Made by a program: the position numbers and the translations under genes. Below the pieces are notes generated by a model, which was not told the DNA's origin, did no database searches, and was given only the letters and a program-made list of their open reading frames with translations. From contig PAAG01000047.1 of assembly GCA_002698785.1 (NCBI GenBank), positions 558,001 through 622,000 of the forward strand: a DNA stretch of 64,000 nt. The letters run 5' to 3'. Source of the DNA: Verrucomicrobiales bacterium. GTDB lineage: Bacteria > Verrucomicrobiota > Verrucomicrobiia > Verrucomicrobiales > DEV007. Shown here in pieces: positions 1 through 64,000 of the stretch (position 1 is the stretch's first letter; each line of letters starts with the position of its first letter).

Positions 1-2
1 TC

Positions 3-872
3 AGCCTGAATCCTTACCGGGGGTGCGAGCATGGGTGCGCTTACTGCTATGCCCGCCCCTATCACGAGTATCTCGGATTCAATTGTGGAATTGATTTTGA
101 GACCCGTATTCTGGCAAAGCCCAAGGCGGCAGAGTTACTCGAAGAGACTCTCTCCAAAAAGTCCTGGAAGCCCGCCTCACTCGCCTGCAGTGGCGTGACA
201 GACTGCTATCAGCCAGTCGAAAGGGAATTGAAAGTCACCCGTTCCTGCCTCGAAATACTCGCTGATTTCAGAAATCCGGTGGGAATCGTGACCAAAAATG
301 CCTTGGCAACACGAGATGTCGATTTGCTGGCAAATCTCGCCAATCACGGAGCTTCCGCCGTTGTTTTATCGATCACCACCCTTGACGCCAAACTCGCAGG
401 AACGCTGGAGCCACGTGCGTCCCGACCACAAGCGAGACTGGAAGCGATTCGCACGTTGAGTGAGGCAGGAATACCGACAGGAGTGTCGGTAGCCCCTATT
501 ATTTCCGGACTGAACGATCACGAAATACCCGCCATCCTTGAAGCGGCCGCAGAACATGGGGCCCAGTTTGCGACGGGAATCGTTTTGAGGCTCCCATTCG
601 CGGTGAAAGATATTTTCTCGGCATGGCTGGATCAGTTCGCAGCAGGTAGAAAAGAGACCATCCTGAACCGTGTCAGAGAAATGCGGGGAGGGAGTCTCAA
701 CGACTCCCGATTTGGCCACAGAATGAAGGGAAAAGGGCCTCTGGCAGAGCAGATTGAGCAGATGCTGGCGGTCTCCAAAAAGCGCTATGGCCTAGATCGG
801 AAGCGAGAACCGCTCTCGATTGCAGCTTTTCGTCGACGAATCCCCGGCCAAATGGAACTCTTCGACTGTTGA
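3..872 (+). CDS. PA0069/SplB-like radical SAM protein (5' truncated)
   Basis: The reading frame is open from the left edge, so the N terminus is outside the window. The first visible residues contain GCEHGCAYCYARP, a CxxxCxYC cluster-binding motif that would hold the radical SAM [4Fe-4S] cluster and cleave S-adenosylmethionine. Further on are a glycine/serine strand (SGVTDCYQPVE), the VTKNAL strand and the VSVAPIISGLND strand. These are typical of the PA0069-type family, which is related to spore photoproduct lyase. The C-terminal basic tail ends in PGQMELFDC. The substrate of this family is not established, and DNA repair is only suggested by homology to SplB. The gene lies 138 nt upstream of EF-G in the same direction with no obvious terminator between. 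Confidence 0.85.
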   Translation, partial: SLNPYRGCEHGCAYCYARPYHEYLGFNCGIDFETRILAKPKAAELLEETLSKKSWKPASLACSGVTDCYQPVERELKVTRSCLEILADFRNPVGIVTKNALATRDVDLLANLANHGASAVVLSITTLDAKLAGTLEPRASRPQARLEAIRTLSEAGIPTGVSVAPIISGLNDHEIPAILEAAAEHGAQFATGIVLRLPFAVKDIFSAWLDQFAAGRKETILNRVREMRGGSLNDSRFGHRMKGKGPLAEQIEQMLAVSKKRYGLDRKREPLSIAAFRRRIPGQMELFDC

Positions 873-1010
873 ATTTACGCCAAGGACGTGCATATTCCCG
901 CGCGTCGACCGAGAATATTCCCCCGAAATCGGAATTCTCGGTTGCCAACGGACGGCTTTGATCAACTATAGCCGCTCCCAATTACGGTTCAATCCAAACA
1001 ACCCAGGTAG

Positions 1011-3095
<2,085 letters not shown>

Positions 3096-3130
3096 GAAAA
3101 GTCCTTTCTTTGTTCCCAAAGAACGATTTG

Positions 3131-3161
3131 AAAAGCCGGGTGGATATCCACCCGGCTTTTT
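3131..3161 (+). terminator. Rho-independent terminator of EF-G gene
   Basis: A perfect inverted repeat with 11-bp GC-rich arms (GCCGGGTGGAT / ATCCACCCGGC) is flanked by AAAA on the left and TTTTT on the right. It starts 36 nt after the EF-G stop codon. It could also work on the minus strand because of the flanking A-tract. Confidence 0.9.
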
Positions 3162-3246
3162 CTTTGTTCAGGAGATCAAAAAAGAGAGGCACCTCTCTCG
3201 AAGTGCCTCTCTTGACTAAACCAAACGACTGGCAAATGGAAAATAA

Positions 3247-3729
3247 TCAGGCAGCAGCAGGTTGCTCGAGAACATCCAGGCGAAGTCTTGACCAAGACAA
3301 TCTCTGGTCTTCAGACTCTCCTTCCTGCCCGACGAAAGCTGTCAGGCGAGTGTTCCCTTCGAGAGAGAAAGCAGGATACAGGAAGATTTCTCCCTGGATA
3401 CGCACGCTGCATACAAAATTGGCGCCGAAGCGGTAAAGAGTGAGGTCGCAAGCAATCGGCGAGCCCGGGCTTACAGGAGACTGGGATAGGTAACCGATAA
3501 CTCCTCCTCCGTTACTGAGGTCGCAAACTTCGCCAGTAGCCGGATAGACTGCTACCGTGATACCTCGATTGCAGCTCTCATCGCGGATACCGACGAGAAT
3601 TCTTTTGGTAACGCGGGAGGGCTCCAAGTCTACTTTGAAGCTGATCTCGGCATTCGGATTGTCGACCATTGGGGTCTTACCCAATTCTTCGAGCTGAAAT
3701 TGCTGGAGATTCGGAATGATGGAGTTCAT
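3247..3729 (-). CDS. Hypothetical protein, small beta-rich cytoplasmic protein
   Basis: I do not recognise this 160-residue protein. It has no signal peptide or membrane segment. Alternating hydrophobic/polar stretches (ISFKVDLEP, KRILVGIRDE, ITVAVYPATG, GGGVIGYL, IACDLTLYRFG, FVCSVRIQGE) suggest an all-beta fold, possibly a beta-sandwich. A likeness to SPRY/lectin-type domains is only an impression. The ATG at 3729 (MNSIIPNLQQ) is preferred. An in-frame GTG at 3753 would add eight residues. A consensus-like promoter lies 69 nt upstream of the ATG, which supports an independently transcribed gene. Confidence 0.7.
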   Translation of the reverse strand: MNSIIPNLQQFQLEELGKTPMVDNPNAEISFKVDLEPSRVTKRILVGIRDESCNRGITVAVYPATGEVCDLSNGGGVIGYLSQSPVSPGSPIACDLTLYRFGANFVCSVRIQGEIFLYPAFSLEGNTRLTAFVGQEGESEDQRLSWSRLRLDVLEQPAAA

Positions 3730-3797
3730 AACAACAGATGAGGCAGATTTCACAAAAACAACGCAGGATTACGGAATAATTTATAATTTATATTGTT

Positions 3798-3826
3798 ATT
3801 ATACAAAGTTTATTCTTGTTAATCAA
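3798..3826 (-). promoter_or_regulatory. Sigma70-type promoter for the small beta-rich protein gene
   Basis: On the minus strand, TTGATT (3821-3826) and TATAAT (3798-3803) are separated by exactly 17 nt. The predicted start would be near 3791, giving a 5' UTR of about 60 nt to the ATG at 3729. The surrounding region 3754-3900 is very AT-rich and holds no gene. Confidence 0.65.
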
Positions 3827-3989
3827 ATAAAATATGAAAATTATTGAAACTTCGTTAAATTTTCAGCTTCGCGAAGCAAAATACTGATTTTGCTTTTCAT
3901 TCCCGCTCACCTCACCTCTCTTATCCACCAGAGCATTTCAGGCACGAAGGGTTCGATTTTCCCGGCCGGTGAGTTCGATTATTACACGA

Positions 3990-5390
3990 ATGGAGGACGA
4001 TTTTTTCACTGAAGATCTCATCGTAGATGAAACCTCGGAAAATGTTAAAGGGGGTAAATATTCCTCTTTTCCAGATCCGACGATGCCTCTTGCTGCCAGG
4101 ATGCGCCCCCGCAATCTGGATGAATACGCCGGGCAGTCGCACATTTTGGGCGAAGGGAAGTTGCTGCGCAGGGCCATTGAAGCAGATCGGTTCACCTCGT
4201 TGATTTTCTATGGGCCTCCCGGAGTTGGGAAAACGAGTCTGGCTGAGTTGATTGCGCAGCGGACGAAGTCGCGTTTTATCAACCTTTCTGGAGTTGAGAG
4301 TAATGTGGCCGAGATTCGGAAGGCTGCGGAGGCGGCTCGGCAGTTTCAGCGCACCCGAAACGAAATCACCACGCTGTTCGTGGATGAGATTCACCGGTTC
4401 AACAAATCGCAACAAGACGTCCTGCTGCCCCACATCGAGCGAGGGACGGTTCGTTTTATCGGTGCGACAACGCACAATCCTTATTTTTACATCAACAGCC
4501 CCCTGGTATCCCGTAGCCAGGTATTTCAGCTTGAGCCTTTGTCTGATGAAGACTTGGCCAAACTTCTGCAATCTGCCGTTTCCGATCCCGAACGTGGGTT
4601 CGGGAAAAAGGATATCGATCTCAGTCCTGAAGCGGCGAAGCACTTTGTCGCCATGTGCGATGGTGATGCGAGAAAGCTTCTGACCTCGTTTGAACTTGGC
4701 GTTCTCACCACTGAGCCCGATCCCGAAACGGGAAAGATCACAATCGATCTGGATGTTGCGGAGGATTCGATTCAGCGGAAAACGGTGGTCTACGATGCTG
4801 ATGGAGACGCGCATTACGACACGATCAGCGCATTTATTAAGTCGATGCGCGGCTGCGACCCGGATGCGGCGTTGTACTGGCTGGCGAAGATGCTTTACGC
4901 GGGAGAAGACATTCGTTTTATCGCGCGGCGTATCGTGATCGCCGCCAGTGAGGATGTGGGTATGGCGGACTCCAATGCTTTGCGAGTGGCAGTCGCCGCA
5001 CAGCAAGCGGTGGAGTTTATCGGGATGCCGGAAGCTCGGATTCCCCTCGCCCATGCCGCCGTTTATGTCGCGACCGCGCCAAAGAGCAACCGCGCGTACG
5101 AGGGGATCAATGCCGCTCTGAAAGATGTCGCGGAAGGGAGAACGCTGGCAGTCCCTCCGCATCTGCGGACAAAGTCGCGGAAGAAGCTGGGCACCGAAGG
5201 CGGAGCCATTGAGGATGGTGAGACTGTGTACCAGTATGGGCATGACAGCGAAGAGGGATACATCCCTCAGGCGTATATGCCGGAAGGCCGACGGTATTAC
5301 GAGCCATCACAGAATGGGATGGAACAAAGGGTAGCCGAGCGATTGGAGCATTGGCGAAAGCTTTTTGAGGAATCAAGAGGCTCCACGTAG
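3990..5390 (+). CDS. rarA: Replication-associated recombination AAA+ ATPase RarA/MgsA
   Basis: RarA is a clamp-loader-like AAA+ ATPase that acts at stalled replication forks and single-stranded DNA. The 466-residue product has PLAARMRPRNLDEYAGQ at its start, Walker A GPPGVGKT (residues 75-82), Walker B LFVDEIHRFNKSQQD (about 129-143), and sensor 1 in FIGATTHNP. The C-terminal part has the YDADGDAHYDTISAFIKSMRG and DPDAALYWLAKML segments, typical of the RarA C-terminal tetramerisation domain. The ATG at 3990 is chosen. A GTG at 3969 is in frame and would add MSSIITR. The N-terminal ~30 residues are acidic and not part of the AAA domain. The gene ends 7 nt from the convergent M50-HlyD gene. Confidence 0.93.
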   Translation: MEDDFFTEDLIVDETSENVKGGKYSSFPDPTMPLAARMRPRNLDEYAGQSHILGEGKLLRRAIEADRFTSLIFYGPPGVGKTSLAELIAQRTKSRFINLSGVESNVAEIRKAAEAARQFQRTRNEITTLFVDEIHRFNKSQQDVLLPHIERGTVRFIGATTHNPYFYINSPLVSRSQVFQLEPLSDEDLAKLLQSAVSDPERGFGKKDIDLSPEAAKHFVAMCDGDARKLLTSFELGVLTTEPDPETGKITIDLDVAEDSIQRKTVVYDADGDAHYDTISAFIKSMRGCDPDAALYWLAKMLYAGEDIRFIARRIVIAASEDVGMADSNALRVAVAAQQAVEFIGMPEARIPLAHAAVYVATAPKSNRAYEGINAALKDVAEGRTLAVPPHLRTKSRKKLGTEGGAIEDGETVYQYGHDSEEGYIPQAYMPEGRRYYEPSQNGMEQRVAERLEHWRKLFEESRGST

Positions 5391-5397
5391 AGTCGTT

Positions 5398-7623
5398 TCA
5401 CCCTGCTGCCTGGGCCTTGGCCTGCTGAATCTTCTCTCTCACAAAAGAATTCACTTCCTCGAAAAGCCAGACGCCAAGCCTTTCGCGTTCCGCATTGGCA
5501 AACCGAACGTAGCCCCACTCCCCCTCAAGAGGTGATTCATTCCCATCCAGGGCCAGACTGGCTCTGCCTATAAATCTTGAGTCAACGAGTTGCCTTCCCA
5601 TCAATCCTGTTTGCGATCGATCTTTTTCCTGAGCAATTTCCTTTTCACGCTCGACCAGAGGTTCGGCACTCGCACGTAAAGCAAGCGGGCCTCCACCAGG
5701 GGCAGCCATGACTTCGTGCGGAAGTGTTCGAGTCGCACGACTTTCCAATCTGTCCAACTTTCCGGAGATCTCCTTCGGCCTCCCCCGCAGTCGAACCCGG
5801 ATAACTGGGTCATCCTGTTCAGCGATCTCTTCGAAGTCCTCCTGCCGAATCGAAATGAGCAATTCTTTCTCTTCACTGCCAATAACGGAGAGGATTTCGT
5901 CGCCTACATTCAACCAGGTTCCCGGGAGGGATTCGAGTTTTCGGCCAACAATTCTCCCATTGTTAGGTGCCTTTACTTCGAGCGCCGCCAAATACTTCCG
6001 GCTTTCGAGGATCTTTTCTTCCAGTCCTTCAATCGTTTCCAATTCTGCCTGGTAGGCGGACAGGTCTTCGGCCTGGTAGTAGCTGCGCGCCCGGATCTTC
6101 GACCACTGAAGCTCGACTTCGAGCTTTTTGTATTCGGCCTCCTCGTCAGGATTCGAAAGATGAGCCAGAATATCTCCCTCTTTGACGGTATCCCCTTCGT
6201 TTACGAGAACGGTCTCTACCTTTCCACGAACTCCTGCGCGAATGTTCTCCCGATCCGTATACTCAACGACACCGAGAGCCCTGCCTGTGGGATTGATTCG
6301 AACCAAAAACAAAAGTAACGCGAGTGCTCCGACCAAAGCGCCCAATCGAAGCATGACCTGTAGAGGTTTCACCCCGCTCCCTTTCTTCCCCAGGAAGGTA
6401 ATGAACTTCACTACCATCGAGCCCAATACAAACAGGATGGATGCCAGCGCTAGAACCAAGCCGGCCCCTTTAAACAAGAGACTGACGATGATAGTAATTC
6501 CGATCCAGATCACGACTTTCCAAATTGCTGCCAGCACTCCATACAATGGAACTGCCACAGGATGCTGCCGCGCTGCCGGAGGCATCGGGAGATCTTTCAC
6601 GCCGAGTAAGAAATGCTTTCCAAACCACAGGAGAAACTGCTGCCCCTTCGTTCCCAAATTAGGAATGCCAAGCAGATCGCAGAGAATGTAGTACCCGTCG
6701 AACCGCATCAACGGGTTGGCATTGAAGAGGACTGTCACGAATGTGGCGGCGATGACCGCGCTGTGAAGTGACGTGTTAAGAATGCCAGGAGCTGTATTCA
6801 GCCAACCTAACAGACACACGCATGCGATAGCGACTTCGACATACATCCCTGCTCCCGCAACAACAATCCGCTTCCATTTTGACGTAAATTTCCAGCTTGA
6901 GGAGGCATCTACGAATGCCAAAGGAGTCACAAAGGCAAGGAGCTGAACACCCCATTCAGGAACCGCACCTCCATACCGACGGGTCGCTAGTCCATGCCCG
7001 AATTCGTGAAGGACCTTCAACACGGCATAGATTGCGATGACACGAATCCAGTTCTCTGGAGCAATCACCTGCCCAGCCGCCGAAACAAACCTTTCCCACT
7101 CCGGAGCAAGCTGCGCGGCTGTATACGCTATGAGAAACAACCACAAGAGTAATCCCGGAAGGGAAAACAACCATCCAAGCCATTTCTGGGAAGAAGCGAG
7201 AAGTCGATCAGGACATCCAAGAGGGATCTTGAAAAACATGATCTTGGCGACCGGGTTCTGCTTTCTTTTCTCCCGCTGCCTGGTCCACTGCTCCCGCCGG
7301 CGTTCCCCCTGGCCACTCGTTTCCGATTCGAGCAGATCATTATCTATGAGCCAGCGAAGCATCTGCTCGCCTTGTTGCTCGGTCAGGGCATCTTCCCCTT
7401 GCGTTGCTGCGTTCCGAGCGAGTGCCTGAGCGATCGTCGTACGCCCATCAAAACTTTGAATGAACTGATGCTCCGGAAAGCCGACGTGGAAGAAGCGTCC
7501 CTTGGAAGTGTCTTCAATGATGTAGGTCGGTTCGCCGCGGTACTCTTGGTAGTGCGTGCGCACATCTCTGCGCAAGCGAGGTCGCGACGAAGAAATTTCA
7601 CTGACTCTATGATCGATAGACAT
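5398..7623 (-). CDS. PqqD-like / M50 site-2 protease / HlyD fusion protein
   Basis: This 741-residue membrane protein has three parts. Residues ~30-100 (TYIIEDTSKGRFFHVGFPEHQ... to LIDNDLLES) look like a PqqD-type winged domain, which in RiPP systems binds precursor peptides. Residues ~150-430 form a polytopic M50 (site-2 protease) domain with the zinc motif HEFGH (206-210) and the distal NPLMRFDG (303-310). After a transmembrane segment (LGALVGALALLLFLVRI) comes an HlyD/biotinyl-lipoyl adaptor with GVRGKVETVLVNEGDTVKEG, a coiled coil and VKAPNNGRIVG. The usual partner proteins of HlyD adaptors (ABC or RND pumps) are not adjacent. It is the second gene of a two-gene operon, 12 nt after the GAF/HlyD gene. 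Proteolysis plus export of a peptide is an inference. Confidence 0.88.
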   Translation of the reverse strand: MSIDHRVSEISSSRPRLRRDVRTHYQEYRGEPTYIIEDTSKGRFFHVGFPEHQFIQSFDGRTTIAQALARNAATQGEDALTEQQGEQMLRWLIDNDLLESETSGQGERRREQWTRQREKRKQNPVAKIMFFKIPLGCPDRLLASSQKWLGWLFSLPGLLLWLFLIAYTAAQLAPEWERFVSAAGQVIAPENWIRVIAIYAVLKVLHEFGHGLATRRYGGAVPEWGVQLLAFVTPLAFVDASSSWKFTSKWKRIVVAGAGMYVEVAIACVCLLGWLNTAPGILNTSLHSAVIAATFVTVLFNANPLMRFDGYYILCDLLGIPNLGTKGQQFLLWFGKHFLLGVKDLPMPPAARQHPVAVPLYGVLAAIWKVVIWIGITIIVSLLFKGAGLVLALASILFVLGSMVVKFITFLGKKGSGVKPLQVMLRLGALVGALALLLFLVRINPTGRALGVVEYTDRENIRAGVRGKVETVLVNEGDTVKEGDILAHLSNPDEEAEYKKLEVELQWSKIRARSYYQAEDLSAYQAELETIEGLEEKILESRKYLAALEVKAPNNGRIVGRKLESLPGTWLNVGDEILSVIGSEEKELLISIRQEDFEEIAEQDDPVIRVRLRGRPKEISGKLDRLESRATRTLPHEVMAAPGGGPLALRASAEPLVEREKEIAQEKDRSQTGLMGRQLVDSRFIGRASLALDGNESPLEGEWGYVRFANAERERLGVWLFEEVNSFVREKIQQAKAQAAG

Positions 7624-7635
7624 CGCCGACCAAAA

Positions 7636-9534
7636 TTACCAAAGCTTCAATCGTAGATATTCCCAAAGTCGGTGGAAGAAAATCCAACCCAACGGTTTTC
7701 GGTCCGTAAGAATTCGAACATCTCCTTTCATTCCCGGGCGAAGAATCTCGTTCTTGTTTTCCAGCGTTGCCTCAGCAATGAAAACATTTGTTCCGTCCTG
7801 AATTTCCGAAACAGGATGAATCATCCCCAACTCTGACTCCCAGACCTGGCTGCTATCTGATTCGAGACGAAGTTTCACCTCAGAGCCAACTGATGCATGC
7901 CGAACTTCTGTTTCGGGGATAGCAATCTCCATGATCATTTCGTCTAACGGAGCCACTTCAAACAATTTCTCTCCTGCCGTGACAGGAACCCCTTCCGACC
8001 TTTCCAAGTCCCCTACCAACACGACGCCGTCGATCGGCGAACGGATGATCAAATTGTCACTCCGGAATTGAAGTCGCTCGACTTCAAGAGCGAGTCTGTC
8101 AGCTTCCAGCTGCGTCATTTGAATTGTGGCAGGATCTTCCAACACCATCGCGTTGTCACGTTTCTTCACGGCAGCACGCTGAGCGGCAATTGATTCTGCC
8201 AACTGCACTCGTGTTTCGCGCCCATCGAGTTCAGCGAGAATCTGCCCTTCCTCCACCTCGTCTCCGGGCTTCACGTATGTCCGATACAAGCGGTTATCAA
8301 ATGGCGCTGCCACAGTCCGTCGAACGACTGGCTGAATCCGGCAGTCTGCGTTCAACCGATACGTCACCGGGAATAGCATCGTTACTGTAAGCGCAAGCAC
8401 CGCGATTCCCGCTGCAATCCTACGGGTCATTCCGCTACGCCAGAAACGAAGCCAGCTTCCCAGAAGTGGTCCGGGTTTGGATTTTTTGAGAAAACCTACC
8501 AAGGCCGTCAAATGAGGCTGACAGGCCCTGACCAATCGATAGCTCTTTCTGCTGACACTTGGAGCTCCCGCTGCCCACATCAGGGCAACCGCTCCAGAGA
8601 AACCGGCTTCCTTACTCACCAGCGGAGCGACTACGACACGACCGGATTTAAAGGAATGGAGGAGATCGTCGTGGTTGGCGGAGATGACGACCTCTTTGAT
8701 CATTTCGTCCTGCCCTGGCCAAACGGTTATCTCGCCGAGAGCAATCGCTTCCTTCATCGCTGCACCCAATTGAGAATATCCGAGCGTTCGTTTTTCTTCG
8801 CTGCTCATTCCCGACACGGCGTGAACTTTGCAACTGTGGCTGTTTCCCGTTCCGATCGCGACCCTCTGGCATCCGAAGAACTTTTCGAGTTCAGTGGCAA
8901 GGGAGAATGCAGCTCGCTTGAAAGTGTCAGCCTCAGCCGTGCGAGAAAACATTTCGACCAGCATGGTCGCCTGGTTGAACGCCTGCTCGTTTTCATTGGC
9001 CTCTTCGATCAGGTCGCGCTGAACAAAAAACTGCGTCGTCAAATGCAGCATCGAGAAGCAAGGATCGGCAAATGCGACACGCTCTGGTGGAAGGAATGCT
9101 GTCAGACAGATGGGAGAATCGGACTGCAAAATGAAGGGAACGGTAAGCCGTGCGTGTTGCCGACCCGCGATGAGAACCTGTGCCTGGTTGCTCACTCTTT
9201 CGCTCAAGGTCTTCTCAATGAGTTCAGCGGGAGGTATCCAGACTTTTCTCTGTTCGGGGTCAGTCGTTACAGATGCAAAACCCACAATGGATACCTTGGA
9301 ATCGGCTTGCTCATGGATGGCAACGGCAGCTGCGCCGAGAAGGAGCTTCACGTATTCCGCAAAGAGCTGGAGAAACTCCTGCCGATTCGCAGCACGCCCG
9401 AAAAGCTGCGCCAAGGGGTGAAGAGAGTCCTCTGGCCGCAGCGCACGAATGACGGGTACATCACCAGCAGGCCGGCGGCTTTCAACCGGCTTTCCTACAG
9501 ACCCACGAACATCACTGACAACATCACCTGACAT
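7636..9534 (-). CDS. GAF-domain / HlyD membrane-fusion adaptor protein
   Basis: The 632-residue product (from the ATG at 9534) has an N-terminal cytoplasmic half with two GAF-like stretches (EFLQLFAEYVKLLLGAAAVAIHE and RAAFSLATELEKFFGCQRVAIGT). A single transmembrane helix follows (RIAAGIAVLALTVTMLF), then a periplasmic HlyD-type adaptor: ADCRIQPVVRRTVAAPFDNRL, VKPGDEVEEGQILAELDG, a coiled-coil hairpin and IRSPIDGVVLVGDLE. The open frame extends to 9618, but the promoter at 9590-9618 sits inside that extension, so ATG 9534 is the better start. It is co-transcribed with the PqqD/M50/HlyD gene downstream. GAF domains usually sense small ligands or act in regulation. The ligand here is unknown. 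Confidence 0.85.
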   Translation of the reverse strand: MSGDVVSDVRGSVGKPVESRRPAGDVPVIRALRPEDSLHPLAQLFGRAANRQEFLQLFAEYVKLLLGAAAVAIHEQADSKVSIVGFASVTTDPEQRKVWIPPAELIEKTLSERVSNQAQVLIAGRQHARLTVPFILQSDSPICLTAFLPPERVAFADPCFSMLHLTTQFFVQRDLIEEANENEQAFNQATMLVEMFSRTAEADTFKRAAFSLATELEKFFGCQRVAIGTGNSHSCKVHAVSGMSSEEKRTLGYSQLGAAMKEAIALGEITVWPGQDEMIKEVVISANHDDLLHSFKSGRVVVAPLVSKEAGFSGAVALMWAAGAPSVSRKSYRLVRACQPHLTALVGFLKKSKPGPLLGSWLRFWRSGMTRRIAAGIAVLALTVTMLFPVTYRLNADCRIQPVVRRTVAAPFDNRLYRTYVKPGDEVEEGQILAELDGRETRVQLAESIAAQRAAVKKRDNAMVLEDPATIQMTQLEADRLALEVERLQFRSDNLIIRSPIDGVVLVGDLERSEGVPVTAGEKLFEVAPLDEMIMEIAIPETEVRHASVGSEVKLRLESDSSQVWESELGMIHPVSEIQDGTNVFIAEATLENKNEILRPGMKGDVRILTDRKPLGWIFFHRLWEYLRLKLW

Positions 9535-9589
9535 AAAACTGAAATCAGTCGCCGTCCGGGAGAATGTGCCGGAAAATCGACCGAACAAA

Positions 9590-9618
9590 AAGATACCTTG
9601 GATAAGACAAGCTGACAA
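9590..9618 (-). promoter_or_regulatory. Sigma70-type promoter of the GAF/HlyD - M50/HlyD operon
   Basis: On the minus strand, TTGTCA (9613-9618) and TATCTT (9590-9595) are separated by 17 nt. The predicted start lies near 9583, about 49 nt upstream of the ATG at 9534. Confidence 0.55.
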
Positions 9619-10018
9619 TCACCGAAACGAAGGCTTTTTGAGCCCATTCTCGAATGTGCCTTAGAGAATCGAATTGGTTCTCACTCGGTGCATTTGGCAA
9701 AATGAAGGGAAATGATGGGAGTTTCCGTTTTTATCATTTTCCTCGTAATCCTTTAAACGTCATTTGATTGTGTATTTTCATCGACCATCATTTTGTGATT
9801 TTTCCTCATTTCCAGGGGATTTCGTAGTTTTGGGCGGCGGCGAGAGAACTCGCTGAGCACCATTCTAACATAACCATAAATAATGGTCGAGAAGTTTACA
9901 GAGGCGGCACGATCTCAGTTGCTCTGCTGCCACCAAAAGGCGGAACTCCATACTTTGTGAGAGTTGACCAGTTGAATTACTTTCCGCTGAACTATCCGAG
10001 TTTTCTGGGTACGATCCT
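9619..10018. other. Intergenic region without a supported gene
   Basis: About 400 nt separates two minus-strand genes. The 9620-9830 part is moderately AT-rich and has no ATG-initiated frame of useful length. A plus-strand frame from about 9830 to 10042 is open and reads like protein, but it has no start codon (see rejected items). I see no clear terminator for the upstream gene. Confidence 0.6.
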
Positions 10019-11542
10019 CTACCGAAACTCTCCTTCGAGGTAATTCATGTATCGCCAAATGCGATCGTTGCGGGGAGGTGGAGGTTTGCTTTCGAGTTGC
10101 CGTCTCAATTTCTGGTAGTCGTCAAACTCACCACTGCGGGAAGGCGCCGAGGTGGCTTCGTAGTAGTTCAAGTAGTCCTCGGTCTGTTTCATGGTCGAAT
10201 TGATTTTCTCCCTCATCTCTTTTGCGGAGGTGATTAAACTCTCAATTTCTTTGATATCTCTTCTCCCTATCTTCTCCACTATCTCTTCGTAAACCGTTAT
10301 CAAGGGTCGATACAAAGGAGCACCCACCTGTTTCAATCGCTGCAATCGACCAAAAACCTGGATGAGCTCGTCTTCGGCCCCCGGCAAGCCAATGTATTTG
10401 GAGTAGTCAAACAGTGTGCCTGTAAATTCCTGCTTCACCTGCTCTTCCTCGGTCTTCTGAAAAATCTTTCGGAGGAATCCCTCTTTCTTTTTCTCGGTGA
10501 AAATGACCTCATTTTCCTGCGAGGGAAGAATGCGAAACACCAGCGCTTCGTCGAGCAGCCGCTCGGTCTCTGCCCTGGACAGATATTCCGTGCGTTGCTG
10601 CTGACCGAGCATCGCCAATTGCAAGGCCCACCACTTTTCGATTCCCTGATCCATCTCCCGGAACTCCGGAAAATATTGCCGGAGCAGGACGTTTAGTTGT
10701 GGATTCTCCAACATACCCAGATCGTGCAACAAACTGCGCATGGAAGCGTCTCCTTCCGGTTCCTGCTCAAGCAGGGTTTTTACAAATGCGGCAGAAGAGG
10801 CCCGGAAAAGGTCGTAACTGAGAGGATCCAGATTTTCGGGATTCTCTACCGCAAAGATCTCTTCCGGATTTAACATCTGACCACTTGCAAAAAAACCCTC
10901 GTAAAAAGCACTGGGACTTCCCGCTCGGCGATGAACGATGAGTTGGTCGAATCCATGGGTAAGCCAGGGTGGAACTTTTATCGGCCTATCTTCCACGAGA
11001 CTGGGGTTGTCGACGGCTCCGCCCAGCATTTGTTCGAGTATCAGGGCTCGAACGGTTTCCAACCGAAATTCCTCTTCCTGAAACTGGTCATGCAAACGAA
11101 CCTGCATCAAAATCATCATTTTATCCCCCGGTCGGATCTGTGGTGACACCCGAACGGAGTCACCTCGATAGACATCATCAGGGTTACCCCAGAGTTCGAT
11201 CCATATGGGAACTCGCCACGGCTCTCTCCTGTAGGGACGATCGGCCCGAAATGTGAAAATCAGCCTGCGGAAATCTTCTCTCAAGTCCCGCGTATATGAA
11301 GAGAACATCACCCGCGCACTGGGGTTTTCGCCAGAAACCCGGATTTGAAAATCCTCCCCCCACTCGCTTGCCGGCTTTTCTTCCGCAGTAGCCCTCGAAT
11401 CACGTTCCCCGACGCGAGTCGATTCGGGCGAAGCCCCCTCCTCCTGAGCCCATGAATCGACTGAGGTGAACACAACGAAACTGCTCAACAGCAACGTTTT
11501 CCACAGGCTCCCCGGCCTCCCGATGTCTCTTTGTAATACCAC
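10019..11542 (-). CDS. Secreted protein of unknown function, possible degenerate gluzincin-like
   Basis: The 507-residue protein starts at a GTG (11542) and has an N-terminal signal sequence (LWKTLLLSSFVVFTSVDSWAQ). After an acidic linker comes a region with VPIWIELWGN and then RLETVRALILEQMLG followed by VPPWLTHGFDQLIVHRR. The PPWLtxGxxQ element resembles the segment after HExxH in peptidase MA/gluzincin-like families, but no HExxH is present, so any such domain would be inactive. The C-terminal third is charged and helical (VYEEIVEKIGRRDIKEIESLI). No close functional neighbour is evident. The peptidase likeness is inference only. Confidence 0.75.
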   Translation of the reverse strand: MVLQRDIGRPGSLWKTLLLSSFVVFTSVDSWAQEEGASPESTRVGERDSRATAEEKPASEWGEDFQIRVSGENPSARVMFSSYTRDLREDFRRLIFTFRADRPYRREPWRVPIWIELWGNPDDVYRGDSVRVSPQIRPGDKMMILMQVRLHDQFQEEEFRLETVRALILEQMLGGAVDNPSLVEDRPIKVPPWLTHGFDQLIVHRRAGSPSAFYEGFFASGQMLNPEEIFAVENPENLDPLSYDLFRASSAAFVKTLLEQEPEGDASMRSLLHDLGMLENPQLNVLLRQYFPEFREMDQGIEKWWALQLAMLGQQQRTEYLSRAETERLLDEALVFRILPSQENEVIFTEKKKEGFLRKIFQKTEEEQVKQEFTGTLFDYSKYIGLPGAEDELIQVFGRLQRLKQVGAPLYRPLITVYEEIVEKIGRRDIKEIESLITSAKEMREKINSTMKQTEDYLNYYEATSAPSRSGEFDDYQKLRRQLESKPPPPRNDRIWRYMNYLEGEFR

Positions 11543-11703
11543 GCCGAAACTTACCGAAATCCAGGATTGAATGCAATAGCGCCAAATGTGAAGCGAGCAG
11601 ACCTGGTCTCAAGTGCCTTTTCACAAATCGAAGTGTTTCCTTGAGGGGTAAGATTCTGACTCGGTCGATTCACGAAAATACTTTTGGGAACCGGTCTAAG
11701 CAC

Positions 11704-11745
11704 AAAAAATCGCCGGAAGCCCCGAGAGGCAACCGGCGAGTTTTT
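11704..11745 (-). terminator. Terminator downstream of the Hsp20 pair
   Basis: TCGCCGG (11710-11716) pairs with CCGGCGA (11733-11739). An inner GCC/GGC lies beyond an AA/AA mismatch. In the minus-strand direction the hairpin runs into TTTTTT (complement of 11704-11709). It lies just after the stop codon of the second Hsp20 gene. Confidence 0.75.
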
Positions 11746-11767
11746 GTTGAGGGGATTTTACGAATCC

Positions 11768-12166
11768 TTATTTGATCTCGATACTACGAGGTTTGACCTC
11801 GTCGCGAAGCGGAAGACGAAGAGTCAGTACTCCATCGCTCAGCTCGGCAGAGATCTGACTTTCATCCACCTCCGGACCGACATCCAGCCGGAGCCTGTAG
11901 CCTCGATCTTCATTGGCGTGGCCCAGAGGCCTCCAGCCTTCGGGAAGCTCAAATCGGCGATTGGCCGAGATGTCGAGGATCTCGTCTTCCACCGTGATGG
12001 AGATATTCTCGCGCTTCACTCCCGGCAGCTCTACGGCCACCTCCCAAGCATGGTCATCATAGCTTGAGGTATATCTGGGCTTGTATTGTTCTACCCGACG
12101 AGCCGCCAGGGCGGTTGTGGGCTTGGCTTGTTCGTTGTCGCAGGAAATTTCGTTTCTTTCACTCAT
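11768..12166 (-). CDS. Hsp20/alpha-crystallin family small heat-shock protein (second of pair)
   Basis: The 132-residue ATP-independent chaperone contains an alpha-crystallin domain: WEVAVELPGVKRENISITVEDEILDISANR, then GYRLRLDVGPEVDESQISAELSDGVLTLRLPL. The A-x-x-x-G-V-L-T-L motif (ISAELSDGVLTLRLP) is clear. The C-terminal tail RSIEIK has the I-x-I/V type oligomerisation motif. The start is ATG 12166 (MSERNEISCD). The frame is open further upstream, but that part overlaps the first Hsp20 gene out of frame and is not credible. It is the second gene of a tandem pair, 26 nt after the first. Confidence 0.93.
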   Translation of the reverse strand: MSERNEISCDNEQAKPTTALAARRVEQYKPRYTSSYDDHAWEVAVELPGVKRENISITVEDEILDISANRRFELPEGWRPLGHANEDRGYRLRLDVGPEVDESQISAELSDGVLTLRLPLRDEVKPRSIEIK

Positions 12167-12192
12167 ATCAGTTTCTGTTTGATCGGTTTTCG

Positions 12193-12615
12193 TTATTTGA
12201 TGGCGATGTTTACGGGCTTTTTCTCTTCGGCTTTCGGGAGATTCAGCGTAAGAACGCCGTCTTCCAATTTTGCTTCGATGGCTCCTGTCTGAACGCCTTC
12301 TGGACAGCGAAGAACTCGTTCCACTTTTTCTGTGCGGGTGGCATTCTCGCCGTCTGACTCTTTCAGGTCCCAGGTAAGTCGGAGAAGGCCCTGCTCTACA
12401 TCGAGGTGCAGATCCTCTTTTTTGACTCCGGGCAAGTCTACCCTGACGACATAGTTGCCTTCGTTTTCGAACCATTCCACGCCGCCGACCTGTGAGCGGT
12501 AGGGTGACGAGAGTGCTGACCGGAAAAACGGTTCGAAGGCACGAAATGGCTCCGAAAAGAACGTCTCGAAGTCATTGAAGTAAGAACTTGGGTGATTATA
12601 TCGGATGAGTTTCAT
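12193..12615 (-). CDS. Hsp20/alpha-crystallin family small heat-shock protein (first of pair)
   Basis: The 140-residue product has an aromatic-rich N-terminal arm (YFNDFETFFSEPFRAFEPFF), typical of small heat-shock proteins that bind unfolded clients. Its crystallin domain includes YVVRVDLPGVKKEDLHLDVEQGLLRLTWD and IEAKLEDGVLTLNLPKAEE. The C-terminal end PVNIAIK has an IxI-like motif. It is only moderately similar to the following paralogue, so the pair may form mixed oligomers or act on different clients. The 270-nt upstream region has a near-perfect palindrome that may control both genes. Confidence 0.94.
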   Translation of the reverse strand: MKLIRYNHPSSYFNDFETFFSEPFRAFEPFFRSALSSPYRSQVGGVEWFENEGNYVVRVDLPGVKKEDLHLDVEQGLLRLTWDLKESDGENATRTEKVERVLRCPEGVQTGAIEAKLEDGVLTLNLPKAEEKKPVNIAIK

Positions 12616-12758
12616 GTGATTTGATTGGTTTTTGGTTTAAGGATTAAAAACGGTTCGCAAAAGATGCAATTCGCATACCACCCAGAACCAAACAGCCACA
12701 AACCGCTCCTAAAGAACAGGTTACAAAATTACAACCCCTACATAGATACTGCAAGAAA

Positions 12759-12773
12759 GAGTCAACTTGACTC
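12759..12773. promoter_or_regulatory. Palindrome upstream of the Hsp20 operon (possible operator)
   Basis: GAGTCAA-C-TTGACTC is a perfect 7-bp inverted repeat with a one-base centre, about 145 nt upstream of the first Hsp20 ATG and 110 nt upstream of the divergent HAD gene. On the minus strand it contains TTGACT, with TATGTA 15 nt downstream, so it may overlap a -35 element. It is not a CIRCE element. Function as an operator is inference. Confidence 0.35.
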
Positions 12774-12884
12774 ACCCAAAGAATCAAACCGGCACTCGAA
12801 CTGAGCCAATATGGCACGCAACTTTGTAACGATAAGATTCCCGTCTATTGAATCTGTCGGTTTCAGAGGTATCTCTCCTGCAAA

Positions 12885-13496
12885 ATGCCCGAAGCCTATC
12901 TTTTCGATATCGGCAACGTGATCATCGCCTTTGATTTTCGCAAAGCAGCCGACCGCATCGCACCGCAATGCCTAGTAACACCTGAGGAGGCGTTGCGTGT
13001 TGTTACAGGCCTGTCTCCTGAACTTGAACGGGGTGTTCTCACTGAAGACGAATTCGTCAGCGAATGCGTCACCGCCATCGGGTTCGACGGTCCTAAAGAG
13101 CAATTCCGGGAAGCGGTTGCCGATATTTTCGAGCTGAACGAGCCGATGGTCGAATTTATCGAACATTTGAAATCAAAGAAAGTTCCCCTGTTCCTGCTGT
13201 CGAACACGAACGGGATCCATGTTCCATTTTTCGAAGCCAAGTATCCTGTTTTCGGTCACTTCGACGATCGAGTCTATTCCCACCAAGTGAAGGCAATGAA
13301 GCCCGATCCGGAGATCTATCAGATCACAATTTCGCAACTCGGAATCGACCCGACCAAAACGATTTACATCGACGACCTAGGTCCTAACTGTGATGCAGGA
13401 AGGCAAGCCGGGTTCCTGAGCATCCGGTATGATCTCGACGATCACTCTGGCTTTATGGACCGGATCGCCCAAATGGCGCCCGATCACTCGATTTGA
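12885..13496 (+). CDS. HAD family hydrolase (YihX-like phosphatase)
   Basis: The 203-residue HAD subfamily IA protein has motif I as FDIGNVIIAFDF, where the second Asp of the usual DxD is replaced by Gly-Asn, as in the YihX-like branch. Motif II is FLLSNTNG, motif III the lysine in KAMKPDPEIY, and motif IV YIDDLGPNCDAG. The likely reaction is phosphomonoester hydrolysis of a small metabolite. YihX of E. coli acts on glucose-1-phosphate, but the substrate here is not shown. Its 3' end overlaps the convergent ElyC-like gene by 13 nt. Confidence 0.9.
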   Translation: MPEAYLFDIGNVIIAFDFRKAADRIAPQCLVTPEEALRVVTGLSPELERGVLTEDEFVSECVTAIGFDGPKEQFREAVADIFELNEPMVEFIEHLKSKKVPLFLLSNTNGIHVPFFEAKYPVFGHFDDRVYSHQVKAMKPDPEIYQITISQLGIDPTKTIYIDDLGPNCDAGRQAGFLSIRYDLDDHSGFMDRIAQMAPDHSI

Positions 13497-14320
13497 CCGC
13501 GCATTTTTGCCCAGGTCATGCCGATCCACTCGTGCATCGCGAGATCGACATGGAACACATTCCTTACGTAAGGAAAAATCCCGGGAGGCATTGTTGCGTT
13601 TCCTTCTTCATTTGAAGGCCACGCTACGAAGTCGACCGGCGCAGGAATGGGATCGTAGCCCTGTTTTCGAAATAAGCCGTAGGATCGAGGGAAATGAACG
13701 GCAGATGTGACGAGCAAGAACGGGCTGTTTTTCAGAATGGGCTTGAGATAGACCGGATGATCTTTGGTGTCTTTTGAGTCCTTTTCCTGAATGATTTTTT
13801 CCGGTGAAACCCCGAACTCGATCGCCGCTGCACCCATTGAAACCGTTTCGGAGGGACGTCCGGTGAGGACGATCGAGGCCTCGGGGAACTGCTTCCAATA
13901 GCGAGAAGCTGCCGCAATTCGTGCGAGCCCTTCTTTTGTTAGCTGAGAGAACGCTGGTTTTCCTTTTGCTCTCATTTCTCCACCCGACAGCACCACGATG
14001 AATTCCGGCTCTGTCGGCACGAGAGCTTTTCCATTTTCCTCGGGTAGAGGTGGGTATTGGGACTCAAGCTTAGACAGTAACCAGCTGGAAAAGAGCGTTG
14101 TGCTACAGAGATACAGCCACCCAAGTCCCAAAAATACGAATAGAAAGCCCACTCGCCCCACCCGTTTCCGGCTTCGCAGCTTCAAGGGCGTCGATTTGTT
14201 TTTCCCGAGCCGCCTCGAAAATGCGATGAGGAGAATCCCTAGAAAGACCAATTCCAACGTGATCGAGACAGGATTCAGAAAATTCGTGACGGTCTTTTTG
14301 AAAAGAAAAACGAGATCCAT
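13484..14320 (-). CDS. YdcF/ElyC/SanA family membrane protein (DUF218)
   Basis: The 278-residue product has two N-terminal membrane helices (ITLELVFLGILLIAF and VGFLFVFLGLGWLYLC). A DUF218 domain follows, with FIVVLSGGEMRAKGKPAFSQLTKEGLARI, IVLTGRPSETVSMGAAAIEFGV, IIQEKDSKDTKDH and LLVTSAVHFPRSYGLFRKQGYDPIPAPVDF. ElyC in E. coli affects peptidoglycan and envelope precursor metabolism, and a similar envelope role is plausible here. It reads away from the divergent Tat-exported oxidoreductase gene, with 150 nt between them. Confidence 0.9.
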   Translation of the reverse strand: MDLVFLFKKTVTNFLNPVSITLELVFLGILLIAFSRRLGKNKSTPLKLRSRKRVGRVGFLFVFLGLGWLYLCSTTLFSSWLLSKLESQYPPLPEENGKALVPTEPEFIVVLSGGEMRAKGKPAFSQLTKEGLARIAAASRYWKQFPEASIVLTGRPSETVSMGAAAIEFGVSPEKIIQEKDSKDTKDHPVYLKPILKNSPFLLVTSAVHFPRSYGLFRKQGYDPIPAPVDFVAWPSNEEGNATMPPGIFPYVRNVFHVDLAMHEWIGMTWAKMRGQIE

Positions 14321-14470
14321 TTACGACGGAAAAGGACTCAACTATGGCAGCAATCTCCCACTAATCACGTACAGAAGCCCTTTTGACACTGGGATTTTCC
14401 TGCACGAAATTTCCTGCTCCGCCGGAAGTCGAGACTCCGGCAACTCTGAAGAACTGACTGATTTTTGATC

Positions 14471-15823
14471 ATGAGCGAAAAGAAAGAAACCTCCCAGAAC
14501 GATACTTCGCGACGCAACTTCGTGAAGACAACCGGAGCAGCGGCTGCCACCGGTGCTGCCATTGGCTTCCCTTCGGTGACCTTCGGCGCCCCGAACGATA
14601 AAAAACTGAAGATTGGCGTAGTAGGAACCGGCGGACGCGGCGGTGGCGCCATGATGAACGCGATGAATGCCGACGACAACGTCGAGCTCTGGGCGATGGG
14701 AGACCTCTATCTCGAAGAAGCCGAGAAGAAACTCGCCATGGTTCAGAAATACGCGTCAGTTCGCGACAAGGTATCCGACGGTATCGAAAGCCGCGTTTTC
14801 AGCGGAATCGATTGCTATAAGCAGGTTCTTGACGCTGGCGTAGACGTAATTCTTCTCACCACTCCACCCGCTTTTCGCCCACAGCACTTCGCGGCGGCTG
14901 TCGATGCAGGCGTTCACCCTTTCGTTGAGAAGCCCTGTGCCACCGACATCGCTGGCGTGAAGGACTTTCTTGCGACTTCAAAGATTGCTGCTGAGAAGGG
15001 CCTCTCCGTCCTCTGCGGATTCTGCTATCGCTACAGCGAACACGGACGTCCACTCTTCGAGCGCATCCACGACGGTGCGATCGGCGATATTCTCAGCATT
15101 CACTCGCTTTACTATGCTGGTCCAGTTAAGGCGATGCCCGAGCCATCGAGCCGCCCGGACGGAATGAGTGACACTGAATGGCAGATCAAGAACTGGTACA
15201 ACTTCCCCTGGTTGAGCGGTGACGGCCTGGTAGAACAGGGATGCCACAACGTGGACCGTATTGCCTGGGCATTCAACGACGCCGACCCTCTCAATGCCTG
15301 CGGTTCCGGCGGTAGAACTCGCCCGAACAATGAGGGAACGATCTATGATCACTTCAGCGTCACTTACGAGTATCCAAACGACGTAAAAGCCCACGTAGAA
15401 TGGAGACAGTTTCTGAACTCCTACAACTTCACCGGTGACACGATCATCGGAACCAAAGGGATCGCGAAGTTCGGCACGAGTTCAGCACAGATTACTGGTG
15501 AAAATCCATGGAACTGGCGTAAGCCACGCACTCCGAAGAGCATGTATGACCTCGAGCACGAAGAATGGTTCGGCGGCATCCGCTCGGGTGATCGCAAGGA
15601 TGACTCCGAATGGATCGGTCACTCCACGACCATGGCGATCCTTGGCCGTACGGCATGCTACTCCGGCAAGCAGATTACCTGGGATCAAATGTGGAATGCC
15701 GAGCAGGACCTCGTTCCTGAAAACATCGATATGAACGGCGAGCTGCCGATTCGTCCGATGCGGATTCCTGGTGTCGAGGAAACTCAGGACACTGTGTTCC
15801 CCGATTCAAAAGGCCAGGTCTAA
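14471..15823 (+). CDS. Tat-exported Gfo/Idh/MocA family oxidoreductase
   Basis: The 450-residue product begins with a Tat signal (TSRRNFVKTTGAAAATGAAIGFPSVTFG), so it is probably folded with NAD(P) in the cytoplasm and exported. The Rossmann motif is KIGVVGTGGRGGGAM. The conserved FVEKPCATD carries the EKP lysine. The C-terminal domain has EQGCHNVDRIAWAF, with the histidine/aspartate pair expected at the active site. Such proteins act on sugars or sugar derivatives and are abundant in Verrucomicrobiota and Planctomycetota. The substrate is unknown. ATG 14471 is the start rather than the in-frame TTG at 14465. A terminator follows. Confidence 0.92.
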   Translation: MSEKKETSQNDTSRRNFVKTTGAAAATGAAIGFPSVTFGAPNDKKLKIGVVGTGGRGGGAMMNAMNADDNVELWAMGDLYLEEAEKKLAMVQKYASVRDKVSDGIESRVFSGIDCYKQVLDAGVDVILLTTPPAFRPQHFAAAVDAGVHPFVEKPCATDIAGVKDFLATSKIAAEKGLSVLCGFCYRYSEHGRPLFERIHDGAIGDILSIHSLYYAGPVKAMPEPSSRPDGMSDTEWQIKNWYNFPWLSGDGLVEQGCHNVDRIAWAFNDADPLNACGSGGRTRPNNEGTIYDHFSVTYEYPNDVKAHVEWRQFLNSYNFTGDTIIGTKGIAKFGTSSAQITGENPWNWRKPRTPKSMYDLEHEEWFGGIRSGDRKDDSEWIGHSTTMAILGRTACYSGKQITWDQMWNAEQDLVPENIDMNGELPIRPMRIPGVEETQDTVFPDSKGQV

Positions 15824-15862
15824 TCAGAGAGATCCAGATCGCTTTTTAGAGCAATTACCGAG

Positions 15863-15897
15863 AACCCCGATCGCTGGTCGATCGGGGTTTTCTTTTT
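15863..15897 (+). terminator. Terminator of the Tat-exported oxidoreductase gene
   Basis: AACCCCGATCG (15863-15873) pairs with CGATCGGGGTT (15879-15889) over a five-base loop. A T-rich tail TTCTTTTT follows. Confidence 0.9.
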
Positions 15898-15919
15898 GGG
15901 CAGATCCCAATGGGAGATA

Positions 15920-15948
15920 TTGTATGTATTTTGTATTTACAATGTAAT
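15920..15948 (+). promoter_or_regulatory. Sigma70-type promoter for the pseudopilin-like pair
   Basis: TTGTAT (15920-15925) and TGTAAT (15943-15948) are separated by 17 nt in an AT-rich stretch between the terminator and the first pseudopilin-like gene. The predicted start is close to 15955, leaving a short leader of about 16 nt before ATG 15971. Confidence 0.5.
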
Positions 15949-15970
15949 TTATTTCTGATTTTCTCAGTTC

Positions 15971-16558
15971 ATGAGTGTGGAATCTGCAGCGACTTCGAAA
16001 TCCCGGTGGGGAATGGTGGAATGGGTGGTGATTTTGGCGATTATCCTGATCCTCACGCTGCTTCTTGTGCCGGTTCCGCACAGATTGCCCCCTAATGGCG
16101 AGAAGGTTCAGGCGCAGAACACGGCCTACAATCTGAAGAATGCGATATCCTCCTACTACACCGAATATCGAAGATATCCTGTCAGCGCCAAGGATGTGGA
16201 TGCTCTTTTACACTCGGATCATGAGCTGATGGATGTTCTTCTCGGCTCCGATCAGTCAGGTAGTAGTGACGGTTTGAACCCGAGGAAGATCGCTTTTTAC
16301 ATCGGGAAAAGCGCGAAGCCGATGGAAAACGGCCGGTTCCGAAAAGGAGTCACTCTCGACGGATACGGAGCAGGAGAGCTCTGGGATCCGTGGGGAAACC
16401 ATTACCGAATACTACTCGACTCTGATCTCGATAATGGGGTCGACAACCCAGATTACAGTGCAGAACTCACCAGGCTCCCTGAGTCCATTCTGGTCTGGTC
16501 AGCTGGTCCAGATGGCGATTTTGACACATGGGAAGATAATCCGACGACCTGGCAGTAG
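15971..16558 (+). CDS. GspG-like pseudopilin paralogue without canonical prepilin site (copy 1)
   Basis: The 195-residue protein has a short basic N terminus (SKSRWG), one hydrophobic helix (MVEWVVILAIILILTLLLVPV) and a periplasmic domain. The domain begins NTAYNLKNAISSYYTEYRRYPV and later has ELWDPWGNHYRILLDSD and ILVWSAGPDGDFDTWEDN. This matches the layout of type II secretion major pseudopilins (GspG), whose C terminus has DPWGxxY and an SxGxDG-type calcium loop. The usual GFTLIE cleavage motif is replaced by G-MVEW, with the Glu at +3 instead of +5. It forms a tandem pair with the next gene, 9 nt apart. Confidence 0.75.
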   Translation: MSVESAATSKSRWGMVEWVVILAIILILTLLLVPVPHRLPPNGEKVQAQNTAYNLKNAISSYYTEYRRYPVSAKDVDALLHSDHELMDVLLGSDQSGSSDGLNPRKIAFYIGKSAKPMENGRFRKGVTLDGYGAGELWDPWGNHYRILLDSDLDNGVDNPDYSAELTRLPESILVWSAGPDGDFDTWEDNPTTWQ

Positions 16559-16567
16559 TGAACTTCT

Positions 16568-17155
16568 ATGCAAACTGACACGACTTCGAAAAAACTACCG
16601 AACACCAATGACTCCCATGCTGCGCTTCCTGTGATCCGGTGGGCGTTGATCACTGTGCTTAGTTCGCTCGTTCTGGCGTTCTTACTCACTCCCCTATTCA
16701 GGAAGGCTGTCCAATTTTCCGATCTGGATACCGTCCATCAAACAGCCAATCAGTTGAAGTTGGCTATCTCAGCGTTTCACGCGAATTACCGGAAATACCC
16801 CGTAAATGCCAGAGTGGCCGATGCGGTTATCGATTCCGATCACGAGCTAATGGATGTTCTTTTAGGAACGGAGACCTCAGCGAAGAAGGGCGGATTGAAC
16901 CCACATCGGATCGCCTTTTACCCTTCTCAAGGAAGCCGCCACGGACTGAAAGTGAAGGGTAACGGCGGAAGTGAACTACGTGACCCATGGGGAAGTTTCT
17001 ATCGAGTGCAAATTGATGCCGACGGAGACGGGGAAGTGGACAATCCTCGAACCCCCGATATCGATGATCCCGGCCTTCAAGAATCGATTCTCGTTTGGTC
17101 GGCGGGTCCGGACGGTGATTTCGACACCTGGGAGGACAATCAGAAGACCTGGTAG
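16568..17155 (+). CDS. GspG-like pseudopilin paralogue without prepilin site (copy 2)
   Basis: Also 195 residues, this protein shares with its neighbour SDHELMDVLLG, GGLNPHRIAFY, a DPWGSFYRVQIDADGDGEVD segment and the C-terminal ESILVWSAGPDGDFDTWEDN. The N-terminal helix (VIRWALITVLSSLVLAFLLTPLF) has no Gly-(hydrophobic)-Glu prepilin peptidase site at all. It is therefore probably an uncleaved bitopic membrane protein with a pseudopilin-type periplasmic domain. Copies 1 and 2 clearly arose by tandem duplication, then diverged mostly at the N terminus. The role is unknown, and no secretion ATPase or secretin gene is nearby. Confidence 0.75.
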   Translation: MQTDTTSKKLPNTNDSHAALPVIRWALITVLSSLVLAFLLTPLFRKAVQFSDLDTVHQTANQLKLAISAFHANYRKYPVNARVADAVIDSDHELMDVLLGTETSAKKGGLNPHRIAFYPSQGSRHGLKVKGNGGSELRDPWGSFYRVQIDADGDGEVDNPRTPDIDDPGLQESILVWSAGPDGDFDTWEDNQKTW

Positions 17156-17215
17156 TCGAGAATTCTCGGCTCTCACGTTGATTTCGCGAATGTTCGGCGT
17201 TTTCTTGTTGGTATC

Positions 17216-17905
17216 TTGATCGAAGAATTCCCACAAGTTCCCCACGTCGTTGCAACTGTCACCAAGCCAGAAGACCTTGCTTTGTTGACGCCGCAGGAAG
17301 ACGTCGCCGCTGATATCCTCGAGTTTCGACTCGATGATCTTGTCGATTCTCTTTCGCAGGTGAAACAGACAATCGAGTCGGTATCTACTCCTGCGCTCGT
17401 GACTGCGAGATGCCCGGAAGAAGGTGGCACGAATGATTTGTCGGTCGAGCAGCGCCTCGACCTCTATCGTTCGGTGATGCCTGCCGCAAAGTTAGTGGAT
17501 ACTGATATCGCTTCTCTGACATCCGACGATTTTTCGGGGTTTGCGAATGAGGCTAAAGCCGCCGAAACGCTACTGGTAGGCTCGTATCACAATTTTACGA
17601 AGTTTCCCGGTGTGGACATTCTCCGCCGAGAGACTGAGAAAGCCTACGAGTGTGGTGCGGATATCGCGAAACTGGCGGTTTTTATCGACGACATTTCGGA
17701 TCTCTTTCAACTGGTGGAACTGGTTAGTGAGGTGAGAAACGCGGATCTCCTCATTTCTGCCATGGGCATGGGCCCATATGGGAAGCTTTCTCGCCTCGTG
17801 CTCGCGAAGGCAGGTTCTTGTCTGAATTACGGCTATCTCCAAACCGCGAATGCTCCCGGCCAATGGCCTGCGGCAGAATTGAAACGGTTGATCGCTGAGA
17901 TCTGA
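17216..17905 (+). CDS. aroD: Type I 3-dehydroquinate dehydratase
   Basis: AroD converts 3-dehydroquinate to 3-dehydroshikimate in the shikimate pathway. The 229-residue TIM barrel has EFRLDD (substrate-binding Glu and Arg), LVTARCPEEGG, GSYHNF with the catalytic histidine, ADIAKLAV with the Schiff-base lysine, and SAMGMGPYGKLSRL. No ATG or GTG fits. The start is TTG at 17216, which overlaps the TGA of a nine-codon frame beginning at ATG 17190 (see findings). The gene ends three bases before the convergent HAD gene. Confidence 0.92.
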   Translation: MIEEFPQVPHVVATVTKPEDLALLTPQEDVAADILEFRLDDLVDSLSQVKQTIESVSTPALVTARCPEEGGTNDLSVEQRLDLYRSVMPAAKLVDTDIASLTSDDFSGFANEAKAAETLLVGSYHNFTKFPGVDILRRETEKAYECGADIAKLAVFIDDISDLFQLVELVSEVRNADLLISAMGMGPYGKLSRLVLAKAGSCLNYGYLQTANAPGQWPAAELKRLIAEI

Positions 17906-17908
17906 GAA

Positions 17909-18787
17909 TCAGTGCGTCGGAGCTGCGATGGTCGCGTCCACCAATTCGCGACGGCGACGCTCGACGATCCCGGAGGCGATTTCGAGGATCATTTCTTCAA
18001 GAACCAAGCGAAGATGGCTCCCGGCGCGGTAGTCAGCTGGTGCGATGTATTTGATGCGACCGGCAGCCCCCGAGAGCTGGAAGGCTTTGCGAAAGCTGAT
18101 TCGGGATTCATCGTCGGGATTATAGACCGCGATGCTGTTCCCGCCGAAGCGCTTCATCACTGTGAAACAGGGAACGTCGGTCGGGCCATCGCCGAGATAG
18201 ATCATATTCGGAAAAGGGATGGGGCGAAGCTCGTCCGGCATGTGGTCGTTGACGTCCTCATTCGGGCCCAGCATTCCTTTGTTGATGCGGAAGAGGTATT
18301 GGGTCTTCGCGGTATGAGAGATCACACGCTTGGGGAATGAAATGCGTCCCATTTCATCCTCGGCGAATTCGCATCCGAAGACCTCTTTCACGTATGGACG
18401 CAGACGACTTCCATCGATGAGAGGTTTGATGCCGCTCGAAACGATGTAGTGCTCGATCTTTACCCCCATGGCCCGGTGCTCGTCGGTCAGGAGGTTTTCG
18501 AGTTCTTCGAACATGTCGGGCAAGCCTTTGAAGAATTGCAGCCCCTGTCCGAGATCGACCAGTTCTTCGTTGCTGGGACGATCCATTTCGAGGTAGTCGA
18601 GCATCGCCTTCAAATAGGCGAGTTCGCTTTCGTATCCTCCTTCGCTGACGAGGGCTTTGCACCGCTTCCAGAACTCTTTCGCGTTGATCCCGAATCTAGG
18701 GAATAGGACCTCGTCCTGCATGTAAGTGGGACTGAGGGTCTGGTCGTAGTCGTAGACGATTCCAATGATATTTTGAGGTGCGGCCAT
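17909..18787 (-). CDS. HAD superfamily phosphatase-like protein
   Basis: The 292-residue cytoplasmic protein has motif I YDYDQTLSPTYM (DxDxT), a long helical cap (residues ~30-110), motif II IVSSGIKPLIDG, a lysine in FPKRVISHTAKTQ, and motif IV IYLGDGPTDVPCF. The layout resembles phosphoserine phosphatase-like HAD proteins, but the substrate is not evident. The acidic and aromatic composition is normal. It converges on aroD with a 3-nt gap, so neither gene has a separate terminator. Confidence 0.88.
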   Translation of the reverse strand: MAAPQNIIGIVYDYDQTLSPTYMQDEVLFPRFGINAKEFWKRCKALVSEGGYESELAYLKAMLDYLEMDRPSNEELVDLGQGLQFFKGLPDMFEELENLLTDEHRAMGVKIEHYIVSSGIKPLIDGSRLRPYVKEVFGCEFAEDEMGRISFPKRVISHTAKTQYLFRINKGMLGPNEDVNDHMPDELRPIPFPNMIYLGDGPTDVPCFTVMKRFGGNSIAVYNPDDESRISFRKAFQLSGAAGRIKYIAPADYRAGSHLRLVLEEMILEIASGIVERRRRELVDATIAAPTH

Positions 18788-18853
18788 CGAGCCTTCACAA
18801 TACCACCAATCGATGGTCTACGCATCTGTCGATCCTGTCAGAGGAAGGGCTTT

Positions 18854-19750
18854 TTACGACTTCGATTCTACAGCATCGAGGGCGTCGCTGAGCGAAGGGT
18901 GCTTCCATTCAAATTCGAAGGCTTTCAGCAGAACGGGATCTACGCGCTGGCTGTCCAGGAACAGGCTGCTCATGCCGCCGGGAAACCGTTTCAGAACGAA
19001 TTTGGGGACTGGAAAAATCGCTTTTCTATTCAGTTTCTCGGCATAGACAGAGGTGAACTCGCGATTCTTTACCGGCTCGGGTGAAACGGCGTTGACCTTG
19101 CCCTTAATGTCTGGGTTTTCTACGCAAAGGAGGAATATACGAGCCAAGTCCTCGACGTGAATCCACGACATCCACTGCTCGCCGCTGCCGAGCTTTCCTC
19201 CAAGACCTGCGCGAAAAACAGGTCGGAGCTTTTTCAGGAAACCTTCTTTGCCGAACACTATCCCCAGTCTGGGGACGGCAAGCCTGACACCGAGCTTGGA
19301 AACTTTTTCGGCTTCAGCCTCCCAGTCACGGCAAACCTCGGATAGAAAACCAAATCCGACATCCGCGTCCTCATCTAACCATTGATCTTCCCCATCTCCG
19401 TAATATCCAATCGCTGAGGCACAGATAAAGGATTGAGGACGCCGGCTCCGTGGAATTGCCGTAATGGCTTTTACCAGTGCTTCTGTCGATTCGATCCTGC
19501 TGGATCTGATTTTTCTCTTCTTCTCCTTCGTCCACATCCCCACAATGGGTTCACCCGCAAGGTGGAGAATGGAGTCGAGTCCTGATACATCGAGGTTCTC
19601 AAGATCGGAGAAGGAGCGGACCTCTTCGACGCCCTCGATTTCTTTCTCCGGGCTACGGGAAAAGGCAACGACGGTCCAACCACGCTCGGTCGCCTCTGCC
19701 ACTATCGCAGAACCGACAAATCCACTCGCTCCAGTTATTCCGATTTTCAT
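18854..19750 (-). CDS. TIGR01777 family NAD-dependent epimerase/SulA-like protein
   Basis: The 298-residue protein has the extended SDR fold. It starts MKIGITGASGFVGSAIV (NAD(P)-binding), followed by ILHLAGEPIVG, SSRIESTEALV, ICASAIGYYGD and RLGIVFGKEGFL. The C-terminal domain ends FPGGMSSLFLDSQRVDPVLLKAFEFEWKHPSLSDAL, the hallmark of the TIGR01777/YfcH family. The substrate is unknown. ATG 19750 is preferred, because the extra eight upstream codons (MLEDFDLG) are not conserved in the family as I know it. Confidence 0.9.
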   Translation of the reverse strand: MKIGITGASGFVGSAIVAEATERGWTVVAFSRSPEKEIEGVEEVRSFSDLENLDVSGLDSILHLAGEPIVGMWTKEKKRKIRSSRIESTEALVKAITAIPRSRRPQSFICASAIGYYGDGEDQWLDEDADVGFGFLSEVCRDWEAEAEKVSKLGVRLAVPRLGIVFGKEGFLKKLRPVFRAGLGGKLGSGEQWMSWIHVEDLARIFLLCVENPDIKGKVNAVSPEPVKNREFTSVYAEKLNRKAIFPVPKFVLKRFPGGMSSLFLDSQRVDPVLLKAFEFEWKHPSLSDALDAVESKS

Positions 19751-19856
19751 ACCGAGATCAAAATCCTCCAGCATTGGAGAACCTCAATCATCGACGGTAG
19801 GACGAGTCCGTGAAATGCCAAGCGATAACAAGGGAGCAACTTCGATCCGGGAAAGA

Positions 19857-20621
19857 TCAGGCGTTCGCTTCGGCCTTCTGGTTGTCGAGGATTTCGACGA
19901 ATTCTTTCGAGCCGTGTCTCAGGCTGGTGAGTCCGTTGATAGATTCGGACGAAAGACCTGACTCCATCATAATCAGCTCAGCGAACCCAGTGACGGAGCC
20001 AATCATGTTCCGGAAATCATGGCGCAACTCCTTGTCATGCAGTGCGAAATCAGGAACTGTGTTCAGCTTTTTACGAATCTCGACTCCGGCATTTTCGATG
20101 TAACCGAACAATTCCGGACCGTCCTCGCCGTATTCCGAGACACGCGGCTTCAAATCTCGAGTCGTCTTGATGATCTCCCGGGTGAGTTCGCGGAGGCGAT
20201 TCAAGGATGGATCGCGAGAAACAATGTCATCATCACCATCATCGACCTCGTCCTCACCACCAGTCAGACGAGTCTGGATCAAATCAATAACTGGTCGTGC
20301 ACTCTCGTGTGTCGGGAAAACCGATACGAAACCTGCTGTTTTGGCCTTTTCGAAGAGTTGTGCGTTCGCAGTCGATGCCAGCCCGATAAATGGGACATTC
20401 GCCAACGTTCCAATGCCACGAACCGCTTGAACGGCGCTCCAGAGCCCCAGTTCAGCGAGATCGAGATCAACGATCATGATATCGGGAGCATGCTGGCGAC
20501 AAAACTCTACCATTTGAATTGGATTCCACACCACTGCAGTCTGAAATCCCTCTTGTCCGAGGGCTTTTTGGAAACGTTCCCCTGTCTGGCGTTCTCCGGC
20601 TACGATTAAAACCTTGTTCAT
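19857..20621 (-). CDS. Receiver domain plus DHp-like helix protein without ATPase domain
   Basis: The 254-residue protein has an N-terminal receiver (MNKVLIVAGERQTGERF, DIMIVDLDLAELG with the likely phospho-accepting Asp, VPFIGLAS), with the final lysine position degenerate. An acidic linker follows (EDEVDDGDDDIV). About residues 195-225 read LHDKELRHDFRNMIGSVTGFAELI, which closely resembles the H-box helix of histidine-kinase DHp domains. No CA/ATPase domain follows. It may act as a phosphotransfer protein or a dimerising output. Phosphorylation of the His is an inference. Confidence 0.8.
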   Translation of the reverse strand: MNKVLIVAGERQTGERFQKALGQEGFQTAVVWNPIQMVEFCRQHAPDIMIVDLDLAELGLWSAVQAVRGIGTLANVPFIGLASTANAQLFEKAKTAGFVSVFPTHESARPVIDLIQTRLTGGEDEVDDGDDDIVSRDPSLNRLRELTREIIKTTRDLKPRVSEYGEDGPELFGYIENAGVEIRKKLNTVPDFALHDKELRHDFRNMIGSVTGFAELIMMESGLSSESINGLTSLRHGSKEFVEILDNQKAEANA

Positions 20622-20822
20622 TAGGATTATGGAAAATGTTACGACTGCAATAAATAATCAAATTTTCATAAATTTACTGTTTTTGAAGCTTTTTCCAAAT
20701 CTTTTTTTAAAAAAAGCCATCCTTTAAAGAAAGGAAATCCACAAATAGGCGATTGAGCGTATTGCTTTCGGTAGAATCGGTGCGAATTGGTGCACCTCTC
20801 CTTTCAAATAATTGATCAACTT

Positions 20823-21278
20823 ATGAACAAACTGATTCTTTGTCTTGGACTCGCTGCTTTCGTAGGAACATCACTTTCTGCTCGTGCAGAAGACGTTGCG
20901 GAAGTCAAAATCTCAGCAGAAAAGCTCACTCTCTTCTATGACACCAAGGAATTCACGGTGAAGGCCGGACAAAAGGTGAAGCTGACACTGGCGAATCCTG
21001 CTGGCTCTCCCTTCCCTCACAATCTTCTTATCGTTAAGCCCGGCAAGAAAGACGTGGTAGGAATGGCATCGAACACGGCGATGACTGACCCGACATATCT
21101 CACAGAGAAAAACGCCATCCCTGAATCTGAAGACATTCTCCACCACACTACCTTGGTCCAGGCCGGAGAAGAAGACACGATCGAATTTACTGCTCCAGAG
21201 GAACCCGGTGATTACCCTTACCTCTGCACTTACCCAGGACATTGGGCCGTTATGAACGGCGTAATGCACGTTGAGTAA
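20823..21278 (+). CDS. Azurin-like type 1 copper protein
   Basis: The 151-residue secreted cupredoxin has a signal peptide (LILCLGLAAFVGTSLSARA). The copper ligands are visible: His66 in PFPHNLLIV, and Cys135, His140 and Met144 in YLCTYPGHWAVM. The Cys-His-Met spacing (5 and 4) equals that of azurin. It probably transfers electrons in the periplasm. No partner oxidoreductase is adjacent. The start is ATG 20823, since the longer frame from 20787 would spoil the signal peptide. A terminator follows directly. Confidence 0.92.
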   Translation: MNKLILCLGLAAFVGTSLSARAEDVAEVKISAEKLTLFYDTKEFTVKAGQKVKLTLANPAGSPFPHNLLIVKPGKKDVVGMASNTAMTDPTYLTEKNAIPESEDILHHTTLVQAGEEDTIEFTAPEEPGDYPYLCTYPGHWAVMNGVMHVE

Positions 21279-21303
21279 GATTTTCGCTAAAACTTTTCTA
21301 TTC

Positions 21304-21341
21304 AAAACCCCGTCCGGAAGCTCTCTGGATGGGGTTTTTTT
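21304..21341 (+). terminator. Terminator of the azurin-like gene
   Basis: AACCCCGTCCGG and CTGGATGGGGTT pair with one G-T wobble and a short loop, followed by seven T residues. Confidence 0.9.
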
Positions 21342-21378
21342 ATAATTATTGATGAAAGTTATCGACTGTTGACATTTT

Positions 21379-21407
21379 TTGATTTAAATTTTTGTAATTA
21401 TTATAAA
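21379..21407 (+). promoter_or_regulatory. Sigma70-type promoter of the receiver-only gene
   Basis: TTGATT (21379-21384) and TATAAA (21402-21407) are separated by 17 nt in a very AT-rich stretch just after the terminator. The predicted start would be about 20 nt before ATG 21435. Confidence 0.6.
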
Positions 21408-21434
21408 TTCCATGTATTATTCACCCTCTTTTTC

Positions 21435-22070
21435 ATGAAAACGAGGATCCAGATCATCGACGATAATGTTGCGCTTACGACGCTTCTTGCGAAAGCGCTC
21501 TACAAGTTCGGCTACGATCCGGTCGTGGAGAACAATCCACTTCTCGCTATCAACACCGCTCGGCACTACATGCCCGACCTTATCCTGCTCGATGTGATGA
21601 TGCCGGAGAGAGATGGTGGTCGCGTTCTCGCGGATCTTCGTGCCGATTTGTCACTGAGGTTTATACCTGTCATTCTCTTGACCGGTATTGCGCGAGAGGC
21701 TCAAGGATTAGCAGACACAGGTGGCATTAAGAGCCCGATTCTTTCCAAACCGGTGCAGATCAAAGAACTCATCGACTCGATCGAAGAAGAGTTGGCTCCT
21801 CAAAGAGATCTCTCTCCCCTGGAGTCTGGACCTTCGCATTCCGGGGCGCCACAGATTTCGTTTTTCGAACCCACCGAGGGCACCGCTGAGCAACAGGAGA
21901 ACAGCTGGGGCAATCGCAACATAGAGGCGCATTCCTCATTCGAATCTCCGAAAGACGAAGATTTTTCGAGCATCAATCCCTCCGAGTCCGGTTTTAATGA
22001 CAATCAGACAAAGCCGGATTTCTGCTTTCCCTCACCGGATGAAGATACGGATTCTGTGAATCCCTGGTAG
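21435..22070 (+). CDS. Single-domain response regulator with disordered tail
   Basis: The 211-residue product has one receiver domain: RIQIIDDN (acidic pair), LILLDVMMPERDGGR (phospho-accepting Asp), VILLTGI, and LSKPVQIKELI with the conserved Lys. No DNA-binding or enzymatic domain follows. Instead there are ~95 polar residues rich in Ser, Glu, Asn and Pro, ending DTDSVNPW, probably disordered. The start is ATG 21435 (MKTRIQ), consistent with the promoter just upstream. No histidine kinase is nearby. Signal output may be protein-protein interaction. Confidence 0.88.
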   Translation: MKTRIQIIDDNVALTTLLAKALYKFGYDPVVENNPLLAINTARHYMPDLILLDVMMPERDGGRVLADLRADLSLRFIPVILLTGIAREAQGLADTGGIKSPILSKPVQIKELIDSIEEELAPQRDLSPLESGPSHSGAPQISFFEPTEGTAEQQENSWGNRNIEAHSSFESPKDEDFSSINPSESGFNDNQTKPDFCFPSPDEDTDSVNPW

Positions 22071-22091
22071 GTAGAGACGAAGAAGACTGCC

Positions 22092-23279
22092 CTACGCCAG
22101 GCCAAATCGTCTGAATTCGCCAAGGCACCAATCATACTCTGCCACCAATTGCTCAACTACGTCTGTCGATCTCAGATCCTCTGGCAGAACCTCCCAAGTG
22201 TATGTCTCCATCTCGAAATGCCTGCAGATACCGGGCTTTTCGGAGAGAAGGGACAACAGTCCGGTGATGTGATCCCTGGTGTCTGAGAAGCATGACTCGG
22301 GACGAGAGTGAATGGGAATGTGAAAATGCACTCTCCACTCCTCCCCTGCGTTCATTCGATTTTCGTCATACCACTCCACTGCATCGGGCAAGTCACGGAA
22401 TCGGTGCGTGATCTCACTTCCATTCGAAACGATCACCTGGTGGAGATATACCTCGTCATCGAATTTGCTGAGCCTTTCCACCGCCTCATCGGTCGGTTTC
22501 AACCGCAGCGCACTGCTGAGGTGCACTTTGCTGATGCGTATACCGGCGTTTACTAGATTGGAGATCGCTCCGGCAGGTTCTTCATACTCCAATGCCAAAT
22601 GGCAGGTGTCGTAATTGACGCCAATATTTCTCAGGAAACGCTCCTTTTCCTCACTGCTCATTCCTTCGCAGACCCTATCAAAGAAGGAAACTGTCTCGCT
22701 GCTAGTCTCGAAATATCCGAGCGGTTCCGGTTCCAAGCCGAGGTGAATATCCCTCCCTGTTTTTTCCCGGAGTCTCTCGATGTGGTCGCTGCAAGCGATG
22801 AGATTTTTTCTCATGACTGCAAGATCTTGAGATTCGCCCTCCTCCGTTATGAACTCCTTAAATGAGCCCGGCAAGGTGCTGACGCTAATCTCTTCCCCCT
22901 CTGGAGCCATTTCGGCCAGCAAATCGAACAGCAAATTCGTGTAATCAAGCCGCTCCGAGGTTCTCCAATCAGGCACATACACCTGCTCCTTCACACGGCT
23001 CCCATGAAAGGTTCCATACGGGAAGCCATTGATTGTGAAGAGGTATGAGTTGGTTGTTTCGAGCCACTTTTGAAACTGAATCTTTTCCTCAGAACTGGAG
23101 GAGACCTGTAATGCTGCCGAAGAACTCAACCTCAACCCCACTCCGTACGGGCGATCTGAGGAAACACATTTCCTCACCTCATCTGTGTATCGGGAAAGTC
23201 CCTGGAATGTTTCTTCCCAGGTTTCTCCCCTGTGGATATTTGTGCAGTATCCCAGATTGATATCGTTCGCTAACCTCAT
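22092..23279 (-). CDS. eboE: EboE-like TIM-barrel protein (sugar isomerase/epimerase-like)
   Basis: The 395-residue protein begins LGYCTNIHRGETWEETF, the opening I associate with the EboE 'metabolite traffic' family. It has a xylose-isomerase-like TIM barrel: HLGLEPEPLGYFE, IGVNYDTCHLALEYE and VHFHIPIHS, where the Glu, Asp and His residues could bind metal. The ebo genes are linked in some bacteria to transport of complex metabolites such as scytonemin precursors. Here no other ebo gene is adjacent, so the role is unclear. Confidence 0.75.
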   Translation of the reverse strand: MRLANDINLGYCTNIHRGETWEETFQGLSRYTDEVRKCVSSDRPYGVGLRLSSSAALQVSSSSEEKIQFQKWLETTNSYLFTINGFPYGTFHGSRVKEQVYVPDWRTSERLDYTNLLFDLLAEMAPEGEEISVSTLPGSFKEFITEEGESQDLAVMRKNLIACSDHIERLREKTGRDIHLGLEPEPLGYFETSSETVSFFDRVCEGMSSEEKERFLRNIGVNYDTCHLALEYEEPAGAISNLVNAGIRISKVHLSSALRLKPTDEAVERLSKFDDEVYLHQVIVSNGSEITHRFRDLPDAVEWYDENRMNAGEEWRVHFHIPIHSRPESCFSDTRDHITGLLSLLSEKPGICRHFEMETYTWEVLPEDLRSTDVVEQLVAEYDWCLGEFRRFGLA

Positions 23280-23435
23280 GAGGAGGGCACTCTGGGGGCA
23301 ACACAGCCTTGTCGCAATAGCGGTCTCATGGATTCGGTCGCCATGATTTTTATTCTCTTTCGCAAAATTGCGAAAATCTAGACTGGACTATCTTGTTTGA
23401 GACGTAAAAGATCAATCATCCACTTTTCGTCACCT

Positions 23436-24320
23436 ATGAGCATCGGACTTCCCGAAGAAGAAACTCCGTTCACGACACCTGTGTCTCCGGGAAATGCCGG
23501 GATACTTGTTGTTGATGAAGACCCCGCATTTCAACTTGGCTTGAAAACCTTCCTTCGCGAATACGTAGGATTTGAGAGCGTTTTCACCGCACGTAGCGGT
23601 ACGGAAGCTCTCGACATTCTCGAAACGGAGGAATCGATCGATGTGGTGACACTCGATTACCAGATGCCCGGAATGAACGGCATCGAATTTCTTCAAGAAC
23701 TCAGCAGACGTAACCACCGCATGCTGAGCGTCATTATGATCACCGGATATCCTTCCGATGAACTGGAAGCGGAGTTTCAAAGTTATCACTCCGACTATCT
23801 TCTTACCTCGAAGTTCCTGACCAAGCCCGTGGAATTTGACCGGCTCGAGCCAATCATTCTTCATTCGCATGAAGAACTACTCGCAGCGAGAAAGGCGAAG
23901 GAAACACCCCCCATCGAGGATCCTGTCGACGATTCCATTCTGGTCGAAGCCGTTGAGATAGAAGATCCCGAGGACCCTCTGAACGAAGAATTTGCCAAGC
24001 AGTCTCGTAAGCTGGGAGAATTGGAATACGAAGTAAAATCTCTTCGAGGAAAATGGAGAGGAGACTTTGTTTTCCTGCTCTTTATCATCGGACTACTCTG
24101 GGTTGCCGGCCAATTTGGAGCGTTCAACTGGCTTGGCGGCGAGTGGGAAAAGACGAAAGTCGACATTGAGAGCGGAATGAGAGAACGAATCGAATCCCTC
24201 AAGAGTGCGACTGAGGAAACATCTGAAGAAGAGGAAGAAGCGCCCGAGGCCGGAGTCGAACCCAATGCCCCCGAATTGGCACCACCGCCGGTCGATAGTG
24301 GCGTTGGAGAGCCGCTTTGA
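23436..24320 (+). CDS. Receiver-domain protein anchored by a C-terminal transmembrane helix
   Basis: The 294-residue protein has an N-terminal receiver: GILVVDEDPAF, VVTLDYQMPGMNGIEF with the phospho-accepting Asp, VIMITGYP, and FLTKPVEFDRL with the Lys. An acidic linker and a short coiled coil (EFAKQSRKLGELEYEVKSLRGK) follow. Next is one membrane helix (FVFLLFIIGLLWVAGQFGAF) and an acidic/proline-rich tail. A receiver tethered to the membrane by its C-terminal part is unusual. The start is ATG 23436. The next small gene follows within 90 nt in the same direction. Confidence 0.85.
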   Translation: MSIGLPEEETPFTTPVSPGNAGILVVDEDPAFQLGLKTFLREYVGFESVFTARSGTEALDILETEESIDVVTLDYQMPGMNGIEFLQELSRRNHRMLSVIMITGYPSDELEAEFQSYHSDYLLTSKFLTKPVEFDRLEPIILHSHEELLAARKAKETPPIEDPVDDSILVEAVEIEDPEDPLNEEFAKQSRKLGELEYEVKSLRGKWRGDFVFLLFIIGLLWVAGQFGAFNWLGGEWEKTKVDIESGMRERIESLKSATEETSEEEEEAPEAGVEPNAPELAPPPVDSGVGEPL

Positions 24321-24408
24321 CAGTTCGGCGTTACAATCGCCAAGCTGCATTGTAATAGCAGTATTGAGATTGATCGTCGATTGTTGGAGCGTATTCAAAT
24401 TATCGACC

Positions 24409-24834
24409 ATGAACGACGAAACTTACCAACAACCAGAAGAAGAACGAAACTCATCCACAAACGCGGAGTCAGGTTCGTCCTCATCATCAAGCAAAAGCAG
24501 CCGTGAAGCCTTTGAGGGTTTAGGGCAATCGATCCGAGATGCTTTTAAGAGCGGGTCCAGAGACGCTCGAAAAACTGTTGAGGAAGCCCTGCCAAAGGTG
24601 AAGTCTGAGTTTTCCCGAGGAGTCCACGATCTGGCATATGCTGTGGCATACGCGACTTCGTTTGGGGCTGCACTTGTGGACGAAATCACTCCAGACAACG
24701 TCAAAGAGGGATTCCGAGAGGGTTCCCAAGCTGGAAAGCGAGCTGCTGAGGACGTTGTCCGGAATCAGAAAGAGCGCGCTGCACGCGAAGGCACCGATCC
24801 TTCTACTGATGAAGGAGAGCCAGTGATCGTTTGA
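24409..24834 (+). CDS. Hypothetical alanine/charged-rich helical protein
   Basis: I do not recognise this 141-residue protein. It has a Ser/Glu-rich disordered N terminus, then amphipathic helices (REAFEGLGQSIRDAFKSGSRDARKTVEEALPKVK, with AVAYATSFGAALVDEI as the most hydrophobic segment). It resembles small cytoplasmic or membrane-surface proteins found downstream of regulators. The start is ATG 24409, 88 nt after the membrane-anchored receiver gene, with which it may be co-transcribed. The longer open frame upstream overlaps that gene out of frame. Confidence 0.7.
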   Translation: MNDETYQQPEEERNSSTNAESGSSSSSSKSSREAFEGLGQSIRDAFKSGSRDARKTVEEALPKVKSEFSRGVHDLAYAVAYATSFGAALVDEITPDNVKEGFREGSQAGKRAAEDVVRNQKERAAREGTDPSTDEGEPVIV

Positions 24835-24871
24835 TCGCGGGCTTTAGCCGCCCCGTTTCTGCACGGTACTC

Positions 24872-25879
24872 CTATTCCGCGACCGCGAGGTCGCGGACGG
24901 ATACCTCTTCAGAGGACAGTTCTGTCGCATCGACAGGTGGAAAGGTTACCTCGCCCGTGGCAGTCCATTCCACGCCCCTCTTCACCGTCTCCTGGAAACC
25001 GACGTCGGACATAGCCGTGGTGTTGTGCCCGAGAGTCGTGTGGAAGACTCGACCTTTTCCGTAGTCAACGACCATCAGCATTGGCTCGTATTCCCCTGAA
25101 CCGCCCGTTTCTTCATCTGAAAATGCGGCGGCCAAAACTTTGACGTTCAATGCAGGCCCGCGCAAACGGTCGTACAGCTCATCCTCTGCATGCAACCATT
25201 TGGAAGGCAGTCCCTTCGTGATGGGATGCTCTGCATCCTGAATCTCCACAAGAAACTCATGCCGCGCTCCGTGCGATCCGCCTTTTCCCTTGGTGGGATC
25301 TTCTGTCCATGAGTCCCCTCTCAGTCGGAGGTAAGGCCCCGAAAGCTCACTCCGCCCACCCCAGCCGCCAACGGCGATCATCTCGTTGTAGGCGCGCCAT
25401 TCGCTGAACGCATTGTTCGCCGCATGAACGGATACAAGGCCACCTCCGGATTTCACATACTCTTCGAAAGCTGTTCGCACTTCTTCAGGCCACAGCTCTC
25501 CATTGTAGTTTGAAACAACTGCATCGAATTGTGAGAAGTCCGGACGCCATGCATCCCATGCCGCTTTGGATTCTTTTTTTCGAACGGCCTCATTGGCCTC
25601 CCACGCTTTCATCTCTTCGGCGAATTTCTTTTTCCCTTCCTCAGAGGGGTTTTTGCCAAGCCTAGGCGGCCGACTCGGCCCGGGAGGAGTTGTCGTAACT
25701 GAAACGTCAAACCGCCCCGACGATTCGAGGATCGAAACAAGAACTGGAGTCGTCTCCTGCCACGCGTGGTTGTTTTGACCGTCGATTAATAGCACCTCGA
25801 TTTTTTCATCAGCGCCAATTGCTGTGAGAGAAACAAAAACCAGAACAAGCGATAAGAAATGCAGGGGGGCTTTCTTCAT
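24872..25879 (-). CDS. Secreted ThuA-domain protein
   Basis: The 335-residue product has a signal peptide (LHFLSLVLVFVSLTAIGA) and a ThuA (glutamine-amidotransferase-like) fold: IEVLLIDGQNNHAW, DAVVSNYNG, YVKSGGGLVSVHAANNAF, HAEDELYDRLRG and KGRVFHTTLGHN. ThuA-like proteins occur widely in Verrucomicrobiota near sugar oxidoreductases. ThuA of rhizobia takes part in trehalose/disaccharide oxidation. The catalytic mechanism and substrate are not shown here. A GC-rich hairpin is encoded in its last codons. Confidence 0.9.
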   Translation of the reverse strand: MKKAPLHFLSLVLVFVSLTAIGADEKIEVLLIDGQNNHAWQETTPVLVSILESSGRFDVSVTTTPPGPSRPPRLGKNPSEEGKKKFAEEMKAWEANEAVRKKESKAAWDAWRPDFSQFDAVVSNYNGELWPEEVRTAFEEYVKSGGGLVSVHAANNAFSEWRAYNEMIAVGGWGGRSELSGPYLRLRGDSWTEDPTKGKGGSHGARHEFLVEIQDAEHPITKGLPSKWLHAEDELYDRLRGPALNVKVLAAAFSDEETGGSGEYEPMLMVVDYGKGRVFHTTLGHNTTAMSDVGFQETVKRGVEWTATGEVTFPPVDATELSSEEVSVRDLAVAE

Positions 25880-25948
25880 ATTTCGATCCTAGCCTGACGA
25901 AGCTGGAATGGAAGCCCGTAAATGCGCAGAGCAAGAGGCACCGAGCCT

Positions 25949-27529
25949 TCACGGAAGATTCAGGATGCGAACAATCTCCTGTATTCCCTCTTTCTGGCGA
26001 TGAACGCCGTGCGGTGAGCCCGTCACAATTTTCTCAGAAACGACTCCTTCAATATGGGCACTCGAGTACGGCACAACACCATCCGAAACTTGATCGAGCG
26101 GAGGACAATCTTTCTCTTTACAGCCAATTATGGAGAAATACTGCACATTGGGGTTCAGCGGCTTATCCAAGTATCCCACCGCAGCAAAGGAGCTTTCCCG
26201 AAGCTGGTCCAAAGAAGAAGGTTTTGCCTTTGCCACCTCCATTCCAAGAGGAGTCAGTGCATTTCGGCTCTGCTTGACGATGTCCTTGGAAAGCTGCGCC
26301 AACTGATTTGGAAGCTGCACCAGATCTCCAACCAGTTTCAAAGGAGCCTTCTCGGGAACTTTACTCCCCCGATGAGGAACAGCACAGAAAATGACTTTCT
26401 CGATCTCGGGGATGGGTTCGTAGTAGACGAGATTCCGAAGGACTTCCCTGTCTTTTTCTTTTACCTCAAGTTGCTCGATCGGAACGGTGAAGAACTTATT
26501 CCAATCCTCATCTCCGGAATGCTGAGTAGCAGCCTTTGCCAACAGCCCGCCCATGCTGTGCCCAATGATCACCAAATCGAGATCTTTCGCCCCACGGCTA
26601 CGGCGAAAGGCGATCAAGTCTTCCACCGCCTTTCTAAACTCGGCAGCCAGATATGGAATCGGTGCGCCGGTCGGATACCCAAAGGACCAGAATTCGTATC
26701 TCTCCCGGATGGACTGGTTCTCGTACATTCCATTAAGAGCTTCTTTCCAAGTGACTGGGCTTGAGTAGATTCCGTGAACCAGGATACACGCCGTTTTCTC
26801 CGGGTCGAAAGCCGACACCCTGTGGATGCCCATCCGGTCTGCAAACTTCTCGTATTTCAGAAATGCAGGGACTTTCAGGAACTGAAATTGCCGATCTTGA
26901 AAATCTCGCGCGAACGGAGCGGTGTAGTCAACAGCGAGGGGGACAGGCCCATCCATACTGCTGAGATTGGCGATTTTCGTAGGATCATACAGTTCGAGTA
27001 TGGGAGAACGAGGCTGGTCGAGGTTCAATACCGCGGTAACCGGATACCATAGTCCAGTCTTGGGAATCATTGGATCCTGCTCAGTCCACTGTTGTCTCAC
27101 AAGTAACGAAGCTCCCACTCCCTCGACCTCAGTCTCCGTCTCAAGCCCCTTCTTTACCCGGACAAAATCAGCAGGAACCACCTCATCAACCAGCCCGATA
27201 GCTCTGACATTGATTGGGTCGACGCGTAGATTCAGTTTTCCTTCGGTCGTATTAATGACGGACAACGCCTGTTTCTCCGTCTCCCAATTCTGCGCAATCT
27301 GTACGACCGCGTTTCTTACTGCGTGGTTGTAATCATGCAATCGCTCTGTGGCAGGCAATCGACCAGAACGTATCTCCTGCCACGTGTTTACGGTGGAATC
27401 GAGTGGAATAGAATGATTTGGCCCCTGCCAGTCCTCCCTGACTTTGACCTGCAAAGCACAGCCCGGGAGCACAATCGCGGCGATTCCCGCTATTGCTGCG
27501 ATCCGGAGTTTTTGCATTGAGTGAATCAT
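25949..27529 (-). CDS. Alpha/beta-hydrolase lipoprotein (lipase/esterase-like)
   Basis: The 526-residue product has a lipoprotein signal (IAAIAGIAAIVLPGC) and is therefore probably attached to the outer membrane. The C-terminal half is an alpha/beta hydrolase: TACILVHGIYSSPVTW (oxyanion region), LVIIGHSMGGLLAKAA with the nucleophilic Ser, an Asp near DQVSDGVVPYSSA, and the final His in SPHGVHRQ. The first ~230 residues form an extra domain with no recognised family. AGGA lies 5 nt before ATG 27529, a rare visible Shine-Dalgarno in this window. The in-frame ATG at 27517 is an alternative. Confidence 0.88.
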   Translation of the reverse strand: MIHSMQKLRIAAIAGIAAIVLPGCALQVKVREDWQGPNHSIPLDSTVNTWQEIRSGRLPATERLHDYNHAVRNAVVQIAQNWETEKQALSVINTTEGKLNLRVDPINVRAIGLVDEVVPADFVRVKKGLETETEVEGVGASLLVRQQWTEQDPMIPKTGLWYPVTAVLNLDQPRSPILELYDPTKIANLSSMDGPVPLAVDYTAPFARDFQDRQFQFLKVPAFLKYEKFADRMGIHRVSAFDPEKTACILVHGIYSSPVTWKEALNGMYENQSIRERYEFWSFGYPTGAPIPYLAAEFRKAVEDLIAFRRSRGAKDLDLVIIGHSMGGLLAKAATQHSGDEDWNKFFTVPIEQLEVKEKDREVLRNLVYYEPIPEIEKVIFCAVPHRGSKVPEKAPLKLVGDLVQLPNQLAQLSKDIVKQSRNALTPLGMEVAKAKPSSLDQLRESSFAAVGYLDKPLNPNVQYFSIIGCKEKDCPPLDQVSDGVVPYSSAHIEGVVSEKIVTGSPHGVHRQKEGIQEIVRILNLP

Positions 27530-27708
27530 TAATTCCTGACTTCAGCAGATATTGAACGAGAAAGCTAACATGTCTCTCCAACAGTTTTCTAAAAGTTTTC
27601 CTCGAAATTTCTGCTACTGAGCGCATATCATTCCCGCTCCGCAGAGCTGAATGGGTGAAAGCCCGCCCAGCCTATCGCGGTCCAGCAGATAAGAATACAA
27701 AAGATTTC

Positions 27709-29070
27709 ATGAATTTTACATGTCCCTCCTGCAGCATCACCCTCCAGGCAGAAGCCGATCTGGCAGGCAAAACCGTAAAATGCCCGGGTTGTTCCACCCG
27801 CATTCAAATACCGGAAGATTTCGGACCTCCCCCGCCTGATGATCATGACACCAGCGCAAGCGAAGAGGTAGCCGACGACTACTACGATCAACTGCCAGAG
27901 CTTAATGTTTCTTCTGCACCCGCTGGCCCCCACCCCTCCTCTGTGAATATCTGGATTGCCGGAGGTATCGGCCTGCTGGCGACCTTCGTGTGGTTTTTCA
28001 TCATGTTCATGCTGCCTGCCAGAGAAACGGCAGAAGAGGCGCACAATATCGGATCTTACCTTCGCGAACTCTTTACCCAGCGTGGCTGGCCGCAGTACGT
28101 GACAACGCTGCTGATGTTCTGGTGTCTCGGAATTCTGATCCTGAAATACGTAAACCTGCTCAAGCAGCGCCGTGCGATGTTGATCCAGGCTTTGCCTACG
28201 GATATTTCCGAAGAGATCAATCCTTCCAACCTGAAGGAGTTCCACGAACACATCATCAACTTCCCCAAACCTTTGCGTAACACCTACATCGTAAACCGAA
28301 TCCGAAAAGCTCTCGAATTCTTCTATGTGAGGCAGAACAACCCCGAAGTTGCGCAAATGATCACGGCGCAGTCTGAGGTCGACGCGGCGAAAGTTGCGGG
28401 CAGCTACTCAATGGTAAAAGTTTTCCTCTGGGCTATCCCGATTATGGGATTCATCGGAACCGTTCTTGGTATCGGTAGCGCTATTGGCGGATTCGGAGCC
28501 GTTTTTGGTGCCGGCGAAGGCGGTGACATGAGCCAGATCAAGGAACCACTGCTGAACGTTCTTGGAAGCATGGGCGTCGCGTTCGATACCACGCTACTCG
28601 CGCTCGTCTTTTCTATCATCCTGAGCTTCCCGGCCAGCGGCCTGCAAAATGAGGAAGACGATCTGGTAACTGACGTCGACGAATATTGCATCGACCACCT
28701 CCTCAAGCGCCTGAACGATGGTGGAGCCGCTTCAAATATCGGTTCAGATGCTGGCCTTTTGAAAGCCATCGGTGATGCGATGGCGAGTAAACAGCAGGAC
28801 ATGATGGGTAGATTTGAGTCGGTCCAGAAGGATATGTCGAAAAATCTCGAAAAACAGACCGACAATTACGAGAAAGTCGCCACTGCTGTGGAGAAACAGC
28901 TCAACGCTATCGGTGACCGCGCCTCTGGCTACGAGAAGACAATCGACAGAGCAATCGAAGGGCAGGTAAAGTCGCTCTCCGAGGGTATCCAGAACCTGAA
29001 TGCGGTCCTCAAAGAATTGAATGGCAAACAAGTTGTGGTTCAGAAAAAAGGCTGGTTCAGCCGTGGGTGA
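27709..29070 (+). CDS. Zinc-ribbon MotA/TolQ/ExbB-type proton channel protein
   Basis: The 453-residue first gene of a motor operon. The N terminus has a zinc ribbon (C5, C8, C25, C28) and an acidic/proline linker. Predicted membrane helices are IWIAGGIGLLATFVWFFIMFML, VTTLLMFWCLGILIL, VFLWAIPIMGFIGTVLGIGSAIGGF and MGVAFDTTLLALVFSIILSF. The last two carry the MotA/ExbB signature. A ~110-residue cytoplasmic coiled coil follows (KQQDMMGRFESVQKDMSKNLEK...). The four-helix layout resembles MotA or ZorA more than ExbB. The start is ATG 27709, and the downstream partner begins 27 nt after its stop. Confidence 0.9.
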   Translation: MNFTCPSCSITLQAEADLAGKTVKCPGCSTRIQIPEDFGPPPPDDHDTSASEEVADDYYDQLPELNVSSAPAGPHPSSVNIWIAGGIGLLATFVWFFIMFMLPARETAEEAHNIGSYLRELFTQRGWPQYVTTLLMFWCLGILILKYVNLLKQRRAMLIQALPTDISEEINPSNLKEFHEHIINFPKPLRNTYIVNRIRKALEFFYVRQNNPEVAQMITAQSEVDAAKVAGSYSMVKVFLWAIPIMGFIGTVLGIGSAIGGFGAVFGAGEGGDMSQIKEPLLNVLGSMGVAFDTTLLALVFSIILSFPASGLQNEEDDLVTDVDEYCIDHLLKRLNDGGAASNIGSDAGLLKAIGDAMASKQQDMMGRFESVQKDMSKNLEKQTDNYEKVATAVEKQLNAIGDRASGYEKTIDRAIEGQVKSLSEGIQNLNAVLKELNGKQVVVQKKGWFSRG

Positions 29071-29097
29071 CGCTTAACTTTGTAAAATCGGGACGAA

Positions 29098-29931
29098 ATG
29101 GCGAGAAGAGGAAACAACGACGGCGAAGGAGTAAATCTTTTTCCCTTCCTGAGTATTCTCGTCTGCATCATCGGGTGCCTGACGCTCATCATTGTGGTGA
29201 TCAACCTCATCGCAATGAACAAAGGCGAAGGGCGCACGCCGAAAGAAGTCGAACGGGCTCAAGAGTTTGTGAAACTTCAGCAGGAGAAAGAGGAAAAACA
29301 GAAAGACCTCGACGAACTGCGCCAGCTTATCGAAAACCTGATTCAAGATAACAAAGATACGCTCGCTGCCCGGGACAAGCTGATGCGTCTCAAGGAGATG
29401 CTGGAAAACCAGGAGGAGGTGCAGGAAAACCGAGAAGAGTTGATTGCGAAGTACAATCTGCTTCTCGATTCCAACAAAAAACTCGTCAGCGACGAGAAGG
29501 TTCTCCAGGAAGAGATCAAAAAGAAGGAAGAAGAGATTGCCAAGCGTAAGCTTCCACCCGATCCGGCAGCGCTTGTCGTTCGCCCCAGTGGAAGTAGTTC
29601 GGTGACCCGCCCGTTCTTTGCGGAGATCTCTGCGAAGGGAATCTACATCCATCGCAGTCTCACAGGAGAACCTGAGGCAATACCTATCGCAACATTGAAC
29701 CAGAGCGAAGAGTTTCAGGAATTCCTCCAAACAATCAATTCTGAAGCGTACAACCGTCTCATCTTCCTTGTTCGGAGCAATCCGGAAGCGGTTCAGACCT
29801 TGAACAAGGCGACAGCTCTGGTTCGAGCATACAACGCGCAGAACGGCAGCGAAATCATTCCAGGTAAACTTCCCTTACCCGGGGAAGGAAAAGTGGACTT
29901 GAACATGTTTGCCCAATACCTCGAACCCTGA
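29098..29931 (+). CDS. ExbD-like motor subunit A, membrane aspartate missing
   Basis: The 277-residue bitopic protein has one N-terminal helix (NLFPFLSILVCIIGCLTLIIVVIN), a long charged coiled coil (about residues 55-150: QEFVKLQQEKEEKQKDLDELR...) and a C-terminal globular region with FAEISAKGIYIHRS and YNRLIFLVRSNPEAV. The latter resembles the ExbD/TolR periplasmic fold. By alignment with ExbD (TPFIDVMLVLL), the proton-binding Asp position is Ser19 here (PFLSILVCI). It therefore probably cannot carry protons itself. It sits between the channel gene and the Asp-containing ExbD-like gene. Confidence 0.85.
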   Translation: MARRGNNDGEGVNLFPFLSILVCIIGCLTLIIVVINLIAMNKGEGRTPKEVERAQEFVKLQQEKEEKQKDLDELRQLIENLIQDNKDTLAARDKLMRLKEMLENQEEVQENREELIAKYNLLLDSNKKLVSDEKVLQEEIKKKEEEIAKRKLPPDPAALVVRPSGSSSVTRPFFAEISAKGIYIHRSLTGEPEAIPIATLNQSEEFQEFLQTINSEAYNRLIFLVRSNPEAVQTLNKATALVRAYNAQNGSEIIPGKLPLPGEGKVDLNMFAQYLEP

Positions 29932-29961
29932 GAAACCGAAGGCAGATTCAACTGATCGATT

Positions 29962-31638
29962 ATGGCACGTAGAAGAAGAGGAGACGACGATCCGGGAATG
30001 GACTCCCTTATGGATGCCCTCACCAACGTGGTGGGTATTCTTCTCCTGATTCTCATCGTCAGCAGCCTGGGTATTCAAGCTGCGGTCAAGAAAGTGGTCG
30101 AAAGCCTCCCGGAAGTTACCGAGGAGCAGTTGGAGTCCATGAAGGCGAGCCGGGACAAGACCCTGAAGAACCTGGAGGAACTTCAACAGACCCAGGCGAA
30201 CGTAGTTGAAAATACCCCCACCGAAGAGGAGGCGAAAAAACTCATCGCTGACCTCGAAGAGTTCGAAGAAGAGAACAAAGACCTCGCAGAGATCACTTCG
30301 GACATCGACGAGTGGATGAAGAAGGTGGAGGAACAGGAAGCGAAGAAGGACGAGAACGAAGAAAAGGTGAAAGTTGCTGATGAGAAGAATCGCGAGCTCG
30401 CTGCGATTCTCGCCCAGACTCCGGAACGGGAAGTCAAAACCGCCAAAGAAGTGCTGATGCCAAATCCCCGCGTTGCCGGGGAGGACTCACAGGCCCTCTA
30501 CATTGTATGTAAGAATAAGAAGCTCTATTTCATTGGCGATCCCTATGAGCATGCCCTGAAGATCCGAGATGTCATTGACCAGAATTATACAGACCTCGCC
30601 TATTCTGGGAAAGGTATCGGGTATTACACCTATACGCTGAAAGGTACTCGAAAGAACGACAACGATTCCTACATTCCTCTCCAAGAAAAAATACGGCTGA
30701 GTCGGCGGGATCGCGAAGCCCTGGCGGTTTGGGATAACTTGAAGCCGACGTGGAAAAACTCCGCAGGCGTGGTCGACACGAAAGAAAGATCGCTCTTGGA
30801 TCGAGTGATTGGGTCTGATGATGAAGCTGAATTGAACGTCGGAAAGTTTCGCTACGACCTGAAGAAGATCCTCACTTTTTTCGGCGACGGCAAATACGGG
30901 CCCAAGGATTTCAAATATCACATCTCTGCCGGGAACGGCGATCGCATCAAAATGCAGTTCGAGATGAAGGAAGATGGAGGCTGGACTCCCGAGCAGTTTC
31001 TCGCGGGCAACTCCCAGTTCGAGCAGTTGTGCAAGCAGGCCCAGAATACGAGGCGGACCCTTTTCTACTACTATGTAGCTGCTGACAGCTTCGAAACGTA
31101 TCTGCAGGCTCGATCCAAATCAGAATCGTTCCGCATTCCTGCAGGCTGGACAGTCTGGGAAGATGACAAGCTATCAGTGCGCCCCCTACCAGTTCGACAG
31201 ACAGTTCAATACAATCTGGATTCCCTCCCTGCTGAAGCCTACATGAAAGTCGCTGAGGCTGCGGCTACTTACCTGGTCGACGAAGCCAACAAAGAGGCCG
31301 CTGAATTCGATGCGCGTGTCGCTGCTCTCGTCCCCGAGGAAGTCAAAACTCCCGAGGAAAAGAACAAGTTTATTACCAAATTGAGCGAAGAGAGAAATGA
31401 GTGGGCTGCACAGCGCCTGCAGAATTACATCACGAGTACATTCCAGACAGCTCTTGCCGCCACAGAAGCTTCCGGTCAGAAAGAGGTAGTCATGGAAATC
31501 GTTCCTCCCGAGATTCCACATATTCGTGTCTTCACCCCCGGGGGACCTCCAAAAGCGCCCAAGCCTGAACCGACAGACAAGAAGCCTCCTCAAAAGCCAA
31601 AGGCTCCGTCATCGGGTAACACTTTGATTCTCGACTAA
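29962..31638 (+). CDS. ExbD-like motor subunit B with membrane aspartate and long periplasmic domain
   Basis: The 558-residue bitopic protein has an N-terminal helix MDALTNVVGILLLILIVSSLGIQ, preceded by MDSL. Asp18 (or Asp14) is at the place of the ExbD/MotB proton-binding aspartate. A very acidic coiled coil (residues ~55-150) is followed by a large domain (RVAGEDSQALYIVCKNKKLYFIGD...), longer than any ExbD or TolR. The C terminus is proline-rich (GGPPKAPKPEPTDKKPPQKPKAP). No OmpA-like peptidoglycan-binding domain is visible. It is 30 nt downstream of the first ExbD-like gene and clearly in the same operon. Confidence 0.85.
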   Translation: MARRRRGDDDPGMDSLMDALTNVVGILLLILIVSSLGIQAAVKKVVESLPEVTEEQLESMKASRDKTLKNLEELQQTQANVVENTPTEEEAKKLIADLEEFEEENKDLAEITSDIDEWMKKVEEQEAKKDENEEKVKVADEKNRELAAILAQTPEREVKTAKEVLMPNPRVAGEDSQALYIVCKNKKLYFIGDPYEHALKIRDVIDQNYTDLAYSGKGIGYYTYTLKGTRKNDNDSYIPLQEKIRLSRRDREALAVWDNLKPTWKNSAGVVDTKERSLLDRVIGSDDEAELNVGKFRYDLKKILTFFGDGKYGPKDFKYHISAGNGDRIKMQFEMKEDGGWTPEQFLAGNSQFEQLCKQAQNTRRTLFYYYVAADSFETYLQARSKSESFRIPAGWTVWEDDKLSVRPLPVRQTVQYNLDSLPAEAYMKVAEAAATYLVDEANKEAAEFDARVAALVPEEVKTPEEKNKFITKLSEERNEWAAQRLQNYITSTFQTALAATEASGQKEVVMEIVPPEIPHIRVFTPGGPPKAPKPEPTDKKPPQKPKAPSSGNTLILD

Positions 31639-31711
31639 AAGCCGCCTCTCGGCAGGAGTATTGTTTATATATAGTTGTTGCCAACTCTCAGATTCTGCGA
31701 GTGTATGTAGC

Positions 31712-32467
31712 ATGAATCTACATTGCACCATTTTATGCAGCCTGATTCTATTGCTATCACTGGCACAGGGAAGAGAGTTCACAGATTCCCAGGGGCGCAA
31801 AATCGAGGCGGAGATCGTTGGATACTCCGGTGACACGGTCATTATCAACCGCGCTGGCACGGAGTTCCCGGTGCCCATCACTACCTTCTCACTGGACGAT
31901 CAGCAGTATATCAGTGAGTGGATCGACGAGAATCCCGAAGCTGTACGCTACAAATTCGGCTACTACGTAGACCTCGAAAAGTCTTCTATTTCCCAACAAG
32001 ACGCCCCGGGAGGTGCTTACGAAGACAAGCTCAAGATCATTCCCTACAATTATGAAATGATCATTTATAACAAAGGGGTTGCACCAGCTAAGGACATCGA
32101 GATCCGCTACGAAATCTACATCGATGATTTCGTCGATGTGAGAGGGAACAGGTTCACCAGACTTGCCTACGGCGTGGAGAAGAATGCAAAGCTCCAAACG
32201 ATAGCTGGAAGCATAAAGGACCTCACGATACCAGCGAACGGACGTCATGACTTTGAACGAACGTTTAACACAGAGTTCTACATTGATCGCGACGGCGGGA
32301 AAACGGATCAAGCGGCAACTGACAAGGTGATCGGGATTCGCATCCGAGTCTACAGTGGCAAAAAGGTGATCGCAGAATTCGAGGACGGAGAAAACGATAC
32401 GAAGCTATCAACAATCACCTGGCAGGACGAAACACCATCTGAAGGGGTCGGTCCTACGGTGAACTGA
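31712..32467 (+). CDS. Secreted SHD1-like domain protein
   Basis: The 251-residue product has a signal peptide (CTILCSLILLLSLAQGREF). Then comes a short domain, REFTDSQGRKIEAEIVGYSGDTVIINRAG, FPVPITTFSLDDQQYISEW, of the SLA1-homology-domain-1 type common in Planctomycetota and Verrucomicrobiota secreted proteins. The rest (LKIIPYNYEMIIYNKGVAPAKDIEIRYEIYIDD...) looks like an immunoglobulin-like beta-sandwich. It lies 73 nt after the motor operon in the same direction and could be part of it. ATG 31712 is chosen for the signal peptide. The stop codon abuts the convergent PlsC gene. Confidence 0.82.
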   Translation: MNLHCTILCSLILLLSLAQGREFTDSQGRKIEAEIVGYSGDTVIINRAGTEFPVPITTFSLDDQQYISEWIDENPEAVRYKFGYYVDLEKSSISQQDAPGGAYEDKLKIIPYNYEMIIYNKGVAPAKDIEIRYEIYIDDFVDVRGNRFTRLAYGVEKNAKLQTIAGSIKDLTIPANGRHDFERTFNTEFYIDRDGGKTDQAATDKVIGIRIRVYSGKKVIAEFEDGENDTKLSTITWQDETPSEGVGPTVN

Positions 32468-33109
32468 CTACTCGCCCCGAGTGTCGGAGAGCTCCAGCTT
32501 TGCGATCTCCTCCATAAGGCGATCCGCGATCGCTTGGTAGCGTTCTTTGGTAGAAAGCTCGGGATCGTCGATCATCTCAGTCATATCGATCGGCTCTCCC
32601 ACAACAAGGGTAACGGGGTGCTTTCTTAGACCTTTTGCTCCTCGCGGCATCGCCTTATCCGCCCCAAACAACCTGACGGGAAGAACGGGCACTCGTGCTT
32701 TGCACACGATCATGCCCACACCTGCCAGTCCTTTTTCTTTCAGTTTCCCGTCCCAGGTGCGCTCGCCTTCAGGAAAAATGAGGACTTTCTCGCCTTTCTT
32801 CAGCAGGTCGATAACCAGCTTCAAGGCAGAAAGTTCCGGTCTCGCCTGATTCACGGGAATGGCATTCATCCGCCGGAAGAGATAGTTGGCGACGGGATGA
32901 TCGAAAAGAGTCTTCCGCGCGAAGTAGTACATCGCCCGTGGGTAGCCAATGCCAACCAACGGCGGGTCGAGGAAGCTCACGTGATTTGAGACGATCAGTG
33001 CGCCACCTTCAAGGTTTTTGAAGGATTTACCGTTCTGCACCCGATAGGAGAGAAACAGCTTGCCGACTACTTTCGCCGTCGTGTGACCGAGCCAATACCA
33101 GAAACCCAT
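32468..33109 (-). CDS. plsC: PlsC-type 1-acyl-glycerol-3-phosphate acyltransferase
   Basis: The 213-residue membrane-associated acyltransferase adds an acyl chain to lysophosphatidic acid in phospholipid synthesis. Motifs: I VSNHVSFLDPP (NHxxxxD), II FRRMNAIPVNQ, III IFPEGERTWDG, IV VPVLPVRLFGA. ATG 33109 (MGFWYWLGHTT) is the normal-looking start. The open frame extends upstream with basic, non-conserved sequence. It is the last gene of the minus-strand run starting at 37811 and follows the small lipoprotein gene by about 34 nt. Confidence 0.9.
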   Translation of the reverse strand: MGFWYWLGHTTAKVVGKLFLSYRVQNGKSFKNLEGGALIVSNHVSFLDPPLVGIGYPRAMYYFARKTLFDHPVANYLFRRMNAIPVNQARPELSALKLVIDLLKKGEKVLIFPEGERTWDGKLKEKGLAGVGMIVCKARVPVLPVRLFGADKAMPRGAKGLRKHPVTLVVGEPIDMTEMIDDPELSTKERYQAIADRLMEEIAKLELSDTRGE

Positions 33110-33143
33110 CAAAGAAAAATTTCGGAATCGTAAATTTCCGCGG

Positions 33144-33320
33144 TTACACCTGCGAAGACTCGCTACTCGAAAGCGGATTCCAAATATCCGAAGAGAGAGC
33201 CCGCAGAGGTGACGTGAGGACACGTCCAGCACGATGGGCCTGCGACGCAGCAAGACCACAACCAACCTGACTGAGTGTAAGGCACCCGAGAACGGCGATG
33301 AGCAGGAGTCGTAATTTCAT
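33144..33320 (-). CDS. Small lipoprotein, 58 residues
   Basis: The protein starts MKLRLLLIAVLGCLTLSQVGCG, a clear lipoprotein signal with a lipobox ending at Cys. About 38 mature residues (GLAASQAHRAGRVLTSPLRALSSDIWNPLSSSESSQV) follow. The charge and composition suggest a small membrane-attached protein, and I recognise no family. The start is ATG 33320. The longer frame upstream overlaps the DUF4350 gene out of frame. It lies between the DUF4350-like gene and plsC in the same direction. Confidence 0.75.
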   Translation of the reverse strand: MKLRLLLIAVLGCLTLSQVGCGLAASQAHRAGRVLTSPLRALSSDIWNPLSSSESSQV

Positions 33321-33354
33321 GTTAACCATCCTTTGCTCGAAAACAGGGTCACTG

Positions 33355-34695
33355 TCAACGCTTTCGAAGTGTTTCGCAGACTTGCCGGTAGGCTTCGACG
33401 ACTCCGAATTTCTTCGGATCAGAGTCGTGTCGTGTCGAAATTTCACCAATCTTTTTCTCCTGATCGCCCGTGAGGCTGGTATGAGTGCTCGTTTTCCACG
33501 TGGATAAGCACTGGCGCAATAGAGCTTTCGAAGTGACGCTACGGCGGAGGAGATTGATAAACCCGTCGCCGGTATCTTCTCCTGCGACAACTCCGCGGCC
33601 GTCGATCAAACCTCGCTCCAAAGCCTCGCTTCCCGGGGAGAGAGGTGAGGCACTTCTCCAGGCCCAGAGGGCGACAAAAGCCATGAGGCCGAACAGGAAG
33701 CCATGTAAACGATATCTACGAATCAGCTTCATCGCGCCGCCCGTTTCCTGAGTTCCATGAATCGTTTCGTCGAAAACGATTTCTGTTTTCCCGCCTAGCA
33801 GCCAAAGCAAGAAACCCGGCTCTGCTCCAAAATGCAGAGCCTCGTTACTCAGGAAAAAGCTATCGCTCGCCACAACGATCGCGCCTTTTCCAAACGGGCG
33901 CTCGATGACAACAGGCTTTTCGTCGACTTCTAATACGGTGCGCCATGGTTTTGCAGAAGTTTCGAAGCGATAGGGCGAGTACCAAAGCGGCAGTTCTTTA
34001 GGGAGCGTTTCGGTGGAAATCGATTCCCCTGGTGTAACTTCCCACCCCGAATCAGGGCGCTCTTCCTCGACCTCGTCCTGAATATCAAAGCCAAGCTTCG
34101 CCGTCAGCCGAGGCCCCAGTGCTTCAGACATTGCTTCTTCGAATTCCTCTTCCTCCTCATCGAGTTCAGAATCGTCTTGGTCTTCTTCCACTTCGGTTGA
34201 AGATTTGTCTTCGCTGTCTTCCCCTGCTCCTTGTTCTTCTCGTATTTTCCTCTCCCGTAGCTTTCTTCTTCGCTCGAACCAGTCGTCCTCTTCCTGGGAC
34301 CTTACGGGTCGGAAACTTCTCCCCACTAATCGGGGGTTCATCGCAATCACCAAGCGCCCGCCTTCTCGGACGGCCTTCATCACAGGAGAGTCTTTTGGTG
34401 CTCGAATTTCGGGAAACTCATCCCTGGGATACCCCACGAGTAGCAGGCAAGTCTCGCTGTCCAGATAGCCCAACTGGTTAAGGTGTTTGATATTTCGTCG
34501 AACACTGAGTCCTTCCACCCCTTCGAGGGATTCATACAAAGCGCTAGTTCCCAATGGGTCACTGCGAAGACTTGAGTAGTGGGGATAAATGTCGCCATCC
34601 TGCAATCGCTTCTCGAGGATCTCGAGAAAACCGAACGCCAGTACGATTCCCAAGATGATCAATCCACAAACTACCAATATGCGCCGCAGTTTCAT
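33355..34695 (-). CDS. DUF4350-like membrane protein
   Basis: The 446-residue product has an N-terminal membrane helix (ILVVCGLIILGIVLAFGFLEIL), then the typical DUF4350 opening: DIYPHYSSLRSDPLGTSALYESLEGVEGL. Next are LLLVGYPRDEF and GGRLVIAMNPRLVG. The middle (residues ~150-220) is a long acidic, charged insert, probably disordered. A second membrane helix (LHGFLFGLMAFVALWAW) and a C-terminal helical segment follow. DUF4350 proteins usually sit with DUF4129 and MoxR/DUF58 genes and are thought to act in envelope functions. Here it follows the DUF4129-like gene by 5 nt. Confidence 0.85.
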   Translation of the reverse strand: MKLRRILVVCGLIILGIVLAFGFLEILEKRLQDGDIYPHYSSLRSDPLGTSALYESLEGVEGLSVRRNIKHLNQLGYLDSETCLLLVGYPRDEFPEIRAPKDSPVMKAVREGGRLVIAMNPRLVGRSFRPVRSQEEDDWFERRRKLRERKIREEQGAGEDSEDKSSTEVEEDQDDSELDEEEEEFEEAMSEALGPRLTAKLGFDIQDEVEEERPDSGWEVTPGESISTETLPKELPLWYSPYRFETSAKPWRTVLEVDEKPVVIERPFGKGAIVVASDSFFLSNEALHFGAEPGFLLWLLGGKTEIVFDETIHGTQETGGAMKLIRRYRLHGFLFGLMAFVALWAWRSASPLSPGSEALERGLIDGRGVVAGEDTGDGFINLLRRSVTSKALLRQCLSTWKTSTHTSLTGDQEKKIGEISTRHDSDPKKFGVVEAYRQVCETLRKR

Positions 34696-34700
34696 TTCGT

Positions 34701-36428
34701 TCAGTGCGCTTCGGCTAGTTCCCTTGGTTGGCGCAGACTCCTAGTCTGTTTGGCGATTGACTCGTAGTTCTTCATGAAGACGTCGAGTCTGTCTTCCGGT
34801 AACACGTGAAGGCCATACCAGACCCGCTCGAACATACGGGTATTATCATCAAACGAGGACCGAAGAGCCTCCTCAGAGCGAAGTCGCAGCTCCAGCTCTC
34901 GACGATAATCGAGGTTGGACTTGAAACGAGCAATACGGAGAAATCCCGCCTCACCCAAGTTTGCCAGAATCGCGAGAAACAAAGCTCGTACGGCGAGTCG
35001 CTGTTCTCCCTTTTCCAATTGCTCGCGAGCCATTCGCATCCACTCGTCTTCGGGCAATTGTGTCGCCACAATGTCCTCACTCTCAAGATCCACCGCCCCG
35101 GAGTACCCTGAATCCTCGGATTCGAAAACATCGTCCTCTTTGAACTTTTTATACAGGAGAATGCCCAACCAAATCACAACAGCTGCGACAAGGATCCCCA
35201 AGAGAACTGTCATTGTCGTAGAAAACCCGATCGAACCGGGTGCAGGATTTTCTCGATTACCCGACCTCTCATTCCTCTGGCTTCTCTCAATCCAGTCCTT
35301 TATCCCGTTTTGTATCTTCTCAGCAGCAGCTTGAACTGAATCCGCAATTTCAGACATGCGCTGTGCCAGCCAACTCTTTTCAGTCGCTTCCTGTTCCGCT
35401 TGATCGAGACGAGACAGTTTCCACTGATACTTCTTCTGACGCATGGTCTCACCGATCCGATCGCGCAGTTGTTCTGGAGAGGTTGCCTCCTCTGCCTCTT
35501 GAGCAATCAGAGGAGATCCCGAGAAGAGGAGAATTCCAGCCAAAGCAAGGGCCGCTGCTTTCTGCAAACCACCCTTTTCCCGCCGACGCTCTTTTTCCCT
35601 TCGCTCTCGACACGAGGCGAGCCTGCTTAAGAGATCGGCTCCAGTCGTGCGTGACTCCGCATAGAAGCACCTCAGAACAAAAGTAGCTTTCACCACGGGC
35701 GAAATAACCAGATAAACAAGCAGAAGCGTCCCGACAATGAAAGTTGAGTTCCCCATCGCCACCATTGGGCTGGTCGTAAAAACGCTTTCGATACCGGTGA
35801 AGGCTTTCACAAAGGTGGGGACGATGACACAGGTGGCGATCACATTGATCCACGTAAAGAACCCGACTACCGCGAAAATCAAGAGCACTCCGTGGTTCTG
35901 CGCCCAGTCATAATGAGAGAGTCGGATACTCGACCCGAAAAGATCAATCAAAGGCCGTTTCGAATAATCCTGTGTATATGCCAGGACAGAAAAATTCTGC
36001 ACCATCGCGATCGCCCAGCCGAAAGGGACAGCAAGAAATGAAGCAACGACCAGGATGGGAAGATGGAAGGACTGAAGACAAAACAGAGCCGCAGTTCTTC
36101 GAAACCCCTGCATTCCAGATTGCTTCGGGAGCTGCCCAGGACTGATGGTATCCCAAAGTCCCGAACAATATTTTGCCTGACAGAATCTCATCCAAAAATA
36201 AAAGCCGGTCATCCACAGGGCAACAAATGCAGCATCACGATCGGCATGACTACTCCGACTCATGTCGGCAGCAAAATACAACAACGCTACACAAAACGGA
36301 ACAACTCCGGCGTAGTAGATCAGAAACCATTTCAGATCAGCTGTGCGAACGAGATGAAATGCTTCCTCCAAGATCTGGATCGATCCATTCTCGCTGCGGC
36401 GTCGTTTTCTTCGTAGCAATCCGCTCAT
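34701..36428 (-). CDS. Large polytopic membrane protein with DUF4129-like C terminus
   Basis: The 575-residue product has about six N-terminal membrane helices (FLIYYAGVVPFCVALLYF ... STFIVGTLLLVYLVISPVV) and a central charged part with an additional helix. A further helix (TTMTVLLGILVAAVVIWLGILLY) precedes the C-terminal cytoplasmic DUF4129-like segment (WMRMAREQLEKGEQRLAVRALFLAILANLGEAGFLRI). ATG 36428 overlaps the TGA of the upstream gene as ATGA, which implies translational coupling and excludes the in-frame GTG at 36434. The function is unknown. Confidence 0.82.
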   Translation of the reverse strand: MSGLLRRKRRRSENGSIQILEEAFHLVRTADLKWFLIYYAGVVPFCVALLYFAADMSRSSHADRDAAFVALWMTGFYFWMRFCQAKYCSGLWDTISPGQLPKQSGMQGFRRTAALFCLQSFHLPILVVASFLAVPFGWAIAMVQNFSVLAYTQDYSKRPLIDLFGSSIRLSHYDWAQNHGVLLIFAVVGFFTWINVIATCVIVPTFVKAFTGIESVFTTSPMVAMGNSTFIVGTLLLVYLVISPVVKATFVLRCFYAESRTTGADLLSRLASCRERREKERRREKGGLQKAAALALAGILLFSGSPLIAQEAEEATSPEQLRDRIGETMRQKKYQWKLSRLDQAEQEATEKSWLAQRMSEIADSVQAAAEKIQNGIKDWIERSQRNERSGNRENPAPGSIGFSTTMTVLLGILVAAVVIWLGILLYKKFKEDDVFESEDSGYSGAVDLESEDIVATQLPEDEWMRMAREQLEKGEQRLAVRALFLAILANLGEAGFLRIARFKSNLDYRRELELRLRSEEALRSSFDDNTRMFERVWYGLHVLPEDRLDVFMKNYESIAKQTRSLRQPRELAEAH

Positions 36429-36736
36429 TCCCACATCGTCCCATCATGAAATTCAACCGGCATATCCTGGAGAAACTGGGCAAGAAAGTAATAGACTAAC
36501 CAGGCCACTACTACGGCAACTCCGAACTGCACAAAAGGCATGAAGTAGATACGGCGAGGTTTCTTTACCTCCTGAATGTTTTCTCTCTCCTGATTCAGAC
36601 ATACAGCACAAGTCAGTCGTCCTTCGTGTTCAGTAATACACTCCGAACAAAAAAATGACCCGCACGAGGGACATCGTGCAGTGGCAGGACGATCAACGTG
36701 GATCGAACAACTTGTTTTCGAAAGAACGTCAGCCAT
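36425..36736 (-). CDS. Small zinc-binding membrane protein (B-box/zinc-ribbon like)
   Basis: The 103-residue protein has a cysteine/histidine-rich domain: CSIHVDRPATARCPSCGSFFCSECITEHEGRLTCAVC. This is a B-box-like pattern of Cys-x-x-His and paired CxxC. One membrane helix follows (FVQFGVAVVVAWLVYYFLAQFL). Such 'rhomboid-type B-box' proteins are common in bacteria, though their partners are unknown. It overlaps the upstream membrane-protein gene by 8 nt and the downstream DUF4129-like gene by 4 nt, so all three are translationally linked. ATG 36736 is used. GTG 36739 is the alternative. Confidence 0.85.
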   Translation of the reverse strand: MADVLSKTSCSIHVDRPATARCPSCGSFFCSECITEHEGRLTCAVCLNQERENIQEVKKPRRIYFMPFVQFGVAVVVAWLVYYFLAQFLQDMPVEFHDGTMWE

Positions 36737-37811
36737 CACCTTCTTCGGACGGAGCTACTGAGCTGGATTTTCTCTCCTCCACTTGAGCCAGCTGTTTCTT
36801 CCACTTCATGCTCTGAATTGCACCTGCCAAGCCAACTGAGAACACACTCAGGCCAAGAAACAAGAACCAGAAGTAGAACCACACTCCGCCATCAGTGCCT
36901 ATCGCGGAGAAAGCTTCCAGAGGCCCCAGTATTCCCAGTGTGTAGGAAGGATTCATGGTCGCCGCGGTCAGGTAATAGATTGCTCCGGATCCGATCACAA
37001 AGAATAGCAATCCGAGTTGCGTCCACAATGAAACCTTCACAGGTGGTGGGGTGGCGTGCCTAACTGCGCCGACAAGAGACATGATTACCAGGAAACACGC
37101 AGCGAGGAGAAGTAGCATTACAACTCCAGCGAGCACCACGTTTTCGATGTGCAGCGCTGTCAGGGAAATGATTCCGAGGACAATGAATGCCAGAGAGGAT
37201 GGCAATACCAAAGCAGGAACTCTAAAGGCGTCCGCAACATGGGCCTTTGCTTTGGCAGTAGCACTCTGCTTACTCGGCAGGTCACCAGTCTCCCCTTTTT
37301 CTGAAGGCGCTGCCTTTTCGATCGAGATCTGAGCTTCACGAATGAGTCCCTCAATCTGAGCTACGGCCTGGCTCGTCTGATGCAGCCGGTTTAATGGGCG
37401 GAGTCTCTCCCGAGAGAGGCTAGTCTGAATATCGCAAAGGCAGCTGGGGCCGAGTATCAGATGGCGTAACAGCAAAGCAAGACAACCTAGTGCGAGGAGT
37501 CCGAAGAGCGAGACCAGAATCGCCACTCCCACAGTAATTCCTTCACCGGCATTCACTCCGAAGATGAGAGCCACCAACATGGAAGCAAACACCAATCCTC
37601 CACCATAGAGAACTCCTTTACCCACTCTCGATGTACGAACAACGGAGAGACATTGAATCTCATCAAAACGGAAACGTTTGTATTCCTCCGTAAAAGGCAT
37701 CAGGAAGCCACTACCCTTTACATATACCAAATGATCCGAAGCCATCCAGAGACTGGACATGCCCAGCATTCCTTTCGCCAGTCTCGTGTAATTATCGAAA
37801 GCCGATTTCAA
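36729..37811 (-). CDS. Polytopic membrane protein of unknown function
   Basis: The 360-residue protein has an N-terminal cytoplasmic stretch with a PH-like look (SLWMASDHLVYVKGSGFLMPFTEEYKRFRFDEIQCLSVVRTSR), then two helices (VLYGGGLVFASMLVALIFGV, ITVGVAILVSLFGLLAL). A ~70-residue cytoplasmic loop with a Cys/Leu-rich segment comes next, then several more helices. It heads the overlapping operon and is the first gene of the run to plsC. I do not recognise the family. Confidence 0.75.
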   Translation of the reverse strand: MKSAFDNYTRLAKGMLGMSSLWMASDHLVYVKGSGFLMPFTEEYKRFRFDEIQCLSVVRTSRVGKGVLYGGGLVFASMLVALIFGVNAGEGITVGVAILVSLFGLLALGCLALLLRHLILGPSCLCDIQTSLSRERLRPLNRLHQTSQAVAQIEGLIREAQISIEKAAPSEKGETGDLPSKQSATAKAKAHVADAFRVPALVLPSSLAFIVLGIISLTALHIENVVLAGVVMLLLLAACFLVIMSLVGAVRHATPPPVKVSLWTQLGLLFFVIGSGAIYYLTAATMNPSYTLGILGPLEAFSAIGTDGGVWFYFWFLFLGLSVFSVGLAGAIQSMKWKKQLAQVEERKSSSVAPSEEGDG

Positions 37812-37894
37812 AACTGTGAGTAGTGAACACGCGGAACGCCCGTATGGTCAAGCCCTGCGAGCAATTTTCATCCCTGACAGCGATTTACACGCCA

Positions 37895-38689
37895 TCACGA
37901 TAGATCGGAAACCTTTCCAGAAGAGATTGCCTCGTAGCTGGACATGAGGGTGAGCATATCCCTCACAGATCTTCCTAATCCGGTAAAGATCGCCCGGGAC
38001 ACGAGGTGATGACCCACATTCAATTCTGAGAGATGAGGCACTTTCATCAACTTCGGCAGATTACTCAGGGTGATCCCATGACCTGCGTTCACCTGAAGCC
38101 CTTCTCGATGAGCGAGTTTCGCCGCTTCATACAGAAGAACGAACTCGTCCTCTCCCCCATCCATCGCCGCGTTCGCATAGGCGCCGGTGTGCAATTCGAC
38201 CATATCTGCCCCCAACCCACTCGCAGCAAGGATTTGCTGGGGTTCCGGGTCAATGAAGAGGCTCACACGAACACCCGAATCCTGTAATGAGCGAATCGTT
38301 CTTTCGAGAGATGTGTCAGCATTGACAACGTTTAAACCTCCTTCGGTAGTGATTTCCCGTCGATTCTCCGGAACTAGACAGACGAAGTCGGGCTTCGCCT
38401 TAAGGGCAATTTCCAGAATTTCCGGAGAATTTCCCATCTCGAGGTTCAGCTGTGTGTGGATTCCATCCCGCAATTCAAAAACGTCTCGATCCTGAATGTG
38501 GCGGCGATCCAGCCTCAGGTGGACAGTTATCGAATCTGCGCCCGCCGCTTCTGCCTCGTGCGCTGCCGCGAGGAGAGATGGCTCGGCATTGTGAGCATCG
38601 AGCATGGGAGCGTATCGTGCTTGCCTCAGTGTAGCGACATGGTCAATGTTCACACCGAGTTTCAGGGTTCTTTCGGGGAGTTCTTTCAT
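37895..38689 (-). CDS. pdxJ: Pyridoxine 5'-phosphate synthase
   Basis: PdxJ condenses 1-deoxyxylulose 5-phosphate with 3-amino-2-oxopropyl phosphate to make pyridoxine 5'-phosphate. The 264-residue TIM barrel begins LGVNIDHVATLRQAR (Asn and His in the active site). It then has ITVHLRLDRRHIQDRDV, LNLEMGN, CLVPENRREITTEGGL, SLFIDPEP, VELHTGAYA, VNAGHGITLSN and LNVGHHLVSRAIF. These are all characteristic. ATG 38689 is the start. The longer frame from 38731 adds 14 unconserved residues. The overlapping operon upstream does not include it. Confidence 0.96.
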   Translation of the reverse strand: MKELPERTLKLGVNIDHVATLRQARYAPMLDAHNAEPSLLAAAHEAEAAGADSITVHLRLDRRHIQDRDVFELRDGIHTQLNLEMGNSPEILEIALKAKPDFVCLVPENRREITTEGGLNVVNADTSLERTIRSLQDSGVRVSLFIDPEPQQILAASGLGADMVELHTGAYANAAMDGGEDEFVLLYEAAKLAHREGLQVNAGHGITLSNLPKLMKVPHLSELNVGHHLVSRAIFTGLGRSVRDMLTLMSSYEAISSGKVSDLS

Positions 38690-38763
38690 CACGGATATTG
38701 GAATGATCGGGGATATTCCTTCAGAACTCAATCGGCATTACCGAGTTCTCGGCGCGATTCGAC

Positions 38764-38797
38764 AAAAAAGGCGGATCCGCTTGCCGGAACCGCCTTT
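38764..38797 (-). terminator. Terminator of the TolA-like/L,D-transpeptidase gene
   Basis: On the minus strand AAAGGCGGTTCCGG and the facing CCGCCTTTTTT form a hairpin with a bulge, ending in six T residues. It starts 27 nt after the stop of the upstream gene. Confidence 0.8.
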
Positions 38798-38823
38798 GTA
38801 AAATTTGCCGATGGACACCTTGA

Positions 38824-39954
38824 TCAGTGAGTGATCGTCACTTGGGTTCCCACTCCCACTTTCGAGTAGATGAGCGGCTGGACAGCACTGGGAACGCGGA
38901 TGCAACCGTGGCTTGCGGGGTAATCGGGAACATAACCGATGTGCATTCCCACACCGCCGCTCACGCGCATCCAGTAGGGCATTTCAGCACCGACAAACTG
39001 CGATCCACCAGCGGGACGAAAACGACTGTCGCCATCACTGCGAACTGTAGCTCCTGAAGAATTGAGCCAACGACCGTAGAGTGTGGATCGCTTGTGAACA
39101 AGCTTCTCCTTGATCCGGAACGTTCCGGTTGGAGTCGTGTGGCCAGACTTACCTGTGGAAACCTGAGTGTCGATTACGAGTTGCTTTACTCCACCCGAGT
39201 TCTTGTAAACTCGAGCGCGCTGCTCACTCAAATCGATCTCGATTTTTGCGTTAGAAGGAGACAAGCTGGAAAGAAGTCGCTGGTTTACGAAAACATCGTG
39301 GCCTTCGCTCTTGTATTCACCTGGAGTCGAAACAGACAGACGAGAGAAAAACCCTCCTCGTCCGCGCCGCTCAGCAACAGCAGGAACTTCTTCGCGGGAA
39401 TTGGCCGCATCTTCCTCAGCATCTTCTCTCGCTTCGCGGGCCCTGCGCTCTGCACGGGCTTTTTCGCGAGCAGCAATTTTAGCGGCACGCTTCTCTTCCT
39501 CTGCCTTCTTCTTTTCAGCGAGTTTTCGGGCCTTCTCTTCTTCGGCTTCTCTTTTCTCCTGAGCTTTTTTCTCAGCTAGCGCCTTCTCTTCGGCTTCCTT
39601 CGCACGCTTTTCCGCTTCCTCTTTCTTAGCGAGAGCTTCTTCTTCTTTCTTCTTCTCGGCCAGCTTACGAGCTTCTTCGCGCTCCTGCTCTGCCTTTTCT
39701 TTGGCCTTTTTCTCTGCGGCCTCGGCGCGTGCTTTTGCTCGCTCTTCCTTCGCGATCCTCATCTTCTCCGCGAAGCTGGATTCGGATTTTTCCTCGGACT
39801 TCTTTTCCTCTGTTTTCTCCTTTTCGGACTTCCCCGCAGCGGAACCGCCAGTGAAAAGCGCAGCCTCCTGATCAACGGTGCAGGAAGTAAGTGTGATCGC
39901 AGAAATCGCGAGGATAGCAGGAACTGCTCGGGAACAAAACAAACGAATGTTCAT
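38824..39954 (-). CDS. L,D-transpeptidase lipoprotein with TolA-like coiled coil
   Basis: The 376-residue product has a lipobox (AITLTSC). About 140 residues of nearly uninterrupted Ala/Glu/Lys/Arg coiled coil follow (about residues 45-185), resembling TolA domain II. Then comes a YkuD L,D-transpeptidase domain: IEIDLSEQRARVYKN, VSTGKSGHTTPTGTF, VGMHIGYVPDYPASHGCIRVP with the catalytic Cys. L,D-transpeptidases crosslink peptidoglycan or attach proteins to it. The long helical arm could span the periplasm from the outer membrane to the wall. It has its own terminator. Confidence 0.92.
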   Translation of the reverse strand: MNIRLFCSRAVPAILAISAITLTSCTVDQEAALFTGGSAAGKSEKEKTEEKKSEEKSESSFAEKMRIAKEERAKARAEAAEKKAKEKAEQEREEARKLAEKKKEEEALAKKEEAEKRAKEAEEKALAEKKAQEKREAEEEKARKLAEKKKAEEEKRAAKIAAREKARAERRAREAREDAEEDAANSREEVPAVAERRGRGGFFSRLSVSTPGEYKSEGHDVFVNQRLLSSLSPSNAKIEIDLSEQRARVYKNSGGVKQLVIDTQVSTGKSGHTTPTGTFRIKEKLVHKRSTLYGRWLNSSGATVRSDGDSRFRPAGGSQFVGAEMPYWMRVSGGVGMHIGYVPDYPASHGCIRVPSAVQPLIYSKVGVGTQVTITH

Positions 39955-40110
39955 TAAATACTTGGGTGTAGTGGTCCCAAGATGATCCTGCTTTTTATGA
40001 CCCCGTCAATTTCTTAGTGAAAAATTTTACTAAGTTTTGCACCGCAAAAACGTTAGCCACGATCCGTTTTTTTCCTGTAAGCCTTGTGGCTGAACGAGCC
40101 ACCCCGATTC

Positions 40111-42039
40111 TCAGGGAGTTTCCGAAAGTGGTGCAGCGGAAGAAAACTCCTCTGCCCCATCCTCGGGGAGGATATCATCGACGAGACGTTCGATCCCTTC
40201 GCTGGCAAATTCGCTCTGGGGATAGATCTGTCTGGCCGACAAAAACCAAGCAAGGCTTGAGCCATACTGCTTCCGTTTCTCAAGGTTTTCCGCCGTCTTC
40301 AAGGCCTTCACGAATGGAGCCACATCTGTCGACAAGTCCGAACGTTTGGCACTCAAAGCAACATCGTCGGGAAACTCCTGAAATGTCTTCTCCACAATTT
40401 CCCAAGCAGCATGCCCATTCCCCGCTTTGGTCAGTGTTTCGGCCTGTTTCATGACCGTTTCGATTTCCAGAATGTTGTTCACGATCTGATTCAGGGCTTC
40501 CTGTCGCTCTGGATCCTCCACCGTAGCCGCAATGAAACGGGCCTTATTATTATAAATTTCCCGGTAACTCTTTGTCGCGAGCAGGCGATCGAATTCCAGC
40601 TTTGCTTGTTGCTGCTTGTCCGCCGAGTCTGCGATCAAATTGAACTGCTCCTTCAACATCGGGTTTGTCGGCCAAATCTCGGCAGCCGCACGAATGTTTT
40701 CCTCATATCCTTCCTCATCACCACTCAATGCGGCATTTTTGGCAGTGCGGATCCTCATGTTGCTGCTGAGGCGAGCTCCCTCGATCGCTGCCGTCGGCTT
40801 TGAGTAATCGAAATCACTGGCCTGAGTCCTCATCTCCGACACCAACTCCTCCGCCAGAGTGTAATCCTTTACTTCAATCGCATTGACGAGTTGGAACGAA
40901 TTCCGGGCATATCCCAAAACCGCCCTTTTCTTCTCTCGCTCAACGCTTTGCACAGCTGGCAAGTGCTCACCAGTGATGAAAGCCTGCTGCAACTGGCGCA
41001 GAGCACCGTCGATTTCTCCCTGGCCAAGCAGGAAAGAAAAGGCCTCTACCTGCTGGTTTACATCCCGGATGGCTTCGTTGGCAAAGGTATCCAGGGTGGT
41101 AATGGTGGGATTAAACCCAATCGTTTTGCTGAAGGTTTGCTCGATTTCTGACCCTTCTTCGAAATCCAATCGACCTGCACCATCTTGAAAGAATTCCGTA
41201 TACATGCGTGCCGCCATGATGACGTGCTCGAAACGACGCTGGACGAAGAACTGAACTACCAGTGCCTGAAACTCGAGCTTCGCCTCGACTTCCGACAATT
41301 CCATCTTTGCCCTGTTAGCAACTCTCTCCGCTTCTACCTCGGCAATTCGCTGCACGTAGCGCTGCAGGTGACCGGCATTTTCCGGCTTTGTCGTCGGCTC
41401 GTCTCTCTTCCCCGGATCGTCAGACAATTTTCGTTCACGACTGCCTGCAGAAGCTTTCCCCCATGTATCGAAATTCCAGTCCAGTTGCTTCCGCTCCCTA
41501 TCGAGCTGGGTGTTCAACGCCTTCAACTGAGCCTGACTCTTCTGGGCAAGAAACACGCGGTAGACAGCGTTTGCCAGCGACTCGCAGAGACGGGCATCCT
41601 GGGGAAACTGCGAAGCACGCTGCAATTGCGCTACGGCTTTCGGGAACTTATTCGGTTCTCTGCTATGTGGCGAAAGGGTATCAAGAATGCTCCGTATCGC
41701 ATCTCGATATGCCAGATCCATTTCGGAATCGGCAGAATTCGCATTGAGGTATTTCTCAAAACGGGCGCGAAACACCCGATTGTCATTCACATTGAAGTTC
41801 TTCCCATCGAAAGAAAAAACGTCCGTGGTGGGGTCGAAATAAGGAACATCATTCCCTACGAGTTGCTGGCCGCCCTGCTGCTGCCCTCCCTGATTGACGA
41901 TCGTAGTCTGGTTGGTCGCCGGACCGGTTCCTCCACTACCGCCCCCACTTTGCGTCGGAGGTGTATACACTTGACCCTGACTCGCTGTGGAAAGAAAAAT
42001 CCCTGCCAGGAAAGATGAAATCAGGCACTTGGTTTTCAT
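40111..42039 (-). CDS. Large secreted helical-repeat protein, unknown function
   Basis: The 642-residue product has a signal peptide (LISSFLAGIFLSTASQGQ). A Gln/Gly/Ser-rich low-complexity segment follows, then all-helical sequence reminiscent of TPR/solenoid repeats (e.g. LQRASQFPQDARLCESLANAVYRVFLAQ, and GYARNSFQLVNAIEVKDYTLAEELVSEM). No enzymatic motif is visible. It is transcribed in line with the small OB-like protein and the second L,D-transpeptidase, with 14 nt to the former, so it may belong to a cell-wall-related operon. Confidence 0.75.
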   Translation of the reverse strand: MKTKCLISSFLAGIFLSTASQGQVYTPPTQSGGGSGGTGPATNQTTIVNQGGQQQGGQQLVGNDVPYFDPTTDVFSFDGKNFNVNDNRVFRARFEKYLNANSADSEMDLAYRDAIRSILDTLSPHSREPNKFPKAVAQLQRASQFPQDARLCESLANAVYRVFLAQKSQAQLKALNTQLDRERKQLDWNFDTWGKASAGSRERKLSDDPGKRDEPTTKPENAGHLQRYVQRIAEVEAERVANRAKMELSEVEAKLEFQALVVQFFVQRRFEHVIMAARMYTEFFQDGAGRLDFEEGSEIEQTFSKTIGFNPTITTLDTFANEAIRDVNQQVEAFSFLLGQGEIDGALRQLQQAFITGEHLPAVQSVEREKKRAVLGYARNSFQLVNAIEVKDYTLAEELVSEMRTQASDFDYSKPTAAIEGARLSSNMRIRTAKNAALSGDEEGYEENIRAAAEIWPTNPMLKEQFNLIADSADKQQQAKLEFDRLLATKSYREIYNNKARFIAATVEDPERQEALNQIVNNILEIETVMKQAETLTKAGNGHAAWEIVEKTFQEFPDDVALSAKRSDLSTDVAPFVKALKTAENLEKRKQYGSSLAWFLSARQIYPQSEFASEGIERLVDDILPEDGAEEFSSAAPLSETP

Positions 42040-42053
42040 AGGGGGGTATCAGT

Positions 42054-42488
42054 TTAATTATCTATCGCTTCCGCTACAAGCGTTCCGTCACGATCCACTC
42101 GAACAATCATCGCCATCTCGGCACCTCGTTCGATATTGATGCTTCTAAATTCGTCTGGGACAAGAACCGGCACCGGCATCGTCACCATCGAATCGGTGGC
42201 TTCAAAACTGATGAGTCGACCACTCTCAGAAGTCCAGCGCAGCGTCTCCTCGACCCTTCCTTCAACTCGATACACATTTCCGCGCAGGCTGTTGCCGTTA
42301 TCTCGATATGTCGACAGACTCAGCATCGAAGCATTGGAATCCAACTTTCCAGAACTGCCTCCTCCGGATAGCATTCCTCCAGCGATCAGCTTCACGAGCA
42401 ACGCGGCGATGACGAGAAACCCTAATATAGCGGCAATGATTCCTACGATGAGTCCTATATTTACACCGGTGCTGGCTCGTCTGGGCAT
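42054..42488 (-). CDS. Small membrane-anchored protein with OB-like domain
   Basis: The 144-residue protein has a basic start (MPRRAST), one long helix (IGLIVGIIAAILGFLVIAALLVKLIAGGML) and a glycine/serine linker. A ~85-residue beta-rich extracytoplasmic domain follows (GNVYRVEGRVEETLRWTSESGRLISFEATD..., VPVLVPDEF). The strand order hints at an OB fold, which is inference. It is located 14 nt upstream of the large helical protein in the same operon. Confidence 0.7.
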   Translation of the reverse strand: MPRRASTGVNIGLIVGIIAAILGFLVIAALLVKLIAGGMLSGGGSSGKLDSNASMLSLSTYRDNGNSLRGNVYRVEGRVEETLRWTSESGRLISFEATDSMVTMPVPVLVPDEFRSINIERGAEMAMIVRVDRDGTLVAEAIDN

Positions 42489-42587
42489 ATCTTTCTGATT
42501 TACGGGGAGGTAGTGAAAAGTCTACCACATCCACCTACTTTCGGGTGGGAATTTCTCGAACCTTACAGGATTGTAATCTTTCTGTAA

Positions 42588-43520
42588 TCAATTTTCTGCG
42601 AGTAGCCCACCATGCATCACGAGAAATCCGGGTTGGCTCCTCGTTGCGTTGCTCAGCGAATCATCAGTCAGCACGAGTGTCGTGCCCGGTTTCATGACAA
42701 CATCCATGACGTGCTTAAGCCGAGGGTCCATCTGGATGTGGGAAAATGCTTTCAGTTCATGACTTCCCTGAGGGCCCGCCACCTGATGCCAGTGCGGATG
42801 ATATTGTCCATCTTTGTCCTGATTCCAACCATCACAGACGTAGGTGTATGTTCCATGAGGTTTCTTCGCGAAAGCCTTTTCGTGCGCAGGACCTTTTCCG
42901 ATCATGACGCCATTTCGCACGACGAGAAGTTCCTTATCTGCAGAGCTGTAGAGTACGGCTACCGGCCCATCTTCTGAATCATGAGGCCGCCACTCCATCT
43001 CCGACTGGTTGGCGGCGGCGAATTCAATCCGGTGTTGATTTGATACCTCGTGCGGAACGTCACCGTTTGAAACAATGACCGTGGTGCCCACACTTGTAAT
43101 CTCAAATAGCTTCTTGGAAAACTCGAACGGCAAGTGAACACACCCGTGGGAAGAGGGATACCCCGGCAAACCACCTGCGTGGAGTGCAACACCTCCCCAG
43201 GTCAACCGTTCCGTATAAGGCATGGAAGCATTGTTGTATTTCGAGGAATGGTGATCGGCATCCTTTTCAAGAATGTGAAAAACTCCTGTCGGTGTTTCAT
43301 ACCCCTGCCGCCCCGTGCTCACGAGACAACTACCGATGAGCACGCCTCCGCGATAGACTGCCGCTTTCTGGGATTTCAGGTTCACCGAAACGACAACCGG
43401 CCCTGACTCTGAAAGTTTTGGATTCCAAGTAAAAGAGGAAGGATCGTACTGCTTATCCTGTGAAATCCCCAGAACAGTCGCTGCAGCAAAAACTCCAAGG
43501 AAGAGACGCGAAGATTTCAT
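42588..43520 (-). CDS. L,D-transpeptidase with degenerate second YkuD-like half
   Basis: The 310-residue secreted protein has a signal peptide (LFLGVFAAATVLGIS). An active YkuD domain runs to about residue 155: VVVSVNLKSQKAAVYRGGVLIG, STGRQGYETPTGVF, VALHAGGLPGYPSSHGCVHLP (catalytic Cys) and GTTVIVSNGD. The second half repeats this pattern (VAVLYSSADKELLVVRNGVMIG, GTYTYVCDG, GTTLVLTDD) but lacks any SHGC. It therefore appears to be a tandem duplication with an inactive copy. It probably acts in the periplasm on peptidoglycan. Confidence 0.9.
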   Translation of the reverse strand: MKSSRLFLGVFAAATVLGISQDKQYDPSSFTWNPKLSESGPVVVSVNLKSQKAAVYRGGVLIGSCLVSTGRQGYETPTGVFHILEKDADHHSSKYNNASMPYTERLTWGGVALHAGGLPGYPSSHGCVHLPFEFSKKLFEITSVGTTVIVSNGDVPHEVSNQHRIEFAAANQSEMEWRPHDSEDGPVAVLYSSADKELLVVRNGVMIGKGPAHEKAFAKKPHGTYTYVCDGWNQDKDGQYHPHWHQVAGPQGSHELKAFSHIQMDPRLKHVMDVVMKPGTTLVLTDDSLSNATRSQPGFLVMHGGLLAEN

Positions 43521-43575
43521 TCTGCAAATATGATCATCTCAGATCAAAGTGTCGACAGCAAAAGCTCTCGTTTCT

Positions 43576-44964
43576 CTAAACCATCGATTCGGGATCGAGA
43601 GCCGAATCGAGCTCTTTTACAGGGAGGATTTCTTTTTCCTCACAGATTTGTCTTACCGTCTTCCCTGTCTGGACGGCTTCTTTCGCGATCTTTGCGGCGG
43701 TCTCGTACCCAATCTTAGGGGCAAGGCTCGTGACCATACTCATTGACCACTCAATTAATTCTTCGCAGCGGTCACGATTGGCTTCGATACCGACTACGCA
43801 TTTTTCGCGGAACTGTGTGGCTGCATTGGTAAGCAAAGTGATCGATTCCAGAATGTTGCGGGCCATCATGGGCATCATCACATTCAACTCGAAGTTCCCA
43901 TTCGCACCACCCCAAGTGACCGCTGCATCATTCCCGAACACTTGAGCGCATACCTGCATCAATGATTCCGACATCACCGGATTTACTTTTCCCGGCATAA
44001 TAGAGGAACCCGGCTGTGTCGCGGGGAGCGAAATTTCCCCGATTCCGCATCGTGGCCCAGAACTCAGCAAACGGATATCGTTCGCCACCTTGAAAAGACT
44101 CGTCGCAATGGTCTTCATTTGTCCACTTACCTCGACTACGGCATCTTTGCCTGCCTGCGCTTCGAAGTGGTTTTGCGCCTCTTCGAACTCGACTCCCGTG
44201 TGCTTCGAAATGAACGCGATAGCCAGGCCAGCGAAACCTTCGGGGCAATTCAGCCCTGTTCCCACAGCAGTGCCCCCCAGCGGGAGTTCGGAAAGAGCTT
44301 TCAACGCTTTATTCGCCCGAACGACCGCCAAATCGACTTGCCTGGCATACCCAGAAAACTCCTGACCAAGTCTCACTGGTGTTGCATCCATCAGGTGAGT
44401 TCTTCCAATTTTCAGCACGCCGTGAAACGCAGATGCGCGCTCTTCCAACGAATCACGAAGGGACTGCAACGCCGGGATCAGCTCGTTCGCCAAAGCGAGT
44501 GAGACCGCTATATGAATCGCTGTCGGAAAGGTATCATTCGAAGATTGTGACTGGTTTACGTGATCGTTTGGATGGACCGGTTTGCGAGATCCAATTTCTT
44601 CGCCTGCCAATTGCGAACACCGATTCGAAATCACCTCGTTCGCGTTCATGTTCGTGCTCGTTCCTGAGCCAGTCTGGAAAACGTCCACGACAAAATGTTC
44701 GTCATGCTTGCCCAGAAAGACTTCTTCTGCCGCCGTTCCAATTAGGCTGGTCAGGTCTTGCGGCACGATACCGAGCTCCCGATTGGCCTCTGCGGAAGCC
44801 CATTTGATCAGCCCATAGGCATGAACAATTCCCGGATCCACTCCCCTTCCAGAAATGGGAAAATTGAGAACCGCTCGTTGCGTGCTCGCTCCCCAGAGGG
44901 CTTCCACAGGAACTTCCATTTCACCCATGGTATCCCGTTCTATTCGAAAAACTGACTCGCTCAT
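43576..44964 (-). CDS. fumC: Class II fumarate hydratase
   Basis: This TCA-cycle enzyme interconverts fumarate and L-malate as a cofactor-free tetramer. The 462-residue protein has FRIERDTMGEMEVP, TGSGTSTNMNANEVISNR (substrate B-region), HPNDHVNQSQSSND, GRTHLMDATPV with the catalytic His, GTAVGTGLNCPEGF, and the signature GSSIMPGKVNP (residues 319-329) with the catalytic Ser. The length is typical. Aspartase is very similar, but GTGLN and QSSND with NDHVN favour fumarase. Confidence 0.94.
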   Translation of the reverse strand: MSESVFRIERDTMGEMEVPVEALWGASTQRAVLNFPISGRGVDPGIVHAYGLIKWASAEANRELGIVPQDLTSLIGTAAEEVFLGKHDEHFVVDVFQTGSGTSTNMNANEVISNRCSQLAGEEIGSRKPVHPNDHVNQSQSSNDTFPTAIHIAVSLALANELIPALQSLRDSLEERASAFHGVLKIGRTHLMDATPVRLGQEFSGYARQVDLAVVRANKALKALSELPLGGTAVGTGLNCPEGFAGLAIAFISKHTGVEFEEAQNHFEAQAGKDAVVEVSGQMKTIATSLFKVANDIRLLSSGPRCGIGEISLPATQPGSSIMPGKVNPVMSESLMQVCAQVFGNDAAVTWGGANGNFELNVMMPMMARNILESITLLTNAATQFREKCVVGIEANRDRCEELIEWSMSMVTSLAPKIGYETAAKIAKEAVQTGKTVRQICEEKEILPVKELDSALDPESMV

Positions 44965-45082
44965 AATGATATATTTCGTCTCTGAAAAGAATTACGCTTC
45001 TCTGCGAGCCAGGGAGAAATGCAATTCTCCACCAACTCGATTACGGACTATCAGAATAAACCACATTCCCTGATCCTCAGGC

Positions 45083-46231
45083 ATGAACGATTCTGTTTCG
45101 CGCCGTCGCTTTCATGGCATTCTGACCGGAACTGCGCTTTCTACGCTAGCCAAAACCGGAACTCGGGCTGCCGGTTCTGAGGTCCTGGAAACAAAAATCA
45201 TTTCACCCCAAGGTGAGTACTACCATGGCTGGCCGACTGTATCCCGGATGCAAAACGGAGACCTGTTAGTCGTTTGGTCAGGGAGGAGAGAAGGCCACAT
45301 ATGCCCATTCGGAACAGTGGAGATGATGAGGTCCCGAGATGAAGGCAAGTCCTGGACGTTTCCCAGAACGATACATGACGGAATGATCGACGATCGCGAT
45401 GCGGGAGTTCTGGAAACAGCGAAGGGGTCCATTTTTGTCACCTCATTCTCTTCACTAGCCTACGGAAGCTATCTCAAGAAGGAGGGGCGCCCCACCCAAG
45501 ACAACTGGATGGCTGCACACCTGCGACTTCAGAACGCAGAGGAACGAAAGGCGGAACTGGGTTGCTGGGGCTTCCGCTCGACAGATGGAGGCAGAACCTT
45601 TTCCCCTCGCATTGACACCGTAGTGAATAGTCCCCACGGGCCTTGCCAGTTGCAAGACGGGCGGCTTCTCTACGCGGGGAAAGAATTGTGGACCGATGAA
45701 AAGAAGATCGGTGTCGCAGAATCCACTGACGACGGATTGACTTGGAAATGGCTGGCCGAGATACCCTCCCTCGATGGGGATGAAGTAAAAAGCTATCACG
45801 AACTACACGCGATCGAATGCCCCAGCGGGAAAATCGTCGCCCACATTCGTAATCACAACGCTGCGAACAAAGGGGAAACACTGCAAACCGAGTCTACCGA
45901 CGGAGGTCGAACCTGGTCCGTCCCGACACCGATCGGAGTCTGGGGACTGCCATCCCATCTGTTGGTCCTGAAAAATGGTAGTCTACTGATGTCCTACGGC
46001 CATCGGCGAGCGCCTTTCGGCAATCAGGCAAGAATCAGTGTCGACGAAGGTGCGACCTGGTCAGATCCTATCCCTATTTCCACCGATGGCGCAGGAGGCG
46101 ATCTCGGCTATCCTTCCACGGTCGAACTCGCGAACGGTGACTTGCTCACGATCTGGTACGAGCTATTTGAGGGAAGCTCGAAAGCACAACTCAGACAGGC
46201 CAGATGGAAGCTCAACGCTTCATCTGCATGA
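45083..46231 (+). CDS. Secreted sialidase-family (BNR repeat) protein
   Basis: The 382-residue product starts with a Tat-type signal (SRRRFHGILTGTALSTLAKTG). A six-bladed sialidase fold contains at least five Asp boxes: SRDEGKSWTFP, STDGGRTFSP, STDDGLTWKW, STDGGRTWSVP and SVDEGATWSDP. It is common in Verrucomicrobiota and Planctomycetota as 'exo-alpha-sialidase' or 'sialidase family'. True sialidase activity is not implied. The start of the next gene on the opposite strand overlaps its 3' end by 20 nt. Confidence 0.9.
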   Translation: MNDSVSRRRFHGILTGTALSTLAKTGTRAAGSEVLETKIISPQGEYYHGWPTVSRMQNGDLLVVWSGRREGHICPFGTVEMMRSRDEGKSWTFPRTIHDGMIDDRDAGVLETAKGSIFVTSFSSLAYGSYLKKEGRPTQDNWMAAHLRLQNAEERKAELGCWGFRSTDGGRTFSPRIDTVVNSPHGPCQLQDGRLLYAGKELWTDEKKIGVAESTDDGLTWKWLAEIPSLDGDEVKSYHELHAIECPSGKIVAHIRNHNAANKGETLQTESTDGGRTWSVPTPIGVWGLPSHLLVLKNGSLLMSYGHRRAPFGNQARISVDEGATWSDPIPISTDGAGGDLGYPSTVELANGDLLTIWYELFEGSSKAQLRQARWKLNASSA

Positions 46232-47657
46232 GGTAGGCAGCGAGGAGCTTTACGTTGTCGTGAAACACCTGACTGTTGATGAATTCCTCTCCGTCTTGAA
46301 ATTTTGGCTGTCCGACAAGAAGTTCTCCGGAATAGCGACTCATCCATCGCCCTTCCTCGTCGAGTGATTTCACGATTGATTCGACAGCGTCGGTGTCCAC
46401 TTCACGCGGTTCCAAAACAGAGTCTACGGAACGGCCTGCCAAACGAGCCCGATAAGCCATTTTGATCATATCGAGACGAGATGGGTTCTGCCACCCATAG
46501 TGACTGGGAAGGCGGGAGTCATCATTGGTAAGCTTGTATTGCTTGCCATCCCGCTCCATGTAGAGAGGCTTGTTCGTTTCCAACTCGTAGTAGCGAGCCA
46601 GCTTTCCAGTTGGCAGCATCGACTTTTCCAGATATTTCACCCCGGGAACGATCGGCTCCAGATACCGATTATCATCCAAGTATTCTGCGATACGGAGTAG
46701 AGAGATCATGGCATCCTCGGACTCTCGGCCAGCAATCGCTGGTGGCTCGAAGGCTCTTGCCCAGATAGGAATCATTTCCTCGCTGTATTGCTGCGCCCAC
46801 GCCGGTTGGGGCTCCGGCATTTGTGCTTGGATGAGGAAATTCCCCAGCTTCCTCAAGGCCTCGCGATACTCCTCTTTCTTGTAGATCCGATGGGCATCAA
46901 TGAGCACCTCGGTCATGGCTCCAGCAAGCCCATCATTTAAGGTAAACTGGTCCCAGTAGTTTTTGATTCGCCCTTCGGATCGCCAGTCATACTCAGGGAA
47001 AGAGGCGCTATCAGGCGGATTCACACTTCGTGATGGCCCACCCCAGACCTGAGGAAAAGCACCATTGGAAAATTGAGCTTTGAGTAGGTTTGTCAGGGAG
47101 TATTCAACAGCCTCGTGAATCTCCTCGCCCTGAAACATGAGAGCCTCATCGAGGCGCATCAGGAACCGAAGTGCAGATTGTGAGATATCGTCGTCCAGAG
47201 TGGACAGGTTTTTCCCTCGCCCTTTCCCGTTTCGATATTCGTCGATTCTTGGTCCAGAGGAATCAAAATCGATGGAGTTCCTCCATCCTCCGGATTTCAA
47301 CTGTCCGTATAGAAGGGCGTTCCCCGCGCTAATTGCGAAATACAAAAAGGTGGATCCCTGAGTAGCATCGTAAGCGTCGAGGAAGGCTTCTCCTACCGTG
47401 GGTGTTCCCGGTGGCTGAACCCAGATCTCAGTTTCTACCGCCACGCCTTCTCCGAGACGTCGGCTGAGGTCAGGAGAGTAATAGTAGACGTATCCTCCGT
47501 TCACTGCCAGTTCATCACCATAGTAACTCGCCGCCTTCCGTAGGGCTTCAGTCACCTCTCCTGAAGAGGGGGCACCTCGAGCCACAAAGGCCAAACTAAC
47601 AAAACAAAAACAGAGCAAATCAGTCCGTAACTTTTGCGATGCACCACAGGCCTTCAT
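46212..47657 (-). CDS. Secreted pectate-lyase-like (PL10-type) protein
   Basis: The 481-residue secreted protein starts at ATG 47657 with a signal peptide (LLCFCFVSLAFVARG). An all-helical (alpha/alpha)-type fold has SGGWRNSIDFDSSGPRIDEY, STLDDDISQSALRFLMRLDEA, FSNGAFPQVWGGPSR and FTLNDGLAGAMTEVLI. The NGAFPQ and TLND motifs are those of the PL10 pectate lyase family, though true pectate lyases have a clearer active-site Asp/Arg set. The assignment is family-level. The start overlaps the last 38 nt of the PQQ-propeller gene in a different frame, which suggests coupling. The longer frame upstream is not credible. Confidence 0.8.
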   Translation of the reverse strand: MKACGASQKLRTDLLCFCFVSLAFVARGAPSSGEVTEALRKAASYYGDELAVNGGYVYYYSPDLSRRLGEGVAVETEIWVQPPGTPTVGEAFLDAYDATQGSTFLYFAISAGNALLYGQLKSGGWRNSIDFDSSGPRIDEYRNGKGRGKNLSTLDDDISQSALRFLMRLDEALMFQGEEIHEAVEYSLTNLLKAQFSNGAFPQVWGGPSRSVNPPDSASFPEYDWRSEGRIKNYWDQFTLNDGLAGAMTEVLIDAHRIYKKEEYREALRKLGNFLIQAQMPEPQPAWAQQYSEEMIPIWARAFEPPAIAGRESEDAMISLLRIAEYLDDNRYLEPIVPGVKYLEKSMLPTGKLARYYELETNKPLYMERDGKQYKLTNDDSRLPSHYGWQNPSRLDMIKMAYRARLAGRSVDSVLEPREVDTDAVESIVKSLDEEGRWMSRYSGELLVGQPKFQDGEEFINSQVFHDNVKLLAAYLMQMKR

Positions 47658-48897
47658 GAGTTCGAATAAAAAGCTCACCGTCTGAAACTGCGATGGACGA
47701 ATTGGTTTCTTCTTCCAAGTCACTCTGAGCGAGAACATTCAGCCCCTCGGGCGAAGCTGCAAAAACAACCGAGTCTCCTGCCTGACTCAATGTGTAGACA
47801 TGATTACCCGAGAGAACAAAAGAACCCCACGATTTACCAGCGCCGGGTAATCGCGCTTTCCAAAGGGTCTTTCCGGTTTTCATGTCATCGCAGTATGCGA
47901 TACCTCCCGAATTCTGGTAATACAACTTCCCATCATGGGCTACCCCACTTCCGATGCCTCCGTTGTGCCGAACTTCCTGCCACAATCGATGAGAGTCCGT
48001 TACATCCCCGTTTCCACCTGGCTTGACACCAATTGAATTTCCGAAATACCCGCCCATTGCGACAACAATTCCATCATCATAGACGGGAGAGGTGTAGACG
48101 AGTGGATTCAGTCCTTCGGAGAACCAGAGTTGTTTTCCGGTTAGTGGGTCGAAGCCCATCAATTGTAACGGGAAGCTCATGATGAGTTCATCTCTCCCAC
48201 CGGCATTGACCAAAATGGGGGTGCTAAAGGATCCGATGACTCCTTCGCCCTCGCGATCCTGAAATCCATCTGTTCTTCCCACCGGCTTCCAAAGTGGTTC
48301 GTGCCATTCCCATACTGTCTCGCCTGTTTTTCGGTCCAAGCCGTAGAGCACACCGTCGACGGCTGGCCCGTGATAGTGAATCACAAGATCGCCATAAAGA
48401 ACCGGAGAACTCGAGTTACCCCACGTGTGATCGATCGCACCAAGGTCACGGCTCCAGAGTTCATTGCCTTCGAGGTCGTAGGAAACTAGCCCTGCGGAAC
48501 CATAAGAAACGACCAGCCCTCGATCGTCGACCGCAGGAGAGGCTGAGCAATACATATTGCTGCGGTGAGTGCGCTCCTCTTCTTTGTATACCACTCCGCG
48601 TTGCCAGAGAATGCTTCCGTCAGCGCGATCGATGCAGAGAGTGTTTCGCGTCGAATCCTCCGTAACGGGCTGGGTCACGAACACTTTGTTTTCCCACACA
48701 ACTGGCGTTGAGTTCCCCGGTTCCGGCAAGTCTATTCGCCATTTTACGTTCTTCTCTCGTCCCCATTCGAGAGGAAGCCCTGTCTCTTTAGTTTCTCCAG
48801 AACTCGCTAGGTCTCCTCGCCACGATGGCCAGTTCTCTGCAACGAGGAAGTTTGTAAAGCTCAGCAAGAAGACCGAAAAAAGGGCGTGACGCTTCAT
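47620..48897 (-). CDS. Secreted PQQ-type beta-propeller protein
   Basis: The 425-residue product has a signal peptide (LFSVFLLSFTNFLVA) and a WD/PQQ-like propeller. Repeated blades contain tryptophan docking motifs: DGSILWQRG, GNELWSRD, GETVWEWHEP, GKQLWFSEG and GKTLWKARL. It begins NWPSWRGDLASSGETKETGLPLEW, as in the 'PQQ-binding-like beta-propeller repeat' proteins of Planctomycetota and Verrucomicrobiota. A quinone cofactor and enzymatic activity are not shown. It precedes and overlaps the pectate-lyase-like gene, suggesting a polysaccharide-related operon. Confidence 0.88.
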   Translation of the reverse strand: MKRHALFSVFLLSFTNFLVAENWPSWRGDLASSGETKETGLPLEWGREKNVKWRIDLPEPGNSTPVVWENKVFVTQPVTEDSTRNTLCIDRADGSILWQRGVVYKEEERTHRSNMYCSASPAVDDRGLVVSYGSAGLVSYDLEGNELWSRDLGAIDHTWGNSSSPVLYGDLVIHYHGPAVDGVLYGLDRKTGETVWEWHEPLWKPVGRTDGFQDREGEGVIGSFSTPILVNAGGRDELIMSFPLQLMGFDPLTGKQLWFSEGLNPLVYTSPVYDDGIVVAMGGYFGNSIGVKPGGNGDVTDSHRLWQEVRHNGGIGSGVAHDGKLYYQNSGGIAYCDDMKTGKTLWKARLPGAGKSWGSFVLSGNHVYTLSQAGDSVVFAASPEGLNVLAQSDLEEETNSSIAVSDGELFIRTHEGLWCIAKVTD

Positions 48898-49001
48898 GCC
48901 CTTTTTCTATCGATTCACGAGTCTTCCATCAAGAAGAACCGGTCTTTCCAAATCAGCGCGATTGCGCTGCTCGTGCAATTCTACAGATCCTGCAACAGCG
49001 G

Positions 49002-50603
49002 TCAGTTGCTGAACGTAGCGAACTGCCCACCTGCCCCCGCCGCTGCGGGTTTGAGATCCTTGTTCTGAATGATGCCCTCGGTGCCGTCCGGCAAACGAAT
49101 CGAAGCCCACTGTTCGCCTGGCTTTGTCATGCGAACTACTGTTCCTGCCGGGAGAGCGCGAACTTCAGACTGCATCTGAGACTCACCGTAAACCATAAAC
49201 TGAGCAGTATTTGTCACACTGTAAAAGTCCGTTCCAGCGCTATTGATGGTGGACATTGCTGGGACGGACCGACCACCGCCCGAAGAATCAGATCGGGAGA
49301 TAGAAGGGATGGAAATATTCGGCTTCGGAATAGAAAAGCCACCACGAGACCGCGACCGCTCCGAGCCCTCATCTCCCGGAAGTGTAAATTGACCGGTCGA
49401 GGAAGGTGCCTCCTGCATGTCTTCGGCTACATCATCCGATGTATACCCGCCTGACAGGTTCCCACCCGTTGGAGCCTGACTAACTGCAGTGTCAGGAAAT
49501 AGGCTCGCATCGACAGCATGCTCATTCGGATCTGCTTTCTTTTTGCCGAAGCCGAACAGGCCTCCGCCACCGCCACCGCTTGATGGACGATCATTGGAGC
49601 GCAATTTTGAAAACAGGCCCGGCTTTTCCTCCTCTTCACCGGGCATTTCCGACGCAAATGAAACATTACTCGCAGATTGCTGGGCGGGACGTCCGACCCG
49701 GGTTTGCGAGGATGTGCTTGCCACCGGCGAACGACCATCGACCAGTGCAGCCCCTGAAATCTGCGGAACCATTCCTGGCTTAGTAACGGCAACATTCGAC
49801 TGAGTCGCTGGCGCAGACTGAGAGCGATTGGCAAATACAGGCTCGCCTCCACTGGAAGCTGGGGCTGAGCTTTGTTCCGGCTGGGCTTCACGTCCTCCAC
49901 CGACAAAAGGAAGCCTCGGCTTAGGCGCTTTTATGTTGCTGATCATTCCTCCCAATCCACCTCCAGAAGAAGCGGAAGAGTCGCCGTATTCATCATTCTG
50001 GAATGGTCGCCAGCTGAGTGCTCTCTGCGTAGCACGAATTGGTGCAGTGATGGGGGAAAAACCCTCGTCTTCCGCTTCTGCGGCTGCGCGAGCAGCCGCC
50101 TGCTCTTCCTCTTCGATCAGAGAGCGAATGAATGCATTGGGAACGTTACGCTCGACTCGCACGTTTCCAGAACCAGTTCGCCACGAAGACATGTCGTTGG
50201 CTGAGACCTTATTGTGTTGAGCAGATGCGTGCTCCCACTTCATGCGGTTCGCCATTGCTTTTTTGATCGCCTTCTCTTCTCGAGCACGCTCGAGAGATCG
50301 TTCGAGCTGCTGATCTTCGATTGTCCGGTCTGCAGAACGAGCCATCGCTGCGGCAGCGGCTTCCCCTTGGGCACCCTGGGCCGCGGTGCGGATCTGCATC
50401 ATTTCCGCATCACGATAGGAAATGTCCCCTGTCGGAGAAGTCGTCATTCCCGCTGAAGCCGAAACATCCACTGGAACTGTAGAATCCTGCGCGAAAATGA
50501 AGCCGGTCGCAGTAAGGCTGACCACCGAGAAAACGAGGGGAAGTCGCGTAGAGTTTCCTGTTCCCTGTCGGAGATGATTAGCGGCGCGGGTATTATCAGC
50601 CAT
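49002..50603 (-). CDS. Secreted low-complexity protein with SH3-like C terminus
   Basis: The 533-residue product has an atypical N-terminal signal (PLVFSVVSLTATGFIFAQ). An Ala/Glu-rich coiled coil (about residues 60-175) is followed by a long Gly/Ser/Pro-rich disordered region with FGFGKKK and repeated Phe-Gly/Pro patterns. The last ~70 residues, AGTDFYSVTNTAQFMVYGESQMQSEVRALPAGTVVRMTKPGEQWASIRLPDG, read as a bacterial SH3 domain, which may bind peptidoglycan. I recognise no specific family. Confidence 0.75.
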   Translation of the reverse strand: MADNTRAANHLRQGTGNSTRLPLVFSVVSLTATGFIFAQDSTVPVDVSASAGMTTSPTGDISYRDAEMMQIRTAAQGAQGEAAAAAMARSADRTIEDQQLERSLERAREEKAIKKAMANRMKWEHASAQHNKVSANDMSSWRTGSGNVRVERNVPNAFIRSLIEEEEQAAARAAAEAEDEGFSPITAPIRATQRALSWRPFQNDEYGDSSASSGGGLGGMISNIKAPKPRLPFVGGGREAQPEQSSAPASSGGEPVFANRSQSAPATQSNVAVTKPGMVPQISGAALVDGRSPVASTSSQTRVGRPAQQSASNVSFASEMPGEEEEKPGLFSKLRSNDRPSSGGGGGGLFGFGKKKADPNEHAVDASLFPDTAVSQAPTGGNLSGGYTSDDVAEDMQEAPSSTGQFTLPGDEGSERSRSRGGFSIPKPNISIPSISRSDSSGGGRSVPAMSTINSAGTDFYSVTNTAQFMVYGESQMQSEVRALPAGTVVRMTKPGEQWASIRLPDGTEGIIQNKDLKPAAAGAGGQFATFSN

Positions 50604-50879
50604 GATATGCGGGGATGAAAATTTTACACATTTTAACAGAAAACACTCTTCCCGTCCAATGGAGGAGAAAAATATTTAATTAGAAATTATGATGAATATA
50701 AATTTCAGCTCAAATGTGCCCCAATCGGGTCGTTCTGGTTCGTGTTCTGTTTCATAACGCATTTGCGTTTACACAACTTAGAGAATTTGATAGCCTCAGG
50801 GAAATTACGAAATTGTGTCGGCTCAATTTCAGCACCGAGTCGATCCATTCCCAATACAGATCACTCCTTTACTTCCAAG

Positions 50880-51518
50880 ATGAATATACTCACCCGATTG
50901 CTGTTGATAGCCTCACTTATTTTCTCCTTCTCGCTCGTCTCAGGAAATGCACAGACGACGGTAAAGTCGATTCGAGACCAGGGAGTCGCTTTCTACAAAG
51001 CAGGTCGTTATGAGGAGGCTAAGATTTTGTTCGAAGAAATTTTGAGAAGGAATCCCCGTGACCCGTACGCGAAGAGCTATCACGCGAAATGCCAGATGGC
51101 TATCAAGAACAACCTGGGTCGGAACGATCTCGAAGGAGAGCTGGCAAAGATTATCATTCCTCAGTTGAGTTTCTCCGAGGCTCCGATTGGTGACGTGCTT
51201 GACTTTCTGGCCACAAAAACGGAACAGCTATCTCAGGGCAAGACTGTCGTTAACTTCATCTACAAAGGGACCTCGGAACAAAGGGAGAATACAAAAATCA
51301 CTCTCACTGTTCGAAATGTGCCTGTGACTGAGGCAATTCGTTATGTAGGGCAGTTGAGCAGAACGCACTTCAGTTTCGAAGAGCATGCGGTAGTGGGCGA
51401 CCCGAACTACGTCCCGCCCAAAGAGTCGGCAGAAGAAAAGGCTGCAAAGGCTGCTAACAAAGCGAACCCCTTCTTCGAATCTCCTGTAAAGGACGCTGCC
51501 AGCAGCATCTTTGATTGA
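50880..51518 (+). CDS. Secreted protein with TPR and STN/secretin-like domain
   Basis: The 212-residue protein has a signal peptide (TRLLLIASLIFSFSLVSGNAQ). One TPR-like segment follows (GVAFYKAGRYEEAKILFEEILRRNPRDPYAKSYHAKC). Then comes FSEAPIGDVLDFLATKTEQLSQGKTVVNFIYKG, TKITLTVRNVPVTEAIRYVGQLSRTHFSFEEHAVV, the pattern of STN / secretin N-domain-like folds. It could be a secretin accessory protein, but no secretin or pilus gene is adjacent. The start is ATG 50880. Earlier in-frame starts are not credible. Confidence 0.82.
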   Translation: MNILTRLLLIASLIFSFSLVSGNAQTTVKSIRDQGVAFYKAGRYEEAKILFEEILRRNPRDPYAKSYHAKCQMAIKNNLGRNDLEGELAKIIIPQLSFSEAPIGDVLDFLATKTEQLSQGKTVVNFIYKGTSEQRENTKITLTVRNVPVTEAIRYVGQLSRTHFSFEEHAVVGDPNYVPPKESAEEKAAKAANKANPFFESPVKDAASSIFD

Positions 51519-51546
51519 TAAATCAGAGCATCTGTAATCTTTTTCG

Positions 51547-52197
51547 ATTCTGACTACGCCGATCGCTGTCATAACGGGAGGGCAAGGCACTCTCGCAACT
51601 GTGCTCTCATCCCAACTACGGGATGCAGGCTGGGAAGTTTTTGCTCCGTCGAGAAGCGAACTCGATGTGAGGTGTGCGAAGTCGGTTGAAACTTTTTTTG
51701 AGAATCTCGACCGTATCGATGCCCTCGTGAACAATGCCGGAATCACCCGGGATTCCCTTTTCGCACGACAATCAGAAGAAGACTTCGATGAAGTCGTCAC
51801 AACGAACCTGAAAGGAGCCCATCTTTGTTCGCAGGCCGCTGCTATTCCTATGATGCGTCAGCGCGATGGACAGATTATCAATATTGGCTCCTACTCGGCA
51901 CTGCACCCGCCAATGGGTCAGGCAGCCTACGCAGCAGCGAAAGCGGGCTTGATAGGCCTGACAAAAAGCTACGCGAAAGAGCTCGGAAAGCGGAACATCC
52001 GGGTGAATTGTGTGTTGCCGGGATTTCTGGAGACAAAGATGACAGCGAGCCTCAGCGAGGAGGCGACCGAAGCTGCCCGCAAGCGACATACCCTTGGGAG
52101 ATTTAACACCAAGGAGGAAGCAGCAGGATTTATCGTAAACCTTTTGTCGATGAATCATATTTCGGGACAGGTTTTCCAGCTCGACTCCAGAGCATAG
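51547..52197 (+). CDS. SDR family oxidoreductase lacking a standard start codon
   Basis: A short-chain dehydrogenase/reductase with TTPIAVITGGQGTLATV (nucleotide-binding), LVNNAGITRDS, INIGSYSALHPP (Ser), AAYAAAKAG (Tyr and Lys) and IRVNCVLPGFLETKM. The first standard start is GTG 51601, which would delete the TGGxGxxx nucleotide-binding motif that begins at about 51571. The frame is open back to a TAA at 51535. The only start-like codons before the motif are ATT 51547 and CTG 51550, so an unusual start is likely. The substrate is unknown. The CYTH gene follows 16 nt later. Confidence 0.82.
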   Translation: MLTTPIAVITGGQGTLATVLSSQLRDAGWEVFAPSRSELDVRCAKSVETFFENLDRIDALVNNAGITRDSLFARQSEEDFDEVVTTNLKGAHLCSQAAAIPMMRQRDGQIINIGSYSALHPPMGQAAYAAAKAGLIGLTKSYAKELGKRNIRVNCVLPGFLETKMTASLSEEATEAARKRHTLGRFNTKEEAAGFIVNLLSMNHISGQVFQLDSRA

Positions 52198-52213
52198 TTC
52201 GGTTCATTGCAGC

Positions 52214-52681
52214 ATGGGAGTCGAGATCGAACGCAAATTTCTTGTTATTCCGGAACACTGGAATCCGGAAAAGGAAGGGAAGGAAATCAAGCAGGGGTAT
52301 CTCTCTACCGATCCGGAACGAAACGTTCGAGTTCGGATCTATGGAGGGGATGCCTTTCTCACGATCAAGGGAAAGACCGTGGGAATTTCACGAACCGAAA
52401 TCGAATATCCAATTCCCCTCGATGATGCCACTGAGTTATTGCAACTCTGCCATCGACCTCTGATTGAGAAATTACGGTACACAATACCAGAGAGCACCTT
52501 GATGTGGGAAGTCGACATTTTCTCAGGCGAAAACGAAGGTCTCATGATTGCCGAAATCGAATTACCTGACGAGGCCACCACTTTTGAAAAACCCGCCTGG
52601 GTGGGCGAAGAAGTCACCACCGACTTTCGCTATTCCAACAGCAGCCTCTGTGAAAAACCGTTTCGGACTTGGTCGAACTGA
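52214..52681 (+). CDS. CYTH-domain (triphosphate tunnel) protein
   Basis: The 155-residue protein begins MGVEIERKFLV, with the ExExK motif of CYTH domains. It continues with KQGYLSTDPERNVRVRIYGGDAFLTIKGK, EIEYPIPLDD, LIEKLRYTI and WEVDIFSGENEGLMIAEIEL. The basic and acidic residues line the triphosphate tunnel and bind metal. Related bacterial proteins hydrolyse inorganic triphosphate or have unknown substrates. It starts 16 nt after the SDR stop and ends close to the convergent sulfatase gene. Confidence 0.93.
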   Translation: MGVEIERKFLVIPEHWNPEKEGKEIKQGYLSTDPERNVRVRIYGGDAFLTIKGKTVGISRTEIEYPIPLDDATELLQLCHRPLIEKLRYTIPESTLMWEVDIFSGENEGLMIAEIELPDEATTFEKPAWVGEEVTTDFRYSNSSLCEKPFRTWSN

Positions 52682-52683
52682 CC

Positions 52684-54414
52684 TCACTCAGCCGGGACCA
52701 CCGCCTTCGCTCGCCTGTCCCCTATTCTGAAAAAACCCAATGGTGTTCCAGTCGCCGCATCTGAGACCTGCCAGACGGCTCCGGGGCGAGTCTGCTGCTC
52801 GCGAGATTTGCCACCGGTAATTTCACCGTAAGACTTTGGCTTCCCCTGTTGGTCGATCCAGAATAATTCCACGGTTTGATTTCGGTTGTTAAGAAATGGA
52901 ACTTTGAACGTCGCTCCGTCCGGTCGAGATGGAGGAACATTATCTCCATTCAAAGGGTTCCATGTGATGGAGCCTAACGAGTCCACTGTTGCTTCGCGTT
53001 TAGGTGCGAAGTTTTTGGGACTGATTTCCCGAAAATACTCCAGTCGATCCTTCTGCTTCGAATCGTTGGCCAGGTTTGTCCACTCGTAGGGATCCTCTGG
53101 AATGAAATACAATTCCTCCTCGCCATTGGAGTAGCGGATGTAACGCCACTCTTCGTCGCTAATGGCAAAGCTTCCTCGGTCACTCAGGTAGGTGACTGCC
53201 ACATGGTTCCATTCGGCCTCCGAATTCTTTAACAATGAAACTAGGCTGGGAGCTTCCGCCTTCTCCTTTTCAGGAATGCCTGCCAAGTCGGTCAGAGTAG
53301 GCAAGAGGCTCAGAAGATTGACCGGACGAACGCAAACGTCTCCAGCTTTAGTGCCGTCAGGCAAACCGGGAGCAACCGACGGAGGGACCTTGATCATCAA
53401 CGGCACTCGCGTGACCTGCCGCCAGGCTGAGAACTTTTGCCAGTGTTGTTTTTCTCCCAACTGCCAGCCGTGATCACTCCAGAGAATTATGATCGTGTTA
53501 TCACGGTTTGGTCCTTTCTCCAGAGCATCTAGGACACGTCCGAGCATGGCATCGGCAAAGTGAATCGAGGCGAGGTAACCTTGAATTCCGTTCTTCCATT
53601 GCCCCTCTTTCTGAATGTGTGCGAAATATCGATTCGGACCTCGCTTCTTTCCTTCGGGAGGCAGATCGCCGAGGTCGTCCTCTTTGTAGCCGGGCGGAAT
53701 CTGAATATCCTCGAGAGGGAACGGTTCAAAATACTTCCGTGGAACAAACCATGGCTCGTGGGGACGATAAATTCCACAAGCGAGGAAGAGAGGTTCATCG
53801 ATTTCCTGGAGAAGCTGTTTCCCAACCCAATCTGTGACCAGCCAGTCCCCACCGAAATCCTCGTCTGTAGCTTCCAACGGCCCCCAATCCGTTTTGACAT
53901 ATTGCCAGGGGCCAGCTCGAGGTAGGCTGAGTGGGCGCTTGTCAGGATAAAGAGTTCTTGGAAAGGGATTTTCGGATTCTGCTTCCGGGAAATACTCATC
54001 CCAAGAGGGAGCATCGATGAAGTAGTGAAGCATTTTTCCTGATCCAATGGATCGGTAGCCATGCTTTCGGAAATGCTCCGGGATGATCACTTCATCAGGA
54101 AGGATCTCACGCATCTTTTGAGCGTTGTCATACATCCCTGATTGGTTTGGGGCGATCCCGGTAAAAATGGCGGTCCGGGACGGGTTACAGGCGGGAGCGG
54201 GACAATGGGCGTTTGTAAAGAGGACGCTGTTTGCCGCAAGACGGTCCAAGTTAGGAGTGACTGATTGAGGATGTCCGCCCATGCAACCGATCCAGTCGTT
54301 GAGATCATCGAATGCAATGAACAAAATATTGGGCCGGCTGATCTCTGAAGAAACAGCCGGCCCGAGCAAAAGCGGAAGGAGAGTGAAAACGATCGCTATT
54401 CCCCGGAATCTCAT
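52684..54414 (-). CDS. Secreted sulfatase with C-terminal VHL-beta-like domain
   Basis: The 576-residue product has a signal peptide (IAIVFTLLPLLLGPAVS) and a type I sulfatase domain: RPNILFIAFDDLNDWIG (Asp pair), CPAPACNPSRTAIFTG with CxPSR for formylglycine conversion, SGKMLHYF and WSDHGWQLGEKQHW. It resembles iduronate-2-sulfatase. The last ~76 residues (from about 501: ATFKVPFLNNRNQTVELFWIDQQGKPKSYGEITGG...) look like the beta domain of von Hippel-Lindau protein, an uncommon fusion. A formylglycine-generating enzyme is needed but not seen in the window. Confidence 0.88.
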   Translation of the reverse strand: MRFRGIAIVFTLLPLLLGPAVSSEISRPNILFIAFDDLNDWIGCMGGHPQSVTPNLDRLAANSVLFTNAHCPAPACNPSRTAIFTGIAPNQSGMYDNAQKMREILPDEVIIPEHFRKHGYRSIGSGKMLHYFIDAPSWDEYFPEAESENPFPRTLYPDKRPLSLPRAGPWQYVKTDWGPLEATDEDFGGDWLVTDWVGKQLLQEIDEPLFLACGIYRPHEPWFVPRKYFEPFPLEDIQIPPGYKEDDLGDLPPEGKKRGPNRYFAHIQKEGQWKNGIQGYLASIHFADAMLGRVLDALEKGPNRDNTIIILWSDHGWQLGEKQHWQKFSAWRQVTRVPLMIKVPPSVAPGLPDGTKAGDVCVRPVNLLSLLPTLTDLAGIPEKEKAEAPSLVSLLKNSEAEWNHVAVTYLSDRGSFAISDEEWRYIRYSNGEEELYFIPEDPYEWTNLANDSKQKDRLEYFREISPKNFAPKREATVDSLGSITWNPLNGDNVPPSRPDGATFKVPFLNNRNQTVELFWIDQQGKPKSYGEITGGKSREQQTRPGAVWQVSDAATGTPLGFFRIGDRRAKAVVPAE

Positions 54415-54509
54415 CCGGATGAGAATTCAATAAATTCGGGAAAGAACACAGAAAAAAGTGCGCGATTGATTCTGATTCCCAAAAGCGCTTCAATCTGAAA
54501 CTCGTCGAA

Positions 54510-55979
54510 ATGAAAGCTCCCCTGTTCTCACTCCTGTCTCTTTTTCTAACGCTGTCGCTCCACGCAGTTGATCGACCCAACATCGTATTCGTCATGTGTG
54601 ACGACCTCGGGTATGGCGATATCCATTGTCTTGCTCCCGAGACGAGTAAGATTCCGACTCCATCTGCCGATCAGCTCGCAAGTGAGGGAATGATTTTTAC
54701 TGATGCCCATTCTGGTTCATCGGTTTGCACTCCGACACGTTATGGTTTGCTCACCGGTCGCTACAGTTGGAGATCAAAACTCCAACAAGGAGTAACCACG
54801 GGTTTTGCGCCTTGTTTGATCAAACAAGACCAGCCGACCGTAGCTTCATTTCTGAAGAGTCAGGGATATAACACGGGCATCATAGGGAAATGGCATCTCG
54901 ATTTCCAATACCTGAATCCTGACACCGGCGAAGCCTACAAGAAGAAAGAGCACAAGACTCCTCCCCTGTTCGCTAAGATCCCGGACGGACCGTTGGCGCG
55001 GGGATTTGATTACTTTCACGGGTTTCACCACGCGAGAAATATGGAAGCAGTGATCGAAAATGAGACCGTGATCGAACACGACGCGGTTGAGAATATGCTC
55101 CCGCGCCTGACGAAACGCTCGGCGGAATTTATCGACTACCACGCCAAGGATGAGAAGCCTTTCTTTTTGTACGTTCCCCTTGGTTCACCTCACACACCGA
55201 TCGTTCCCACCGACGAGTGGAAGGGAAAGAGCGGACTGGGAGATTATGGTGACTTCGTAATGCAAACGGACCACGCGCTGGGAGAAATCATGAAAGCGCT
55301 GGAACGAAATCAGATCGCGGAGACGACTCTCCTCATCCTCACCAGTGACAACGGGTGTTCCAAAGCTGCCGGAATCGCGAAGTTGGCTGAGCAAGGACAT
55401 TTTGTCAGTGCTCACATGCGAGGCTCGAAAGCGGACATCTGGGATGGTGGCCATCGGGTGCCTTTTATCGTGAGATGGCCCGGAGTGGTTCAGCCCGGTT
55501 CAAGAAGCGATCAACTGGTGTGCCTGGTAGATCTGTTTGCTACGGCAGCTGACATTCTCGGCGTTGAGGTGCCTGATACCGCGGCTCCTGACAGTGTTAG
55601 CATGTTGCCTGCGTTTTCCGGCGAGACCATACAGTCGACGAGGAAGGGAGTGATCCACCATTCGATCAGTGGCCACTTTGCTTATCGACAGGATAACTGG
55701 AAGCTTGTGTTGGCCCGGGGTTCTGGAGGGTGGACTTCGCCGACTGAGAAGCAGGTCGAGCCCGGTGCGCTGGAAGCGCAGCTTTATGATCTCGATGCGG
55801 ATCCTGGGGAGCAGAACAACCTCTACGAAGATCGGCCTGAAATTGTGGATAAGCTGATGACGCAGTTGATCAAAGATGTCGAACGGGGACGCAGCACGGA
55901 TGGGCCTGAGGCTGCGAACGATGTGAAAGAAATTGTGCTCTGGAAATCCGGGAGAGGTGCCAAAAGCAGAAAGAAGTAA
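54510..55979 (+). CDS. Secreted arylsulfatase-type sulfatase
   Basis: The 489-residue product has a signal peptide (LFSLLSLFLTLSLHAV) and a sulfatase domain: RPNIVFVMCDDLGYGDIHC, SSVCTPTRYGLLTGRYSWR with CTPTR at the active site (Cys to formylglycine), GKWHLDFQYLN, and TSDNGCSKAAG with the metal-binding Asp-Asn. The C-terminal subdomain is YDLDADPGEQNNLYEDRPE. It belongs to the arylsulfatase A-like group. It is divergent from the sulfatase upstream and shares its intergenic region. Sulfated polysaccharides are the likely substrates. Confidence 0.93.
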   Translation: MKAPLFSLLSLFLTLSLHAVDRPNIVFVMCDDLGYGDIHCLAPETSKIPTPSADQLASEGMIFTDAHSGSSVCTPTRYGLLTGRYSWRSKLQQGVTTGFAPCLIKQDQPTVASFLKSQGYNTGIIGKWHLDFQYLNPDTGEAYKKKEHKTPPLFAKIPDGPLARGFDYFHGFHHARNMEAVIENETVIEHDAVENMLPRLTKRSAEFIDYHAKDEKPFFLYVPLGSPHTPIVPTDEWKGKSGLGDYGDFVMQTDHALGEIMKALERNQIAETTLLILTSDNGCSKAAGIAKLAEQGHFVSAHMRGSKADIWDGGHRVPFIVRWPGVVQPGSRSDQLVCLVDLFATAADILGVEVPDTAAPDSVSMLPAFSGETIQSTRKGVIHHSISGHFAYRQDNWKLVLARGSGGWTSPTEKQVEPGALEAQLYDLDADPGEQNNLYEDRPEIVDKLMTQLIKDVERGRSTDGPEAANDVKEIVLWKSGRGAKSRKK

Positions 55980-56123
55980 GAGGACCTGCCGCTGCGAAAT
56001 GTTAAGTTTTCACAAGGGATTTCTTTTGATCCGGGGAACTGAATCTCTGAATTTTTGACCGTTCTGAACTTCAGGTGATTTGCCTTTCTGGCGAGATACT
56101 GCTCTCTTTTTCTCCCGAAAACT

Positions 56124-57587
56124 ATGGGCAAGAAAGTCGAAGGTCCCAGTTTTACAGTGGTCTACCCAGGGTTTGACGTCCGGGGGCATGCGGCTGAGCA
56201 CCTCGGTTTCTGGACCATCTCCCAAACACTCCCTCGAGAACGGTACCGGGTGGTTGCTTTGCTTGATCCTGATTCCGGTGATGAGGATTCTGTCAGGGAA
56301 CTCCTTGTCGAAGGCGACCAGTTGATTGTTGGGCAATTCGGATCGGACATTGCGATGTGGAATGCGGGCGTTTCTGCTGCGTCGACGGCGTGGGTAGTAT
56401 TGACAGAGGGGCATGGCCTTGCTCAACCTGCAGGTCTGGCCGCGCTTGAGGAATGGATTTCATCAGCCCCGATTGCAGATGCGGGCAACTTTTCCATTGT
56501 TCATCACGACGACTACTTAATGGCTCGTCTGAGCCGCCGCTGGTTCGGTGTCCAGCAAGATCTGTGGTCGAATGAGTGGACTCGCCTTCATCGTGCCACC
56601 TACGCGATCCGAAGAGAGGTTTTCCTGAAACTTGGAGGCCTTCCGCCATACGGGCAGTTCGGCGTGCCCTTGCTCTCCGCGAAGCTTGCGGAGGAGGGCT
56701 ATACCGTTGAACGGGTCCCCGGAGCCGATGTGCTGCATCTCGATGACGACACGATCTACGACCACCACTTTGATACGATCGATTTTGTGGTGGGAGAATG
56801 CGAGGCGCGAGCGGCAAGTGATCCCCCATTCTTCGAGAAGTATTTTGGGCATCGAGAGGTGTTCACTAACCGGCTTCTAGCAGAAACGAGTGTTTTACGA
56901 CCTATTTTTCTCGCCTGTTTCCGTGCTCTCCTAATGAGAGTCCTCAATGGGGAAAACTTAGGGAATTTGCCACGGGTAACTGTCTTTCTGGTAGGAAAAT
57001 CGCAGCTCTCGCCGGAACTACGAGTTTCATACTCTGAAGCAATTACCAAGTTGGACGAGGCACTACTGCTAGCTCCCGGTGTTCCAAATGAACTCCGCTA
57101 TCGATGGTTTGTCAGGGCCCACCGCAGAGTGGTAGAAACCCAACTTCTCAAGTGGAATAGAGACAAGAAAAGACAAACAAATGAGGGCCTTGGTTTCGGA
57201 CAGTATCAGGTTACTGATCTGTCACCAGCTTTCGCAGCGGGCTTTCATGGTCTCGAATTTTTCAATGAACAGCCCTTCCGTTGGACCGATCGCTTTCTTC
57301 ACATTCGGTTTCAGAAGACCCATGAAATCAAGACCGTTTCGATCTGTTGCGGAGAGATTCTGCAAGATCCTTCCATAAATGTTCTCCTTGTGACATGCGG
57401 TTCGAGCTTGGTTCCCCTCGAATCTGTTTCGAATGGACCAAGTCAAACTATTGAGATTTCCGTTCCACCAAATCTTCACCGCCAAGCTCGAGAGAATGGC
57501 CTCTCCATTCTATTTTCCCCACAACCCACCGCAAAAGGTGAACATCGCTATCTGGGCGTGCCTGTTTTTTCCATCACGATCTCGTAA
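56124..57587 (+). CDS. Family 2 (GT-A) glycosyltransferase-like protein
   Basis: The 487-residue cytoplasmic protein starts with SFTVVYPGFDVRGHAAEHLGFWTISQT, and then VVALLDPDSGDEDSVRELLVEGDQLIVGQFGSDIAMWNAGVSAASTAWVVLTEGH. This is the usual layout of a GT-A donor-binding domain, but the canonical DxD is replaced by TEGHGL. The middle part has RATYAIRREVFLKLGGLP and HLDDDTIYDHHFDTIDF. The C-terminal ~130 residues are beta-rich. The donor, acceptor and pathway are unknown, and it has no obvious partner genes. Confidence 0.72.
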   Translation: MGKKVEGPSFTVVYPGFDVRGHAAEHLGFWTISQTLPRERYRVVALLDPDSGDEDSVRELLVEGDQLIVGQFGSDIAMWNAGVSAASTAWVVLTEGHGLAQPAGLAALEEWISSAPIADAGNFSIVHHDDYLMARLSRRWFGVQQDLWSNEWTRLHRATYAIRREVFLKLGGLPPYGQFGVPLLSAKLAEEGYTVERVPGADVLHLDDDTIYDHHFDTIDFVVGECEARAASDPPFFEKYFGHREVFTNRLLAETSVLRPIFLACFRALLMRVLNGENLGNLPRVTVFLVGKSQLSPELRVSYSEAITKLDEALLLAPGVPNELRYRWFVRAHRRVVETQLLKWNRDKKRQTNEGLGFGQYQVTDLSPAFAAGFHGLEFFNEQPFRWTDRFLHIRFQKTHEIKTVSICCGEILQDPSINVLLVTCGSSLVPLESVSNGPSQTIEISVPPNLHRQARENGLSILFSPQPTAKGEHRYLGVPVFSITIS

Positions 57588-57634
57588 CTCGCCATTTCTT
57601 TCACGACGCGAATCGCTCCACGGAAAATACTTCT

Positions 57635-58054
57635 TCAGGCGAAAACTTTCTTTGAAACTTCTTTCAGGACCTCTTCAATCGTTGGAGCGTCAAACGGTCG
57701 TAGGGGATGCAAGTCGAACCACTCGTACCCCTGATGCTCAGAGGGTGTGACTTCAGCGTCGCCGATCAACCAGCCTAGAAAGACTACCACAGACTTCTCC
57801 ACCATTTCATTATTGAATCGGCGATAGCGCGTCTGATAGGTTGATACATAGCGGAAATCGGAATCAAGTTCTACCTTATCTCTTCGAATTCCCGTCTCCT
57901 CTCTAAGTTCTCGCAAAGCACACTCTTCTTCAGTTTCGCCTTCCTCTAAGTGACCTTTCGGGAGATCATAGCGATTCCGGTGACACATAAGAAGAAAAGA
58001 AAGGGAAGGCTCACGACGGAAGAGGATGACTCCACAGGATTTGAGTTTTCTCAT
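57635..58054 (-). CDS. Nudix hydrolase
   Basis: The 139-residue protein begins MRKLKSCGVILFRREPSLSFLLMCHRNRYDLPKG and has the Nudix box GHLEEGETEEECALRELREETGI, matching Gx5Ex7REUxEExGU. The phosphate-handling Glu residues are all present. Nearby sequence (YRRFNNEMVEKSVVVFLG, WFDLHPLRPFDAPTIEEVLKE) resembles Ap4A hydrolases, but the substrate is not certain. It starts with ATG 58054 and diverges from the hypothetical gene at 58100. Confidence 0.93.
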   Translation of the reverse strand: MRKLKSCGVILFRREPSLSFLLMCHRNRYDLPKGHLEEGETEEECALRELREETGIRRDKVELDSDFRYVSTYQTRYRRFNNEMVEKSVVVFLGWLIGDAEVTPSEHQGYEWFDLHPLRPFDAPTIEEVLKEVSKKVFA

Positions 58055-58099
58055 CTAATTTTTCTACTATTCCATCAACCAACTAATCAGTTTACCACA

Positions 58100-58450
58100 A
58101 TGAATCAGTTCCGCATACGATATGGACCTAATGAGCATACGATTGGGGTCGACAGAAATGGAGTGCTCACTGTTTTCATTACCAGTGCAAGGAGAGATAG
58201 AGATGGCCAACCGATAGATAAATGTTCTCTCGAACTGGCAGGGCTGGACAGCGAATCTGGATCGCACCTAAAGTGGGCACAGTATTCCCTGGAGCCCGGA
58301 GACCGCATCGAAGTTGATGTGCTGGCTGATGGTGAAGCTGATCCGCCCGAGATTGTCAGGAAAGTTGATCCCGAGGAAGAGGAATTGAGGAAAAAGAATT
58401 ATGTACGGAAGATGGCTGCGGAGTTCGGGTGGAAGCTTGCGGAGGGTTGA
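58100..58450 (+). CDS. Hypothetical small cytoplasmic protein
   Basis: I do not recognise this 116-residue protein. The N-terminal ~70 residues suggest beta structure (RIRYGPNEHTIGVDRNGVLTVFITS, LEPGDRIEVDVLADG). The C-terminal ~40 are charged and helical (EEEELRKKNYVRKMAAEFGWKLAEG). ATG 58100 is preferred to the longer frame from 57950, which overlaps the Nudix gene on the other strand. It precedes the next membrane-anchored gene by 22 nt. Confidence 0.65.
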   Translation: MNQFRIRYGPNEHTIGVDRNGVLTVFITSARRDRDGQPIDKCSLELAGLDSESGSHLKWAQYSLEPGDRIEVDVLADGEADPPEIVRKVDPEEEELRKKNYVRKMAAEFGWKLAEG

Positions 58451-58471
58451 TCGCGCTTTGACTCTGCCACT

Positions 58472-58963
58472 ATGAGAAAATTAGGGATCGGGTTCATCAG
58501 TGCAGTCGTCCTGTGTCTTACAGGTATTGCTATTTTGCCATTGTTTGGTCGAAAGACCGTTTCGGCTCATCAGTGTGATAGCCTCGTTAATGTGAAACGA
58601 ATTGGCAGAGCATGCCTGCAATTCTTTGAGAAGAACCAACAACCTCCGAGTGCTCTCAGTGAGTTGTATCCGGAATTCATCGAGGATAGGGAGACATTTA
58701 TCGCCGCGGGTAGTTTGAAATCAGAGAGCCACATTCCTTCGCCGCCCGGAGAAAAGGTCGAGGAGATCAGAAGCTGGATCGAAGAGAAATCATCCTATCG
58801 AATTGAAAGAGGTGAAGACATGTCGCTCACGATTTCCGAGCAAGCAGGACTCTGGAAGGATAAGTCCATTCGACGGCTGACGTTTGAATTCTCCGAGGGA
58901 AAATATTTGCCGGCTGCCGTTCACGCTCAGACAAAGAAGGTTAGAGGATGCACGCTTGATTAG
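58472..58963 (+). CDS. Membrane-anchored pseudopilin-like or unknown protein
   Basis: The 163-residue protein has one N-terminal helix (GFISAVVLCLTGIAILPLFG), followed by CDSLVNVKRIGRACLQFFEKNQQPPSALSELYPEFIED. This resembles the start of DUF1559-like and pseudopilin periplasmic domains (a helix running into 'NLKQIGLAL' style sequence), but no prepilin cleavage motif is present. The rest is charged (RSWIEEKSSYRIERGEDMSLTISEQ). The function is unknown. It is probably co-transcribed with the two neighbouring unknown genes. Confidence 0.68.
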   Translation: MRKLGIGFISAVVLCLTGIAILPLFGRKTVSAHQCDSLVNVKRIGRACLQFFEKNQQPPSALSELYPEFIEDRETFIAAGSLKSESHIPSPPGEKVEEIRSWIEEKSSYRIERGEDMSLTISEQAGLWKDKSIRRLTFEFSEGKYLPAAVHAQTKKVRGCTLD

Positions 58964-58986
58964 GTCATGCCAGAGTATCCTCCTGT

Positions 58987-59568
58987 ATGAAATCCCTTAG
59001 TATTCTTTCCCTTATTTTCTTTTGCTTTGTCTCGAACTCGGATGCGGATCAGTTCGTGCTTTTTGACAAGGTGTTCACTTTTGAAGCGGAAGATGCGGTT
59101 CCAACGAAATCGCACCTTTTTGTGAAGGGCGACGAGCTTGGAGAAGGAACCCCGCAGGACTGGACTGCTCCGGTAGATTATCGGAATGGCACCGTTCACG
59201 TGCGAATCGAAGTCATGGAAAAACCCGAGGGCGATGCTCCCACGGTGTGGAGCCTTTGCTACATTCCGAACAAAGGGCAGAAGAACAATTATGGATGTAC
59301 GAATACGCCGACTTACACAAAGGAAGGGGTGTATGAGAAAGATGTGAAGATGACTGAGTTCTGGGAGAATGATTCCATCATCTGGACTGAAGGCATCAAG
59401 CACATGTCTCTGGTGATTAAAAACTCAACGAAGGGCGGAAAGGGTCACGCCCATCTTGAGGAGGATCTATCGATGTATTTCCCCACGAAAATTCGGGTGA
59501 CGATGGTGCAGGTCTCGAAGGGAGCGACCTATGATGCCTCTCTGGTGCCTGGCCTGGAGGAGAAGTAG
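58987..59568 (+). CDS. Secreted protein of unknown function
   Basis: The 193-residue product has a signal peptide (LSILSLIFFCFVSNSDA). Its body is rich in Trp, Tyr, Thr and Asn, with two cysteines near the middle (LCYIPNKGQKNNYGCTN), probably beta-structured. A polysaccharide- or ligand-binding role is possible because many neighbours are secreted polysaccharide enzymes, but nothing in the sequence proves it. It follows the previous gene by 23 nt. Confidence 0.72.
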   Translation: MKSLSILSLIFFCFVSNSDADQFVLFDKVFTFEAEDAVPTKSHLFVKGDELGEGTPQDWTAPVDYRNGTVHVRIEVMEKPEGDAPTVWSLCYIPNKGQKNNYGCTNTPTYTKEGVYEKDVKMTEFWENDSIIWTEGIKHMSLVIKNSTKGGKGHAHLEEDLSMYFPTKIRVTMVQVSKGATYDASLVPGLEEK

Positions 59569-59583
59569 TTCAATTGCTCCGGC

Positions 59584-60237
59584 ATGGGATCGATGAATTC
59601 CTACAAGCACGTCATCTGGGATTGGAACGGCACACTACTAGATGATGCCTTGCTGTGTATCGAAGTCCTCAACGGCCTACTGAAAAGTCGTGGCTTGGAA
59701 TCGGTGACGGAAGAATTCTATCGGACACATTTTGGGTTTCCTGTGATCGAGTTTTATGAGTTTCTCGGTTTGGAAACGGATCCCGATGGGTTCGACGTGA
59801 TAAGCCGCGAGTTCATTGGGACATACGAGGAACGATGGCTACAGGAATGTTCGCTTTTCCCTGGAACAGTTGACGCGCTGGTCGCTCTTGCTGAGTGCGG
59901 AATGACTCATTCCGTCCTTTCTGCAGCCAAGCAGGAAGCTTTGCACACAGGGGTGACTCACTATGGATTGCTTGAGCATTTCACGGAACTGGTGGGTGCG
60001 GACAATATTCATGCACGGGGAAAGAAGGAGCGAGCATTGGAATGGATGACAGAGTTTCACTGGCCTCCTGAAGAGGTGGTGCTTATCGGAGATACTCTTC
60101 ACGACCTGGAAGTGGCAAAGGCAATCGAGGTGGATTGTATCCTGGTGGCCCATGGTCACCACACTCCGGAGCGCTTGATCGCCAGTGGTAGACCTGTCGC
60201 CCATTCGATGGCGGAGGTAGTGGAGTTTTTGAGGTGA
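59584..60237 (+). CDS. HAD phosphatase, phosphoglycolate-phosphatase-like
   Basis: The 217-residue HAD protein has motif I HVIWDWNGTLLDD, with Trp at the second position of DxDGT. Motif II lies in HSVLSAAKQEALH, a lysine in GKKERALEW, and motif IV is VVLIGDTLHDLEVAKAI. The cap (about residues 20-85) is helical. It resembles Gph-type phosphatases, but the Trp-for-Asp change at motif I makes the substrate and even activity uncertain. The next element downstream is the repeat/tRNA-Ser region. Confidence 0.88.
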   Translation: MGSMNSYKHVIWDWNGTLLDDALLCIEVLNGLLKSRGLESVTEEFYRTHFGFPVIEFYEFLGLETDPDGFDVISREFIGTYEERWLQECSLFPGTVDALVALAECGMTHSVLSAAKQEALHTGVTHYGLLEHFTELVGADNIHARGKKERALEWMTEFHWPPEEVVLIGDTLHDLEVAKAIEVDCILVAHGHHTPERLIASGRPVAHSMAEVVEFLR

Positions 60238-60388
60238 GTGGATTGTGGGGTAACACCCAGAGCTATTCGGCTCCGTACCTCTAGAAACCCGGGCGGTAAG
60301 TGAGGACGCGCGACCGAGGGTGGTATTATCTCATTCGCTACGCGAACGAGATCTCTCCGAATCGAACTGAACTACGTCGGTTACCGAT

Positions 60389-60435
60389 TCAAATCCAATC
60401 TGTTTAACAAAAGACCTCCCCCTCGCAAGCGAGGT
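60389..60435 (+). repeat. 47-nt direct repeat, copy 1
   Basis: This 47-nt block is repeated at 60526-60572 with two base differences. It contains TTCAAATCC, AACAAAAGACCTCC and CGCAAGCGAGG. AGACCTC and GAGGTCT (here) form a 7-bp hairpin. The preceding 13-nt block CTCCGAATCGAAC (60355) is also repeated at 60508. Confidence 0.85.
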
Positions 60436-60525
60436 CTGGGGGTGACTTGGCCTAGGTGGGATTGACTTCGGCTTCGCCTCCGTCTTTCTTCGTTCGCTTG
60501 GGGCTCACTCCGAATCGAACCGAGG

Positions 60526-60572
60526 TTCAAATCCGATCTGTTTAACAAAAGACCTCCCCCCCGCAAGCGAGG
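60526..60572 (+). repeat. 47-nt direct repeat, copy 2
   Basis: Differs from copy 1 at position 10 (A/G) and position 36 (T/C). Copy 2 is extended into a perfect long palindrome that abuts tRNA-Ser. TTCGATTC/TTCAAATC-like pieces in both orientations resemble tRNA T-arm sequences. Confidence 0.85.
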
Positions 60573-60589
60573 GGGAGGTCTTTTGTTAA
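60542..60589 (-). terminator. Long hairpin directly downstream of tRNA-Ser
   Basis: TTAACAAAAGACCTCCCCC (60542-60560) and its exact complement (60571-60589) form a 19-bp perfect stem, with an inner CGC/GCG over a short loop. It begins at the 3' end of tRNA-Ser on the minus strand. In that direction the right arm runs into TTTTGTTAA, so it probably acts as terminator and/or processing signal for the tRNA. Confidence 0.75.
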
Positions 60590-60674
60590 TAGAGAGGGTG
60601 GGATTCGAACCCACGAAACCTTTCGGTTTGCCGGTTTTCAAGACCGGTGCATTCAACCGCTCTGCCACCTCTCC
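60590..60674 (-). tRNA. tRNA-Ser (anticodon UGA)
   Basis: On the minus strand the sequence begins GGAGAGGTGGCAGAGCGG, with D-arm and TTGAATGC following. The anticodon stem CCGGT/ACCGG encloses CTTGAAA, giving anticodon TGA. A long variable arm follows (class II), then T-arm GTGGGTTCGAATCCCAC and the 3' acceptor CCTCTCT. The first acceptor pair would be G-U. The variable arm and 85-nt length are typical of serine tRNA. CCA is not encoded. Confidence 0.95.
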
Positions 60675-60804
60675 AAGGTGATCCCAACCTGAAACAGGCC
60701 GAGACGGGACGGAGACTCTACACTGTTTCCGAAAGCTTTCAAATCCTAGCTTACACTGATTCTCAAGAGGTTCGCTTCAGCAACTACACAAAATAAAAAG
60801 AAAT

Positions 60805-60833
60805 TTGACTCAAAATAGAATAAATTCTATATT
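60805..60833 (+). promoter_or_regulatory. Sigma70-type promoter with overlapping palindrome
   Basis: TTGACT (60805-60810) and TATATT (60828-60833) are separated by 17 nt. A perfect palindrome ATAGAAT-AA-ATTCTAT (60815-60830) lies between the two elements and overlaps the -10, so a repressor could block the promoter. The start would be near 60840, upstream of the secreted gene at 60994. Between tRNA-Ser and that gene (60675-60993) I see no other feature. Confidence 0.65.
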
Positions 60834-60993
60834 TTTAATAATTTAATCACCGCAACATGATTGGATTCTGAGACTCTAATCGTGGTCTTTCGGTGGCTCC
60901 CGATCACCCTTCCTCTTTTGATACCCCCTGAAAACTTCTGCCAACAGCACCCTGAAGTTTTGGTTTCCTACGCGCGCGGAAGTCTCCACGATT

Positions 60994-61536
60994 TTGTGGA
61001 CATGCGTCACCGCACTTGGCTTCAACTGTGCAGCCCAAGCAGAAGAGCCGGTTTCGGTGTTTGGAAAAGCGAAAAACCAGAGTGCTGAGTTGTTGGGGAA
61101 AGTTTCTGAAAAGATGTCGGGCCTGATGGAAAAGGTCACCTCGGACGATAGGGATGAGCCAAAATTGAGCCCCGAAGATGAAGAACTCATAGCCATCCGG
61201 GATTCCTGCCTCCGGGCGGTAATGATTGAGAGGTCTGGCTACCACTTTACTCAGTCCCAGTGGGGAGATAAACCCGTTCCCTACCAATTGAAGAGTTTTC
61301 GCGTGTCCGAACCAAAAGAACAGGTTCTCAGCACATCCGATACAGCCAATGGGATTGATCGGCGGGTTGTGTTCCAATTCAAAATTGAAGGCTATCGTCG
61401 CTTCATCGAGAAAAAGGGATGGGGCGAATGGCGTGCAGGAGCTCCACCGGAACTCACGGGAATGACCCTGATACGCAAACTGGGAGTCTGGAAGGTGATC
61501 TCGTCTCCCCAACGGATGTATTCAGTGCCTCTCTGA
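60994..61536 (+). CDS. Secreted protein of unknown function, unusual start
   Basis: The 180-residue protein has a hydrophobic N terminus (WTCVTALGFNCAAQAEEP) that looks like the end of a signal peptide. No ATG or GTG precedes it. The start given is TTG 60994. The open frame continues upstream (to 60955) through VSTIL with non-standard codons only. The mature part is charged (KNQSAELLGKVSEKMSGLMEKV) and ends with ELTGMTLIRKLGVWKVISSPQ. I recognise no family. It is probably driven by the promoter at 60805. Confidence 0.7.
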   Translation: MWTCVTALGFNCAAQAEEPVSVFGKAKNQSAELLGKVSEKMSGLMEKVTSDDRDEPKLSPEDEELIAIRDSCLRAVMIERSGYHFTQSQWGDKPVPYQLKSFRVSEPKEQVLSTSDTANGIDRRVVFQFKIEGYRRFIEKKGWGEWRAGAPPELTGMTLIRKLGVWKVISSPQRMYSVPL

Positions 61537-61543
61537 ATCTGCC

Positions 61544-62548
61544 CTATTCACTGGAAGCGGTTAGATCTTCGGGCTTCAAGCCGTGCTTGAACTTCTCTTC
61601 TCCATTCCCTGAGTTGTTTGGTTGGTATTCCCCGACCGTCTCGACATTCACTCCGGCCTCGGGAATCTGATCTTCTTTCCCAAGCGCCCATAGGATTCCC
61701 TGCACCGCTAAGCGGCGCATGTTCTCGTCACGAAAGTCGTACGGGTGACCAAGTGTGGTAGTGAAGACGCGCCCTTCTGTTCCGTCTTTTCCTTTGTGCG
61801 TCTTGGTCCAGGCGACGGGATTCTGGAGCGGATACCTGTCCGTCTCGCCCCGCTCTTCTTTATTGGACTTCAATGATCTCCCGTCGAGGAGGAGGTTCGG
61901 TTCGCCAGAAATGGTATCTCCACCACCCTGAACATGATACAACCATGAGTATGCCTGAAAGGGTTTTACTCCGGTGAGAATGGGATGGCTCTCTTTGCCC
62001 TCACGGAGGGTGATTTCAGTGAGGGGTTTCTTACCATCGTCAAAGTGCCCGTGGTGAGTAATCCAGCTCTGACCCAGGAGTTCCCGGATTTTCTCCCCTC
62101 CCCCAAAACTGTGTTTTTTCTCGGGATCGTTCTGGAACCCCCAGCCGTCCAAGCCTGCGTCGTTGGGGAATCGAAAAGCGTGGGTTGATGTTCGGAATGC
62201 CACCACGGGCTTTCCCGCGTCGAGATAATCGATAATGTTCTGAAACAGTTCGGGTGATGGAGATCGAAACCGAAGATACATCACAAGCAGATCGGCGTCT
62301 TTCAGCTCTTCTGTCTTAGTGAGCGATGAAATTTCGAGCGGATCAACGTATCCATCCTCGTCGACAGAAAATCCCACCTCGGTATCGAAGCCGAACTCTC
62401 GCTCCACGATTTTTGCGAGCATCGGGAGGGACTCTTCAGATCGGTATTCCTCGTCTCCTGAAAGGAAGACGATTTTCGTGTCAGCGCGTCCCGGAAGGGC
62501 CGTGAGGAGAGAGAGGGCACACATGAGTGGGAAAAGCGGGGATTTCAT
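61544..62548 (-). CDS. Secreted ThuA-domain protein (second copy)
   Basis: The 334-residue product has a signal peptide (LFPLMCALSLLTALPGRA) and a ThuA fold: KIVFLSGDEEYRSEESLPML, DADLLVMYLRFRSPS, YLDAGKPVVAFRTSTHAFRF, WITHHGHF, YSWLYHVQGGG and GRVFTTTLGHPYDF. It differs from the ThuA at 24.9 kb and is next to a Gfo/Idh/MocA gene, with 170 nt between the divergent starts. Such pairs are frequent in this phylum and suggest a shared sugar-oxidation role. ATG 62548 is the start. Confidence 0.9.
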   Translation of the reverse strand: MKSPLFPLMCALSLLTALPGRADTKIVFLSGDEEYRSEESLPMLAKIVEREFGFDTEVGFSVDEDGYVDPLEISSLTKTEELKDADLLVMYLRFRSPSPELFQNIIDYLDAGKPVVAFRTSTHAFRFPNDAGLDGWGFQNDPEKKHSFGGGEKIRELLGQSWITHHGHFDDGKKPLTEITLREGKESHPILTGVKPFQAYSWLYHVQGGGDTISGEPNLLLDGRSLKSNKEERGETDRYPLQNPVAWTKTHKGKDGTEGRVFTTTLGHPYDFRDENMRRLAVQGILWALGKEDQIPEAGVNVETVGEYQPNNSGNGEEKFKHGLKPEDLTASSE

Positions 62549-62718
62549 GTCCGGCAATAAGCCGGGAATCTCGCTGGGAAGCAAGCCCAATCCCTAATTG
62601 CGCCATACCTTCGACGGCCCGGATGTCCAAAATGGCACAAAATCCGGCCATCGGATTCAAGATCGATTCGGCCACAAGTCTGTATTCTATTTAATCCCCG
62701 TATTTCCTTTTCCTTTTT

Positions 62719-63858
62719 ATGACGACACCCATCGAGAAACCCCGTGTAGCGATCATCGGCCTGGGCTTTGGAGCCGAGTTCATCCCCATTTACCAGCACC
62801 ATCCGAATGCGGAGATGTCGGCGATATGCCAGCGGAATCCCGAGTCACTGAAAGAGATCGGAGACAAGTTTGGCATAGAGAAACGTTTCACCGATTATGA
62901 TGAGTTGCTCGCGGACCCTGACATTGATGCCGTCCACATCAACACACCGATCCCGGATCATGCGGAGCATACGCTGAAGGCTATGAAAGCAGGCAAGCAT
63001 GTTGCCTGCACGGTGCCCATGGCAACATCTGAGGAAGACTGCAAGGCTATCGTGGAATTGAGCGCCGAGACGGGACTTCACTACATGATGATGGAGACAG
63101 TGGTGTACGCCCGAGAGTTCCTCTACATGAAAGAACTCCACGACACGGGAGAGCTTGGAAAGCTGCAGTTCCTCAAAGCCAGCCACCAGCAGGATATGGA
63201 TGGATGGCCGGGGTACTGGCCAGGACTCCCGCCAATGCACTATGCGACGCACTGCGTAGGTCCCGTTCTCGGTCTTGCGAGAAACGAAGCGGAGTATGTG
63301 AGCTGTTTCCCAAGTGGGACCATCCGCGAAGAGATGCATGATTGCTATGGATCACCATTCGCTGTGGAGACGACGCATATTAAATTCGCGAACAGCGATC
63401 TGAGTGCGCAGGTGTATCGCTCGCTTTTCGATGTAGCGAGGCAGTACCGTGAGAGCTTTGAGGTATACGGCTCCAAGAAGGCCGTGGAGTGGCCGCTCAT
63501 CGAGGGTAATCCGCTCGTGGTACACACGGCGAAGAAGCCGGAGCCGGAGATCCCGATGGAAAAAGAGTGTCCTGACTACGGATTCCTTTTGCCGGATGAG
63601 ATTGCTCCTTTTACCACGGGCGGTGTGTATGGCGGAGATGATGGTGAGGAGCACCTGAGTTTTACCCAAGGAGCCGGGCACGGTGGTTCGCATCCGCACC
63701 TGGTTCATCAATTTGTGGAGCTGCTTCGCGGAGATGGTGAAGGCTATCCGAATGCGGTGCAGTCGGCCAATATTACTTTGTGCGGGATCCTCGCACACGA
63801 AAGCGCCCAGAAAGGCGGCGAACTCGTTCGCCTGCCGGAATGGAGCCTTTCCTCTTGA
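62719..63858 (+). CDS. Gfo/Idh/MocA family oxidoreductase lacking the EKP lysine
   Basis: The 379-residue cytoplasmic protein has the Rossmann motif RVAIIGLGFGAEFIPIYQ and ICQRNPESLKEIGDKFGI. The position of the usual catalytic EKP motif is GKHVACTVPMATSEEDC, so the lysine is absent. The C-terminal domain has HYATHCVGPVLGL and GAGHGGSHPHLVHQFVELL. A related subgroup with CTVPMA exists in Verrucomicrobiota and Planctomycetota, from memory. The substrate and cofactor are unknown. It is divergent from the ThuA gene. Confidence 0.88.
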   Translation: MTTPIEKPRVAIIGLGFGAEFIPIYQHHPNAEMSAICQRNPESLKEIGDKFGIEKRFTDYDELLADPDIDAVHINTPIPDHAEHTLKAMKAGKHVACTVPMATSEEDCKAIVELSAETGLHYMMMETVVYAREFLYMKELHDTGELGKLQFLKASHQQDMDGWPGYWPGLPPMHYATHCVGPVLGLARNEAEYVSCFPSGTIREEMHDCYGSPFAVETTHIKFANSDLSAQVYRSLFDVARQYRESFEVYGSKKAVEWPLIEGNPLVVHTAKKPEPEIPMEKECPDYGFLLPDEIAPFTTGGVYGGDDGEEHLSFTQGAGHGGSHPHLVHQFVELLRGDGEGYPNAVQSANITLCGILAHESAQKGGELVRLPEWSLSS

Positions 63859-63876
63859 TGCAAAAATAACTCTACC

Positions 63877-63918
63877 AAGGAGGTGCCGAGTATGTGTGAG
63901 CAGATCGGCGTTTCCTGA
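63877..63918 (+). other. Strong Shine-Dalgarno with an 8-codon ORF (possible leader)
   Basis: AAGGAGGT (63877-63884), a near-perfect Shine-Dalgarno, precedes ATG 63892 by 7 nt. The frame is MCEQIGVS then stop at 63918. The next gene starts at 63962. The rest of the gap 63859-63961 holds nothing else clear. Confidence 0.45.
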
Positions 63919-63961
63919 CAAACGTCTGCTCGCTCACGCTCGCTGCTACGAAAAACTCCCC

Positions 63962-64000
63962 ATGAAACGAACAGCTCTTCATTTACTCGCAGTCGTGGCA
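63962..64000 (+). CDS. Start of a secreted protein (3' truncated)
   Basis: The last 39 nt read MKRTALHLLAVVA, typical of a signal peptide. The rest lies outside the window, so function cannot be stated. It follows the Gfo/Idh/MocA gene by about 100 nt in the same direction. Confidence 0.7.
   Translation, partial: MKRTALHLLAVVA

Follow-up and report, generated by a model that had tools for sequence, protein, structure and literature searches.

A MotA/TolQ/ExbB-type channel gene with two unlike TolR-like partners in Verrucomicrobiales: a candidate motor with the aspartate on one arm of a probable mixed axle

A three-gene locus in a Verrucomicrobiales genome

The window, the whole stretch of DNA analyzed here, comprises 64,000 nucleotides of the forward strand of Verrucomicrobiales bacterium (GCA_002698785.1, contig PAAG01000047.1, positions 558,001-622,000). 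It contains three + strand genes, denoted A, B1 and B2, whose coordinates and reading frames hold on re-examination and which are separated by 27 bases (A-B1) and 30 bases (B1-B2). The features, in window coordinates, are as follows.

27709..29070, + strand: A, MotA/TolQ/ExbB-family channel protein, 453 aa, with four hydrophobic segments and a helical C-terminal tail
27721..27792, + strand: N-terminal zinc ribbon of A, with Cys5, Cys8, Cys25 and Cys28 (Cys conservation, 5k2m match)
28333..28677, + strand: PF01618 match in A, residues 209-323, spanning Thr251 and Thr294-Thr295 (Pfam)
29098..29931, + strand: B1, 277 aa, predicted TolR-like partner without the proton-binding Asp (translation, AF2 model)
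29152..29154, + strand: B1 Ser19 codon, in the register of the ExbD Asp (hhalign to B2)
29239..29544, + strand: B1 long helix, residues 48-149, taken as a coiled coil (AF2 model)
29575..29880, + strand: B1 putative TolR/ExbD-like domain, residues 160-261 (VIA-align)
29962..31638, + strand: B2, 558 aa, predicted TolR-like partner with the putative proton-binding Asp (translation, AF2 model)
30001..30003, + strand: B2 Asp14 codon, four residues ahead of Asp18 (Asp conservation across loci)
30013..30015, + strand: B2 Asp18 codon, candidate proton-binding residue (Asp conservation across loci)
30121..30417, + strand: B2 helices, residues 54-152, taken as a coiled coil, block pLDDT about 49-84 (AF2 model)
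30433..31161, + strand: B2 putative TolR-like domain, carrying a large insert; the structural alignment lies within residues 158-400 (VIA-align)
31531..31635, + strand: B2 Pro-rich tail, with a conserved hydrophobic-Asp pair at its end (C-terminus counts)

The survey for conserved synteny proposed in the preliminary description yielded 81 loci, of which 74 are not cut by a contig end; B1 is readable in 78 and B2 in 74. Gene order and motifs are identical in 74/74 untruncated loci, and chance is therefore excluded as an explanation of the A-B1-B2 set. Loci with B1 occur in Verrucomicrobiales and reach as far as a Phycisphaeraceae and a Lentisphaerae record; Prosthecobacter and Roseibacillus are among the records with the set. 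Four relatives of A have one such partner or none (L071, L073, L074, L075).

The channel protein

In the proposed HMM check, protein A matches MotA_ExbB (PF01618) above the Pfam cut-off (26.6 bits versus 22.9, E 5.3e-6). Together with four hydrophobic segments (residues 83-101, 127-145, 238-256 and 289-307) and cysteines 5, 8, 25 and 28, which are kept in 79 of the 81 aligned rows of A (with gaps there in the remaining two), this agrees with the initial account of a four-helix channel with an N-terminal zinc ribbon. A PDB sequence search with the A profile matched a zinc-ribbon protein (5k2m, residues 3-47, E 0.001), with no motor protein seen among the matches; the score against TIGR02098 was 14.8 bits, below its cut-off of 20.9. 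Thr251 and Thr294-Thr295 fall in invariant columns of a four-row alignment of the PF01618 region, and across the 81 aligned rows Thr251 and Thr295 are present in all and Thr294 in 76. By their position, these residues probably form the threonine ring of the pore helices.

Homology and predicted fold of the two partners

B1 and B2 each have a single hydrophobic segment, an N-terminal membrane helix (AF2 model pLDDT 83.5 and 84.1, respectively). Alignment of the two profiles with hhalign (36 B1 and 42 B2 rows) gave a probability of 98.9 and set Ser19 of B1 opposite Asp18 of B2, which is the register first read from the window. With respect to the periplasmic domains, VIA-align ranked TolR (5by4) first for both B1 (Z 7.3, rmsd 4.2, 89 aligned) and B2 (Z 7.7, rmsd 4.1, 95 aligned; the next entry at Z 6.1); for B1, ExbD chains occupied ranks 2, 5, 7 and 15, with Z 6.2, rmsd 2.4 and 72 aligned for 8p9r. 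All these Z values are below 8, and we suggest with caution that the two partners share the TolR/ExbD periplasmic fold. The domains had been described as dissimilar; this applies to their sizes and apparently not to their fold, and the broader picture of a motor of the MotA/ExbB type whose two partners differ is supported.

The corresponding search for ExbD gave a different outcome from that for MotA_ExbB: there was no PF02472 match for B1 or B2 of the window at E up to 1, and this family was not among the 25 commonest listed of 160 and 101 for the 36 B1 and 42 B2 members. Foldseek alone returned no match at E 0.001 for either partner, and PDB sequence searches with the B1 profile (best 60 of 118 matches) and the B2 profile returned coiled coils and other helical chains, with no motor protein seen. 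No B1-B2 fusion was found in 307 frames with a match.

The spacer between the motor site and the TolR domain is similar in both partners in subfamily I (153-162 and 157-169, 34 pairs) and subfamily II (170-187 and 173-193, 9 pairs), and differs between them in subfamily III (49-65 versus 41-42) and, in an alignment that is unsure, in subfamily VI (100 versus 51). Within subfamily I, the search for covariation of coil lengths gave a negative correlation (Spearman -0.43). Equal coil lengths would also be expected of two homodimers that both had to extend to the same layer.

Distribution of the aspartate and joint occurrence of the partners

The membrane-helix Asp that binds protons in ExbD/TolR proteins has a counterpart in B2 (Asp18) and is replaced by Ser19 in B1, while the ExbD-like helices readable near the other ExbB genes of this genome all carry Asp (6/6 distinct). 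Across loci, Asp18 of B2 is present in 74/74 and is invariant in the 42 aligned rows; the B1 site is Ser in 74/78 readable loci and Asp in 4/78, and these four proteins belong to the same subfamily as the Ser-bearing ones. In 37 further pairs that showed both motifs, Asp occupies the B1 site in 20 and the B2 site in all 37. The occurrence of Asp at the same place in both sets indicates, on grounds of homology, a B1 pore helix that comes with or without the acid.

Asp, Ser, Asn, Ala, Cys and Thr are all found at the B1 site in the wider kin, and in one locus (L050) the arrangement is, by eye, reversed, B1 having Asp and B2 having Gly. The acid state of B1 switches at least four times on the A tree, compared with 18.8 times with shuffled labels; rebuilding the tree without two misplaced, poorly filled ExbB rows (L002 and L005) also gives four changes.

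These observations bear on two alternative roles of B1. Conceivably, it lies outside the pore, on the side of the A pentamer, and transmits force like TonB or TolA; such helices attach at the motor's edge (PMC12204202), and B1 lacks the Asp. However, the alignment of B1 with B2 runs through the pore site, and B1 has a predicted TolR-like domain and carries Asp at this very site in the four relatives, so that we consider a lateral position quite improbable. Alternatively, the missing key residue could mark B1 as a degenerate, functionless component of an ordinary ExbBD/TolQR paralogue. This seems very hard to reconcile with a motif found in 78/78 loci whose contig extends to B1 (75 of them complete frames without an internal stop), with the phyletic spread noted above and with the retention of Ser in nearly all loci.

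The partners also occur together. The B1 and B2 profiles match the same four of 145 genomes of the phylum, with a fifth, weaker B1 match in a genome (G009) where it belongs to another subfamily. In one genome (G126), B2 lies on a contig other than that of A-B1, which end at the contig edge; and in all three genomes of the Planctomycetota type that have A-B1 alone, a B2 with the Asp motif is encoded far off on the same contig. These three genomes look related, which would amount to one or two events.

A predicted mixed axle

The most likely reading of the sequences, and in our judgment a probable one, is that B1 and B2 jointly form a mixed axle with the acid on B2 only. Under this model, a pentamer of A would constitute a proton-driven inner-membrane channel of the MotA/TolQ/ExbB kind, into the pore of which B1 and B2 would each insert one helix, pairing outside it by way of their long coils and their TolR-like domains (overall design A5-B1-B2). 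The acid would reach the pore threonines only from B2, with B1 presenting Ser. Against this model count the lack of a B1-B2 fusion, the structural Z values under 8, the failure of Foldseek alone and of the Pfam ExbD model to match either partner, the unequal spacers of subfamilies III and VI, the negative coil-length correlation in subfamily I, the reversed locus L050, the A relatives with fewer than two such partners and the separate contigs of G126.

The chief competitor is that A is shared by two alternative homodimers, a powered A5-B2-2 complex and an unpowered A5-B1-2 complex serving as a plug, brake or decoy. The adjacency of the three genes on one strand is compatible with this possibility, as is the dimeric state of the TolR periplasmic domain (PMC4646322); moreover, for the unlike MotB homologues AglQ and AglS, a 2022 review leaves hetero- versus homodimerization open (PMC9389320). 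The joint presence of B1 and B2, even when unlinked, and the existence of Asp-bearing B1 kin nevertheless fit a joint axle better, and an inert complex would require a separate reason for its retention; we rate the two-homodimer alternative as somewhat unlikely.

Within the mixed axle, it is quite possible, if short of probable, that Asp18 is the sole proton site. The preliminary description allowed for Asp14 as the alternative residue in register; this position is indeed kept (Asp in 71/74 loci). The profile alignment sets Asp18 opposite Ser19. Conservation of Asp14 beside Asp18 implies that B2 carries two acids near the pore, and Asp14 could be a second proton site, although we deem this unlikely. 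A sub-case of the mixed axle follows in which both sites are on B2, and the motor is asymmetric without being half-powered. In the three remaining loci Asp14 is replaced by Val, and in all three, where B2 is readable, B1 bears Asp, so that the acid count stays at two. These loci, however, form one clade and hence represent one event; elsewhere, by eye, a neutral B1 pairs with an acid-free residue at this B2 position (the Asn loci of subfamily III, L066, L072 and L206), and Asp in B1 predominates in subfamily II, together with Glu or Asp at the same B2 position. The sub-case appears to us unlikely.

The usual motor model places two equivalent acids in the axle, and in the usual rotation model two sites mean ten protons per turn. 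If the latter holds here, a single site would give five protons per turn and non-equivalent arms. The C-terminus of B2 reads LD in 67 of 72 loci, ID in two and VD in one, with the other two reads containing N runs; this fixed hydrophobic-Asp ending of a Pro-rich tail leads us to guess that B2 passes the force to an envelope partner, with B1 as a structural or anchoring arm. As a tentative proposal, which may well need revision, the complete design would be an obligate heterodimeric axle of 5:2 stoichiometry with a single carboxylate, the acid having been repeatedly lost or gained on one arm and kept on the other; such a motor would use five protons per turn, with the drive through one arm and the other arm passive or anchoring.

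Genomic context and implications

Five neighbors scanned with Pfam comprise an alpha/beta hydrolase, ThuA, DUF4350 and, below cut-off, a DUF4129 and an SHD1 match. A conserved neighbor that might reveal the cargo was sought and rejected: the most widely shared is a divergent hydrolase, in 28/81 loci, and the neighbor clusters include spurious frames. A scan of viral contigs for phage carriage, with six peptide patterns from A that would detect close relatives only, gave no match. There is no TolB_N match in the window's genome (95.9% complete). Replacement of Tol-Pal was rejected as an explanation: the four genomes with the set lack TolB_N, but only 7/145 genomes of the phylum have it, which leaves no contrast.

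The family offers a natural experiment in which, among similar channels and partners, one arm either has the acid or lacks it, so that how many proton sites a motor has, and whether the two arms differ in their jobs, become directly testable. Furthermore, it marks an uncharacterized envelope motor in a phylum where 138/145 sampled genomes lack a TolB_N match.

Comparison with known systems

The A-B1-B2 set shares with TolQR/ExbBD the channel family, the TolR/ExbD-like fold and the putative proton site in B2. Those systems have one homodimeric partner without a coil of about 100 residues and work with TolA or TonB. With ZorAB of Zorya the likeness is the match of ZorA models to A (PADLOC scan, best E 4.8e-8, 30.3 bits). 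Zorya has a single partner type. Assignment to Zorya was rejected, since only ZorA models match: consistent with the initial reading that an OmpA-like domain and ZorC/ZorD genes are lacking, the PADLOC scan, which covered the three genes and the one after them, found no ZorB, ZorC or ZorD (0/4), and the Pfam scan found OmpA in none of eight proteins.

Closer parallels exist. PVC loci in which a TolQ-like gene is followed by a heterologous pair of TolR-like partners are already described (PMC12204202); for TPH-vWA pairs, one Asp per monomer is reported there, with no statement on the tolR-like pairs. The published tolR-like pairs adjoin TPR and vWA genes, whereas the scanned neighbors of A-B1-B2 are of other kinds (no TPR gene before or vWA gene after among the five) and B1 lacks the Asp. 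We take subfamilies II and IV to be such published loci, since vWA matches that stay under the cut-off occur in L055, in the protein that follows the pair, and in L062, in one of the partners. Literature searches for a partner lacking the Asp, or for an ExbD/MotB axle made of a heterodimer, yielded none among the matches listed. The AglRQS gliding motor of Myxococcus xanthus likewise combines one MotA-like with two unlike MotB-like proteins, but AglQ and AglS are both said to have the conserved Asp, in contrast to B2 only here (PMC9389320, PMC9120999). The initial suggestion of a heterodimer with one protonatable subunit gains from the homology of B1 to B2, the Asp in four B1 kin, the shared occurrence in 4/145 genomes and the retention of unlinked B2, while being less novel in view of AglRQS (PMC9389320) and the PVC TolR-like pairs (PMC12204202): the unlike TolR-like pair itself is known, and the Asp-less partner is apparently the new part.

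Gene organization and close relatives

The preliminary description of this region as a three-gene motor is borne out in its layout, with the three frames at the coordinates that it gave, on a single strand, separated by gaps of 27 and 30 bases:

27709-29070, plus strand: channel protein A (MotA/TolQ/ExbB family), 453 aa
29098-29931, plus strand: TolR-like partner B1, 277 aa
29962-31638, plus strand: TolR-like partner B2, 558 aa
25949-27529, minus strand: divergently transcribed alpha/beta hydrolase (PF12697, 27.5 bits; cut-off 26.3)

The zinc ribbon and the four-helix channel attributed to A were likewise recovered, the latter as four hydrophobic segments. Profile searches for MotA_ExbB and ExbD, proposed as a check, succeeded for A (PF01618, 26.6 bits; cut-off 22.9), the lowest-scoring of seven PF01618 matches in its own genome (7.0 Mb), but not for B1 and B2, which lack a family-level Pfam match; comparison of both with Pfam, NCBIfam and PADLOC gave nothing accepted as a family, only weak scattered matches, mostly of the coiled-coil kind.

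With A as the sole query, 37 of the 145 genomes in the phylum sample match at E <= 1e-5, some through zinc ribbons only. A profile from four A proteins retrieved 280 relatives from the species collection; the best 80 of these 280, mostly Verrucomicrobiales records with one Phycisphaeraceae and one Lentisphaerae, constitute together with the window the 81 loci analyzed, seven of them cut by a contig end. Among the presumed pore-region threonines, Thr251 and Thr295 are kept in all 81 aligned A rows and Thr294 in 76. The conserved synteny sought in the survey is complete: B1 and then B2 motifs follow A in 74/74 uncut loci.

The proposed register of Ser19 in B1 and Asp18 in B2, at the position of the proton-binding Asp of ExbD, is upheld by profile-profile alignment of B1 with B2 (probability 98.9, starting at the first residue). 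This motor site is Asp in B2 of all 74 loci, and in B1 Ser in 74 and Asp in four of the 78 readable loci. The four Asp-type loci (L130, L134, L141 and L150) form one group on the A tree (support 99). Asp14, the second acid of B2, is present in 71/74 loci, and position 14 is Val in all three Asp-type-B1 loci with a readable B2.

Wider relatives

The wider set comprises 58 loci, namely 38 more from the phylum and 20 regions from a second phylum, presumably Planctomycetota (that of the genome carrying L154), in which 32 of 199 genomes match; these 20 regions cover 21 of the 42 matches listed, mostly the strongest. We sorted them into seven working subfamilies, I-VII, under our own labels (L204 and L206 by eye). 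A membrane-helix profile detected both partner motifs in 37 loci, a single motif in 13 and none in eight. Asp occupies the site in both partners of 20 of the 37 pairs; in the other 17, B2 has Asp and B1 a neutral residue (Ser 9, Asn 4, Ala 2, Cys 1, Thr 1). By eye, the sole case contrary to retention of the acid in B2 combines an Asp-bearing B1 with a Gly-type B2:

L050:5304-6212, minus strand: B2 with Gly at the Asp site, adjoining an Asp-bearing B1

This represents either reverse asymmetry or an artefact of sequencing or decay. Not all A relatives have a second partner, since L071, L073, L074 and L075 show (by eye) one partner or none of the B1/B2 kind. In a 69-row A tree, with some long branches and unsure deep order, the B1 Asp/non-Asp state requires at least four changes, against an average of 18.8 for shuffled labels.

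Predicted fold of the partners, and the B2 tail

AlphaFold2 models of B1 and B2 (pLDDT 83.5 and 84.1) each comprise one helix, an extended helical region, which is less certain in B2, and a compact portion. After realignment against the roughly 1000 chains ranked highest by Foldseek, E. coli TolR (5by4) ranks first for both (B1: Z 7.3, rmsd 4.2 over 89 residues; B2: Z 7.7, rmsd 4.1 over 95 residues that lie within 158-400 on either side of an insert), with ExbD chains at ranks 2, 5, 7 and 15 for B1. Because the structural match agrees with the sequence register, we accept a predicted TolR-like fold for both, with the caution due to Z values below 8. The periplasmic domains, first described as dissimilar, thus share their best match and differ in size rather than in kind. 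B2 ranges from about 363 to 579 residues across the family (two reads with N runs set aside); the large insert and the helical extension seen in the window's copy are therefore not shared by the family as a whole.

The C-terminal stretch of B2 is often proline-rich and without fixed sequence, and the chain terminates in Leu-Asp in 67 of 72 proteins, in Ile-Asp in two and in Val-Asp in one, the remaining two reads holding N runs. So constant a terminus behind an unconstrained linker suggests a docking function. Structures of ExbD bound to a D-box peptide (8vgc, 8vgd) show that the TolR/ExbD fold can accommodate a short peptide; that the B2 tail might do something comparable is a guess.

Putative pairing of B1 and B2 and the proposed motor

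At E 1e-8, the B1 profile matches five and the B2 profile four of the 145 phylum genomes, four being common to both; the fifth B1 match (G009) is a weaker one, to a subfamily II protein. One genome, G126, has A-B1 at a contig edge and B2 on a different contig. All three genomes with A-B1 but no adjoining B2 carry an Asp-motif B2 on that contig at a distance of 0.66 to 1.4 Mb, judged from the coordinates; they look related and hence count as one or two events.

Alongside the observed homology, register, conservation and joint presence, we propose as the most likely reading an A5-B1-B2 motor with the acid on B2 alone, which we regard as somewhat probable; within this reading, a version with one acid site on B2 is quite possible, and one with two such sites unlikely. 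The stoichiometry, the rotation, the number of protons and the path of the force are inferred from the 5:2 model (PMC9389320). The main rival, separate B1 and B2 homodimers, appears rather unlikely. The spacer separating the motor site and the TolR-like domain is similar in both partners in subfamilies I (B1 153-162, B2 157-169; 34 pairs) and II (170-187, 173-193; nine pairs), and short in both in III (49-65 versus 41-42; six pairs) and V (51 versus 41; two); alignments are unsure for IV (130-163 versus 131-145; three pairs) and VI (100 versus 51; one). Similar spacers would also be expected from two homodimers spanning one gap, and within subfamily I the two lengths correlate negatively (-0.43).

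As a guess, the A-B1-B2 motor might perform an envelope-spanning force task. The commonest neighbour is the divergent alpha/beta hydrolase, upstream in 28/81 loci; in the window, its N-terminus is lipobox-like by eye (LPGC). TolB_N has no match in the own genome. By eye, the frame at 23397-24320 (plus strand) combines a receiver-like N-terminal part with a hydrophobic segment and an acidic tail, odd for a response regulator. In subfamily III (L044, L057, L058, L059, L060), A and B1 are separated by a gene for a protein of about 660-680 aa whose N-terminus looks like a signal peptide and which, by eye, resembles a repeat-propeller protein. In L202, a 698-aa frame that by eye looks like a Ser/Thr kinase separates A from two single-helix partners, both with Asp by eye.

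Relation to known systems

Near other ExbB genes of the own genome, ordinary ExbD-like helices carry Asp in 6/6 distinct readable cases, with none read near L003. At L005 of the own genome (C50, around 359749), an ExbB gene has three nearby ExbD-like genes, all Asp-bearing. We equate subfamilies II and IV with the published PVC loci bearing a heterologous TolR-like pair (PMC12204202), because of vWA matches below the Pfam cut-off:

L055:6410-7444: vWA match in the protein after the partner pair, subfamily II
L062:6224-7285: vWA match in the periplasmic part of a partner, subfamily IV

The Myxococcus xanthus gliding motor AglRQS has two MotB-like partners, according to PMC9389320 and PMC9120999, both carrying Asp as described in the former. 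Hence a motor with two unlike partners is already known and, as the available portions of the literature on such motors yielded no partner without Asp, the Asp-less partner appears to be the new part.
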